Positions 1-43,375 of a stretch of 43,375 nt of DNA are shown here, one piece after another. A program made the translations under genes and the position numbers. How positions within the stretch are numbered: position 1 is the first letter of the stretch; each line of letters begins with the position of its first letter. Origin of the DNA: a virus. The notes beneath the pieces are model-generated. The model was not told where the DNA came from. It did no database searches and saw only the letters and a list, made by a program, of their open reading frames with translations. The stretch is taken from IMG/VR virus record IMGVR_UViG_3300009130_000055, positions 1-43,375 of that record; one strand, written 5' to 3'.

Positions 1-405
1 ACTTCTTTTACAGAAATCAATTTGGTTCTCTAAGGCCATCTTGTAATGGACATGATGCTCTAAGTCAGCATCAATATGTTTATTAATCTCAGTATCATTA
101 AGCCCTAGATTGTGCTTAGTACGATAAAGATAGAATAATTTCTTTCTGTTATGAAGTATTTGCTTACTTTTTCTTCGTAAATCTGTTTTTAATGAAGCAG
201 ACATATCTACTAAACGCTGTCTTTGAGAAGCAACATGTACTTGTACTTCAGGAATTTCTCTAATGTCATTAAGTTTTTTAGTAACATTATCTAAGATGTA
301 ATTATTTATATCATCTCTATATTTCTCAAATTTATCTTCCAGTGCTTCAATTGAAGAATAAAATTCCTCGTTAGGATATGCTTTATTCGGATCAAATTTA
401 CTCAT
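1..405 (-). CDS. uvsY: UvsY-like recombination mediator, C-terminus cut by window edge
   Basis: The minus-strand frame is open from an ATG at 405 to the window edge, giving 135 codons with no stop. It begins MSKFDPNKAYPNEEF and is rich in charged helical sequence. The last part (INKHIDADLEHHVHYKMALE followed by NQIDFCKRS) lines up by eye with the end of T4 UvsY, where an aspartate-rich segment is followed by a hydrophobic helix containing DFC. UvsY loads the UvsX recombinase on gp32-coated single-stranded DNA, which fits the primase and gp32 genes just upstream. The start ATG overlaps the stop of the preceding small gene (TAATG), so translation is probably coupled. The call rests on weak similarity plus context. 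The missing C-terminus would decide it. Confidence 0.55.
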   Translation of the reverse strand, partial: MSKFDPNKAYPNEEFYSSIEALEDKFEKYRDDINNYILDNVTKKLNDIREIPEVQVHVASQRQRLVDMSASLKTDLRRKSKQILHNRKKLFYLYRTKHNLGLNDTEINKHIDADLEHHVHYKMALENQIDFCKRS

Positions 406-632
406 TAGAATAATTGGTTTTTCTGTTTACGTATAGGTTTTTCAGTTATAGAGGTGTCTACTTTTTCCGACTCGTCTTCGGCTTCTTTAATATCTTGGAC
501 TTCCATTGATTGCATTTTTAAGCTAAATTTACTAAGCTTAGTCATCCAACCACTCATAACCCATTTATAGCCGCTTGGTTTCTTTTCTGGTATAGGCTCG
601 TCGAAGAAAGATTCATCTTTTAAATCAGACAT
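405..632 (-). CDS. Small acidic hypothetical protein between primase and uvsY
   Basis: This 75-residue protein starts MSDLKDESFFDEPIPEKKPS and ends KPIRKQKNQLF. I place the start at the ATG at 632 because it directly overlaps the primase stop codon (ATGTCTGA). An in-frame ATG at 644 would add only MISI. The sequence is charged, with an aromatic centre (GYKWVMSGWMTKLSKF) and an acidic stretch near residue 55. No known domain is recognised. T4 also has tiny open frames next to uvsY, but I cannot show that this is a homologue. It overlaps the primase gene upstream and the UvsY-like gene downstream, so the three form one translational unit. It could be a small partner of the replication proteins, which is inference only. 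Confidence 0.6.
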   Translation of the reverse strand: MSDLKDESFFDEPIPEKKPSGYKWVMSGWMTKLSKFSLKMQSMEVQDIKEAEDESEKVDTSITEKPIRKQKNQLF

Positions 633-1710
633 AATAGATATCATATTTTGATTTACCGAAATATTTAGACAAGTTATTTATAGAGCTTGTCATTTCACGA
701 TTTTCATAAGCATAACTTATCAATTCGTTTAAATCTTTCAGTCTTTTATTCTTGTATTTATTTTCTTGGAAAAATTTCTTCCATAGAAAAGCAGGTAAAC
801 CTTTCTTTAGTTTTTCCATAGCATTCTTTTTACCTGTCTGGTCATTATCATAGAAATATCTAATATTTTCTAGATCATCAAAGAATTCTTTAATCTTTGT
901 TGCACCTGCTGTTGCTACAGAATTATTAAAGAAGAATGAATCTATAGGACCCTCAAACACAGTCACAGGTGCTTCAAGATCTACATTGAAGATATTGAAT
1001 ATAAGAGATAAGTTATCACAGACACCCATGAAATTTATGTCTGGGAATTTTATATCATAGCCTAATTCTTCGTGAAGTTTTGAAAAGTCTTTGGTGAGAT
1101 ATTTTGGTCCGCCATCTAAGTTTTTCATTTGTAGACCGATAACTTTTTTATCTTCACCTATAGTATTTAGGATCCATACTTCTCTTTTTTTCCATTTATT
1201 AACTCTAAAGTAAAGATCATCTCGCTTATTATGTAAAAGTCTATCTTTTATAAACTTTCTAGACCAATCATAAGAATCCCACGTTCTTAATCCATAAGAA
1301 TTTATAATTTTATCTAATCTAATAGAGTTGTCATGAAGAAATTTAAAATAATCACTGCTATTTTGAAGTGTCATATGAGCTCTACTCCTACGAGTATTTT
1401 TCATAATTTCACCTATTTCTTTTATATGATCTATATTACCAACTTTAATGTTTAATTTCTTGAAGAAGTATAATGCTCCCCAATACTTAGCAATACAATC
1501 ACCATTAAAGCAGTGATACTTCATAGTATCTAGATAAAAATAGCCTCGTTGTTTACTATGATCTTTATGAGAATCTCCACATATAGGACAAGCCATAAGC
1601 AAATGATTACCTTTATCTCTAAGCTGTCTTTTAGTAGGATGAGAAAATTCTTCGTGTAGTACTTCTTTTAGTTTAAGTACTATGTTTTCCTTAAGAGTCT
1701 GTGTGCACAT
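625..1710 (-). CDS. 61: DNA primase, T4 gp61 family
   Basis: This 361-aa protein has a zinc-ribbon at the N-terminus (C41-P-I-C44, then C67 and C72), matching the gp61 region RCPVCGDSKTDQNKARGW: here CPICGDSHKDHSKQRGYFY. The central part carries the Toprim signatures VFEGPIDSFF (about residue 251) and FYDNDQTG (about 288), equivalent to T4 VLEGPIDSLF and WVLDNEP. The end, KNKRLKDLNELI, matches SKDVNDMI of gp61. Gp61 makes RNA primers for lagging-strand synthesis together with the gp41 helicase. The gene follows gp32 after a terminator hairpin and overlaps the next small gene. Length is close to T4 gp61 (about 340 aa). All recognisable catalytic acids are present. Confidence 0.9.
   Translation of the reverse strand: MCTQTLKENIVLKLKEVLHEEFSHPTKRQLRDKGNHLLMACPICGDSHKDHSKQRGYFYLDTMKYHCFNGDCIAKYWGALYFFKKLNIKVGNIDHIKEIGEIMKNTRRSRAHMTLQNSSDYFKFLHDNSIRLDKIINSYGLRTWDSYDWSRKFIKDRLLHNKRDDLYFRVNKWKKREVWILNTIGEDKKVIGLQMKNLDGGPKYLTKDFSKLHEELGYDIKFPDINFMGVCDNLSLIFNIFNVDLEAPVTVFEGPIDSFFFNNSVATAGATKIKEFFDDLENIRYFYDNDQTGKKNAMEKLKKGLPAFLWKKFFQENKYKNKRLKDLNELISYAYENREMTSSINNLSKYFGKSKYDIYYV
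675..682 (-). promoter_or_regulatory. Possible T4-type late promoter (TATAAATA), inside the primase 3' end
   Basis: A perfect TATAAATA reads on the minus strand, 43 bases before the small gene's start at 632. This octamer is the T4 late promoter -10 element. In DNA this AT-rich the octamer is expected several times per strand by chance, so position is the only support. Confidence 0.2.
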
Positions 1711-1722
1711 AAATGTTTTAAT

Positions 1723-1752
1723 CTAAAAAAAGAGGCAGAATTAATCTGCCTC
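1723..1752 (-). terminator. Rho-independent terminator after gp32
   Basis: An 8-bp perfect stem (GAGGCAGA at 1732-1739 with TCTGCCTC at 1745-1752) has a 5-base loop. On the minus strand it is followed by a run of seven T (1724-1730). It lies between the gp32 stop at 1778 and the primase start at 1710, so it would separate or attenuate primase from the highly expressed gp32 message. Confidence 0.85.
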
Positions 1753-1777
1753 AATCCCGTTTACCTCTGAAATATTA

Positions 1778-2740
1778 TTAAACGTCTAAGTCAAGATCTC
1801 CTAAGAAATCATTGATATCTTCTTCTGCGCCAGCAGATTCAGTAGATGTTTCAGCTGCAGGAGCAGCAATTTCTTCAGCGACAGCATCAACAGGTGAGTT
1901 TACTGTAGGAGCAGCACCCATGTCGATGTCTAGATCATTTGATGCAGTAACAGTTTTAGTACCTCCGATACTTAATCCTGTTTTCTCTGCGATAATTGAA
2001 TGTAAAAGAGCAGTTCTTTCAGCAGACATTGGCTTGTAAACGTAAGGCTCCATTAAAGCATCACCTGACTTTACTAATTCTGCGAATGCAGGCTTATCAG
2101 CTTCAGTGATATCAGAACCGTTGTAAGAGATTGGACCTTTTTCTCCCCACTCACAACCGTCGTAGTTCCAGAATCTGTTGATAGATACGTTAACTTCGAT
2201 GCTTCTACCAGTAAATGGATTGAAAACGTCTTCTGCTTTCTTTCCTAATTTAAGAGCTTTTTCATCGGGATTAACTTTACCTTCAATTAATTTGTGGATT
2301 TGGATAGGTGCTTTCCATACCATAATCTTCCCTTCGTTCTCAGGAGTAGTTAAATCTTTTTCTACATATACTAAGTAGAAGAAGCTAGATTTTGGTTTGA
2401 TTTCATTAGCCATATCTTCAGCAGATGCATCTTGCTTCCCTTCTTTTTTCAATTTGAAAAATGCAGACATTGCTTCACATTTCTCACCGATTGAAAATGG
2501 AGAATCAAAATAACCACCTTCCTCAGCAGCATTCTTTAAATAGAATGTTTTCTTGCTAATGTAATTTTGTTTTGGATTGAACCCGTTTGGATTACCTAAC
2601 CAGTAGATTGGTCTTACTACTGCAGAATAAACTTTATCTCTTGATAAGTTTGGGTCAGGTTTGAATAAGTTTTCAGATTGGTTTGAACCTTGAGTTGGAG
2701 CGCTGAAATCGTCCATGTTTACCGCGAATAAATCTTCCAT
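1778..2740 (-). CDS. 32: Single-stranded DNA-binding protein, T4 gp32 family
   Basis: This 320-aa protein has the gp32 layout: a core with KSSFFYLVYVEKDLTTPENE followed by GKI, matching T4 TSYWANILVVKDPAAPENE then GKV, and a VNVSINRFWNYDGCEW strand region. It ends in a low-complexity Ala/Glu linker and a very acidic tail (EEDINDFLGDLDLDV), the part of gp32 that contacts other replication proteins. Gp32 coats ssDNA cooperatively in replication and recombination, and T4 gp32 represses its own translation. Two differences stand out. The T4 zinc motif (CSSTHGDYDSCPVC) appears here as YFDSPFSIGEKCEAM with only one Cys. The N-terminal KRKST cooperativity motif is also not evident. Its leader holds a hairpin at an operator-like distance. 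Confidence 0.88.
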   Translation of the reverse strand: MEDLFAVNMDDFSAPTQGSNQSENLFKPDPNLSRDKVYSAVVRPIYWLGNPNGFNPKQNYISKKTFYLKNAAEEGGYFDSPFSIGEKCEAMSAFFKLKKEGKQDASAEDMANEIKPKSSFFYLVYVEKDLTTPENEGKIMVWKAPIQIHKLIEGKVNPDEKALKLGKKAEDVFNPFTGRSIEVNVSINRFWNYDGCEWGEKGPISYNGSDITEADKPAFAELVKSGDALMEPYVYKPMSAERTALLHSIIAEKTGLSIGGTKTVTASNDLDIDMGAAPTVNSPVDAVAEEIAAPAAETSTESAGAEEDINDFLGDLDLDV

Positions 2741-2795
2741 AATTTACCTTTTTTATTTAGTTTAAATTGTTACAATAATAGTCAAAACTTGACTA
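2741..2795 (-). promoter_or_regulatory. gp32 mRNA leader with hairpin and unstructured A/U stretch, candidate autogenous operator
   Basis: In the gp32 message sense, a perfect 7-bp hairpin TAGTCAA-GTT-TTGACTA (2795-2779) lies 39-55 bases before the ATG. A nearly pure A/T stretch with AATAAAAAAGG close to the start follows it. In T4 the gene 32 leader has a folded element about 40-70 bases upstream, followed by an unstructured A/U-rich stretch that gp32 binds to shut off its own translation. The matching spacing and composition suggest the same logic, but no pseudoknot has been shown. The AAGG near the start is one of the few Shine-Dalgarno-like sequences in the window. Confidence 0.45.
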
Positions 2796-3162
2796 GTACA
2801 TTTGTTTATAGTATATATAATAGAATACTTGTGAAAATCTTGTACAAAATCAAGTTTTTTAGTAAGTTTTTTACTTACAATAGTTAAAGATTTTTTTATA
2901 TGAATCTGTTTAAAAGAAAATACTTTTATTTTTTACTAAAATACTCTTAAAAACTTAAACAGATTTCTCAGAATGCGATTTAAACTATTGTATAGTATTT
3001 TAAAGTGGTTAAGATGTTCTAAGAGCTTTAAGTTAGACTAAATGATCTGAGTACTCTAGAGACAGAGAATGTATATCTGAAGATAAATTACATAAATAAT
3101 TTCTCTTCTTGAGTTAAACTTTAGTATATAGATATCTATTAAACCAATAAAAGCAAAATTAT
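2796..3162. promoter_or_regulatory. Divergent intergenic region with nested inverted repeats
   Basis: There is no convincing gene between gp32 (minus) and the plus-strand unit. The stretch contains: a small hairpin GTAAGT/ACTTAC (2862-2867/2873-2878); an outer perfect 10-bp inverted repeat TACAATAGTT/AACTATTGTA (2876-2885/2983-2992); an inner perfect 11-bp inverted repeat AATCTGTTTAA/TTAAACAGATT (2903-2913/2955-2965); a 12-base near-identical direct repeat within the inner arms (AAAATACTTTTA 2917-2928, AAAATACTCTTA 2938-2949); and a 12-bp palindrome ATAGATATCTAT (3128-3139) 23 bases before the plus-strand ATG. Both divergent promoters must lie here, but I cannot assign -10/-35 boxes reliably in DNA this AT-rich. 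A replication origin or a regulatory RNA are alternatives. Confidence 0.5.
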
Positions 3163-3327
3163 ATGTCTTTAAAACAAGGTAAAACTTATGTAATCAGCAG
3201 TCCAATCTTTGACATGGAGTTTATTCATGGTAAAACTCTTAAAGGTAAAGTCATAGATAATGAAGGTCATTTCATCTGTGACTTAAATTCAATCCGTAAA
3301 CACAAAGCACTAATTTATGAAAAGTAG
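3163..3327 (+). CDS. 54-aa hypothetical protein coupled to guanylate kinase
   Basis: A plus-strand frame begins MSLKQGKTYVISSPIFDMEF and ends HKALIYEK before TAG. It is preceded by an A-rich leader (AATAAAAGCAAAATTAT) like those of the other genes. Its last 11 bases overlap the guanylate kinase ATG (3317), the arrangement expected for translational coupling, and this is the main reason to accept so short a gene. The sequence looks like a small beta-strand protein (KGKVIDNEGHFICDL). No family is recognised. It is the first gene of the only plus-strand unit in the window, so it is probably expressed with the early nucleotide metabolism gene. Confidence 0.6.
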   Translation: MSLKQGKTYVISSPIFDMEFIHGKTLKGKVIDNEGHFICDLNSIRKHKALIYEK

Positions 3328-3793
3328 AATTATTATCGTAGGAGCAGGTGGATCCGGTAAAGATCATCTGAAAGAAAGGTTTATCAAGAAAGGTTTTAAA
3401 CCAAGCGTATCATTTACTACAAGACCTCCTAGAGCTGGAGAAGTAGATGGTAAAGATTACTTATTTGTATCTAATAGAACATTTGATAAAATGATAGGTA
3501 ATGAAGAGTTTTATGAGCATAAAATCTTTAATCAATGGTGTTATGGTACTCATAAATCTGATTTTGTTGCTGCAGATGTCTTTATTATGACTCCTCCAGC
3601 AATAGATGAAATGAGTAAAGAACTCAGAGACAGTTCTATTGTAATTTATATTGATGTTGAAGAACCAATAAGAGCTAAAAGGTTATCTCAGCGTAGAGAT
3701 GCTGATGATGTCAAGCGACGTATAGAAACGGACCGAGAATTATTTGATTGTTGGACGAATTACGATTTACGCGTCACGAGCCCTGTATTCTAG
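3317..3793 (+). CDS. gmk: Guanylate kinase-like nucleotide kinase (short form)
   Basis: This 158-aa protein has a P-loop near residue 9 (GAGGSGKD) and a full guanylate kinase signature, TTRPPRAGEVDGKDYLFV, near residues 39-56. The basic LID-like stretch RAKRLSQRRDADDVKRRIE and the late strand NYDLRV follow. Guanylate kinase phosphorylates (d)GMP to (d)GDP, supplying nucleotides for phage DNA synthesis. Two points are unusual. The P-loop ends in Asp rather than Ser/Thr, as in some phage deoxynucleotide kinases such as T4 gp1. The protein also stops right after the NYDLRV strand, about 30-45 residues shorter than cellular Gmk. It overlaps the 54-aa ORF upstream and ends at a hairpin shared with the opposing operon. 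Confidence 0.85.
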   Translation: MKSRIIIVGAGGSGKDHLKERFIKKGFKPSVSFTTRPPRAGEVDGKDYLFVSNRTFDKMIGNEEFYEHKIFNQWCYGTHKSDFVAADVFIMTPPAIDEMSKELRDSSIVIYIDVEEPIRAKRLSQRRDADDVKRRIETDRELFDCWTNYDLRVTSPVF

Positions 3794-3797
3794 AAAA

Positions 3798-3829
3798 GAG
3801 GGGAGTTAATTCTCCCCTTATAATTTTTT
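3798..3829. terminator. Bidirectional terminator between convergent genes
   Basis: The stem AGGGGAG/CTCCCCT (3799-3805/3812-3818) has a 6-base loop. On the plus strand it is followed by ATAATTTTTTA (T-run 3824-3829), and on the minus strand by a short CTTTTC. It lies between the guanylate kinase stop (3793) and the stop of the minus-strand gene (3818-3820), whose last base pair is in the stem. It therefore serves both converging transcripts, and best the plus one. Confidence 0.8.
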
Positions 3830-4330
3830 ATCTTGTCCTTTTTTTCTTACTTCATCTGCCATATCTTTATCGGCTTTACCCCAAGTACCAGATGATTTAG
3901 TTAAAAATGAATTTACTCTAGCATATCCCCATTGTTGCTGAGTTGCTCCTGGTCTATGACCTGATTTCCATGCAGCCATACCTCTTCTCATTATTACTCT
4001 AATAATTTCAATACTAACTCCAGTTTCTTCAGCTTTCTTTTTAAGAGCTTTTTCAATCTTAGCATCGTCAATAGGACCTTTGTTCATGCTTTGTTTGTTC
4101 TCTTCAACTTTCTTGAACTTTTTATTGTATTTCTTAGTATGTTTACTGGTTTTTACATCACCTTCTTCTCTAGCTTCTTCATCTCCTGGAGCTTCTTTAT
4201 ATGCTTTAGGATCAGAATCAGATTTTTTACCCTGTTTCTTGAACTGATCTTTTCTATCTTCCTTATCCTCTTTATCAACACCTTTATAGTAGGCTTTTGA
4301 TTCTTCTAAATAAAACTTTAATGATTTCAT
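3818..4330 (-). CDS. DUF5824-like protein with capsid-targeting-like leader
   Basis: This 170-aa protein starts MKSLKFYLEESKA, a member of the shared leader group (M-K/R-S/N-L-x-x-Y-I/L-x-E) that resembles T4 internal-protein capsid-targeting sequences. Residues about 20-95 are very charged (Lys/Glu/Asp) and probably disordered. The C-terminal part has VIMRRGMAAWKSGHRPGATQ followed by QQWGYARVNSF and GTWGKADKDMA. I recognise this pattern from a domain of unknown function widespread in marine phages (DUF5824, from memory). The gene is last in an operon with overlapping starts and stops (TAATG at 4330-4332) and ends in the bidirectional terminator. Inference: a DNA-associated internal head protein whose leader is cut after Glu. 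No catalytic function is claimed. Confidence 0.7.
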   Translation of the reverse strand: MKSLKFYLEESKAYYKGVDKEDKEDRKDQFKKQGKKSDSDPKAYKEAPGDEEAREEGDVKTSKHTKKYNKKFKKVEENKQSMNKGPIDDAKIEKALKKKAEETGVSIEIIRVIMRRGMAAWKSGHRPGATQQQWGYARVNSFLTKSSGTWGKADKDMADEVRKKGQDKKL

Positions 4331-4815
4331 TATTTAAAATATTTTTGGTATGCTTCTCCGCTCTTAAAGAAGTTAACATCAAAGCATTTTTTAGATTTTA
4401 GTATATCATCAATCAATTTATCACTTTTCCCAATTATACCAGCATATGCGTATGGTATTTCAGATAAAGGAGTTCTTTCGATATGAGTATTTGTTTCACT
4501 ATCGTAAATCCACCAATGCTCAACTGGTGTTAATGATTCAGTAAACATATAACCTGCCACAGGATAATATCTAGTATCTTCTTCCATTAAATCAGCATAG
4601 TCTGCTTCTTTTTTAACATAATTCCAAGAATTAGTTTCACAGCGGTTTTTATCACCAGAAGGAGAATACTTATATTTATCTTTAGTAGGAATAATAAAAG
4701 AAAAGTTAGATAATTTAGATGCTTTTTTAAGAAGATTCTTATTCTTCTTATTAATATCTTGTATCGTGTCTTTACTAGATTTAGCTTCTGTTATGTAATC
4801 GTATAAAGATTTCAT
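4330..4815 (-). CDS. Leader-bearing protein with Cys/His pattern, possible internal head protein
   Basis: This 161-aa protein starts MKSLYDYITEAKSS, the clearest example of the shared leader; ITE-A fits the I/L-x-E cleavage rule of the T4 gp21 protease. After a basic helical linker, the body has RCETNSWNY (C59, N62), YYPVAGYMF, then VEHWWIYDS (H100, D105). A Cys followed about 40 residues later by His-Trp and Asp is the order seen in papain/NlpC-like cysteine hydrolases and in some uncharacterised phage families, but similarity is too weak for an enzyme call. Its ATG overlaps the EndoVII-like stop (ATGA) and its stop overlaps the next ATG (TAATG). Its placement suggests packaging in the head. 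Confidence 0.65.
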   Translation of the reverse strand: MKSLYDYITEAKSSKDTIQDINKKNKNLLKKASKLSNFSFIIPTKDKYKYSPSGDKNRCETNSWNYVKKEADYADLMEEDTRYYPVAGYMFTESLTPVEHWWIYDSETNTHIERTPLSEIPYAYAGIIGKSDKLIDDILKSKKCFDVNFFKSGEAYQKYFK

Positions 4816-5315
4816 TTCTTATATTCAGGAGTAACTCCGTATTTTTCAAATAATTTTTCTAATGCTTTAGTCATTCTACCTCTACTATAATGAGGACATT
4901 TCTGTTTCCCATCTATAGCTTTAAAAAGTTTATTCCAACTACTTTTCATTAGAACTGGTGCTTTAGGTTTCTCAGATGGATGAATAAGCAATTCATCTTC
5001 TGTATGCTGTCTATTTTCTTCAAGATAATCAGCAAGGTTTCTTAATGCAGAAATAATATCAGTATGCTTTTCAAGACCCATGCGCTTAAAAGAATTAGTA
5101 ACTTTTCCTTCCCATGCATTTGCTTGGAAATTAATAGCACCTCTTACACAACCTTTCCCAGTTTCATCTGGTAATTCAGCTTTTAATTTATGCTGGTGGT
5201 CTATACAAAATTTATCAAGATCATAATACTTACCAAGTATAGGGCAAATACCATCTTGATCTTTCCACCATTTTTCTCTAAGTTCTTTTAAGTCTTTACT
5301 GCTTAACTGTATCAT
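4812..5315 (-). CDS. 49: Recombination endonuclease VII-like (T4 gp49 family) nuclease
   Basis: This 167-aa protein carries the EndoVII core: DGICPILGKYYDLDKFCIDH followed by QH, then GCVRGAINFQANAWEGKV and a C-terminal helical region. It aligns with T4 NGKCLICQREL, LDHDHEL and KVRGLLCNLCNAAEGQ. The His-Me finger residues D39, H40, H42 and N66 are present. EndoVII cuts Holliday junctions and branched DNA so that it can be packaged. Three of the four T4 zinc cysteines are missing (CPIL instead of CLIC; INFQAN instead of CNLCN), so the structural zinc is probably lost. Unlike its neighbours it has no capsid-targeting leader (it starts MIQLSSKDLKEL), so it likely acts in the cell rather than in the head. 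Confidence 0.8.
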   Translation of the reverse strand: MIQLSSKDLKELREKWWKDQDGICPILGKYYDLDKFCIDHQHKLKAELPDETGKGCVRGAINFQANAWEGKVTNSFKRMGLEKHTDIISALRNLADYLEENRQHTEDELLIHPSEKPKAPVLMKSSWNKLFKAIDGKQKCPHYSRGRMTKALEKLFEKYGVTPEYKK

Positions 5316-5326
5316 TTATTTTACAT

Positions 5327-5680
5327 TTACTCGTACTCGTCTTCGTATTCTTTAATATATGGCCAAGGATTATCTACACCAAAATGCTTTGATATTTCTG
5401 GTAATAGTTTCTTATTCTTAGCATCAAGCTTATCATATTCGCTATTATTTCTAGTATTCATCATCTTCTGATAATTTAATAGATATTTCTCAACTGTTTT
5501 ATAACCATTAAGTTGTTCTACATAAGATGCTCTAGAATTCATAGCAGTAGGAGCTGCTTTATCTGTCTTTAATAGTCTATCAATTTCTTTAATCTTTTTC
5601 TTAATATACGAAATCTTCTCTTTAAGAGACATTTGCTTACTACCCTTAGCTTCTGTTATGTAATAAGATAAACTCTTCAT
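5327..5680 (-). CDS. Small leader-bearing helical protein, possible internal head protein
   Basis: This 117-aa protein starts MKSLSYYITEAKGSKQ, almost the same first 12 residues as the 161-aa protein two genes downstream. The rest is charged and helical (EKISYIKKKIKEIDRLLKTD) and ends in an acidic EYEDEYE. No domain is recognised. The bodies of the leader-bearing proteins do not resemble each other, so conservation is limited to the leader, as expected for a targeting tag. It overlaps the upstream gene by TAATG and is separated from the EndoVII-like gene by 11 bases. The predicted leader cleavage would follow ITE at residue 10. Confidence 0.65.
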   Translation of the reverse strand: MKSLSYYITEAKGSKQMSLKEKISYIKKKIKEIDRLLKTDKAAPTAMNSRASYVEQLNGYKTVEKYLLNYQKMMNTRNNSEYDKLDAKNKKLLPEISKHFGVDNPWPYIKEYEDEYE

Positions 5681-6087
5681 TACATTTTACCTTCCTTTTT
5701 ATAATTCTTGATAGCTTTATTGTACATACGCTTAATCATTTTAAGCATTTCAAACCCATCGTCGAACTGCCAGTACTGCTCACTATCATCACCTTTTTCT
5801 AGGTAATCATTCATATCGAATGTTTCTTCTTTATTCTCCCATTTATAGCCATTTCCCATTTCTTTATACTTAATAGTAAGTATATTGTTCTTAAACTCTA
5901 TTGGACTATAAACCATAGGAGCCTCCCAAGTTGAAGTGCTATCAATTACTTCTACTGGATCTCCATCTTTATCAATAGCTGAAGCAATAATCTTATTAAT
6001 ATCTTTTACTGCTTTATCTACTTTCTTAATATCAGTCTTTGCTGATTCTAAGATTAATGATTCTTTAATTTGTTGTAAATTTCTCAT
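5680..6087 (-). CDS. Small hypothetical protein, likely internal head protein
   Basis: This 135-aa protein starts MRNLQQIKESLILESAKTD, a variant of the leader in which I-L-E near residue 14 could be the processing site. The body has a helical stretch (VDKAVKDINKIIASAI), then a beta-rich segment (YSPIEFKNNILTIKYKEM), and a basic end (YNKAIKNYKKEGKM). The centre resembles that of the 130-aa protein at the right end of the window in general style (a small alpha-beta protein with an ILTIKY-like strand), but I would not call them homologues. It sits in an unbroken chain of TAATG overlaps with both neighbours. Function unknown. Confidence 0.6.
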   Translation of the reverse strand: MRNLQQIKESLILESAKTDIKKVDKAVKDINKIIASAIDKDGDPVEVIDSTSTWEAPMVYSPIEFKNNILTIKYKEMGNGYKWENKEETFDMNDYLEKGDDSEQYWQFDDGFEMLKMIKRMYNKAIKNYKKEGKM

Positions 6088-6671
6088 TAGTATGCTAACT
6101 TAATTTCAAGCTTATTTCTTTTCTTTAAAAGCTTCTCAATTTTTGACTCTATTTTATTAAGTTCTTTTCCGTACTTATTGGCTTCTTTATCATTCCAATC
6201 ATCTCCTAAACGACCAGCTTCTTCTTCCATATCTCTGTAAGTTTCAGCTCTGTCAGTATAAAGATCATTAAGCTCAGAATGAATATCGTCTAAATCAAGT
6301 TCAAGTTTTTTACGTTGTTTACCATAAACTCTTTTAGATTTAGCAAAATCTTCAGCTTTTTTCTGCTTATCGCGTTTCATTTTAGCACTTCTTAAAGCAA
6401 TCATAACTGGATCATTATATGTCATCTCAGTTAAAATGTTTTCTAGAAGTTCCCCGTTTTCGTCAAACATTTCTTCGGGTGCAATTTTATAGTACCCTAT
6501 AATATCTCCTACGATATCAGCATGATCACTGTTATTCATATCATAGTTAGTTTTAATAAAATCTTTAACGTCTTTATCAGAAGGTCTATTACCTAGAACT
6601 TTTTTAACTTTAGTAATAGAATTATACTTGTGTTTTCTTTCCTCAGTAAGATATGTGTATAAATTTCTCAT
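6087..6671 (-). CDS. Leader-bearing coiled-coil protein, possible internal head protein
   Basis: This 194-aa protein starts MRNLYTYLTEERKHKYN; LTE at residues 8-10 fits the leader and protease-site pattern. Residues about 95-194 are a long Lys/Glu/Leu-rich region with heptad character (LELDLDDIHSELNDLYTDRA and EANKYGKELNKIESKIEKLL), predicted as coiled coil. The N-terminal domain (KKVLGNRPSDKDVKDFIKTN) is helical and unrecognised. Inference: a packaged, possibly DNA-compacting or scaffold-like protein. Translation is coupled to the next gene by TAATG; the upstream gene ends only 5 bases before this start. Confidence 0.6.
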   Translation of the reverse strand: MRNLYTYLTEERKHKYNSITKVKKVLGNRPSDKDVKDFIKTNYDMNNSDHADIVGDIIGYYKIAPEEMFDENGELLENILTEMTYNDPVMIALRSAKMKRDKQKKAEDFAKSKRVYGKQRKKLELDLDDIHSELNDLYTDRAETYRDMEEEAGRLGDDWNDKEANKYGKELNKIESKIEKLLKKRNKLEIKLAY

Positions 6672-6676
6672 GATTA

Positions 6677-7333
6677 TTATTTTTTTCCACCTCCACCGAT
6701 AGCAGCACCAATAGCAGTACCTACTAATCTACTTGTAAGTACATTATAAAGTGGAGAATTTTCTTTAATTCCTAATACTCTAGCAATAATTTTACCGATT
6801 GATTTACCGAAAGCAAGTCCACCTAAACCACCTAAAACAGAACCTAAAACACCTTCGTTAAGTTCATTAGATTCTCCATTGAATAGTAATTCTTCTATAG
6901 CGTTTATTTCTTCCTCTGTAAATTCATATGCTTCTACTAAATTATCACTTAGTATTTCAGCAATCTCTGTAGCAAGGTCTCTAGTAGATGTACCTACTAA
7001 TTTAGAAATAACTTTTAAACTTTTTTCATCTACATCTAAAGTTTCTTCATCATATCTAACATCTTCTAATTCGTCTAATAAAATAGTAGATTTTGCTCCC
7101 GAAAGATTATAAGAAGATTTAAGTGTTTCCCATACTTCTTGAAGTACGCTTACAGAATCTACTAGAACTGCCATTTTCTTTTTAGCTTCTTCTAATTCTT
7201 TGTAAACGTCTTTAAACTTCTTTTTATTACTTGTCGGTATATCACCAGAACCTACTTCCCCGTTAGATGGTAATGATACATCGCCCATCCCGTTAGTATT
7301 AGAGACAGTAGCAGTTTCTTTTAATTTTCTCAT
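6677..7333 (-). CDS. Protein with glycine-zipper C-terminus, possible membrane-active internal protein
   Basis: This 218-aa protein, first in the leader operon, starts MRKLKETATVSNTNGMGD, a weaker match to the leader. The middle (residues about 40-150) is acidic and helical (FKDVYKELEEAKKKMAVLVD). The end holds two Gly/Ala-rich hydrophobic segments, GVLGSVLGGLGGLAFGKSIG and LVGTAIGAAIGGGGKK, typical of glycine zippers that pack in membranes. Such segments occur in phage proteins that cross or open membranes during DNA entry. Together with the gene's position this suggests an ejected membrane-active protein, but a structural role in the head is equally possible. No enzymatic motif is visible. 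Confidence 0.6.
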   Translation of the reverse strand: MRKLKETATVSNTNGMGDVSLPSNGEVGSGDIPTSNKKKFKDVYKELEEAKKKMAVLVDSVSVLQEVWETLKSSYNLSGAKSTILLDELEDVRYDEETLDVDEKSLKVISKLVGTSTRDLATEIAEILSDNLVEAYEFTEEEINAIEELLFNGESNELNEGVLGSVLGGLGGLAFGKSIGKIIARVLGIKENSPLYNVLTSRLVGTAIGAAIGGGGKK

Positions 7334-7368
7334 GTTATTAAAGAGTTCTTTTTATATTTAACAGCTAT

Positions 7369-7932
7369 TTAACCAGGCATAAACTTAGTTTCACTGGTAG
7401 TATAATTAAACGTTATAGAAAAAGTATCAAAGCCCGCAAAGTTTTCACTATAGCTTAGCTGATACTCCGTTATTTCAGTGAATATGCAATCTTTAAAAAT
7501 TCTAGAAAAGACAACAGTGCCGTCATTATCAAGTATATGTACAGGCAAATCGAACATGTAACGTTCAGCATTACTAAAGTCATAATGTTCATTAAATGCA
7601 TCTAATAATATCCAATAATTTACATAGCCATTAATCATTTTAAATGTTAATGTTATTGATTTATCACTTAAATCTTGCGGATTTATACTTGCTCTATTCT
7701 GTCTGGTTATAGCAGTAGGACTATATTTTTCTTTATAAAAAGGATCTACTGCTGCATAACCAATACTAGGTATAGTCACTGCTTGTAAAGTAGCTTTAAC
7801 TAATTCTCTAGGACTATCAATGTATGTGGGCATTCTTTTCACATAGGGCTTATAGAATTCTTCTATTCCATCTGAAATAAATTTCTTGGGGAATGCTACA
7901 TAAAATAAATCTTTTCTACTTAAATCGCTCAT
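7369..7932 (-). CDS. Tail tube-like protein (T4 gp19-type fold)
   Basis: This 187-aa protein has an N-terminal segment of the form seen in tail-tube proteins (DLFYVAFPKKF, then VKATLQAVTIPSIGY, then KSITLTFKMINGYVNYWILL). The C-terminal half has FDLPVHILDNDGTVVFSRIF followed by NFAGFDTFSITFNYTT. Tube proteins of contractile tails share this plan: a core beta-sandwich with the order ILDN-G, then a strand and late FxVTFxY. It is slightly longer than T4 gp19 (163 aa). The other option is a tube-initiator protein of the gp48/gp54 type, which shares the fold. It is followed downstream by the leader operon and preceded by a large structural gene. Confidence 0.5.
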   Translation of the reverse strand: MSDLSRKDLFYVAFPKKFISDGIEEFYKPYVKRMPTYIDSPRELVKATLQAVTIPSIGYAAVDPFYKEKYSPTAITRQNRASINPQDLSDKSITLTFKMINGYVNYWILLDAFNEHYDFSNAERYMFDLPVHILDNDGTVVFSRIFKDCIFTEITEYQLSYSENFAGFDTFSITFNYTTSETKFMPG

Positions 7933-7945
7933 TTCTTATATTTTT

Positions 7946-10282
7946 TTATCTAGAAGTTCCACCTCTTGTTCTACGTCTTGCAGTACTTCCTCTTCTAGAA
8001 CCAGTAGTACCTGCTCTATTACCGAAGTTATTGAAATTACTAGATTTAACAGATGTTGATTTCTCAGTACCTCTACCTCTACCTGCAGTTAATCCTTGCT
8101 GTCTTTTTCTTAAGCGATCAATTGCTTTTACTCTTCTAGCAACTTCTCTTTCTAGTCTATTATCTAAAGTATCTACTTCTTCATTAGCAGCGGCAAGAGC
8201 AGCAGCTTGTTGTTCTATAACATCAGTTTGTTCTTGTCTGATAGTTTGAAGTTCTTGTATTTTAGAGTTTAAGTTAGCAACTATATTTGCTTGTATGTCA
8301 GTAATTTGCTGTGTAGTATCAAAGAACTTACCTGCATACAATAAAGTTTCAGCAGTGTTACTACCAACCTGAGTAGAAATATAGAAATTATTATCTTCTA
8401 GTTTAGCAATTTGATTGTAAATGCTTCTTGATACTTTAAAAAGTACTTGCCCTCTTTCACTCTTTACGCTATCGTTTGGATAAGAAGGTAGTTTTATTAT
8501 TTCGCCATTACCAATTTCAAAGTTAAGGAAAATTTCACCTACTTTACTTAAATTGAACCCTACTACTTCACTGTCGCTAAGTTCATACATGTTAAATTGC
8601 ACGAATGTATCAAACGGCGTAATGTATAATCTTCCAGTACCTTGTCCGTTAATTTCTTGAGTATTACTAGAATTTTTATCTACTATGTTATTATTTTCGT
8701 CTATAATAACTGTTTTAGTAGAAGCAGATATGTTTAAAGTTTCTTTAAAAGAAGTTATACTTTTACTGTATAAATCAGTATTAGTGATATTATTTTGAGT
8801 ATTATTGCTAAGGTTATTCTGATTTATCATGTTGATGATTTTCTTATTATAGACATCAAAAGATAATATGTTATCAGCTACATTAATTTTAATAAGTTCT
8901 TGCCCGTATTTTTCTGGCTCAAAACTTACATAAGAACCTCTTACATCTGTAATAGCGTTAGTATTAACGTTTAATATTTTAAGAGTGTAATCTATTCTAT
9001 AGCTTAAAGCTATTCCACCATATTTAAGAACCGGTCTAAATCTATTTGGTTCTTGATAATCTGAATCTTGTACATAAGAAATATCCGCAGTTCTTACAAA
9101 GTTACTAACATTCTGAAAATCACTACCGTCATTTTCTACTTTCCTTATTTTGATTGGTTCTGGTATACTAGAATCATAAATAAGGAAATCTCCTTTATTA
9201 ATATTAAGCCCTAATGCACTCGAAAAAGCAGTTTCAGTTGCTATCCAGTGATCACCATCTTTAAAATTTTGTATGTATGCTAGAGTAGATAATGCTGGTA
9301 CATTTGTAGTAGGTTTATAATATCCCTTAAGATCAAAATTTTCTATTATACTTGGTAACTGTTCATAAACTATAAGATCATGAATAGCAATATAAGTACT
9401 ACCACTGTTATTAAGACCGTCCATATAGTCACCAAAAATTTCACCGTTATAGAGGCCATAGAATTCAATGTAGTCACCGTTATCACTGTCGTTGATAAAT
9501 ACACCTACTTCATTGAATTCATTGCTAGAAGGCAAAGTAGTGGCCTCTGATAGCTGTATAGTACTAATTATTTGAGTATTAGACTGACTAAATGTAGATA
9601 GCATACCTGCTTGTATTTCTATATTAGAAGTATCATAGAAACCAACGCCGTTAGTTATTTTATATGCTAAGATATCAGATAATCCCCCTTGCACAAATTC
9701 TGTAGTATAAGAATTCTTCAAGAATTGTAAAGAAGGTACTTTAAACTCTATGTAAGTAGAATATTGTCTTCCACCATAAAGAATTGGAGTACCATTAAGA
9801 GTAATCCATTTATCTTCAAATGTAAATACTCCAGAAAGTAAGTTTATCTTTACGTCTTGCTTATCCCTAGTTTTAATGTTAATGAAAACTCCATCATAAG
9901 CATCATCAAAAGTAAAACCTTGTATAAAATGCACTCTTACAGTATCATAATTTATACCTTCTTGATTACCAAAAGTTAGCGGTAAATCTGGAGTATCAGT
10001 TAATTTAGGATCTGCGTCATTAAGAGCAGGTCCTAATTTATTTGTAGTTAATAATCCAAGCTTAATATTTTGTGGGTCTATGCTAGTAATAGATCTGTCT
10101 CTTGTGTTACTAGTAATATTAACACTATCATCAGAATTCATGACATAACGTTCTTTGTTATGTTCATTATCCATCAAATAGAAACCAGCATCATCAGTAC
10201 CTATTTTACTAGCATTATCTAAGTCTCCATAGATATATTCTACTAAAATATTATTCGTCGATAAATTTAGAAAAACGCTCAT
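7946..10282 (-). CDS. Large virion structural protein with coiled coil and Arg/Gly-rich tail
   Basis: This 778-aa protein is not assignable to a named family. It starts MSVFLNLSTNNILVEYIYGD and is beta-rich and Asn/Ser/Thr-rich over about 650 residues, typical of tail or baseplate proteins. Residues about 665-740 form a predicted coiled coil (NLNSKIQELQTIRQEQTDVI and LAAANEEVDTLDNRLEREVA). The last 40 residues are Arg/Gly/Ser-rich (GSRRGSTARRRTRGGTSR), a strongly basic low-complexity end that could bind DNA, RNA or an acidic partner. The gene lies between the tail-tube-like gene and a membrane protein gene, 1 base from the latter. A baseplate or tail-completion role is inference. Confidence 0.65.
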   Translation of the reverse strand: MSVFLNLSTNNILVEYIYGDLDNASKIGTDDAGFYLMDNEHNKERYVMNSDDSVNITSNTRDRSITSIDPQNIKLGLLTTNKLGPALNDADPKLTDTPDLPLTFGNQEGINYDTVRVHFIQGFTFDDAYDGVFINIKTRDKQDVKINLLSGVFTFEDKWITLNGTPILYGGRQYSTYIEFKVPSLQFLKNSYTTEFVQGGLSDILAYKITNGVGFYDTSNIEIQAGMLSTFSQSNTQIISTIQLSEATTLPSSNEFNEVGVFINDSDNGDYIEFYGLYNGEIFGDYMDGLNNSGSTYIAIHDLIVYEQLPSIIENFDLKGYYKPTTNVPALSTLAYIQNFKDGDHWIATETAFSSALGLNINKGDFLIYDSSIPEPIKIRKVENDGSDFQNVSNFVRTADISYVQDSDYQEPNRFRPVLKYGGIALSYRIDYTLKILNVNTNAITDVRGSYVSFEPEKYGQELIKINVADNILSFDVYNKKIINMINQNNLSNNTQNNITNTDLYSKSITSFKETLNISASTKTVIIDENNNIVDKNSSNTQEINGQGTGRLYITPFDTFVQFNMYELSDSEVVGFNLSKVGEIFLNFEIGNGEIIKLPSYPNDSVKSERGQVLFKVSRSIYNQIAKLEDNNFYISTQVGSNTAETLLYAGKFFDTTQQITDIQANIVANLNSKIQELQTIRQEQTDVIEQQAAALAAANEEVDTLDNRLEREVARRVKAIDRLRKRQQGLTAGRGRGTEKSTSVKSSNFNNFGNRAGTTGSRRGSTARRRTRGGTSR

Positions 10283-11041
10283 TTAGAAAGTTATTATTTT
10301 ATAAGTAAGTCCTACTCCTATCTGTGGACTAAATTTAAGATTAGATCCTATGCCTATACCAATGTATGGGCCAATAGCGAATCTTTTACTATTTAATTTC
10401 TTGTAAGCTGGCAATAAATTAGGGTCAAGAACTACAGGTTGTATATTTTCTGCATTAAATCCTGGATGTTTACTTATTACGCTTGCTACTAACGTATCAT
10501 TATCTACAGAAAATACTATTTCAGCATCAAAGAATAATTCATCTTTATTGATTTTGAAATCTTTTACTAAAATAGTAGAATCTTTAGTTATTATTTTTAA
10601 ATCACCAGAAAGATATCGACCATTACCAGGATTATAAGTAGTATCATTTTCAAAAGAAATAAAATAAGTACTGTCATTAACTCTAGAAACATATTTATCT
10701 ACATATACTGTATCATGTACTATAGTCATTCCGCCTTTTATATAAATTACTGGTCTAGCGTCCAATTCATCTTCTAAATATGTTACTCTATTGAAAAGAG
10801 TATCATTATATAAATGAAGATCTTCTAATTTAGTAACTAAGCTTTTTGTGCTTGATACTAATTCCCCGTTCTTAGTTTTATACTGCTTAACAGAATCATT
10901 CATTACTTCTAAATTATAGTTTTTGAGAAATAAATCTGCGCTAACTTTATTAGTAGAATCATTGGAGCATTTTAAAAGGAAGAGTAATAATATTATTACT
11001 CCTCCGAAAATTATGTCTTTTGTATTAACTTTCATATACAT
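10283..11041 (-). CDS. Membrane-anchored coiled-coil protein with outer-membrane-like C-terminus, spanin-like candidate
   Basis: This 252-aa protein begins MYMKVNTKDIIFGGVIILLL, a short basic N-terminus followed by one transmembrane helix (about 10-24). It continues with a helical segment (SLVTKLEDLHLYNDTLFNRV) and beta-rich sequence. It ends with GPYIGIGIGSNLKFSPQIGV and GLTYKIITF, alternating small and aromatic residues with a terminal Phe, like the last strands of outer-membrane beta barrels. The Cys at 25 follows Lys, so it is a poor lipobox. The plan (inner-membrane helix, periplasmic stalk, outer-membrane-like end) would suit a spanin that fuses membranes at lysis, and I recall similar C-termini in Bacteroidetes phages. 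A tail-associated envelope protein is the alternative. Confidence 0.5.
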   Translation of the reverse strand: MYMKVNTKDIIFGGVIILLLFLLKCSNDSTNKVSADLFLKNYNLEVMNDSVKQYKTKNGELVSSTKSLVTKLEDLHLYNDTLFNRVTYLEDELDARPVIYIKGGMTIVHDTVYVDKYVSRVNDSTYFISFENDTTYNPGNGRYLSGDLKIITKDSTILVKDFKINKDELFFDAEIVFSVDNDTLVASVISKHPGFNAENIQPVVLDPNLLPAYKKLNSKRFAIGPYIGIGIGSNLKFSPQIGVGLTYKIITF

Positions 11042-11048
11042 TTATTTT

Positions 11049-14000
11049 TTATTCTTTAAATGGCGTTGCTGGTGCATTTGCTCCAGATTCCTGCTGGTAA
11101 ACAATATCATATACGTTTCTGTATATAGTAAATAAGTTTATCATGAAATCTTTACCCGTCGATGCAACTAATTCGTCATCGTCATCGTCATCATCAGTCG
11201 GTCTATATAACGTAGTAGGATGAGCATTAGCTTCGTTTCTGTAAATGCTTTCAAATGGCACATTTAGATCTCCATGAGCGTACCAACCAACTTTTACTAA
11301 GTTATCTGTATTAGCAACAATAGAATCATCTGATGTATAACCTACGTGGAAGGCATTCTCTGGAGAAAAATCGCCATTATTTATTGGTGATCTACTAGTA
11401 GTCATTCTTTCATGAATCATTGCAGGATGATTAAACCAACTTAAATCTATTTTACCTAAGTTTTTCGCAAGTTCACTGTTCTTATAACCAGAATATGGTA
11501 CATTAGAAAGAAAATCTAAATCTGGTATAAGAGTATTACCTCTATTTGGATTTCTTAGACCTCTAAGATTTATAGCAAAATATGTACCTCTGAATACTGG
11601 CTCAGTAGTTCGTTGATACCTAAATTTTAAATTATTTTTGGCCTCTTTAGGGTATCTATATGAAGACTTATTAGTTAAATAATCATATCTAGTAAAGTAA
11701 TCAAATTGGTTACCACCAGCATTTAATGGATCTACGTTTCTATTTGTACCTGAATTTGACGGCCATCCAGTGGTAATATTAGCTTTATTACTATTTGAGC
11801 TGCTGTAATAATAAGGGTCTTTTTGATTAGCCACGGGATCGACAACCGTAATATTAGATCCAATAGAAGTCCCTTCTTTTATAGTTTTATAAGTACCTGT
11901 CCAGTGCTGATGTATAGGCAAAGATTCTCTTCTAACGTAAGGGTAACCACCTGTAGTAAAAGCAGAAGCTAATGGATATGTAGTATTATAAACATACGCC
12001 CCACTTAGATTTGGATCTGGTCTATATAAATCTAATTGGAAATCAAATTGTACATCACTAAATGATTTACTTAGATAATACGAAGATGGAAACTGTTGTT
12101 TAGGGAACCTACCAAAATAATTAGGAAGAACTAATCTAAACTTAGAATCTGTTGTTCGTGGAGAAAGCAACGATAAACCAGTTAAATTATATTCTGATGA
12201 GTTATCGTTTGCTAGCTCTATTATAGCAGAAATGAAATCATCAGCATTACTAGTTGGAAACCAATCTTTGCCTTCTTCATCTGAGTAAAAATACCTTTTA
12301 CCTTGGATACCTTGTTCTAATCCATAAGGAGACTTATCAGTAAAATAAGGGTTACTCACAAGTTTCTCCATTTCTCCTCTATAAGTGTGTATACCTCCAC
12401 CAGAAGTACTGAACCTTCCTCTAGCAACACAGTCTCTTGTATCTGCTAATACAGCACCAGAACATATGTAATACCCTGCCCAAGAATCAAAACCTTTTCC
12501 TGGAAAAGCACCAGACCAGAAATTACCACCTATAGAAGTACCACCTATAGTACTACCTACATTACCATTATTTCTAGCCCATACAGCATTCTCGATATAC
12601 CCTGAACTTGTAGTAGTATTATAGTTCCCTTGGAATTGTGTCATAGCGAAGAAATTGAAATTACCTATAGCAAGCTCAGATACCATTGTAATAGCTCCTG
12701 TAGGTACTCCGACAACAGAAGGATCTTCCCATTTCATTATACCTTTACCAGCATTAATTGCTACATAACCATCTTTTTCTGAATCATTAGCATATCCATT
12801 TTCTCTAATTCTTAAAGTTCCATAAAGATCAAGAGATCCAGTAGGTAATAATCTATGACCCTCATCAAAGAATTCAAGTAAATTCTCATTCTTCTCAGAA
12901 TCATTTGCGTCGGGTAATCCAGTAACTGGATCTATTTTCTGATTGAATATACCAGGGAAAATACCTAGTCTAGTTATAGACTTTTCCTTAGTTACATCAG
13001 TTGTACCATCTGTACCAGTAGCTACTGGGTCTAAAATATTATAACCTAACTTTTCAAAATCAGCAGAGTCTGCTGGGTATAATTGCCATCCAGTAGCAGT
13101 AGCACCAAATGCTTCTTGTCCGCTTGGGATTCTAAAATTAGCAGAACTGTAACCTACTAATGGCGTGTCATAACCTTGGCCCATGTAGAACATATTCATA
13201 GTGTCAAAAGTCTGACTTGGGAATATGCCACCAACGTTAGTTTGACCTACACGAAATTTTAAATTTCTTGTGTTATTTTCTTCAGACTGTGAATATATCT
13301 CTTCGTTCGTTGTTCTGCCAGAATATCTGCTATTAGTCGAGCGATTAATTACAGAATTATTATTAATCATAGTTAATTCTGTACTCTTATATTCTGTAGC
13401 ATCCGTGTTATTATCATTAGTGATATACATTGAATGTTTACCACTGATATAACTTTTACCAGCAGAATCATCAATATCAGTTTGGATTTCTACTGTAGCA
13501 GAATCTGTTCTCTGGATTATTTCTTTTATATTAGGAGTGTTAGGATCAATAGTAGTATTATGGTCTATTACTATATTATCTCCACTTGATATGTTAAGAA
13601 AAGTATCCACATCAATCAAGTTACACCAATCTCTTATATTTGTTGCGTTACTATTATTTCTACTAAATCCTGAGCTTAGTCTAATTTTATTAGTACCTCT
13701 ATTATCAAGCTCAATATGACCAGGAGAAGTTATACGGAAATCAAAATCTCTGTTAACTGTTCTTAACTTAGTGAAAGAATCATAAGCACCAAATACGTCT
13801 ACTTGAGTTACAGTAGGATCATAAACTTGGTGAGTAAGATTTAAACCTATTGCTATACCATTATTGAATTCTTGGTCAGTGCTAGTAGAAGAATTAGGAT
13901 CCTGATAATCATTCTGTGCAACAATAAGCATAGGAACATCTGACTGAGAAATTGGCCAGTTATCAAAGTTAGGCTGGTTAGTACTAACATCAAATATTGA

Positions 14001-14600
14001 TTTATATCTTCCTAGTACTAAAGAGTTATTACCGTGACCAATCACAGCAAAATCTTGCCCTGAATTTATATAAGAAGTACCAATCGCCTCGTCATCTTTA
14101 TCATTATCACTATCTACTCCAGTTAAAAACCCAGATAGCGTGTTTAATGAAAGTTCTGTTTCGTTAGGTAATATAAAACCTCCTATATCACTAGGTACAG
14201 AATGTATAACTGCTATAGCACCGTCACCACCTTCACCTTTAGGCCCTTGTGGACCTCTTATATTTATACCAGAATCTATCCATGCTCCACTTCCACTAGC
14301 ATCGTAGTATTCTACTTGCCCTAAAGTTGCACCTGGATCAGAATCAGTTGCTAGTCTGAAATCATTTGTTCTTAATATAAGATCTGTAGGAGTATTAATT
14401 ATACCACCAGATCCATCACTAGCGAACCATTGACTACCTCTGATACCTTCACCACCCGCAGGTCCCGGTTGACCTTCTGGTCCTTCTGGGCCTGCAGGAC
14501 CACCGCCAGCAGCAATAAGTTGGTCCCAATTAAAATTGGACTTCTCTACTAACTCAGATATAGTATCGCTATCATAAAGCTCTTTAATTATTATAGCCAT
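11049..14600 (-). CDS. Tail fibre/collar-type protein with collagen-like N-terminus
   Basis: This 1183-aa protein starts MAIIIKELYDSDTISELVEK; a short collagen-like run follows at residues 33-56 (GPAGPEGPEGQPGPAGG) and another near 115 (GPQGPKGEGG). Such Gly-X-Y runs trimerise fibre stalks. The long middle is Asn/Ser/Asp-rich, as in fibre shafts. Near residue 830 it has LPNYFGRFPKQQF and near 895 RRESLPIHQHW, resembling the phage tail-collar domain (PNxxGRF and LPxHxH) of T4 gp12-type short fibres, where the HxH binds metal. A run of seven Asp (DDDDDDDEL) lies near the C-terminus. Inference: a trimeric receptor-binding or short tail fibre. Confidence 0.65.
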   Translation of the reverse strand: MAIIIKELYDSDTISELVEKSNFNWDQLIAAGGGPAGPEGPEGQPGPAGGEGIRGSQWFASDGSGGIINTPTDLILRTNDFRLATDSDPGATLGQVEYYDASGSGAWIDSGINIRGPQGPKGEGGDGAIAVIHSVPSDIGGFILPNETELSLNTLSGFLTGVDSDNDKDDEAIGTSYINSGQDFAVIGHGNNSLVLGRYKSIFDVSTNQPNFDNWPISQSDVPMLIVAQNDYQDPNSSTSTDQEFNNGIAIGLNLTHQVYDPTVTQVDVFGAYDSFTKLRTVNRDFDFRITSPGHIELDNRGTNKIRLSSGFSRNNSNATNIRDWCNLIDVDTFLNISSGDNIVIDHNTTIDPNTPNIKEIIQRTDSATVEIQTDIDDSAGKSYISGKHSMYITNDNNTDATEYKSTELTMINNNSVINRSTNSRYSGRTTNEEIYSQSEENNTRNLKFRVGQTNVGGIFPSQTFDTMNMFYMGQGYDTPLVGYSSANFRIPSGQEAFGATATGWQLYPADSADFEKLGYNILDPVATGTDGTTDVTKEKSITRLGIFPGIFNQKIDPVTGLPDANDSEKNENLLEFFDEGHRLLPTGSLDLYGTLRIRENGYANDSEKDGYVAINAGKGIMKWEDPSVVGVPTGAITMVSELAIGNFNFFAMTQFQGNYNTTTSSGYIENAVWARNNGNVGSTIGGTSIGGNFWSGAFPGKGFDSWAGYYICSGAVLADTRDCVARGRFSTSGGGIHTYRGEMEKLVSNPYFTDKSPYGLEQGIQGKRYFYSDEEGKDWFPTSNADDFISAIIELANDNSSEYNLTGLSLLSPRTTDSKFRLVLPNYFGRFPKQQFPSSYYLSKSFSDVQFDFQLDLYRPDPNLSGAYVYNTTYPLASAFTTGGYPYVRRESLPIHQHWTGTYKTIKEGTSIGSNITVVDPVANQKDPYYYSSSNSNKANITTGWPSNSGTNRNVDPLNAGGNQFDYFTRYDYLTNKSSYRYPKEAKNNLKFRYQRTTEPVFRGTYFAINLRGLRNPNRGNTLIPDLDFLSNVPYSGYKNSELAKNLGKIDLSWFNHPAMIHERMTTSRSPINNGDFSPENAFHVGYTSDDSIVANTDNLVKVGWYAHGDLNVPFESIYRNEANAHPTTLYRPTDDDDDDDELVASTGKDFMINLFTIYRNVYDIVYQQESGANAPATPFKE

Positions 14601-14616
14601 TTATCTTTTTTATTTT

Positions 14617-17600
14617 TTACACGCTTTTAAGGATAACGACAAATGCTAAAGTAACATTTTTATCGTTAGGGACATTATATGAAAAATTAATATCGTAATT
14701 ATTACTTCTAATTTTTCTAGCTTCTATCCCATTTATTCTTTCAAATCCGTTTTGGATTAATTCCTGTTCAGTATATTTATTCTCAATTATTGGTTCATTA
14801 TCTTCTGGTGAACTAAACTTAGCATAAGTTATTAATTCATAATCGTCATAACGAGGCAAAATATTATTTTTTATATAAGTTGCTCTATCATCCTCAGTAG
14901 TTTCTAAATCTTTAAAGTTATATCTAGAATTTACATATTCGTCATATAGAGGTTTAATCTCTGGCGATATAGTATTAATTGCCTTATTCTGTACATTTAA
15001 GAATCCCCATATTTTATAAACTTTATCATTTTTGTTTTTATAAAGTCTATAAACGCATTCAATATCAGAATTTTCTCTCAATGAGAATCTTCTAAAGAAA
15101 AGCGCAAGATCTGCAGAATTAAATTTTTCTAATTTCTTAGTATCTGGTATATTCATTAAGCTAGAACCTAACATACTAGGCACTTCAGTAGGTTCTACGT
15201 ACCCTGGATAACTTTGGAAATCAGATTCGTTTAGATATTTTCGGTAGAAATTATGATCCCAATTACTTCTAAATATATACTGATCTTTTTTATCTATTGC
15301 TATTTCATTTATTTTCCACCATTCTGGTTTAATTTGAGATTGTTGTGTAAGTTCTATAATAGTTAACGGGTTATCAACATTAACTTTCTGTATATAGAGT
15401 TGATTATATAAAGCAAAACCAGGGAAATTATAGAAATATTGTACATTTTTATTTTTCAAAGATTCTCTAAGTTCTTCGTTAAATCTTGTACTATGATCAT
15501 CGTTATAAAACATAATATCATCTACTTTAGGAGTAAAATCTCCTTTAATTCTAGAGATAGGAGTTATATATGTTTGGTTTAAACTACTAAGTTCTGAGCC
15601 AATAGGCTCAAAATTATTACTCTGTACTGCATTAGAAACTACTGGAATAGATTTCAAATAAGTTGCTTTAGCATTAATATCGCCTTTAACAAATTCTAAT
15701 AAAAACTCATTTCTAGTTTCTATTAAATCCCCATTTTCATCTTCATCATACGAAATATAGTTAATAGTAGGATCACCTATATTTACTTTATTAACTATAC
15801 TACCAAAACTTATTTCATCAATTACTCCGCTATAAGCATTATAACCACCATCTTCATATATAGGTGTAACAGATGCAGCTTGTTCAAACGTAGGATATAA
15901 GTTACTAAATGTTGGATTAATTTGAGAAAAATTAGCACCATTTGTAGAATGTTCTAAACTTCTAGCTTTAATAGAATCCTTATTAACAGAAACTATTCTG
16001 TCTATAGCAACTACTCCTCTATCAGTATCAATTTCTATTCTATTATATGCGCCAGTTTCATTAGGTAAAATCTGCTGGTCTAGAATAGGTACACTTCCAT
16101 CTGCAATATTTTTAAATGCAGGTATTTCATAAGTACCATCCGGCAATAAAGTAAATGTAGGATTAAAATCTCTATCAAACGGAGCAAATGCACCAGACAA
16201 TGGAGTATCTGCTACTTCACCTAATGAATTATACTTACTTTGTAATAGATAAAGAGAACTTCGATCTATGTATGGGTTATTAGATAAATCTGTAGTTAAA
16301 TAGTAATCTTCTAATTTAGCTTCTATATAGAAAGTAATTGTTTTGTATTTCTTATTTTCTATAACATTAAAAGATAAAGGAGAATCAGTATCTATATTCA
16401 ATATAGCAGAAAATTTATAACCATCATACTCGCTAGTAGGGGCAGTAACTATATTCTTTATATTGAAGTTAAGTTCTGCTTGGTTTTCAGTTCTTTTCTT
16501 TATAAGTACTTTAGCACCTCTAAATACAGTGCTTGAATAAGTATTTTCAGAGCCTGTACTAAATAAAGAATATTTTATTTTTCTAGGCATATAAGTACTG
16601 TTACTTACTTTCGACTGTACAAAGTGCTCAGTAAATCTATCAGTACTCATATTAGAAAGATCGTTCTTATATAAGAACGTCTCGAAATAAGAATATGTAT
16701 AGACTTTTTCCTCATCAGTTAAATATGGAGGGAAAACTCCTAAATAATACCATTCATGAGTAAAATAATTAACATCTTCATTTTGCTGATACTCGCTAGG
16801 AGCAAAAGATGAAAAACCAAAACCTACAGAAGTGTTAAGTCTATATGGGTTTTCTCTAACATCTTTAGATTCATTATCATATACCCATTTGTTAATGAAT
16901 GGCACGATTCTACCAGGTAGTCCTAATTGAGGTAATTCGTTCTCTGATAATCTATCGTATTCATTATCTATTTTAGGAAATAAATTAGTTTCTTCATCTA
17001 TATTACCAACTAATGTAGCAAAACCAGATTCTTTAAATGAATCTAATTCATTTTCAACGTCTGCTGGTAAATTTTGAGAACCTTTCTCAAGAGCATATTC
17101 AGATAATTTATCTATATATCCATCTGCTTCTTTACCATAATCACTTCTAAATTGATCTATGTCAAATTGTTTATACGGGTACATAGAAAATAAAGAAACT
17201 TGGTTGGATTTTATCCCATATAAGTAACAATAAAAACCTTTAGATACATATATTTCTTCGTTACTTTCTATATCTACTGTTATGTAACCAAATAAGTCTT
17301 GGTAATCTACGATTTTATCATCTACGCGAATTGGCTCATCTAAGTATCTGTAAACTCCTTTAATTTTACTGTACCAATCTAGAGTTTTTAAGAAAAGATT
17401 GTCTTTAAAGAAAGTTAAATATTCACTAGAAACTCTTATTCTACTAACTTCGCTGCTTTTACCACCAACCATGTTAAATTGTATGATTTTATTATCTGGA
17501 TTAGGAGTTGTTCCGGATGTTGATAGTATATCATCATATCCCTGGAATGGGGTAGATGGAGTTCTATATAATGAATTATATTCTGCTACAGTTATGAACT

Positions 17601-19272
17601 CAGATTCTTTACCAAAGTTTATTCCAATCGGTGGATTAGTTTCAGACTTATTATAAATAAGAATCTGGAAAGTATTTGCATAATCATTTTCTACTCTAGA
17701 AGAAAGAATAACTTTTTCACCATGTAAAGTAGCAATTATTCCAAACGTATCATCATTATCAGCAACATTATTAATACATTGGCAGATAGCATCTGCTATA
17801 TTAGCTAATGTACCTGCTGAAGAAAATTTATTAGAAATAAAAGTACTATGCTCTAATTGAGGATCTGGTATGAAAGAAATTAAAGTATCATTAGAATACT
17901 CATTTACGTTTTTAACTCTTATCTCTATGTCATTTACTTGTCCGTTAATGTCAATTTCTACATAACTTCTTCCAGCCTTTAGCGAATTATAAGCAGGTAT
18001 AACTCCTATAGGTTCATTAGAATATCCTTTAAAATCAGCAGTATTAGCTAAAGTATTCTTTAGTACTATTTCATTATCTCCCCAATCTGAAGTAGTATTT
18101 ATGTCATAGTAATTATTATCTGTAGTAAATACGAAAGGGTAATAGCATTGTTCCTTAACATCAGAAGATGGTAAAGAATAATCGCTAAGAGAATCTATGA
18201 AAAGCTTAACTCCGTCTTTATTAGCTAAAACTAAATCAGAATCATCAAATATATTTACAGTGTCTAATGCTATAACATTTTTATTCTGCTCGATATTTTC
18301 GTTTTTCTTAATGAAGAAGTCTTCTCCGTTGAGAGTGAAATTATGAAGAACTTCTTTATTACAGTACATACCATAGTATCTAGAAACTTTATAATCATCG
18401 TCTAGTTCGTCGTCAAATAAAAATTCTAAATTAAGTATATTAGCACATAATACATTATTTCTAGAAAAACCATTCGTTACGAAATTATCAAATTCAGTTA
18501 TGGTTTTATCACTTACGAAAAAATCATTAAACATATTTTGGTTAACTTCAGTAAAACCTCCTTTAACTAAAGATATTCCATTATATGTAGTTAATTCTCC
18601 TTTATTATATTTCACAGTCAATGGAGCCTCTGGGAAGTTTTCATCTTCTGCATGATTTCTTATATACTTTCCTAGAACACTATCTTCTCCCATATCAAAT
18701 ACTTTATGTATTCGACTGTTCTTTAGAATAGTATCAAAAAAGTAAGTAGAATTATTACCTTCTAAGTAATCAGTATCATATATCTGTTTTTCTATATCAG
18801 CATCAAATGGACTAGTTATATCTTTTGTATTTACTGATACTGGTTCTGGTAGTTTAAAAATTACGAATAATTCAGGGATATCATCTCTTTCTAGCCATAA
18901 AGGCGCAAAGCATGCTATCTGTTCTTTATATTCTTTTGATATTTTCTTATATGTACCAGCAGTATATTGTGTGTAATATTGAGTAAAATATTTATCGCTT
19001 ACATCATAGTATTCAGATTTCTTATCTAGTTTGTATACTAATGAATTAGGTGTCTTACCTTCATCAAAAAACTCATATACATCAGTAGAATAATTACTTC
19101 TTTCATTAGTCTTAACTGCTTTGTACTTATTTAAGCTTAGAGTTTTATCAGCATCTATAGATTCTAGATACAAATTGTCTTTACTATCTACGACAATTTT
19201 TACATTACCTGTAAGTTTTGGGTTAGTTTTTACTAAAGAAAAACTGTTCTTACCCGTGAAAGTTACTCCCAT
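14617..19272 (-). CDS. Very large virion structural protein, probably tail/baseplate
   Basis: At 1551 aa this is the longest gene in the window. It starts MGVTFTGKNSFSLVKTNPKL and ends NDKNVTLAFVVILKSV. The whole protein is beta-rich, Asn/Tyr/Asp-rich, without membrane segments or signal peptide and with very few cysteines, all typical of tail or baseplate proteins. Recognisable local features are APLWLERDDIPELFVIFKLP near residue 122 and many Tyr/Phe-rich strands, but no named domain. It stands between a terminator upstream (19305-19337) and the collar-type fibre gene downstream, from which it is separated by 16 bases. A baseplate-peripheral or fibre-attachment role is inferred from neighbours only. 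Confidence 0.6.
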   Translation of the reverse strand: MGVTFTGKNSFSLVKTNPKLTGNVKIVVDSKDNLYLESIDADKTLSLNKYKAVKTNERSNYSTDVYEFFDEGKTPNSLVYKLDKKSEYYDVSDKYFTQYYTQYTAGTYKKISKEYKEQIACFAPLWLERDDIPELFVIFKLPEPVSVNTKDITSPFDADIEKQIYDTDYLEGNNSTYFFDTILKNSRIHKVFDMGEDSVLGKYIRNHAEDENFPEAPLTVKYNKGELTTYNGISLVKGGFTEVNQNMFNDFFVSDKTITEFDNFVTNGFSRNNVLCANILNLEFLFDDELDDDYKVSRYYGMYCNKEVLHNFTLNGEDFFIKKNENIEQNKNVIALDTVNIFDDSDLVLANKDGVKLFIDSLSDYSLPSSDVKEQCYYPFVFTTDNNYYDINTTSDWGDNEIVLKNTLANTADFKGYSNEPIGVIPAYNSLKAGRSYVEIDINGQVNDIEIRVKNVNEYSNDTLISFIPDPQLEHSTFISNKFSSAGTLANIADAICQCINNVADNDDTFGIIATLHGEKVILSSRVENDYANTFQILIYNKSETNPPIGINFGKESEFITVAEYNSLYRTPSTPFQGYDDILSTSGTTPNPDNKIIQFNMVGGKSSEVSRIRVSSEYLTFFKDNLFLKTLDWYSKIKGVYRYLDEPIRVDDKIVDYQDLFGYITVDIESNEEIYVSKGFYCYLYGIKSNQVSLFSMYPYKQFDIDQFRSDYGKEADGYIDKLSEYALEKGSQNLPADVENELDSFKESGFATLVGNIDEETNLFPKIDNEYDRLSENELPQLGLPGRIVPFINKWVYDNESKDVRENPYRLNTSVGFGFSSFAPSEYQQNEDVNYFTHEWYYLGVFPPYLTDEEKVYTYSYFETFLYKNDLSNMSTDRFTEHFVQSKVSNSTYMPRKIKYSLFSTGSENTYSSTVFRGAKVLIKKRTENQAELNFNIKNIVTAPTSEYDGYKFSAILNIDTDSPLSFNVIENKKYKTITFYIEAKLEDYYLTTDLSNNPYIDRSSLYLLQSKYNSLGEVADTPLSGAFAPFDRDFNPTFTLLPDGTYEIPAFKNIADGSVPILDQQILPNETGAYNRIEIDTDRGVVAIDRIVSVNKDSIKARSLEHSTNGANFSQINPTFSNLYPTFEQAASVTPIYEDGGYNAYSGVIDEISFGSIVNKVNIGDPTINYISYDEDENGDLIETRNEFLLEFVKGDINAKATYLKSIPVVSNAVQSNNFEPIGSELSSLNQTYITPISRIKGDFTPKVDDIMFYNDDHSTRFNEELRESLKNKNVQYFYNFPGFALYNQLYIQKVNVDNPLTIIELTQQSQIKPEWWKINEIAIDKKDQYIFRSNWDHNFYRKYLNESDFQSYPGYVEPTEVPSMLGSSLMNIPDTKKLEKFNSADLALFFRRFSLRENSDIECVYRLYKNKNDKVYKIWGFLNVQNKAINTISPEIKPLYDEYVNSRYNFKDLETTEDDRATYIKNNILPRYDDYELITYAKFSSPEDNEPIIENKYTEQELIQNGFERINGIEARKIRSNNYDINFSYNVPNDKNVTLAFVVILKSV

Positions 19273-19307
19273 GTATGTCTATTTCTTTAGTATATTTATT
19301 GAGGAAA

Positions 19308-19337
19308 AAAAGTAAAAGGGAGGATAAACCTCCCTTT
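19308..19337 (-). terminator. Rho-independent terminator between 1148-aa and 1551-aa structural genes
   Basis: A perfect 9-bp stem AAAGGGAGG/CCTCCCTTT (19315-19323/19329-19337) has a 5-base loop. On the minus strand TACTTTTTTTCC follows. It begins 4 bases after the stop of the 1148-aa gene and 36 bases before the 1551-aa start. AATAAATA (19300-19293, one mismatch to the late promoter TATAAATA) lies in between, so the downstream unit may have its own late promoter. Confidence 0.85.
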
Positions 19338-19340
19338 AGA

Positions 19341-22300
19341 TTATTCAGAAATCGTAGGTGTTATCTGATTAACAGTATTACCTAAAGCGTCAGTAGTATT
19401 CTGATATGTAAGAGTAGGGATATCAGAAGAACTAATAGAATTAGATTTATATCTAGAACTTATCTCAACATCAAAAGAGAATACGCTATTATCATAATTA
19501 ATATCGAATCCTAATATTTTAGTAAAGTAAACTTGCGTAGCATTAGCAAGACCCGCAATTCTCCCTATACCAGATCTTTCTGGACCAAAATAATCAGTCA
19601 TTCTGAATTGATATACTAATTGTATAGCAATTGAAGTGTTAGAGCTATTAGTAACTTCTTTTTTACTTGCTCCGTCATTACCATTAACTCTGATATTATC
19701 ATAATTTTGATTAGCCATATAAAGATAGCAACCACAGCTTTTAGGACCTAGTAAATATTTATCGTCATCTTCGAAAGATATTTTATTAGTATTATTAAAT
19801 GCATCTCTATAAAAAGGAGACTGTTTATAATAATTACTTGGGTCTCTTTCTCTATCTAATGGTGCATATTTAGATACTGTAGTTTGAGTATCTAAGAAAT
19901 TAGTAATATCAATAGAGTTTATGCCTCTTGAAATTACTGGATGTTCAGCATGCACATATATACCGTCATCTGGTATATCTGTACCCAATACACCTTCTAT
20001 GATACCAGCATCTGTAGCTTCACCTTTCCATACAAAGTAGTTACTATTACTATTATAATCATCTCCAGTTATAGCAGATAAAGTACTATTGTCGCATTTA
20101 TTAAAAGAGCCTAAAGCATTTCCAGTGTCTCCAGTAGAAAGATCTGTTTCAAATATTCTTTTATTACTAGTAACGTTTTCTTTCCTAACATAAATGAATT
20201 GACCTTTTACTTGAGAAGATTGGTAAGGTAATAATTTAGCAGTACCACCGTTTAATGTATTAGTTAAATCTTCGTCAGTAGGATTTGATAATCCTATTGC
20301 TGGTGTAGTATATCTAGTATCAGTTACTTTGTCAAATCTAGAACCACCTAGCGCAGTTTGTAATTCTATTGGAGTAGCAGTAGAATTTTCTATTCTTAAG
20401 AAATAGTTCTTTGATACAATTACTCCTTTAGGTTCACTTAAATCGCTTACTAAATCTCTATAGTTTCCTGCAAATAAGTTAATTGTCTGGTTAGCAGTAA
20501 GAATTTGCTGATTACCTAAGTCATCTTCTATTTTAACTACTAGAACACCTAGAACTTTATTAACTTGTGCTTCAAGCGTCTCAATTCTTGCTTGCATCTG
20601 TTCTAATAAATCGTAAACAGATATTACATTTCTTTCTGGTGTTAATTGCCCTGATGCAATATTGAATGCTTGGTGAGCATAGAAAGTATCATTTTGAGTA
20701 AATTGATCTGCTATATGTTCATCTATACCTTTAGAAACCAAGTCTTCTTGTAATTTAATAGCAACTTGTTCATTGGAAGCTTCTTTAGCAATTTCAAGAA
20801 CAGATTTAGATACTCCTAAGCTATCAGGGAAATCTACTCTGATTATATCAGAATACTCAGATTCTACTGGGTTGCTTGGATAACCTGCTTCTGAAATAGA
20901 TTTTATTCTTATTTCAACTGCTTCGTTTGGTCTAATAGGTACATCAAGTTGATTAATATTAACAGCATCCCCATTTTCATTATCTTGTGGTGCCCAGAAA
21001 TAAGAACCATTAGAAACATCAAATAGTCTTTCTCTTAGAGGTGTTTTAATTTTAACCCAGTCACTAAATACACCTTGTATTTCACTACCGTCATCATTGA
21101 AACGTTTAAACTCTTCTAAGTTATTTGCAGAACCACCTTTAGTTAAATATCTGTATTCTACTACGAACTGGATAATATCCTGTACACTTCCATCAAGAGC
21201 AGTTTGTTCTTGTGGAATATTGAAGAATCCACGAATTCTATACTTAGCAGCAGCTGCTGTAGTGTTTTTATCATTTGCTTTAGTAATGATATCATTTACA
21301 GTAGTATTATAAAGAGTTTCAGTACTTGCTCTTTCATCAATTAGCGCAACTAACTTATTTTTATCTGTCTGTCTTTCAACATCAGTTTTATAAGTTTTTG
21401 TAGAAATATCATATCTTAAAGATTTAATATTTTCATCTATTTGCTGAATTTCACTTTTAAGTGAATTCTTTTGCTTATTAAGAGATTCTATATCCTCATT
21501 ACTCTGTACATCAGTAACATGTTTGTTTATTTGTACTACTTTAAGTTCTTCTGGATTCTCGGTTACGCTAAATTGTACTGTGTTAGGCACTACTGCTTTA
21601 CTAGAAGGTGGAATATTTTCCTTAGCCATACTTAGTAAGTAAGCACCGAAATCCACTACAGATTCGTTGTAGTAAGTATCAAGACTTTTAATTTCTCCTT
21701 CGTCGTTTATAGTTAATTCACTAGAATAGAAACCTACACCCGGTGTCCAATTATTAGAAGGCATATTAGAATCTGGATCAATAGGTTTAATGAATTGCAC
21801 GATGTATTCGTTAAAACCTACACCTATTCTTACTTCTGGTGTAACTGGAGTAACATTATAGTAACTTAATATATCTGCTCCTATGTTAACAGAGTCATAT
21901 CCCTCAGCAAGAAATACGCTTACTGTATTTGTCTCAAAATCTATATTGGAAATAGAATATCTAGTATTCTTATCATTCTTATTTACTAATAGCGAATCTC
22001 CTATTTTTAGCTGTTGAGTTTCTTGTAGAGCAGAATTCTTATCGTTATAAGTTAATTTATCTAACTGGAATTTTATTACTTTTTTAGTTGCTTCTACACC
22101 GTCAATAAATACGTCTTCAGTTTGTTCAAAGACCCTAAGTACTGAGAAGTTACCAAAAAATCTTCTTTCTACTGGAGGCAAATCAATTACATCCTCATCT
22201 AGAGCATAAGTAATGCCGTTCCCTATAATAGTATCTATAAATTCATTATAATCAATGTTAGACTCTCCTTTGTAATTCTCGTTAAAGAGAGATAGCTTAG

Positions 22301-22787
22301 CGTCTGTATCAAGATTAAGAATAAATTTCTGTGAAGATATTTTCTTAGTGTAAGGATTTATATCATTACCAAAATCGTAAGAAACGTACAAGAACGGATT
22401 AAGAAAAGATTCAAAGAACCAGTTATTTCTATTACTAAAATTAGTAGGAACCTCTATATTAGTAATATCATCTGCTGCTTTTTCTAAGCTGCTTTTAGTA
22501 ATTGTTCTAAAAGTACCATCTGGTAATTTTATAGATGCGTCTGAATCTCCAATACCAGCAAGTTGCTTTATATTTTGATCTTGTCTTTCTAGTTCTTTAA
22601 GAACTCCTCCCATAGAAGGCACTGTTATAGTTCTTATTGTACCATTAGAAATATCTTCTATCTTAAGCTCTACTGTATCTGCTTCACTGTTAATTATGTC
22701 AGAAAACTTTGATAATAGCTCAGAGTTGTTTCTTTGTAATTTAATCAGATTATCAAGTACAGAAGATAGTGTGTTTGTGCTTTTCAT
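19341..22787 (-). CDS. Large tail/baseplate protein with coiled coil and fibronectin III-like domain
   Basis: This 1148-aa protein starts MKSTNTLSSVLDNLIKLQRN with an amphipathic helix. About residues 425-505 form a coiled coil (EDIESLNKQKNSLKSEIQQI and SLRYDISTKTYKTDVERQTD). About 510-655 resemble a fibronectin type III domain (AKYRIRGFFNIP, IQFVVEYRYL, and EAVEIRIKSISEAGYPSNPV with SEYSDI). A second helix follows near 750-775 (LLEQMQARIETLEAQVNKVL). Such modules are common in tail-tip and fibre-attachment proteins. The gene lies 9 bases after the 692-aa structural gene, in the same unit, and ends at a strong terminator. An assembly role in the baseplate is inferred; no T4 counterpart is recognised. 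Confidence 0.6.
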   Translation of the reverse strand: MKSTNTLSSVLDNLIKLQRNNSELLSKFSDIINSEADTVELKIEDISNGTIRTITVPSMGGVLKELERQDQNIKQLAGIGDSDASIKLPDGTFRTITKSSLEKAADDITNIEVPTNFSNRNNWFFESFLNPFLYVSYDFGNDINPYTKKISSQKFILNLDTDAKLSLFNENYKGESNIDYNEFIDTIIGNGITYALDEDVIDLPPVERRFFGNFSVLRVFEQTEDVFIDGVEATKKVIKFQLDKLTYNDKNSALQETQQLKIGDSLLVNKNDKNTRYSISNIDFETNTVSVFLAEGYDSVNIGADILSYYNVTPVTPEVRIGVGFNEYIVQFIKPIDPDSNMPSNNWTPGVGFYSSELTINDEGEIKSLDTYYNESVVDFGAYLLSMAKENIPPSSKAVVPNTVQFSVTENPEELKVVQINKHVTDVQSNEDIESLNKQKNSLKSEIQQIDENIKSLRYDISTKTYKTDVERQTDKNKLVALIDERASTETLYNTTVNDIITKANDKNTTAAAAKYRIRGFFNIPQEQTALDGSVQDIIQFVVEYRYLTKGGSANNLEEFKRFNDDGSEIQGVFSDWVKIKTPLRERLFDVSNGSYFWAPQDNENGDAVNINQLDVPIRPNEAVEIRIKSISEAGYPSNPVESEYSDIIRVDFPDSLGVSKSVLEIAKEASNEQVAIKLQEDLVSKGIDEHIADQFTQNDTFYAHQAFNIASGQLTPERNVISVYDLLEQMQARIETLEAQVNKVLGVLVVKIEDDLGNQQILTANQTINLFAGNYRDLVSDLSEPKGVIVSKNYFLRIENSTATPIELQTALGGSRFDKVTDTRYTTPAIGLSNPTDEDLTNTLNGGTAKLLPYQSSQVKGQFIYVRKENVTSNKRIFETDLSTGDTGNALGSFNKCDNSTLSAITGDDYNSNSNYFVWKGEATDAGIIEGVLGTDIPDDGIYVHAEHPVISRGINSIDITNFLDTQTTVSKYAPLDRERDPSNYYKQSPFYRDAFNNTNKISFEDDDKYLLGPKSCGCYLYMANQNYDNIRVNGNDGASKKEVTNSSNTSIAIQLVYQFRMTDYFGPERSGIGRIAGLANATQVYFTKILGFDINYDNSVFSFDVEISSRYKSNSISSSDIPTLTYQNTTDALGNTVNQITPTISE

Positions 22788-22796
22788 CTATAGTAA

Positions 22797-24875
22797 TTAT
22801 TTTATAACGTCTATTTCAAATTTATATCTAAATTCATCCACGCATATTATTTCTATGATAGGTGCAGAATTAGATAGATCAATATTATTTAATTTACCTG
22901 CTAGCCATTTAAAAGACCCTAAATTAAATAAATTATTTCCATCAGTGTAGAAATAAATTGAAACTCCATCTGGTAGAATAATATCATTCTCGAAGCTTAT
23001 TCTTAACGTTTTACCAGTTTTCCATTTAAAGTTTCTATCATCTATATTAATAATAACATCATTATTAACTGTTTCAGATAAAGTCTTATTTTTAAAGTAA
23101 GAAGTAAAAGGTCCTATATCAATTATGTTATTTCTAAATTCATAATTAGGATCTTCTATATTAGTTATTCCATTACCATCTTCGTACTGTAAATTACCGG
23201 TAGAATTATAGCAAGAAGATATTAAGTTATAGTTTTGTACTATGTTCTCTATAATAACTTTTTCAGGGACAGACTTATCTATTTTTATACCTGGACCACC
23301 ATTAAATGGATTTAAGTCATATGTAAGAGCGCCAGTTAATTCACCTGCTGCTAATGCATTAATTCTCTTCGTGTTATTGTTTATAAGTTCAATTAATGTA
23401 CTTGGGCTTTCTAGAGCAATTTGTGCATTTTGAACAGATAGTTCTAATGCATCTATAGAAGCCTGTAATTCATCAATAGTAGCTTGATTAAAGTAGAACT
23501 TTTCTAAGTTATCTACTTTATCTTCTAAATCACTTAGCTTAAACCCTTGAGTATGGAAAGTTTCTAAAGCATTTTGCATTTCTACTAAAGCGTCAGAATA
23601 AAGATCCATAGAAAAAGTATTATATTCGTTTATAATCTTTTCTACACCTACATTATCAGCAGAAGTATCAAACTTTACATTTAATTTAAGACCATAAGAA
23701 TTTCCATTAAGATTAGTTATTGGATTAGGTTTAAATTTACTAAATGATTTTAAAGTAGCACCTTCAGCTATAGTTTCTTCGAAATCATCAATGAATAGAA
23801 CACCATATAAATTTCTTTTTACATCTGCTGGATTAGATTGATCGTAAATATCATAATATACAAGCACTACATTAAATGAAAAATCCTCTGCAAATGCAGA
23901 TGCATTCAATTCATTTAGTATAGAAATATTAGGATCATCTGTTACTTTTTTATAATCAGCATCATTCCAATCAATAACAGCACCATCCATATTAGAACGA
24001 TAAATGTCATAATTTATTGTACCTGCTTGATCTGGAGATGCTTTTATAACTGTATTCCCTGGATCACCAAAAACATTTTCAGTTTGGTAATATTCTTGGT
24101 CATTATCATCAAAGTAAGCAGTAACAGACATTCTTGCGTCTACAGTACTATCTCTACCTTCAATGTTTTCTCCATTAGTACCATACCACTTAAGAGTAGG
24201 ATTATAGTTTGCATCGTTTTGTATTCCAAATAATACATCTGGAGTATTACCATGCGAAGTAGGAATATGTAGATATACTTCAGTATATGCTTGACCGCCT
24301 TGCTTAACGTTATTAATTATATCAATGTCACCTAAGTACTTTACAACTCTTCTGTAGTATCTTAAACTGTTATCTGAAGTATTTTCTCTTTCTTCCTCGA
24401 ATAGATTAACTTGGTCAGTAACATCATCAGCAGCATCCTGGAATCTAATTGCGCCTAAGTTAATCATCCACTTCCAGAATATTCTCTCAGTTACTGATTG
24501 CTTTAAAGTATTATCATAGCTATCTCCATCAGAATTTACTTCATTAAGTAAAATATTCTCCCAGTTAAGTACATAGTTTTGGAATGCTTTTGCAAGATAA
24601 ACATTGTTTTGTCTTACACCATCCTCTAAATCTTCTAATACTGTAGGGTCCCAATCAGCACCTAAGTTTTTACTATTACCTAGTGCTTGCCATGAAATTG
24701 CATTGTCGTTGTTTTGTGGCTGTCTTACTGTTGGTACATCAAGAGCAGCAAATTTACTAAAGGTGAATCTGAAATTGTCATCGCTAAAAGTCTTTGAAAT
24801 GTCAAGAGCAGAAGAAGTAAATGTATAAAATGTACCACCCTGTACTCTTAAGGGACGAATTAGTGGTGTTGCCAT
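22797..24875 (-). CDS. Virion structural protein (MATPLIRPL family), probably baseplate
   Basis: This 692-aa protein starts MATPLIRPLRVQGGTFYTFT followed by SSALDISKTFSDDNFRFTFS and KFAALDVP. I have the impression of having seen this N-terminus in structural proteins of distant T4-like marine phages, usually without a function. Residues about 450-520 form a coiled coil (FKLSDLEDKVDNLEKFYFNQ and IDELQASIDALELSVQNAQI). The C-terminal part (DRNFKWKTGKTLRISFENDI) resembles a fibre or carbohydrate-binding-like beta fold. It is first in its unit, after a terminator at 24912-24936, with an A-rich leader. Likely part of the baseplate or a fibre connector. Confidence 0.6.
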   Translation of the reverse strand: MATPLIRPLRVQGGTFYTFTSSALDISKTFSDDNFRFTFSKFAALDVPTVRQPQNNDNAISWQALGNSKNLGADWDPTVLEDLEDGVRQNNVYLAKAFQNYVLNWENILLNEVNSDGDSYDNTLKQSVTERIFWKWMINLGAIRFQDAADDVTDQVNLFEEERENTSDNSLRYYRRVVKYLGDIDIINNVKQGGQAYTEVYLHIPTSHGNTPDVLFGIQNDANYNPTLKWYGTNGENIEGRDSTVDARMSVTAYFDDNDQEYYQTENVFGDPGNTVIKASPDQAGTINYDIYRSNMDGAVIDWNDADYKKVTDDPNISILNELNASAFAEDFSFNVVLVYYDIYDQSNPADVKRNLYGVLFIDDFEETIAEGATLKSFSKFKPNPITNLNGNSYGLKLNVKFDTSADNVGVEKIINEYNTFSMDLYSDALVEMQNALETFHTQGFKLSDLEDKVDNLEKFYFNQATIDELQASIDALELSVQNAQIALESPSTLIELINNNTKRINALAAGELTGALTYDLNPFNGGPGIKIDKSVPEKVIIENIVQNYNLISSCYNSTGNLQYEDGNGITNIEDPNYEFRNNIIDIGPFTSYFKNKTLSETVNNDVIINIDDRNFKWKTGKTLRISFENDIILPDGVSIYFYTDGNNLFNLGSFKWLAGKLNNIDLSNSAPIIEIICVDEFRYKFEIDVIK

Positions 24876-24902
24876 AATAGATTCTTAGTTTTAATTATTT
24901 AA

Positions 24903-24936
24903 TCAGAAAAAAAGCCTACTTATTAATAGTAGGCTT
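24903..24936 (-). terminator. Rho-independent terminator after 174-aa fibre gene
   Basis: A perfect 9-bp stem AAGCCTACT/AGTAGGCTT (24912-24920/24928-24936) has a 7-base loop. On the minus strand CTTTTTTTC follows (T-run at 24907-24913, overlapping the stem base). It lies 14 bases after the 174-aa gene's stop, before the 692-aa gene. A weaker T-rich stretch on the plus side (TTTTAAATTTTTA) could make it bidirectional. Confidence 0.85.
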
Positions 24937-24949
24937 TTAAATTTTTATA

Positions 24950-25474
24950 TTATACAGTAGCAAGTGCTACCCACGCAGAACCGCTATAAAGATACAATGT
25001 AGATAGATCAATATCCCATACAAGTTCTCCACCAACAAGTGAAGTAGTATCTATTTCTAATCTAGTAGCTGTACTAGTTCTCGCTACACCAAGAGTATCA
25101 AAAGTACCTAGATCTAATTTATTACTAAATACAGTAGTAGGATTACTAATACTTGGTACAGTGATATGTTCTATCTTAGACGGAGTTATTTGCCCGAATG
25201 ATATATAAGAATTTTCTCCATTAAGTAAAATATTACCATCATTAAGAGCAATATTACCAGTAGTTAAATCTATGCCTAGCTCAGTCACAGTAATTCCTCT
25301 AGTAACAATAGTATTATCACTACCTATAGTACTATTATCAATTTTACCAGTTTCTATGTTAATAATACCAAGAATATTATTAACACCGTTAGTTACTATG
25401 CTAAAGTTATCATTTATAGTAATTCTATCACTTGCAATAGAATTCGTTCCTTTAAGTTCAGTTACTTCTATCAT
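24950..25474 (-). CDS. Small fibre-associated protein with LKGT-type N-terminus
   Basis: This 174-aa protein starts MIEVTELKGTNSIASDRITI followed by NDNFSIV. The same opening occurs in the 426-aa protein (IKLKGTGSISADREVINKNF), so the two share an N-terminal module, probably for attachment to the tail. The middle is a repetitive beta segment (GNIALNDGNILLNGENSYIS) and the end (LVWDIDLSTLYLYSGSAWVA) is of the type found at the ends of fibre subunits. It is short for a fibre and could be a connector or adhesin base. It is preceded by a perfect TATAAATA (25504-25497) and followed by a terminator. Confidence 0.6.
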   Translation of the reverse strand: MIEVTELKGTNSIASDRITINDNFSIVTNGVNNILGIINIETGKIDNSTIGSDNTIVTRGITVTELGIDLTTGNIALNDGNILLNGENSYISFGQITPSKIEHITVPSISNPTTVFSNKLDLGTFDTLGVARTSTATRLEIDTTSLVGGELVWDIDLSTLYLYSGSAWVALATV

Positions 25475-25496
25475 TTTTTTATGATTTTTGTTTTAA

Positions 25497-25504
25497 TATT
25501 TATA
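25497..25504 (-). promoter_or_regulatory. Possible T4-type late promoter upstream of the 174-aa gene
   Basis: A perfect TATAAATA lies on the minus strand, 23-30 bases before the ATG at 25474, in the short gap after a strong hairpin. Position and sequence suit a T4 late promoter. The caution is that AT-rich octamers occur by chance in this genome. Confidence 0.35.
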
Positions 25505-25507
25505 AGA

Positions 25508-25530
25508 CGGATACTACCAAGTAGTATCCG
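25508..25530 (-). terminator. Strong hairpin overlapping the end of the 755-aa fibre gene
   Basis: A perfect 10-bp stem CGGATACTAC/GTAGTATCCG with a 3-base loop (25508-25517/25521-25530) contains the TAG stop of the upstream gene. No clear U-run follows on the minus strand (it reads TCTTATAAATATT), so it is either a weak terminator or an mRNA-end or RNA-processing structure. Confidence 0.5.
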
Positions 25531-27781
25531 CAGTTTGTCTTATCCAAGTATCAGTATCCACGCAAGTATAAAGATATGTACCATCCCATGATTTTTCACC
25601 TTTTAAACCAGGATCTGTAGGGCTTTTTGTAACAGAATCTATATTTTTTATTTTTGTTACTGCGCCAGAATCATACATTAATATATCACCTCCATTAGAA
25701 TCATCTACAGTACTTATAGTTAGTTTACTTAAAATATTAACTCCAAACCCTTGAGTATCCTGTATATTTACGAAAGGACCAGATAATGTAGTAACACTAC
25801 CATTAACTGTAAGTATATCATCACCACCGATGTTAATCAATGCCTGTGCGTTAGCAACTGTTATGTCAAGACCATTAGAATTAATGAGTATTCTTTCTGT
25901 ATTATTTTTATCACTAATTTGGAATGATGAATCAAAGTCACCATCAGTTAAGAATATATCCCATTTTTCACTGGATACTGCAGTATATCCAGGAGCGAAA
26001 CCAAAATCATCACCTTGCTTAAATTGTAAAGAATTAAAACCGTTAGAGCTTGTTACTTCGAAATCAGGAGTTGATGCAAATTCATCAGGTTCTTTAAGAT
26101 TAGTAATTCTGAACGGTAATTGTCCACCGAAATCTAAATTAGCATTTTTAGTAACAGTACCTCCTAAGTTTAGACCAGCGTCGTCATATAAACCAGAACC
26201 CGCAGAACCTCCGCCGCCTCCGCCGCTAGTTTTATCATCTACGTACTTTTTAGTAGCTAAATAGTTCTCAAATGCACTTGTATCAGTCCAGTCCTGTGTA
26301 TAATCAGATGGATATTTTAATCCATAATTAAAATCATCTTGGAATACTGACCCATTATCATCCATTATTAAACTTGTACCTGATGGAGAGTAAGAAATTC
26401 TAAATTCAGTATTACCTATGTATATTTCTGAGTTACTGTCACTTAAACTAATAAATCCGCTACTGTCGTCCATTTGTAATGACTTACCACCATTTTCTAT
26501 AACAACTAGGCTATTATCGTCCATTCTAATATTTCTAGAACCATTATCACTTAACTGGAAGTTACTTCCAGTAAGTTCAATAATATAATTAGCATTTTTT
26601 AATTGAATATCACCACTGTTTCTAATTTCTAACGAACCTGTAGAATCGCCAATGATAAGTTCATTATTTGCCATTTCTATTTTAGATGTCTGGTCAGTAA
26701 GTAAAACAGATGTATTACTATCATCTATGCTTAATTTAGTAGAAGCACTACCGAAATTATATTGGCTATTTTCTATAGTTAATCCGCTAGAGTTAGTATC
26801 AGTAAGCTTTATAGAAGTTCCGTTACTAACTTCAAAATTATTAAAATTAGCATCAAATATGATATCTGCTTGGAGAGTACCACCAAGATCAAAAGTGCCT
26901 GAATTATCAGTTATACCATTACCAGCAGAACCTCCTCCACCAGAAGATTGTATTGCGTCATCTACATATTTTTTAGTAGTTAACCATGCAGGATCAGAAG
27001 AACTATAACTTGCATCTGCATATTTAATACCTTCTTCGTTAAATTCGTCAGTATATCTAGCTCCATCAAAGTTACTTATTACGAAACTAACTTTATCTCC
27101 TCCGCCGTCAATCACATTCAGAGATATTTCGTTATTACTGTCTGTATCAATACTAACTCCGTCATCTACAGTTACACTAGCAGCTGGATTTATTAGACTT
27201 ACTACATTAGGTGTAATGTCTATATAAGAAGAGTTGCTACCAAATGAAGGGCCATTTTTCTCACCTATTTGAATAGAGCTAATTCCATGTTCTATCGCGA
27301 ATCCATTAACTGTCTCTAAATTTATAGCACTTATTTGTTTAACTTCAAATATTTCATTACCAGTGTTACCAGTCAATATAGCATCGTCAGTAAGTGTTCC
27401 ACCTAATGCAATATCACCGGAATTATCATTTAAACCAGACCCAGGAGATCCGCCAGAACCAGCAGGTCCTGTAGCTCCTGTAGCTCCAGCAGAACCTGTA
27501 GCTCCTGTGGCTCCCGTAGCACCAGCAGAACCAGTTGCCCCAGTAGCTCCTGTGGCCCCAGCACCAGAAGATTTAACTATAAGATCTCCGTCGTTTATCC
27601 CTGAAGAATACCAGTATTCTTCGCCCGATATTCTCATAGTTAATCCTAAATATCTTTGAGATATAGGAATTAATGAATTAACTTCTGCTATAGAACTATA
27701 ATCATCTGTACCATTCAGGTATTTAGCTTCTGATGGTTTACCAGCATTTATATACGTATTATCGTTTAAAGGTATTGCCAT
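25514..27781 (-). CDS. Tail fibre with collagen-like repeats and KKYVDD linkers
   Basis: This 755-aa protein starts MAIPLNDNTYINAGKPSEAK. After a short N-terminal head domain (ending NDGDLIVKSSGAG) comes a collagen-like stretch at about 74-113 (GATGATGSAGATGATGATG and similar). Three modules of the form GL/I-x-D-x-x-G-x-x-LGGT follow. Two are preceded by glycine linkers after TTKKYVDDAIQSSGGGG and ATKKYVDDKTSGGGGGG. This repeated fibre architecture fits a trimeric adhesive fibre. The end (DTDTWIRQTADTTW) lies in a hairpin. It shares its N-terminal plan with the 1176-aa fibre (SYVGLQVYVE versus YLGLTMRISGEEYWY). Function: tail fibre; the receptor is not inferable. Confidence 0.75.
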   Translation of the reverse strand: MAIPLNDNTYINAGKPSEAKYLNGTDDYSSIAEVNSLIPISQRYLGLTMRISGEEYWYSSGINDGDLIVKSSGAGATGATGATGSAGATGATGATGSAGATGATGPAGSGGSPGSGLNDNSGDIALGGTLTDDAILTGNTGNEIFEVKQISAINLETVNGFAIEHGISSIQIGEKNGPSFGSNSSYIDITPNVVSLINPAASVTVDDGVSIDTDSNNEISLNVIDGGGDKVSFVISNFDGARYTDEFNEEGIKYADASYSSSDPAWLTTKKYVDDAIQSSGGGGSAGNGITDNSGTFDLGGTLQADIIFDANFNNFEVSNGTSIKLTDTNSSGLTIENSQYNFGSASTKLSIDDSNTSVLLTDQTSKIEMANNELIIGDSTGSLEIRNSGDIQLKNANYIIELTGSNFQLSDNGSRNIRMDDNSLVVIENGGKSLQMDDSSGFISLSDSNSEIYIGNTEFRISYSPSGTSLIMDDNGSVFQDDFNYGLKYPSDYTQDWTDTSAFENYLATKKYVDDKTSGGGGGGSAGSGLYDDAGLNLGGTVTKNANLDFGGQLPFRITNLKEPDEFASTPDFEVTSSNGFNSLQFKQGDDFGFAPGYTAVSSEKWDIFLTDGDFDSSFQISDKNNTERILINSNGLDITVANAQALINIGGDDILTVNGSVTTLSGPFVNIQDTQGFGVNILSKLTISTVDDSNGGDILMYDSGAVTKIKNIDSVTKSPTDPGLKGEKSWDGTYLYTCVDTDTWIRQTADTTW

Positions 27782-27796
27782 TAATTACTTTTATTT

Positions 27797-30700
27797 TTAG
27801 CTGTTTCTTAATTGCATTGAATCAGTAACTGCTGTTTGGAAGTTACTGATGTATATTTTATATGGTACTCCATTCCATAGTACTGTCGGAGAATCAATAT
27901 TAACAGAATCAAAATCTGGGAATAAGTTACCACCTGGGCTAACTGCCCCTCCTATAGAACCTGTATTAAGTGCATTGATAAACCAAACGTTTTTAGAAGC
28001 ACTTGTAGCTGGTATTGCGAACCATAAATAATCGTCAGATGTACTATTAAATGAAATACTTATAGTACCATTACTACCATTTAATACTTTTGTACCTGCA
28101 TTTATTAAAGATTGGTCTGCAGTTGGTCTATTTGCTCCTGGTGCTGCTCCACCAGATGATACAGTACCAAAGAAATATGGGTATATACTAGAAATTGTAT
28201 AGTCTCTAGTAAAGCTATTATTTTCCGTATTTTCGCCAGTTATTCTATAAATTTGAGTAACAGGCACAGAATTATCTACTGTACCAATGTCTATAGATGC
28301 AGAACCAGTATTATCAAGACCAGTTGCTAAGTTACTAGAACTATTTACATCATCAATATCTATTGTGTTAGGTGTAATATTTCCAGGGTATTGAGTTGAC
28401 CAATTAGCAGTTTTAATGCCAGATAAATCTTCACCAACTTCGATAGTAGTACTTTGTCCACTGAAAGAGAATGATGTAAATGAAGGTAACTGATATTCTA
28501 CAGTTGCTAATTCAATAATTTCTTGCCATGTTAATCCAGTAAGATCAGTACCTGGAGCAATTGCCCCAAATTGTACATTAGTAGGACTAGCTCTGTCATA
28601 AACTCCTGCATTTCCACTAGAAATATTATCCTTAATCATCCCAATAGAAGGAATATGATTGTCGTCTGTTGCCCAATCTATTGCCGAATAGTCAGAAGAT
28701 GCGCTGTATTTAAAACCAGTGCCTGTAGTATTTTGCGTAATTATTTCTGTTGGATTTAACGTTAATCCAACGGTATTCAAAATATTACCTGTACCATCAC
28801 CGAAGTAAGAATTAAAGTTAATGCCATTAGTGTTAATATTTAATTGATTCAGTTTAGTCCAATCTGTACCATTCGTACCGTTTGATTCAGCAATATATAA
28901 ATCGCCATTACCTCGATGAACCTTAATGTTTCCGTTATAATCATCTATAAAAAAGTAATCAGAACTAAAACCTAATGTATTATCTTTAATCATTCCGATT
29001 GAAGGTATGTGGTCGTTGTCTGTTGACCAATCTACGCTAGCGTATGCTGTGCTGCTATCGTATTTAGCACCTTCGTTAGTATCGTTGAAAACATTTATCG
29101 GACCTGTCTTGTCAAGCGTAATACCTTGATGCGTACCATACGCAGATGTTCGAACTTTCAAGTAGACTTTGTTGCCAACCATTTCTAATGTTCCACCTTC
29201 TCCATCTTGACCATCTACGCCAGATGCTGAATGAATAACAATTCCGCCTTTACCTACTGCAACAGTGCTATCGTAATAAGAAGTATTACTGTTAGAACCC
29301 GCAGTTAGATTTAATCTTGCGATGTTACCGACAGTGTCAGGAACAGAAATCAAAGAGAACTGCGAGTTCATAATATCGCCAGAATGCATAAACGTATTAT
29401 ATGAACCGTGGAATCTATTAATCGATTCTGTGCCAATTGTGTATTGTCTGAATTCCGAAATCTCTGAAGCAGGCGTACCTAAAGATAAGCTATTGTTGTC
29501 GCCAAGTAATTCTCTGTTTCCTGTCAAAGTACCATCTGAATCGAAGATGTTACTAGAAGAGGTATTCTCCTTAACCATTCCGATAGATGGAATGCGATTG
29601 TCGTCTGTTGCCCAATCTATGTTAGCATAATCTGTAGCATCTTCGTATGAAACTCCTTTTCCATATTCGTTATCTCCGAATACCCATCCACCACTTGTGT
29701 TAGCGTAAAGCGTAGATCTAGCATTAGATGCACCTTCGGCTCGTGAAGAAACGCTAAACCATTTGCTTGCTGTTGGCGATAGCCGAATGTCAGCCCATCC
29801 GTTGATATCGTTATCTGCGGCGTCGAAATAAATAGATCCGTTTGATGCTTTATAATCGTAGAAACCGAACCAGTTACCGCTAGAAATACTACCTGCTCTG
29901 AATGAAACAGCATCATACGGTTGACTGCTTTCGACGCTAGTTGCTGAACGGTGACCATAAAAACCTAGTATCCCCATTGAATCACCTGTCGACACGTTGT
30001 GAAATTCAGGATAGTTGCCATTCGACGAACCATCAGATAAGTTAAACGAAAACGAACCTTTTGTCGAATATTGCACTAGTTCACCTATCGGACTAGCTAA
30101 TGTACCTAATGCAAGATCTTTGTTATCTCCTAATAATTGTCTATTAGAAGTTAAAGAACCATCTGTATTATAAACATTATCTGACGACACATTCTCCTTG
30201 ATCATCCCGATGCTCGGAATGTGATCGTCGTCTGTTGACCAGTCAACATTAATGTATGAATTTGAATTAAAAAACTTTGCACCAAACCCAGTAGAGTTTG
30301 TCATTCTTATTGCGTCTTCTTCTGCTACAATATTCCATGTATCAGTATTATTACCTGCACCATCACCCTTATAAAAAGCTACTCCTGCATCAAAACTTGT
30401 TGCTGAGAAAGTACCGTAACCATCATAATCATTAACAGTCTTATCATATGAATATACTGCAAATCCACCTGCATTTTCATAAGTAGCAAAATCTATTCTA
30501 CCATCTTCTGTTACAGATAAATCCGGTGAAAGTGGTAATATAATTCTATCAGAAGCTAAAGTATTAGCTTTAATCATTCCAATTGACGGAATGTGATTGT
30601 CGTCTGTTGGCCAATCTATATTCGCCTCGTCTATGGTGTAATCAGAATAATTTAAACCTAATCCTAGAATAGAATCATTTACTTTAACTCCACCACCATT

Positions 30701-31327
30701 AAAATCTATAGAAGTGTAGTTAAATGTTGAGCTTTCTACACCAATAGATGTAGTATTAGATTCTTCGTCTAGTCTTAAATAAGCACAATTCCCATTAGCT
30801 ACACCTTCGTTAGCATTTAAGTATATGCTACCTGGACCTCTTAAATACTCTATAGAATCTTCATTAGAACCAGATACTACATAGAACTGAGATAAACTTC
30901 CATTAGTAGAAGTAACATTAATGCTAGTTTGTGGCGTTTCTCCTACATGAGAAACATTAAAGTCGTCGCTCAAGTTAAAGTTTATGTTAGCTATTCTATT
31001 ATTTGTAGTACCGAAAGACATTATTTGGTCATTACCTTCAAATATAGTCGATTCTGTTATTGGGCCACCTAACTTAATTTCTCCACTGTTTAATGTTAAC
31101 CCGTTATTAGCTGCACTAATTCCACCTATAGAAATAATATCCCATGTATTTCCAGATTTTAGTAAATAAAGAACATCTTCAGACTCTACGTAAACCTGTA
31201 AACCTACATATGATCTACCGTCTGTGATAATTCTATCTCTTGCTGCTATATCAGTTGCTATGTATCTGTCTGCATCTACAGGCAAATTAGTAGCAACTCT
31301 TACGCCAAAAGGCAAATTTAATGACAT
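27797..31327 (-). CDS. Long modular tail fibre with repeated IPSIGMIK linkers
   Basis: This 1176-aa protein starts MSLNLPFGVRVATNLPVDAD and has a head domain (SYVGLQVYVESEDVLYLLK) and an NNGLTLNSGEIKLGG module. It then has five copies of a linker of the form DW-x-TDD/ND-x-x-IPSIGM-I/V-K-x-N (about 30.6, 30.2, 29.6, 29.0 and 28.7 kb), separating beta-rich domains. The C-terminal 250 residues (from about 925) begin GLTWQEIIE, then an Ig-like strand segment and a PYFFG-to-WFAIPATS domain shared with the 426-aa neighbour. The stretch near 29.0-30.1 kb is richer in GC than the rest, a sign of exchange. Likely the main receptor-binding fibre. Confidence 0.75.
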   Translation of the reverse strand: MSLNLPFGVRVATNLPVDADRYIATDIAARDRIITDGRSYVGLQVYVESEDVLYLLKSGNTWDIISIGGISAANNGLTLNSGEIKLGGPITESTIFEGNDQIMSFGTTNNRIANINFNLSDDFNVSHVGETPQTSINVTSTNGSLSQFYVVSGSNEDSIEYLRGPGSIYLNANEGVANGNCAYLRLDEESNTTSIGVESSTFNYTSIDFNGGGVKVNDSILGLGLNYSDYTIDEANIDWPTDDNHIPSIGMIKANTLASDRIILPLSPDLSVTEDGRIDFATYENAGGFAVYSYDKTVNDYDGYGTFSATSFDAGVAFYKGDGAGNNTDTWNIVAEEDAIRMTNSTGFGAKFFNSNSYINVDWSTDDDHIPSIGMIKENVSSDNVYNTDGSLTSNRQLLGDNKDLALGTLASPIGELVQYSTKGSFSFNLSDGSSNGNYPEFHNVSTGDSMGILGFYGHRSATSVESSQPYDAVSFRAGSISSGNWFGFYDYKASNGSIYFDAADNDINGWADIRLSPTASKWFSVSSRAEGASNARSTLYANTSGGWVFGDNEYGKGVSYEDATDYANIDWATDDNRIPSIGMVKENTSSSNIFDSDGTLTGNRELLGDNNSLSLGTPASEISEFRQYTIGTESINRFHGSYNTFMHSGDIMNSQFSLISVPDTVGNIARLNLTAGSNSNTSYYDSTVAVGKGGIVIHSASGVDGQDGEGGTLEMVGNKVYLKVRTSAYGTHQGITLDKTGPINVFNDTNEGAKYDSSTAYASVDWSTDNDHIPSIGMIKDNTLGFSSDYFFIDDYNGNIKVHRGNGDLYIAESNGTNGTDWTKLNQLNINTNGINFNSYFGDGTGNILNTVGLTLNPTEIITQNTTGTGFKYSASSDYSAIDWATDDNHIPSIGMIKDNISSGNAGVYDRASPTNVQFGAIAPGTDLTGLTWQEIIELATVEYQLPSFTSFSFSGQSTTIEVGEDLSGIKTANWSTQYPGNITPNTIDIDDVNSSSNLATGLDNTGSASIDIGTVDNSVPVTQIYRITGENTENNSFTRDYTISSIYPYFFGTVSSGGAAPGANRPTADQSLINAGTKVLNGSNGTISISFNSTSDDYLWFAIPATSASKNVWFINALNTGSIGGAVSPGGNLFPDFDSVNIDSPTVLWNGVPYKIYISNFQTAVTDSMQLRNS

Positions 31328-31342
31328 ATTATACTTTTATTT

Positions 31343-32623
31343 TTAGCTTATTGTTACTCTGTATGTAGCATCTTCCGGATACCCATTTACTCCATTTACA
31401 GCAGACCAAGTTTCGTATGCTACTGGAGTTCCTCCACCGTCATTAACATCAAACGATGAAGAAGCAAATGTACTAGTTACATCAGCATTTAAACTTTCTA
31501 CATACAGAACAGATATATTCTTTCCAGCTGGTATAGAGAAATAAACTTCATTTACTCCAGCCGGTATATTAATATCAAATGTTCCAGTATTATTACTACT
31601 TAAGAAATCTTTATTTACAGATGCTCTAACTTCTGTAGAATTTGTTGGTATACTATTAGACCCACTGAATGCATAATATCTACCAAAAAATGGAGAAGTT
31701 TGAGATGTTTCTGTACCAGAATTTCTAGAAGAATCTAGATTATTTGATACGTTATTTTTAGAATCATAATATAATCCTACACCAGCAGAATGACTAACAG
31801 TTGCTATCCAGTTTTGAGTTGCTGTTGCTGGAAATTGAGCAAATGATGGATTGCTTCCATCAAGAACTACAGATAATGATGAAGTAGTAACACTTATACC
31901 AGAATTAGGGATCCCCGGTCCATTAAAAATATAAACTATAGGGTCACCTACTAAAGAAGGTCCAGAAGAACCATTACCATTAGTTATAGATCCTTTAGAA
32001 AAACTGGCTGTTAAAGATACACTCATAGGCGTACCTATTTCTACTATATTAGGTGCATCATCTACTAAAGATAATGATGCTTGACTTGATATGCTTGCCA
32101 GTACAGTAGGAAATGCATAAGTATCAATAAAATTAGATAAAGTCATTCCTTTCATATCAGAAACCGTAGCACCTGAAGTATTAAACCCAGGTGAAGAAAT
32201 TGTATCGTCTAAATCTGTTACGTAAGATATTGCATCTTTTCTGCTAGTTATTTGCCATGCACCATCAACGTATGCAGCTATAGCAGATACTGGAGTATTT
32301 AGTACTTGGATATCTTTTATATATGCATAGTCACCTTCAGTTGCAGGGTTAGGCAATTCCGGTAAAGTATTTACTATTAAAAGAGAATTACTGGTAGGTA
32401 TACTAGCTAAAGCAGTATTAATAGTATTAAGAGCAGCTGTTACAGTTGCTCCTTCTACTAAAGAGGTATTAGTGATATTATCAGACGATAAAGTAATATT
32501 ACCACTATCTATTTGTATATTTACATCTTCTATTTTACCTAAAAGACACTCAAAATTTTTATTTATTACTTCTCTATCTGCTGATATAGAACCAGTGCCT
32601 TTAAGTTTTATTACACAACTCAT
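31343..32623 (-). CDS. Fibre protein with LKGT N-terminus and shared C-terminal domain
   Basis: This 426-aa protein starts MSCVIKLKGTGSISADREVI and shares this opening with the 174-aa protein. An early stretch (GDYAYIKDIQVLNTPVSAIA then AYVDGAW) resembles a fibre head. From about residue 155 (DMKGMTLSNFIDTYAFP) to the end, the order GMTLSNFIDxYxFP, then an Ig-like part, then FFGRYYAFSGS and VYFSIPAGKNISVLYVESL, matches the last 250 residues of the 1176-aa fibre. A shared C-terminal domain on otherwise different fibres suggests a common receptor-binding or trimerisation module. Its start (32623) overlaps the stop of the upstream 1146-aa gene (32620, ATGA). Confidence 0.7.
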   Translation of the reverse strand: MSCVIKLKGTGSISADREVINKNFECLLGKIEDVNIQIDSGNITLSSDNITNTSLVEGATVTAALNTINTALASIPTSNSLLIVNTLPELPNPATEGDYAYIKDIQVLNTPVSAIAAYVDGAWQITSRKDAISYVTDLDDTISSPGFNTSGATVSDMKGMTLSNFIDTYAFPTVLASISSQASLSLVDDAPNIVEIGTPMSVSLTASFSKGSITNGNGSSGPSLVGDPIVYIFNGPGIPNSGISVTTSSLSVVLDGSNPSFAQFPATATQNWIATVSHSAGVGLYYDSKNNVSNNLDSSRNSGTETSQTSPFFGRYYAFSGSNSIPTNSTEVRASVNKDFLSSNNTGTFDINIPAGVNEVYFSIPAGKNISVLYVESLNADVTSTFASSSFDVNDGGGTPVAYETWSAVNGVNGYPEDATYRVTIS

Positions 32624-35600
32624 ATTACTTTAATGAATCCGTTTTTTTGTATAGTCTTTTCATTTCCATTAGTATCATCTAATGTCAATTTCACACTATA
32701 TTCACCTTCTTCATTGAAAAGGTAAGACATGTATTTGTTAAGATATTTAATCACTACTTCATTTTTAGTTTCATTATAAATCTCCCAACGAGGATTAGTA
32801 AAACCTGGCATTTTGCTATTATCGTATGTAAAGAATACTTGGGATGCTTTCTTTATGTCTTTTTGGTAGTACATTACATCTAAACTACTCCAGCTTACGT
32901 TAGTAGTTATACTTCTCCCGTAACGAGTACCAGCAATTCCACTATATTTCACATTAACTTCATCATTTGGAGAGTAATATTTCTTATAGCAAATAATCTT
33001 TGCTGTAGTAGTAGAAGGTGTACCTGTTGGTCCTGGTGGATCATATGTACCAAATAACTTAACCGGATTAAATTCCCATTCAGTATTAAAAGGAGAATTT
33101 AAGTTAAGATCTGTAGCTAATTCATTTAGATTAGTAATATCATCCGGTACATTGTAAATTACACCATCTATGCTTATTTGTCTATCAGTAGAATAAATAT
33201 CAAGTTCAAGAATAGAAAAACCTGTAGGTGCATCACCTAATGCACCATATCCATTAATAGGTGTAGTAGTTGGACTAGCATCCATATTAAAAACTCCGGT
33301 AGTAGTATATCTTCCAGGCCTATCAAATTTCTTAGAAACTCCTACTATACTTGGAACAAATGTACCGTCACTCTGTCTTATTAGTAAATAATCCCATACA
33401 AAGCTATTTATCATTGGGTAGTCTTCTTCCGGTAATTTAGTAAGTTCATTTAAGAAATCTACTACTATTCTAGAATTATACTTAATTATTCCCCCTGGGA
33501 ATGCCGGCGGGTAAATAAAATTAGCATTATATATGAATCTTTCTTCTGCTCCGTCGGGTCCTACTAAAGTAAATCCACATCCACTAAAAATATTACTAAA
33601 GTATAGTTTAGTAAATGTTGGACTCAATTCATCCCAGTATAAATGCTCAACATCATCCCATGTAATATGACTAGGTAAATTTTCCCATAAATACGGATTT
33701 CTATCTTCTAGTGAATTTTGTTCTACTTCTTGTTTTATAAGATTCTGGTAGAACTCTACATTATCTATAGAATACCAATTCACTATAGAATCTTGCCATG
33801 AAGTATTTGGCTCAAAAGGTCTTGCCCAGGTACATCCTAAGTCATCCCAAGTATAATCTTTTAAGTCATCCCATGTAGCTTCAAAAGTATCTTTAACTTT
33901 CCATGCACTAAAATCTGCATTCTTTTGCTCTACCTCAATATAATCTTTTTCGTACTTATAGCTAATACTCCCAGAGAGGTCATATAATGACAGCTCTACT
34001 GTGTATTTTCCTGGATATGGTAATATACATAACCATTCTTTGTATTCGTCTAGTGTGCCTCTAACAACAGACTCGAATGATGGTGTATCAGTCTCAGGTT
34101 TAGTAACTTTCCATTGCATTTCATAAAAATCTCCATTACCTGAATTATCCCATGACAATCCACTAGTCTGATCTCTACCGTTATTCCATTGAGCTGTAGG
34201 GAAATCTGGTTGGTCGGGTTGAGTATAATCTTTATAGTACTTGAAATCGTCCAAAGTATTCCAAGTTAATTGCATATCATCCCAAGTAATATCAAAGCTA
34301 GTATTTCTTAGTAATGCTGGATAACCAACTGGTATCCCTTCATTATTACTTAGCTCAAATACATTCCAATCTACGTCAAAAAAATATCCTAAATACGCTT
34401 CCCCATAACTAGAAACAGAATTATTTCCATTAAAGAAATCTGCATATGATAACGAAGGTGGAGTACTTGCATATCTACCTTGCTGTACTTCTGATAGTAT
34501 ATCACTATCAGTTACTTCTTTCTCTACAAATAGAATAGTATTATCTTTCATAGTGATGTAGTACCTATTGAACGGGTACGCATTTAATTGAAGTAATTCA
34601 GTGTATAATCTTCTAATATTATCAATGTCAGTACTTTTATATTCTGCTATTATTTCTACTCCTTCACCAGAAACATCGTCATATATTCTTAGCTTATTGT
34701 CATAAAAAGAATCAGTTAAAGTAAATTCTCTTACTTTAAGTTGAGTGTCACCGTTAAGTTTAAGATCATTACCTATTTTAGTACCTACCCAATAAAGAGG
34801 TCTTAAGTCTTCAATAAAGCCATATTTACCAGGAGTTACTTCAAAGCTAGGAGTAATGTTTAATTCTACTGAATCGCTTCTATTAAGATCTCTCCAATAA
34901 TTAAGTTCTATTTTAGTATAATAAAGAGCTTCGCCGACAATATCAATTATTCTAGCATTAAATGGTAGAAAATACTTCTTTAATTTTTCTTTAAGAGCAA
35001 ATAATTTAATGAGTATTTCTTCTTGAGTAAATTGACTAGTTTCTATTATAATAGGAATTCCATCTTCATCAAAATCACCACTTTCTTCAGTGATCTGATA
35101 ATACATTCCAAAAGTGTTAGTTTTTCTATATACTTTAGAAGGATATAATCCGTCTTGACCAGTAGCAGTGTCACCAGTTTCAAATATTTCTGAGATATCT
35201 ACTCCTTTAGTATATCCAAATTTTTCACTAGTAGCATCTACATTTTTCCAGTATTCTTTTAGAGTTAAGCTCTCATAACCGAAAAACTTAATGATATTAA
35301 TAAGTGCTTTATAACTTCCTAAGTAAGGAAATATATTATGAAATTCTAAAAGAAGTTCCTTACGTTTCTTATTAATGATGTTAAAATCTATTTCTTCTTC
35401 TTTAACATCTGTAGAATCGAATATAAGAAAATCTTTATTATTAAGAGTATATCCTAAAGTTTCTAGTAAAAGAGGTAATCTAGCATCTTCTCCCGTAGCA
35501 TCAGCAAATAAGAATATTTCTGCTATTATAGTTTTTATCCCATTCACTTCAGTTTCGATAATCATCTTAGCAAAATAAGAATTTTCTATTTTAGCAGAAA

Positions 35601-36060
35601 AGCCTATATTAATTGTAGTAAAATTTTCTCTTAAACTTAGAATGTCATAAGTACTTGGTATGTTTACATATTCTTTTGAGTTTACAGTAATTTGCGAGAA
35701 AGTTGAATCGTAAACAGTATTTACTGATGAGTTGCTATCTTTTGCAATATAATAAATTCCATCACTTTCGTTTTGTACTACATCGTAAAAGAAGAATTCT
35801 TCCTCGTCAATCATGTATGCATTTATTGAAGAATTATCTTCTATAGATACTGGTTTAGTAAAAGCAATAGCATTACTACTAGCATCCCATACTTTTTCCA
35901 TGATAATTATTTGTTCACTTTCTATTAAGTCAACAGAAACAGATTCTTTATCTGTCATTACATAATTACCTCTATAGATATTATCTACTGGGTCATATGC
36001 CAAGTTCATATTGACCCCTTTCTTATTAAAGAATAATAGATTTTGTGTTAAAATCGACAT
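32620..36060 (-). CDS. 7: Baseplate wedge gp7-like protein with PKD/Ig-like and W-D-D repeats
   Basis: This 1146-aa protein has an N-terminal beta domain followed near residues 230-275 by KRKELLLEFHNIFPYLGSYK and ALINIIKFFGYESLTLKEYW. That pattern matches the T4 gp7/P2 gpI tail-protein core, where a helix pair precedes a strand ending E-x-x-x-W. Its position right after gp25, gp6 and a small protein is that expected for gp7 (T4 gp7 is 1032 aa). From about 590 to 830 there are several tryptophan-rich repeats of the form TWDD (ITWDDMQLTW, ATWDDLKDYTWDDL, ITWDDVEHLYWDEL). Two PKD/Ig-like segments (GKYTVELSLYDLSG; YSVKLTLDDTNG) follow. The gp7 call is tentative. Confidence 0.55.
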   Translation of the reverse strand: MSILTQNLLFFNKKGVNMNLAYDPVDNIYRGNYVMTDKESVSVDLIESEQIIIMEKVWDASSNAIAFTKPVSIEDNSSINAYMIDEEEFFFYDVVQNESDGIYYIAKDSNSSVNTVYDSTFSQITVNSKEYVNIPSTYDILSLRENFTTINIGFSAKIENSYFAKMIIETEVNGIKTIIAEIFLFADATGEDARLPLLLETLGYTLNNKDFLIFDSTDVKEEEIDFNIINKKRKELLLEFHNIFPYLGSYKALINIIKFFGYESLTLKEYWKNVDATSEKFGYTKGVDISEIFETGDTATGQDGLYPSKVYRKTNTFGMYYQITEESGDFDEDGIPIIIETSQFTQEEILIKLFALKEKLKKYFLPFNARIIDIVGEALYYTKIELNYWRDLNRSDSVELNITPSFEVTPGKYGFIEDLRPLYWVGTKIGNDLKLNGDTQLKVREFTLTDSFYDNKLRIYDDVSGEGVEIIAEYKSTDIDNIRRLYTELLQLNAYPFNRYYITMKDNTILFVEKEVTDSDILSEVQQGRYASTPPSLSYADFFNGNNSVSSYGEAYLGYFFDVDWNVFELSNNEGIPVGYPALLRNTSFDITWDDMQLTWNTLDDFKYYKDYTQPDQPDFPTAQWNNGRDQTSGLSWDNSGNGDFYEMQWKVTKPETDTPSFESVVRGTLDEYKEWLCILPYPGKYTVELSLYDLSGSISYKYEKDYIEVEQKNADFSAWKVKDTFEATWDDLKDYTWDDLGCTWARPFEPNTSWQDSIVNWYSIDNVEFYQNLIKQEVEQNSLEDRNPYLWENLPSHITWDDVEHLYWDELSPTFTKLYFSNIFSGCGFTLVGPDGAEERFIYNANFIYPPAFPGGIIKYNSRIVVDFLNELTKLPEEDYPMINSFVWDYLLIRQSDGTFVPSIVGVSKKFDRPGRYTTTGVFNMDASPTTTPINGYGALGDAPTGFSILELDIYSTDRQISIDGVIYNVPDDITNLNELATDLNLNSPFNTEWEFNPVKLFGTYDPPGPTGTPSTTTAKIICYKKYYSPNDEVNVKYSGIAGTRYGRSITTNVSWSSLDVMYYQKDIKKASQVFFTYDNSKMPGFTNPRWEIYNETKNEVVIKYLNKYMSYLFNEEGEYSVKLTLDDTNGNEKTIQKNGFIKVI

Positions 36061-36063
36061 GCT

Positions 36064-36276
36064 TTACTTTTCTTTTGTATAGTTATATAAATCTTCTACT
36101 ATTTCAACTGAATTGTAACAGTTCATATAGTATCTTTCTAATCTAGCTAAAAAACCTTCCATTATCTCATTATCGAATCTTACATAAGGAGACATAGTTT
36201 TCTCAAAAACTTTTAATGTTTCTTCTTTAGGTTTATTAATAGCTTGTTGTATATGTGACTTTCTGCTTACTGCCAT
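36064..36276 (-). CDS. Small hypothetical protein between gp6 and gp7-like genes
   Basis: I place the start at the ATG at 36276 (MAVSRKSHIQQAINKPKEET), giving 70 aa. A longer reading from 36351 would run through the end of the gp6-like gene with a Cys-rich, unlikely N-terminus. The protein is helical and basic, with FDNEIMEGFLARLERYYMNC near the end. No family recognised. It is nested between two wedge genes with gaps of 11 and 3 bases, so it is probably a small baseplate component or assembly factor. Confidence 0.6.
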   Translation of the reverse strand: MAVSRKSHIQQAINKPKEETLKVFEKTMSPYVRFDNEIMEGFLARLERYYMNCYNSVEIVEDLYNYTKEK

Positions 36277-36287
36277 CTTAAATAAAA

Positions 36288-38129
36288 TTATTTTCCGCTG
36301 TATTGAGAGTATCTTGGTACACTTCCAGTAAATATTACATTTACTGCGCATAAATTATCAGGAACTATTCCGTCTTCATACCTTACTCCATTACGGTCTT
36401 CAAATCCACCTCTTATAATAGGTAATTCTTTATTACCAATGACTATATCACCAAATTCATCTAATCCTAAATTAGGATCAGTACCTTCTGGTACTATAAT
36501 TTTTTCTTCTGTAGTAATATCAGTGCTTAAACTTGCTTCTGATATTGGAGAATTAGTATTATTTCTTAGTTGATTTAGTAAAATTTCACTAGTAGATTTA
36601 TTATTATAAGTAACATTCTTGAAGTAATATCCATTTTTAATAGCATCTTCATTTTCTTTACTGATGAAATTCATGGAAATACTATCTACACCTTCAACTT
36701 CTTCTATGATTTTTACTAAATCAGATTTAGGTATTTTATCTCTTCTGGTTACTTCTAGGAAATATTTTCCTACCTTATCTATGATTTCTTCTCGGATAAC
36801 TTCTTCACTTACAATATCATCAAATACTCTAACGAATATATTGGTAGCATAATAAGTTATTACTGGATCTACTATTTGCATCTCAGCAGATATAAATTGA
36901 GAACCAGATTTATTAACAGCAGTATGAACAGCTTCTTTAGTATCTTCGTCGATAAAGAAATTATTTATATCTGTAGTAAAATAATCACTATTAGAACTTA
37001 CTTTTCTAGTAATATCAGGTGTCAAAAATACATACACTATATTATCATCATCAAGATATTCATCGCCATAAGTATTATATGCATATATAAATCTAAATTG
37101 ATTGTATCTTCTTAAGAAATGTACATAATTGACTGGATTAGCAAGAACTAGTGCTCTACTATTCTTATTTAGTAAAAATCTAGTTAAATCAGTATTTTCG
37201 CCATCTGATCCTAATGTAATTTTCTTAGTAATACGAATATCAAAAATTTCGTTTAGATCTACTACTTGACCATCACCTAATGTTACTTCGTCGTCGAAAG
37301 TAAAATTAATTTCGTTTTCAGATATTCCTATGTTACCACTAGAACCTTGTGTATTTATGTATTCTACTTTTATAGTTTGTCCAATATCTGGAATATATCC
37401 ATAATCTTCATTACCAAAATAAATATCAACTTGACCATTGATACCAGTTTTGATCATGACTCCTTTATCACCTTTATTCATTTCATAAAGAGATTCATAT
37501 GAAGTATATTCTTCACCATTTACATATACTTTAACAGTATCATTTTCTATAATCTGAGTTCTTTCATCTATAGTAAATGACTGTAAAGGGGTTCCATCTG
37601 ATCTAAATTCTTTTTCAGAAGTTAGACCCTGTATAACATTAAAGTAAATAAAATCTTGGCTTGTCTTAGGTATTAAGATATTATCTGCGTCTATAGTAAT
37701 TAAGTAAGTTAAGCTATTATTTTCACAAACTAGCTTTGTCAAGTTATTAAGTTGTATGCTTGGTCCATTAATTAAATTAGCTGCACCTGCTTTTAGCTTA
37801 AGGCTAATTTCACCTTTAGCACTTATTGCTCTGTATGGATTATGACCAGTTAATCTAGCTAATCCTCTTATGCTTTTTTGTTTATATGCAGTTTCTAAAT
37901 TTCTTTCATTTAACGCATCTTCTAAATAGAAATATTGTAGCTTATTAAGTTCTTGGAGAACACTAAGAATTTGGCCGTATGGGCTTGCTTCGCCAAAGTT
38001 CTGTTCTCTTTTAGCATATTCCTTTACTAGAAAATTCTCAACTTGGTTCTTAAGTTCATCGTTCTGTATTAACGTTTTCTCAAGTAATGAATTAATTTTT
38101 TGACTGCTTTTACTATTAGTATTAGGCAT
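36288..38129 (-). CDS. 6: Baseplate wedge subunit, T4 gp6 / baseplate J family
   Basis: This 613-aa protein starts MPNTNSKSSQKINSLLEKTL. It carries NIRGxx-type J-protein features: GQVDIYFGNEDYGYIPDIGQ followed by TIKVEYINTQGSSGNIG (residues about 230-275), and later DKIPKSDLVKIIEEVEGVDS and FISKENEDAI. Gp6 (baseplate J in P2) forms the ring of the baseplate wedge and changes shape during sheath contraction. The length is close to T4 gp6 (660 aa). The gene follows gp25 after 14 bases, the order seen in many contractile systems (gp25-like then J-like). The call is good on motif plus context. Confidence 0.8.
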   Translation of the reverse strand: MPNTNSKSSQKINSLLEKTLIQNDELKNQVENFLVKEYAKREQNFGEASPYGQILSVLQELNKLQYFYLEDALNERNLETAYKQKSIRGLARLTGHNPYRAISAKGEISLKLKAGAANLINGPSIQLNNLTKLVCENNSLTYLITIDADNILIPKTSQDFIYFNVIQGLTSEKEFRSDGTPLQSFTIDERTQIIENDTVKVYVNGEEYTSYESLYEMNKGDKGVMIKTGINGQVDIYFGNEDYGYIPDIGQTIKVEYINTQGSSGNIGISENEINFTFDDEVTLGDGQVVDLNEIFDIRITKKITLGSDGENTDLTRFLLNKNSRALVLANPVNYVHFLRRYNQFRFIYAYNTYGDEYLDDDNIVYVFLTPDITRKVSSNSDYFTTDINNFFIDEDTKEAVHTAVNKSGSQFISAEMQIVDPVITYYATNIFVRVFDDIVSEEVIREEIIDKVGKYFLEVTRRDKIPKSDLVKIIEEVEGVDSISMNFISKENEDAIKNGYYFKNVTYNNKSTSEILLNQLRNNTNSPISEASLSTDITTEEKIIVPEGTDPNLGLDEFGDIVIGNKELPIIRGGFEDRNGVRYEDGIVPDNLCAVNVIFTGSVPRYSQYSGK

Positions 38130-38143
38130 TGCTCATGATTTTT

Positions 38144-38509
38144 TTAGTTTAATACGATTCTTACTAAGTTTCCTTCGTCAACTAAAACATCAACTACTGC
38201 TGTTTCACTTTGACCTACTTTATAAAATTGCACTTTTACTTCAAAGCTATACTCAGAAGAATATTTACTATATTGTGATATTTGTTGGTTTATTCTAGCT
38301 ACCATATCACTTTCATTTGTTGCTATAGAATGTAAGTACATATCAAGTGATGCACCAAATTTAGGTGAACCTAGTACACTTGTCATTGGAGTAGAAAGAA
38401 TCATTTCTATTTCTTGTAGAAATATTTCTAAAGAATCCGTGATTTCTATAGTGTTTTCGCTATAGCTTTTAGTATAAGCCTTTCTTATATAAATTTCTGA
38501 TTGTCCCAC
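38144..38509 (-). CDS. 25: Baseplate wedge gp25-like protein
   Basis: This 121-aa protein starts MGQSEIYIRKAYTKSYSENT and has IFLQEIEMILSTPMTSVLGS followed by PKFGASLDMYLHS. The FG-x-x-L segment after a conserved Pro is the core signature of gp25/GpW-type wedge proteins (T4 gp25: PEFGCDLSDQLFENM). The later strand (SFEVKVQFYKVGQSETAVVD) matches the two-strand end of the family. Gp25 connects the baseplate to the first sheath ring and helps trigger contraction. Length is close to T4 gp25 (132 aa). It lies just upstream of gp6 and downstream of the gp13-like gene. Confidence 0.85.
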   Translation of the reverse strand: MGQSEIYIRKAYTKSYSENTIEITDSLEIFLQEIEMILSTPMTSVLGSPKFGASLDMYLHSIATNESDMVARINQQISQYSKYSSEYSFEVKVQFYKVGQSETAVVDVLVDEGNLVRIVLN

Positions 38510-38561
38510 TAATAGAATCTTTTATTTAATGTATTTAATTAATCTTAGAGAGCAATTTATT

Positions 38562-39326
38562 TTATTGCCCGTTAGTAGTATAGAAGAAATCATTAGAGTT
38601 CATGCTTCTAACTTCTTCTTTAACATCATCTACCATTTCTTTTCCATTTTCATACCATCTTGAGTAATCAATACTTGCTCCACCTGGAAGCTCCATCTCA
38701 AATGCACCTAATATCATACCTAGTTGCATGTATGAATTTCCTAGAACATAGTGATAAAAAAGATCTAGCTCATATAAAGCTTCCAGTGGAATTTCTATCA
38801 TAACATCCATAATAAGATCTGGATTGTCTTTAACTTCGCCTTTAATGAAAAAGCGTTTAGTATTAGGGTTAAAATTATAAGTAAGAGGGTGCTTGGTAAC
38901 ATGATATAATAAATCATCCCAAGATGCATAAACTACATAAGCAAGAACTGCATCAGAATACATAGCATCTCCGACGTCTCTTCCACCACCTACACCAAAG
39001 TTACCATAAATGTACTGGTCTAATGTGAAATCTGATTGTCCGTTACTTCTATTCATGAATTGGTTATTTTTAGTAACAGCATTTACAGAATACACGCATT
39101 CTGGTAAAATAACTCCTCTATTAGCTTTAAATGTTTTAGACTCAAAATATTGCTCTGATGGTACTAAAATATAGATATTCTCCAAAGCAAATTCATAATT
39201 TCTATAAAACCACTTAGCTGCATATTTAGTAATTCTTTCTATTTCTTTAGTTGGAATCTTAAATGGTATTGCACAGCTTGCAGATATAGCATCTATAATT
39301 GAAGCATTAAAATCGTCTTTAGTCAT
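38562..39326 (-). CDS. 13: Neck protein, T4 gp13-like
   Basis: This 254-aa protein has an N-terminal helical part (IERITKYAAKWFYRNYEFAL) and ILPECVYSVNAV. The C-terminal half ends YMQLGMILGAFEMELPGGAS followed by IDYSRWYENGKEMVDDVKEE and VRSMNSNDFFY. This matches the end of T4 gp13 ([20 protein letters not shown] then [20 protein letters not shown]), including the LPGG-x-x-ID hallmark. Gp13 seals the packaged head and connects it to the tail via gp14. It is somewhat shorter than T4 gp13 (309 aa). It overlaps the amidoligase-like gene by one base at 39326 and is close to gp25. Confidence 0.7.
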   Translation of the reverse strand: MTKDDFNASIIDAISASCAIPFKIPTKEIERITKYAAKWFYRNYEFALENIYILVPSEQYFESKTFKANRGVILPECVYSVNAVTKNNQFMNRSNGQSDFTLDQYIYGNFGVGGGRDVGDAMYSDAVLAYVVYASWDDLLYHVTKHPLTYNFNPNTKRFFIKGEVKDNPDLIMDVMIEIPLEALYELDLFYHYVLGNSYMQLGMILGAFEMELPGGASIDYSRWYENGKEMVDDVKEEVRSMNSNDFFYTTNGQ

Positions 39327-40633
39327 TATTTCTTATTTGTTTTAATTTCTTCAGCGTCAATAATCTCCACTGATTCGTCTATATCACAGTACTGGTGTTT
39401 ACCTTCTCTGAATATAGTTTTATTTTTGATTTCAGATCTTTCTATTAATATAAGTTTACCATTAATATAAGAATTCTTGATTATGTCACCCGAATGATAA
39501 CCATCTTTAAGTCTGCATTTATAGAGTGTAGATCCATAAGTATCGCTATTTGTAAAATCGCACTCAGATAAATATGAAAATTTGACATCTACATTTTCTA
39601 TAAGACATTGTCTAATATTACTATCATATATCACCATGCTAATGTCATCTAGAATAGTATCTCTTAGTTTAAAACCTTTTAGCTCAATCGTGTTATTATC
39701 AGTATCAAAATTAATAATTCCTTTCATAGAATAATCAAGTTTTTCCATTTTTACTAGCATAGGAAAAATTCTATCCATGATTTTCGTAAAGAAAGATTTT
39801 ACATGTTGCTCATCATCCTTTGTGTCTACTAATAATTTTATACCTCTAAATACATTAGTAAATGAGAAAAAATCTCTTTTTGCTTTAAATAATAAATTTT
39901 TAGATGATATAATATCTTTAAGCTTAGTAACATGTTCTTTAGTATATGGTTTAACTTGAGCATTAACTAAAGAATCTATGAAATGATCTAGTAAAAGTAA
40001 ACATTCACTAGATTTAGCAGCATAATTTTTACCACCGATATATCTAAATTCTAAATAGTCATTTGCAAGTTTCATGAAATTTATTCCATAGTACTTTGTG
40101 CTAGGATAGATATAGTTTGATGCTTGTAGCATAGGCTCATCAAAATTAAAATGAGTATGCACAGGGTAAATAGCTTTTATACTTCTTGCATAGATATTTG
40201 TTTCTCTTTCAGGGAAAAGCTCATACACATACTGCTCATCGAAATCTAGTATAAATTTAAGTAAATCAATATGAGTAATATATGGATCTGGCATATTAAC
40301 GTTAACATGCAATCCGCATCGATGAGTAAGAAAAAGGTTAGGATGACTATTGATATAATCAAGCATTCCTACAAGCACATGCTTTGCTTGTATGTATGGC
40401 ATAGGCGGTGTAACTACTTCTACTAAGTTTTTACCACCAGAAAAATCTGGTTCCATTTTCCAATGTCCTTCCACTGGAACAAAATCAGAATGCGCTTTTT
40501 TCTCTAATGAAATATCTACTTTAAATAATCTCATTAGCTCTTTCTTAACAGTGCTATTATTAATATTAGTATCTCTAATAAACTCAAACTCAAAGCCAAT
40601 CTCAGATCTATATCTTTCTTTAGTTATATCCAT
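39326..40633 (-). CDS. Amidoligase-like protein with pentapeptide-like C-terminus
   Basis: This 435-aa protein starts MDITKERYRSEIGFEFEFIR. The early EIGFEFEF (E11, E15, E17), KMEPDFSGG, LVEVVTPP and later THRCGLHVNV (H109, N111) form the signature of amidoligase/COOH-NH2 ligase-type enzymes (glutamine synthetase-like fold, ATP-dependent peptide or amide bond formation). Near residues 335-385 the repeat-like CLIENVDVKFSYLSECDFTN and SDTYGSTLYKCRLKDGYH resemble pentapeptide repeats, which often mimic DNA. The substrate is unknown; in other phages such ligases are suspected of modifying virion or host molecules. No separate ATP-grasp partner is visible beside it. Stop overlaps the gp13-like ATG; a terminator lies upstream. 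Confidence 0.7.
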   Translation of the reverse strand: MDITKERYRSEIGFEFEFIRDTNINNSTVKKELMRLFKVDISLEKKAHSDFVPVEGHWKMEPDFSGGKNLVEVVTPPMPYIQAKHVLVGMLDYINSHPNLFLTHRCGLHVNVNMPDPYITHIDLLKFILDFDEQYVYELFPERETNIYARSIKAIYPVHTHFNFDEPMLQASNYIYPSTKYYGINFMKLANDYLEFRYIGGKNYAAKSSECLLLLDHFIDSLVNAQVKPYTKEHVTKLKDIISSKNLLFKAKRDFFSFTNVFRGIKLLVDTKDDEQHVKSFFTKIMDRIFPMLVKMEKLDYSMKGIINFDTDNNTIELKGFKLRDTILDDISMVIYDSNIRQCLIENVDVKFSYLSECDFTNSDTYGSTLYKCRLKDGYHSGDIIKNSYINGKLILIERSEIKNKTIFREGKHQYCDIDESVEIIDAEEIKTNKK

Positions 40634-40662
40634 GAATATGAAGTATTTAGAATATTTAATCT

Positions 40663-40690
40663 AAAAAAAGGTCAGGAAAAATTCCTGACC
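40663..40690 (-). terminator. Rho-independent terminator upstream of amidoligase gene
   Basis: A perfect 9-bp stem GGTCAGGAA/TTCCTGACC (40670-40678/40682-40690) has a 3-base loop. On the minus strand a run of seven T (40669-40663) follows. It lies after the deoxyribosyltransferase-like gene (stop 40742). A second, imperfect hairpin, AGGGGTTTAACACCT (40725-40711 on the minus strand), stands just before it. The amidoligase gene must therefore start from its own promoter or readthrough. Confidence 0.9.
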
Positions 40691-40741
40691 CTTTTAGCAT
40701 TCCGAACATTGAGGTGTTAAACCCCTATGTAGTATATATTG

Positions 40742-41200
40742 CTAGATATAAGTTTCTAGTTCATTATGTAGTGCTTGCTGGAACGCATAGAAATCATTAT
40801 ATAGATCTATTCCATATCTTTCACAAACAATATCTACGTTCCCTTCTCTATAAAATTCTTTAGGGCAATAGCAAACTACGTTTTTGTCTTTAAAAAGACC
40901 TAGTTCTAATAAACTAATTGGTGATTTTGAATCTGGTCCAAAATACATCACGATCAAATCAGCCTTTTCTAAACAGCTTAATTCCCATGTAACTTGGTGA
41001 TTAAATTGTTTGTTTTCTTTTCTTTGTACCCATGATGAATCCCAATCATCTCTTCTTGGGTTGAATACGTCAACATCATAGTTCTCAAAAATTGTAGTTA
41101 GTTTTGCTTGCCAATCTTCAGAATTACCCATGTCAATAGTACCTGCTAAGAAGATACTATTAACTTTTTGGACTTTATCAGTAGGTTTAAATACTCTCAT
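40742..41200 (-). CDS. Nucleoside 2-deoxyribosyltransferase-like enzyme
   Basis: This 152-aa protein has SIFLAGTIDMGNSEDWQ (residues 15-31), VFNPRRDDWDSSW (45-57), TWELSCLEKADLIVMYFGP (71-89) and SPISLLELGLF (93-103). These are the successive signatures of the nucleoside 2-deoxyribosyltransferase-like superfamily: a nucleotide-binding FxAGxI loop, NPRR-DW and the S-x-x-x-LELG helix. Glu99 in SLLELG is in the position of the catalytic Glu in this family (inference). Such enzymes exchange or hydrolyse bases on deoxynucleosides, or cleave deoxynucleotides. A role in nucleotide supply or host nucleotide signalling is open. The gene overlaps the S1-like gene's stop by one base. Confidence 0.75.
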   Translation of the reverse strand: MRVFKPTDKVQKVNSIFLAGTIDMGNSEDWQAKLTTIFENYDVDVFNPRRDDWDSSWVQRKENKQFNHQVTWELSCLEKADLIVMYFGPDSKSPISLLELGLFKDKNVVCYCPKEFYREGNVDIVCERYGIDLYNDFYAFQQALHNELETYI

Positions 41201-42336
41201 TATTTAGCAAGTTTAAGATCATACTTATCGTCATTGATATTAGTTATTTTACAACTAACTTTCTGACCTTTAGTTAAAGTAATATCTTTTAGCTTAGAAA
41301 TATGAATTAGACCGCTAGTATTCACAGCAAATTTAACAAATACTCCGAAATTAGTAATAGCAGTAACTTTTCCGTTTACTACATCACCTCTTTTATATTC
41401 TTTTTTAACTGGCTCGCTTTTTTCTACTTCGTTTCTAGATAAGATGATTCTCTTATTAGTAACAACTTCTTTTAAGTAGAAAGCAATTTCAACTCCTGGT
41501 TGAAGAGCACCTTCGTTATAATGACCAGCAAGAACTTCATCGAATTCATCTTTATGAATAAGACCAGTTAATACAGAAGGCCCGTTCTCATCTGCTTTAA
41601 ATTCAACGAATACTCCGTACTTATTAGTACCAGTGATTACACCAGAATATTCGTTACCGATGATAAGTTTATCAACTTCAGCAGGGATTAAAGTCTCTAA
41701 ATAATCTCTATGAGAAACAATTAATGTATCTCTAAATTTAGAGTATTTGTTATTGTTCTTTATAGCCATAACTTTGATAGTTTCTCCAACTAATTCTTCA
41801 AAGTTAGTTAATTTGTTAATTCCTCCTAACGAACCTGGCATGAACACAGGAAGTCCTCCAATGTTTAAGTCATAGCCATTATTTGATAGACCAACAACCT
41901 TGGCATCATAAGTAGTTTTAGATTTATAATCAGCCATGTCATCATATAAATCTTTTTTGATTTTTCCAGTAATAGAAGCTCTTAAGCACTCAGAAGCTTC
42001 TGTAATAACTACATCAATAGTTTCCCCTACAGAATAATTAGCAGGATCTAATTTCTCTTTATCTAGTGAAATATAAGCATATTCTTTACCGCTTATGTCA
42101 AGAGCAATTTCGCTGTTAGTAATAGATGAGATTTTACCTGAAACAACATCTCCAGGATTTAAAGAAAAGTTAAGTGATACAGTAGAGTTTTCAAAGTACT
42201 CTTCGTATACCTTTAATAAGTCATTTGCGTATGATTCTTTAGAAAGGATTTTTAAACCAGATTTGCTTACGATTTCTTGTTCTTCGTCAAAAACTGATAA
42301 GTTTGTAGGATCACCTACAGTAGCATAAGTTGCCAT
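41200..42336 (-). CDS. Multi-domain S1-like RNA-binding protein
   Basis: This 378-aa protein has four S1-type OB domains: about 61-125 (NPGDVVSGKISSITNSEIAL), 139-212 (YDAKVVGLSNNGYDLNIGGL), 223-300 (GNEYSGVITGTNKYGVFVEF) and 312-378 (RGDVVNGKVTAITNFGVFVK with SGLIHISKL). The last two are the most canonical. Domain order and character resemble ribosomal protein S1, which binds mRNA leaders, but it is shorter than the six-domain S1. Phage-encoded S1-like proteins are uncommon. Because this phage uses A-rich leaders without Shine-Dalgarno, it could help recruit its mRNAs to ribosomes, or partner a phage RNase as host S1 does for T4 RegB. No signal or membrane segment. Confidence 0.8.
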   Translation of the reverse strand: MATYATVGDPTNLSVFDEEQEIVSKSGLKILSKESYANDLLKVYEEYFENSTVSLNFSLNPGDVVSGKISSITNSEIALDISGKEYAYISLDKEKLDPANYSVGETIDVVITEASECLRASITGKIKKDLYDDMADYKSKTTYDAKVVGLSNNGYDLNIGGLPVFMPGSLGGINKLTNFEELVGETIKVMAIKNNNKYSKFRDTLIVSHRDYLETLIPAEVDKLIIGNEYSGVITGTNKYGVFVEFKADENGPSVLTGLIHKDEFDEVLAGHYNEGALQPGVEIAFYLKEVVTNKRIILSRNEVEKSEPVKKEYKRGDVVNGKVTAITNFGVFVKFAVNTSGLIHISKLKDITLTKGQKVSCKITNINDDKYDLKLAK

Positions 42337-42375
42337 ATTTTTTATTTTTAAAGTGTGAATTATAAGTTATATAAT

Positions 42376-42403
42376 AGAAAAAAAGGGGCATACTATACCC
42401 CTT
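42376..42403 (-). terminator. Rho-independent terminator after the 130-aa gene
   Basis: A stem built around AAGGGG/CCCCTT (42383-42388/42398-42403), extended inward with one mismatch, is followed on the minus strand by a run of seven T (42384-42378). It lies 6 bases after the stop of the 130-aa leader gene and 40 bases before the S1-like start, giving the S1-like and deoxyribosyltransferase-like pair its own unit. Confidence 0.85.
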
Positions 42404-42409
42404 CATGAA

Positions 42410-42802
42410 TTATTTCTTCATTTTCTTTATAGCCCAAGAAATTTCTTGTGCTAAATAATTTTGCATTTCTTTTCTGATATTATCTTGTTTTACTCCTTTT
42501 TCAATATCATAACGTTCTTCTTGCATAAGAGAATAAAAAGCAGTAGTATCCATAGTAACTGTATTCTTTTCATCATCTAGGTCATAAAAATCGAAATATA
42601 TTTGGATATAATCACTTGTATCATTTGGGTTTCTTGCGATAATTTCTACCTCAGTAGTGCCTTTATTACCAAAACTATTACCAGCTCCGTTAATTTCAAT
42701 GTTCTTATATGGCGAACCTTTCCATTTAAACATAGGCTCAATCCATTTCTTGTGGTTTGTGCTAAACTTTAATTTTTCTGTAATATATTGTAATGATTTC
42801 AT
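42410..42802 (-). CDS. Leader-bearing small hypothetical protein
   Basis: This 130-aa protein starts MKSLQYITEKLKFSTNHKKW; ITE at residues 7-9 fits the leader of the 3.8-7.3 kb group, although the gene is 35 kb away. The body is small and alpha-beta (KGTTEVEIIARNPNDTSDYI then QIYFDFYDL), with a helical, basic end (AQEISWAIKKMKK). No family is recognised. The dispersed position argues that the leader is a functional tag rather than a product of local tandem duplication. It stands between an unidentified protein gene and a terminator. Confidence 0.6.
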   Translation of the reverse strand: MKSLQYITEKLKFSTNHKKWIEPMFKWKGSPYKNIEINGAGNSFGNKGTTEVEIIARNPNDTSDYIQIYFDFYDLDDEKNTVTMDTTAFYSLMQEERYDIEKGVKQDNIRKEMQNYLAQEISWAIKKMKK

Positions 42803-42828
42803 TATAGTTTTTATTCTTTTATTATTTA

Positions 42829-43365
42829 TTAGAGCAATGTTATACCACTCCCTGGTACTACAATTGGCACTGGTGGTGCACTAGTAGAAGTACCAATGTA
42901 ATTATATGATATTGTTTTAGCATGGTTAACAAACATGTTATTGAAAGAATTTACTATATTATCATAAGTAGCTTCTTTATCACCTTCTGGTACACTTGGT
43001 AAAGCAGGTGTGCCTGGTGGAGTACTTGCTAAAACTACTCCTGAATTAACCAGAGACATTCCAGGTGCTGGAATTGCAGGCGGTGTTATTTTTAATGTAG
43101 CAGTTGCCCATGTAGCAATCAAAGAAGCTTCTATTAAAGAAAATTGTAAATTTTGTTCTGTGTTAAATGCTAAGTCAAACTGCGATTCTATTCCTTTCTC
43201 TAATATGCTGAAGTCGGGTACAGTCCACTTATTCCCGTATTGATCTAATGCAGATTTTACAGAAGTTTCATAAGCAGAAACTATATCTTTTATAACTTCT
43301 TCCTTAGTAGCTTCGCTTTTTACTGCATTTTTAAAAACTTTTTCTATATCTGTTTTTAGTGGCAT
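42829..43365 (-). CDS. Hypothetical protein, possibly structural
   Basis: This 178-aa protein starts MPLKTDIEKVFKNAVKSEAT with a helical N-terminus, then a hydrophobic Ala/Thr segment (IEASLIATWATATLKI) and Pro/Gly-rich stretches (PPAIPAPGMSLVNSGVVLAS and TPPGTPALPSVPEGD). It ends with PPVPIVVPGSGITLL. The hydrophobic and Pro/Gly-rich pattern recalls small virion proteins of T4-like phages. I cannot name a family. The gene starts 10 bases from the window edge, preceded by an A/T-rich leader (AAAAAATATG), so the start appears complete. Any promoter lies outside the window. Confidence 0.55.
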   Translation of the reverse strand: MPLKTDIEKVFKNAVKSEATKEEVIKDIVSAYETSVKSALDQYGNKWTVPDFSILEKGIESQFDLAFNTEQNLQFSLIEASLIATWATATLKITPPAIPAPGMSLVNSGVVLASTPPGTPALPSVPEGDKEATYDNIVNSFNNMFVNHAKTISYNYIGTSTSAPPVPIVVPGSGITLL

Positions 43366-43375
43366 ATTTTTTATA

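Follow-up and report, generated by a model that had tools for sequence, protein, structure and literature searches.

A short leader shared by five otherwise unrelated proteins of a viral DNA record is, judged by comparison of sequences, most likely a capsid targeting sequence of the T4 type, much expanded in huge phages. Taken as a whole, from packaging to injection, a capsid targeting sequence like that of the T4 internal proteins is the best explanation of the shared N-terminus, and one that we regard as highly probable. The leader, its register, its N-terminal enrichment, its genome-specific dialect, the repeats of a protease fusion and the protease of relatives can all be seen directly in the sequences. 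Support for the T4-type reading is strong because the leader keeps the register of T4 IPIII, the relative G017 has an S77 protease together with the same dialect, enrichment extends over eleven genomes, the core recurs as repeats in the protease fusion, and annotations of phage PAU point the same way. Literature searches found no paper on this leader in huge phages, and none that reports proteomics on virions of this phage or of a close relative.

A common leader on unrelated proteins

The window (the whole 43,375-bp stretch analysed) is a fragment of a viral genome, whose minus strand encodes a T4-like tail and baseplate module and which contains no protease, scaffold or capsid genes. Five of its proteins open with MK/R-S/N-L-x-x-Y-I/L-x-E, four of them with the N-termini MKSLKFYLEESK (3818-4330), MKSLYDYITEAK (4330-4815), MKSLSYYITEAK (5327-5680) and MRNLYTYLTEER (6087-6671). 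The relevant genes are as follows.

3818..4330, minus strand: leader cargo 1, MKSLKFYLEE followed by a DUF5824 protein, 170 aa; leader codons 4301-4330
4330..4815, minus strand: leader cargo 2, MKSLYDYITE followed by a 151-aa body; leader codons 4786-4815
4812..5315, minus strand: endonuclease VII (T4 gp49-like), phrog_423 1e-27; inside the cluster, no leader, not leader cargo
5327..5680, minus strand: leader cargo 3, MKSLSYYITE followed by a coiled-coil-like body, 117 aa; leader codons 5651-5680
5680..6087, minus strand: doubtful leader, MRNLQQIKESLILE, 135-aa protein; [IL]xE at residues 7-9 and 12-14, core absent
6087..6671, minus strand: leader cargo 4, MRNLYTYLTE followed by domains A and B; leader codons 6642-6671
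6677..7333, minus strand: glycine-zipper protein, N-terminus MRKLKETATVSN; leader core absent
42410..42802, minus strand: leader cargo 5, MKSLQYITE (one residue shorter) followed by a 121-aa body; leader codons 42776-42802

We scored the leader core, phi-x-x-[FY]-[ILVM]-x-E, in the first 17 residues of each protein and took the expectation from internal windows of the same proteins. Four of the 33 window genes had it, against 0.2 expected (p = 4e-5); the fifth leader, MKSLQYITEK, is one residue shorter and is missed by this count. A sequence-only reading of the window had proposed a common leader on at least five proteins that differ beyond it. The open reading frames, strands and leaders are as it described, and all-against-all BLASTP of the bodies of the core-bearing window proteins revealed no mutual similarity. 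The same reading had placed a leader-bearing set at 3818-7333, and there four proteins stand, but the endonuclease VII and the glycine-zipper protein lack a leader, and the protein at 5680-6087, which begins MRNLQQIKESLILESAK, has an imperfect (degenerate) form only. Among the cargo proteins that it named, the DUF5824-like protein (PF19141, 2e-14, 54.2 bits against a curated cut-off of 25) and one with a coiled-coil-like body (5327-5680) carry the leader. The supposed Cys/His cargo is likely the endonuclease VII, whose G017 orthologue (63% identical) likewise has no leader, and the glycine-zipper protein is without the core here, whereas its orthologues in G004 and G026 have it. Several of these phages keep a glycine-zipper protein close to the tail tube gene (window 6677-7333; LR756500 282850-283227; G004 106688-107056), with a leader that comes and goes.

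The body of cargo 2 has no known relatives and no match in phages. In cargo 4, domain A is common to G017 75751-76329 and domain B to G022 31136-31543; an internal ILTE-M site lies between the two and could be a second cut.

The likeness of the leaders might in principle arise at the level of DNA, by recent leader duplication, gene conversion or a shared translation-start element, and two window leaders do share an identical stretch of 18 bases, TTACATAACAGAAGCTAA. Identical leader residues of the window, however, use identical codons at a frequency of 0.50, with 0.53 expected from codon usage, and codon identity is close to this expectation in all ten genomes tested, while distant phages keep the same register with different residues. 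Codon identity near chance indicates that the likeness is held at the protein level, by selection on the peptide and not by recent copying of DNA, and we consider a DNA-level origin extremely improbable. A DNA pattern search of IMG/VR for MKSLxx[FY]I[AST]EA gave six matches, all by chance.

The leader keeps the register of T4 internal proteins

In the capsid targeting sequence of T4 IPIII, residues 4 and 7 serve targeting and residues 8 and 10 processing, and Asp at residue 10 blocks processing (PMC9026906). At these positions the window leaders have L4, Y7, I/L8 and E10. The targeting sequence of T4 IPI, IPII and IPIII (MKTYQEFIAEA, cut by gp21) is likewise 10 residues long, with the same register (hydrophobic 4, aromatic 7, I/L 8, E 10), and is likewise fused to unrelated bodies; relatives of the window encode an S77 protease. 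Thus the targeting positions 4 and 7, [IL]-x-E with E at 10 and the unrelated bodies are all found here, and the earlier suggestion that the T4 rule of cutting after [IL]-x-E fits these proteins is strongly supported by the comparison. T4 itself has a further hypothetical protein, gp61.1 (L159 18966-19130, 54 aa), with a capsid-targeting-like start, MKTFKEFIKED, close to the known internal-protein leaders. T4 gp57B compared by phmmer with 74 cargo proteins gave no match.

When the last leader position was left free, it was E in 62% of cases (79% with K/R at residue 2), compared with 10% internally, and D was depleted, in agreement with the block by Asp at residue 10 of T4; the residue that follows is mostly A, S, N or G. 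This bears on the view that the leader is an amphipathic helix addressed elsewhere (host membrane, tail or baseplate, replication compartment) and that [IL]xE is incidental. The leaders are indeed short and amphipathic with a positive charge at residue 2, and tail genes surround many leader genes. Such a helix would not account for the strong preference for E over D followed by a small A/S/N/G, nor for the same core in a protease-scaffold fusion or the internal-capsid annotation in PAU (both below), and we hold this view to be very unlikely.

Enrichment in related huge phages

A gp6-like baseplate protein of the window matches huge phages, namely LR756500 (462 kb, 43% identity), Lak phages, Tenacibaculum phages and two Sphingomonas phage records. 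A scan of IMG/VR with a gp6 alignment (a single-protein gp6 scan gave nothing) found G017 (171,834 bp), which has orthologues of 24 window genes, nearly all colinear, with the tail tube 78% and gp6 71% identical. Of its 210 genes, 14 have motif-bearing N-termini where 1.6 were expected (p=2e-9), and most of these are in the MKSL/MKSY dialect of the window (MKSLNYFLKES, MKSLNEFLNEA, MKSYKSFLNE). G017 also encodes a gp21-type S77 protease, which is absent from the 43-kb window and is present in many other relatives as well. Structural genes are colinear between the two, whereas leader genes are mobile: in G017 the DUF5824 cargo is found about 75 kb away, and leader genes of G017 also sit where the window has none.

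The core was found at the N-termini of 10/64 proteins in G001, 16/152 in G005, 13/171 in G009, 30/670 in LR756500 and 18/111 in G022 (p=9e-20), and was enriched there also in G004, G018, G023, G026 and the Kyanoviridae phage C48C1. Enrichment was not significant in Tenacibaculum phage PTm5 (5/301), the tail-region fragment G019 had no leader core at 45 N-termini, and the first 50 kb of crAss001, a control whose head is of an unrelated type (P22-like portal), had the leader in none of 47 genes. Among the 2087 proteins of the eleven related genomes pooled, 6.8% have a core that starts within the first ten residues; each ten-residue bin farther along accounts for about 0.7%, so that N-termini are enriched roughly ten-fold. 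The number of different proteins tagged reaches about 20 per genome in related huge phages, and motif hits number 7-30 per genome, against 3 in the part of T4 examined. Because few huge phages are in culture, little has been learned of the proteins that they carry into cells; a leader that can be recognised in the sequence would supply lists of candidate injected proteins for many phages never cultured.

The core takes two sharp positions, giving leaders of 10 residues (window clade and T4) or 13; this second class, and the different cargo, set the relatives apart from the T4 internal proteins. Dialect and length track the genome and not the cargo (p=2e-4 each), and only 3 of 20 cross-clade cargo orthologues have the same leader length. 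Residues outside the core are alike across unrelated bodies of one genome and unlike across orthologous bodies of different genomes.

Other phages also load proteins into their heads. In phage P1 the N-terminus of DarB sends a counter-defence protein into the head, as proposed here, but the available part of that source reports no such ten-residue core, and P1 is believed to lack a scaffold of its own (PMC9024508). The heads of the jumbo phages phiKZ and SPN3US contain numerous injected proteins that a prohead protease processes (PMC5694885), as would those of the window relatives; their propeptides mostly exceed 100 residues and their protease belongs to the S80 family (PMC5694885). Propeptides of the phiKZ inner-body type were ruled out for the present leaders, which mostly have 10 or 13 residues.

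Leader core repeats in a protease-scaffold fusion

The S77 protease was found in LR756500, PTm5, G004, G005, G009, G017, G022, G023, G026 and others, and in LR756500, G004, G005, G009, G017, G022, G023 and G026 it is fused to a long C-terminal region. This scaffold-like region, carrying the leader core, is a further difference from T4. In all nine genomes examined that have the fusion (PTm5 included), this protein exceeds all others in copies of the leader core; that of G009 holds 11 copies (0.7 expected, p=2e-10). The fusions of G005 and G009 contain 9-10 tandem 14-residue repeats, such as IEYSEYVAEKVDQN, and that of G017 has IENWSEHVTETVSG repeats, which hold the leader core or something close to it; LR756500 and PTm5 have fewer copies, and these are less regular. 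Residue -1 is mostly N in cargo leaders and mostly A or T in scaffold repeats, which means that the leader does not copy the repeat exactly. A structure model of the protease-scaffold protein was of low confidence (pLDDT 47), with helical repeats. LR756500 (154951-155127) and G025 (417679-417855) each have a second match that resembles S77 proteases, a weak one (135-aa frame).

The major capsid proteins of LR756500, G004, G005, G009, G022 and G023 begin with a short [LI]-x-E-[AS] segment (LINE-A/S, MINE-A, LLNE-S). Together with the core repeats, these segments suggest that assembly and cutting follow one grammar in leader and scaffold unit. Newly made cargo would bind the prohead core through its leader, by the hydrophobic residue 4 and the aromatic residue 7, the core in relatives probably being the scaffold-like region fused to the gp21-type serine protease, with its 14-residue helical repeats of the same motif. 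As the prohead matures, the protease would cleave behind [IL]-x-E in scaffold and leaders alike; the scaffold pieces would exit, and the cargo would remain in the head with the DNA and enter the host at infection. A more far-reaching proposal, to which we give slightly less than even credence, is that the scaffold of huge T4-like phages is a repeat polymer whose 14-residue unit templates a clade-specific address code, so that a one-unit mimic on any gene would bring head loading and release by the same protease. Such phages would own dozens of injected proteins, open to exchange, and sequence alone would suffice to list them. The link between repeats and scaffold offers a testable account of how a capsid targeting sequence of ten residues can work.

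Leaders of phage PAU

Sphingomonas phage PAU, an isolated phage of the same wider group, resembles the window in having a shared leader on many proteins and is related to it through the gp6-like protein. Its leader, MKT[IL]SKLYEAKLNEA, is of a different dialect, and its protease and scaffold are separate genes, unlike the fusion of G017 and the other relatives above. Eighteen PAU proteins share MK-x-[IL]-x-x-L-[YF]-E, and many of their genes cluster around the portal, protease, scaffold and capsid genes. Four of the five proteins annotated as internal capsid proteins have this leader (p=5e-5). The record gives no basis for the annotation, which was probably not made from the leader, since the fifth such protein lacks it.

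PAU gp152, annotated as scaffolding, also has the PAU leader, as would be expected if the leader were a scaffold-binding or assembly tag on proteins that act only in head assembly, like T4 gp67 and gp68, and are then degraded or expelled, not injected. T4 gp22, gp67 and gp68 are indeed core proteins also cut by gp21 (PMC9026906; PMC5694885). Yet the abundance and variety of the cargo, with up to about 20 proteins per genome, speak against this role, and its genes move, as that of DUF5824 does in G017; enzyme-like cargo (Acb1-like, PNK3P, GNAT, NMNAT-like, ATP-grasp) is also unlike assembly factors. Assembly without injection is therefore unlikely, and we favour a targeting sequence for proteins that stay in the head.

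Cargo

Orthologues of the DUF5824 protein (3818-4330) have leaders in G001 (MKHYKQFLKES), G017 (MKSLNEFLNEK), G009 and C48C1, and many family members across IMG/VR begin with such a leader, some of them, at about 84 residues, having little beyond leader and domain. Such leaders make it likely that DUF5824 is a head-packaged protein that recurs among these phages. Its model is helical, with a domain pLDDT of about 90; a fold search with it found no structure in the PDB at E below 2.9, and a literature search found no paper on the family. In some marine phages a cytidylyltransferase-like protein has DUF5824 as its C-terminal domain, and elsewhere the domain is tiny and stands alone behind a leader (loci L049-L131, e.g. 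L049 2399-4189).

Further cargo in relatives includes a PNK 3'-phosphatase (PNK3P), GNAT enzymes, an NMNAT-like transferase, ATP-grasp enzymes, a DUF2201 metallopeptidase, LRR and DUF285 repeat proteins, DUF5661, DUF5856 and DUF5824. In T4, IPI blocks a restriction enzyme, and one E. coli strain cannot be infected without IPIII (PMC3012670; PMC9391042), which makes counter-defence a reasonable candidate role for the cargo. We infer that the cargo is packaged, cleaved and injected, and would act as early counter-defence or take-over proteins; the Acb1-like and PNK-phosphatase-like cargo of relatives helps the view of cargo as injected effectors. The Acb1-like 2H phosphoesterase of L053:6934-7476 scores 28.5 bits against a 27-bit cut-off, and the match in G001 is weaker. 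Cargo of this kind points to counter-defence enzymes, Acb1-like for example, delivered ready-made. Acb1-like (anti-CBASS) 2H phosphoesterases with head-packaging-like leaders occur in two phages, at L156:10883-11410 (G001) and L053:6934-7476.

Follow-up and report, generated by a model that had tools for sequence, protein, structure and literature searches.

The window, by which we mean the whole 43,375-base IMG/VR record analysed here, encodes a phage protein that is homologous to the ribosomal protein bS1, keeps four of its domains together with residues involved in ribosome docking and RNA binding, evolves under purifying selection, and belongs to a family of S1 proteins restricted to viruses. 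In our view the best explanation, to which we assign a probability of about 0.58, is that this phage bS1 docks on the 30S subunit of the host. Domain 1 and the helix preceding it would bind uS2 at the site normally used by bS1, and domains 3 and 4 would bind an A-rich stretch upstream of phage start codons. The protein would be produced from its own transcription unit among late structural genes, and would replace or supplement host bS1 so as to favour translation of phage mRNA late in infection, a timing that we read from gene position only.

The S1-like protein, its family and its source

A preliminary description of this DNA had proposed that four S1 OB domains are combined in one phage protein, and this was borne out by NCBIfam, PDB, AlphaFold2 and Foldseek, according to which the protein is collinear with bS1 domains 1-4, starting from domain 1. 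The features of the gene are as follows:

41200..42336, minus strand: phage bS1-like protein, 378 aa, four OB/S1 domains, pI 5.2, ATG start (sequence and fold)
42190..42234, minus strand: N-terminal helix, residues 35-49, with L40/Y44 aligned to E. coli bS1 Phe5/Phe9, the uS2 anchor (AlphaFold2 helix, alignment, PMC10123108)
41974..42147, minus strand: OB1, residues 64-121, with K84 aligned to E. coli Lys43 (alignment and model)
41713..41913, minus strand: OB2, residues 142-208, with the virus-family signature FMPGSLGGIN (motif and model)
41437..41652, minus strand: OB3, residues 229-300, with the RNA-binding pattern Y240/F243/H261 (pattern and model)
41209..41382, minus strand: OB4, residues 319-376, with the RNA-binding pattern F330/F333/H345 (pattern and model)

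NCBIfam S1 models cover residues 40-376 (best E 8.4e-35), residues 46-350 align with PDB bS1 chains, best of all with E. coli bS1 (2.1e-22), and the best matches in a viral library bear the names S1 motif or 30S ribosomal protein S1. The cut-offs of the NCBIfam rpsA equivalogs are missed (104.9 bits vs 577 for TIGR00717, and 95.1 vs 368 for PRK06676), and Pfam PF00575 alone gives a good score over two stretches only, so that domains 1-2 are degenerate. The AlphaFold2 model, built from an alignment of 43 viral sequences, has a pLDDT of 81.8 and a pTM of 0.55, and shows helix 35-49 followed by four OB barrels, whose placement relative to one another is unreliable (TM 0.36), as expected of a flexible string of domains. 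In Foldseek the model finds its top PDB match in the bS1 chain of an mRNA-delivery complex of the E. coli 30S subunit (9gut, 3.5e-22, 378 columns).

The window protein carries the motif FMP(G/N)(S/T)(L/M)(A/G)(G/A)xN, and when IMG/VR was scanned with an alignment of nine members, 134 stretches with the motif were obtained, 106 of which encode relatives, many of them on contigs of 100-500 kb; 80 loci were kept. On the cellular side, the same alignment returned a single relative in 84,980 species genomes, located on a 3.4-kb MAG contig and grouping with a Lak member in the tree. That tree comprises 48 viral and 12 cellular proteins; those from viruses, the window's included, fall in a single clade (SH-aLRT 100) separate from the sampled cellular bS1, three of which are from Bacteroidota. 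All viral members were recruited via one motif, a route by which phage S1 genes that arose independently, that of PhiMa05 for instance (PMC13157829), would escape notice. Database matches labelled as phage under MT83xxxx and Acinetobacter MD-2021a either are or resemble bacterial bS1, and served only as cellular references. Judged by sequence, the window protein is a member of a virus-specific S1 family and hence of a known kind; the suggestion that a four-domain S1 protein is uncommon in phages holds relative to all phages, not within this family, whose members occur in at least 106 viral contigs. A second S1-domain protein, a long open frame of 601-646 aa, is present elsewhere in the genomes LR756504, LR745206 and LR756502.

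The window also contains T4-like genes for a gp32-like SSB, a primase, endonuclease VII, a tail tube, and gp6-, gp25- and gp13-like proteins, and no tRNA genes were found in its 43 kb. Cellular contamination was considered and ruled out, because the neighbours of the S1 gene are T4-like phage genes. For two large structural genes the nearest named records are huge phage LR756500, the Lak phages, Tenacibaculum PTm1/PTm5/pT24, Flavobacterium MaF61, Chryseobacterium MA9V and Sphingomonas PAU, from which we infer that the host is likely to belong to the Bacteroidota. The source is thus most likely a large T4-like phage of a Bacteroidota bacterium.

Docking and RNA-binding residues

Phe5, Phe9 and Lys43 are among the residues through which E. 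coli bS1 contacts uS2 (PMC10123108). In our alignment, the window protein has the same residues as Bacteroidota bS1 where E. coli has Phe9 and Lys43, namely Y44 and K84: a tyrosine stands in the Phe9 column of all three sampled Bacteroidota bS1 and of 39 of 49 viral proteins, and the Lys43 column holds a lysine or arginine in 33 of the 49. An N-terminal DF(N/D)W motif occurs in many relatives, in several viral clades and in the Bacteroidota bS1 sampled, is missing from the other bS1 sampled, and is degenerate in the window member. The aromatic/histidine pattern for RNA binding is present in both domains 3 and 4 of the window protein (Y240, F243, H261 and F330, F333, H345, respectively), and across 43 viral proteins it is nearly invariant in domain 3 (F/Y in 41, F in all 43, H in 41) and weaker in domain 4 (F/Y in 43, F in 15, H in 30). 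The S1 gene is under strong purifying selection (omega 0.05), its value of 0.046 between the window and the related locus L001 being the lowest among six neighbouring genes compared. Against docking we count the change to asparagine of Lys117 in the mRNA pocket of E. coli domain 2, the likewise altered Phe79 (both by alignment), the absence of the anchor lysine from about a third of the phage S1 family, and the baseplate and neck genes that adjoin S1 in many relatives.

The RNA-binding pattern kept in domains 3 and 4, and the partial loss of anchor residues in some clades, would also be compatible with a protein that works off the ribosome, coating AT-rich phage RNA for protection from nucleases or as an aid to transcription, with host bS1 kept in place. 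We consider this unlikely, as the protein retains domains 1-2 and the anchor helix, the parts with which bS1 docks on the ribosome, and lines up with bS1 over its entire length.

Leaders, gene neighbourhood and partners

As the preliminary description had stated, the leaders of the window are A-rich and lack a Shine-Dalgarno (SD) sequence: the motif (AGGA/GGAG/GAGG) is found in 0.04 of 28 leaders vs 0.06 +/- 0.04 upon shuffling, and the proportion of A is 0.58, whereas the identical script run on T4 as a control finds the motif in 0.56 of 45 leaders vs 0.09 by shuffling. That such leaders point to the phage S1, however, did not hold up. No S1-domain match was found in the whole genomes of PTm1, MaF61, MA9V-1 and PAU, a comparison set of three phages isolated on Bacteroidota plus PAU, and in 50-kb segments of these four related phages the SD motif stands at 0.02-0.05, which is chance level. 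An A-rich box near -12 is found whether S1 is present or absent, and the leaders therefore reflect the host ribosome; a sign of selectivity in their sequence is absent. A distinct leader type in S1-bearing phages was considered and rejected, given that their A-box peak, at -11 to -15, has wide bootstrap ranges overlapping that of the S1-less phages (-12), and the shift is not significant. The 88 S1-bearing loci form five groups, in four of which the SD motif does not exceed chance, whereas in the small Lak group (49 leaders) it reaches 0.10 vs 0.06; no clearly SD-using S1-bearing locus was seen among the loci examined. Al-Shayeb et al. had already described phage S1 proteins in 2020, along with an association with genomes that lack SD sequences (PMC7162821), which the preliminary description thus found anew. 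Based on the sequences compared here, this association is confounded by host lineage, and the correlation alone is no argument for a part of phage S1 in SD-less initiation.

Because phage and host leaders are apparently of one type, A-rich and SD-less, a block of bS1 would be expected to harm phage genes as well. This argues against a dominant-negative bS1 that displaces the host protein and shuts off host translation with no help to phage mRNA, a reading that the missing domains 5-6 and the changed Lys117 of the domain 2 pocket would otherwise suit. Position in a late-gene region also speaks against early shut-off, and bS1 with fewer than six domains is normal in some bacteria, the 381-aa Listeria rpsA among our references being one example; overall we find this reading quite improbable.

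The surroundings of the S1 gene in the window are as follows:

42382..42404, minus strand: terminator-like hairpin and T run directly upstream of S1, then an AT-rich promoter-like stretch (-12.9 kcal/mol, z -3.2)
40742..41200, minus strand: nucleoside 2-deoxyribosyltransferase-like gene, overlapping the S1 stop by one base (TAATG); L001 is arranged likewise
40661..40697, minus strand: terminator-like hairpin and T run after the S1-deoxyribosyltransferase pair (-18.5 kcal/mol, z -3.9)
39326..40633, minus strand: amidoligase-fold protein, C-terminal part repeat-rich
38562..39326, minus strand: T4 gp13-like neck protein
38144..38509, minus strand: gp25-like baseplate wedge protein
36288..38129, minus strand: gp6-like baseplate wedge protein

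In another locus, L002, the deoxyribosyltransferase-like gene is missing between S1 and the amidoligase-like gene. The S1 gene is 94% identical to that of L001 and conservation falls sharply directly upstream of it, where two genes (130 and 178 aa; 42410-43374, minus strand) show 43% and 37% identity to L001. An amidoligase-fold gene lies at +1 to +4 from S1 in 54 of the 88 loci, often followed by gp13-, gp25- and gp6-like genes, and a gp5-like gene precedes S1 in 27 loci; 30 loci have instead a small gene with a UvrB/C-like motif (recognised by eye), usually immediately before S1, and most of these also carry a homologue of the window's 1551-aa gene near S1. Catalytic-type motifs of the amidoligase are present in the window, but have degenerated in many relatives where the gene still lies close to S1. 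Of six S1-bearing huge-phage records, five contain the gene, and four S1-less relatives lack it. We rejected the idea that S1 and the amidoligase form a modifying-enzyme pair in view of these degenerate motifs and of other S1-bearing phages in which the gene is elsewhere or absent. With its motif decay and variable location, the amidoligase gene resembles a lineage marker or a structural protein.

A terminator-like hairpin follows S1 in 25 of 47 loci vs 28 of 472 other genes (Fisher p 1e-15, nominal since the loci are related), so that S1 would usually be a separate transcription unit or the end of one; a scan for sigma-70 promoters gave results at or below chance. OB folds occur in phage baseplates, and the conserved neighbourhood of gp5-, gp13-, gp25- and gp6-like genes might accordingly suggest that S1 forms part of the baseplate or neck of the virion. 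Its usually separate transcription unit, however, favours a non-virion role, its sequence and fold match bS1 and not baseplate OB proteins, and its RNA-binding and anchor residues are conserved. S1 is moreover missing from related phages that have the neighbouring baseplate or neck genes, and in Lak-B2 it adjoins a sliding-clamp-like gene instead (identified by eye). A place in the virion is, in our opinion, quite improbable. It is scarcely credible that the protein is the cofactor of a RegB-like ribonuclease, as the preliminary description had envisaged from the precedent of host S1 and RegB, known in T4 only, since RegB was not detected above cut-off in ten S1-bearing records, most of them of 400-735 kb and including the window's relative G001, with T4 as positive control at 1e-69. 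An unrelated nuclease might still be its partner.

A search for bS21 found it in 7 of 10 S1-bearing records, the ten including a 172-kb fragment, vs none of five S1-less ones, T4 included, these being few and related genomes. Both proteins occur together in LR756504, LR745206, LR756501, LR756502 and the IMG/VR contigs of loci L037, L044 and L069, and bS21 was not found in a close relative of the window, a 172-kb contig of unestablished completeness. Co-occurrence of bS1 and bS21 in phages is suggestive. The earlier idea that the phage S1 recruits mRNA or competes with host S1 fits the anchor and RNA-binding residues, the purifying selection, and the presence of bS21 in many S1-bearing genomes.

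Significance and comparison with known systems

In Bacteroidota ribosomes the anti-SD is sequestered (PMC9976891) and SD sequences are not used (PMC9976891, PMC6847099), which leaves start-codon choice in these bacteria an open question. An A is preferred at positions -12 and -13, the presumed point of contact between bS1 domain 4 and the message, and binding of bS1 to the A-rich box at about -12 has been proposed, with a direct test still lacking (PMC6847099). A bS1 that is made by a phage and retains the docking residues would lend itself well to the study of start-codon choice. More tentatively, these phages might bring along a substitute set of proteins for the side of the Bacteroidota ribosome at which mRNA exits, composed of bS1 and in many genomes bS21, that retunes start-site choice to the advantage of phage mRNAs; we see this broader idea as possible and still rather doubtful.

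Among known systems, the possible rpS1 proteins of LR756500-LR756504 and LR745206 belong to the same family and clade as the window protein, with 28-37% identity. These accessions we take to be the records of the 2020 huge-phage study. By comparison, the window holds an independent member on a 43-kb fragment, located between baseplate genes, and the SD correlation of that study (PMC7162821) was here compared with S1-less relatives and fails to discriminate. Cellular Bacteroidota bS1 resembles the window protein in having domains 1-4 in order and the tyrosine and lysine of the uS2 anchor, and has the DF(N/D)W motif in common with many phage members, although not with the window member. It differs in having six domains (PMC6705787) where the phage protein has four, and FLPGS where the phage family has FMPGS, with the phage members in a viral clade of their own. 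The jumbo phage PhiMa05 likewise encodes a bS1, which is reported to have been acquired, along with five further ribosomal proteins, from a Vampirovibrio-like host (PMC13157829), a likeness drawn from its description and not from sequence. What would be new in our proposal is a selective choice of start sites on ribosomes that are blind to SD sequences.
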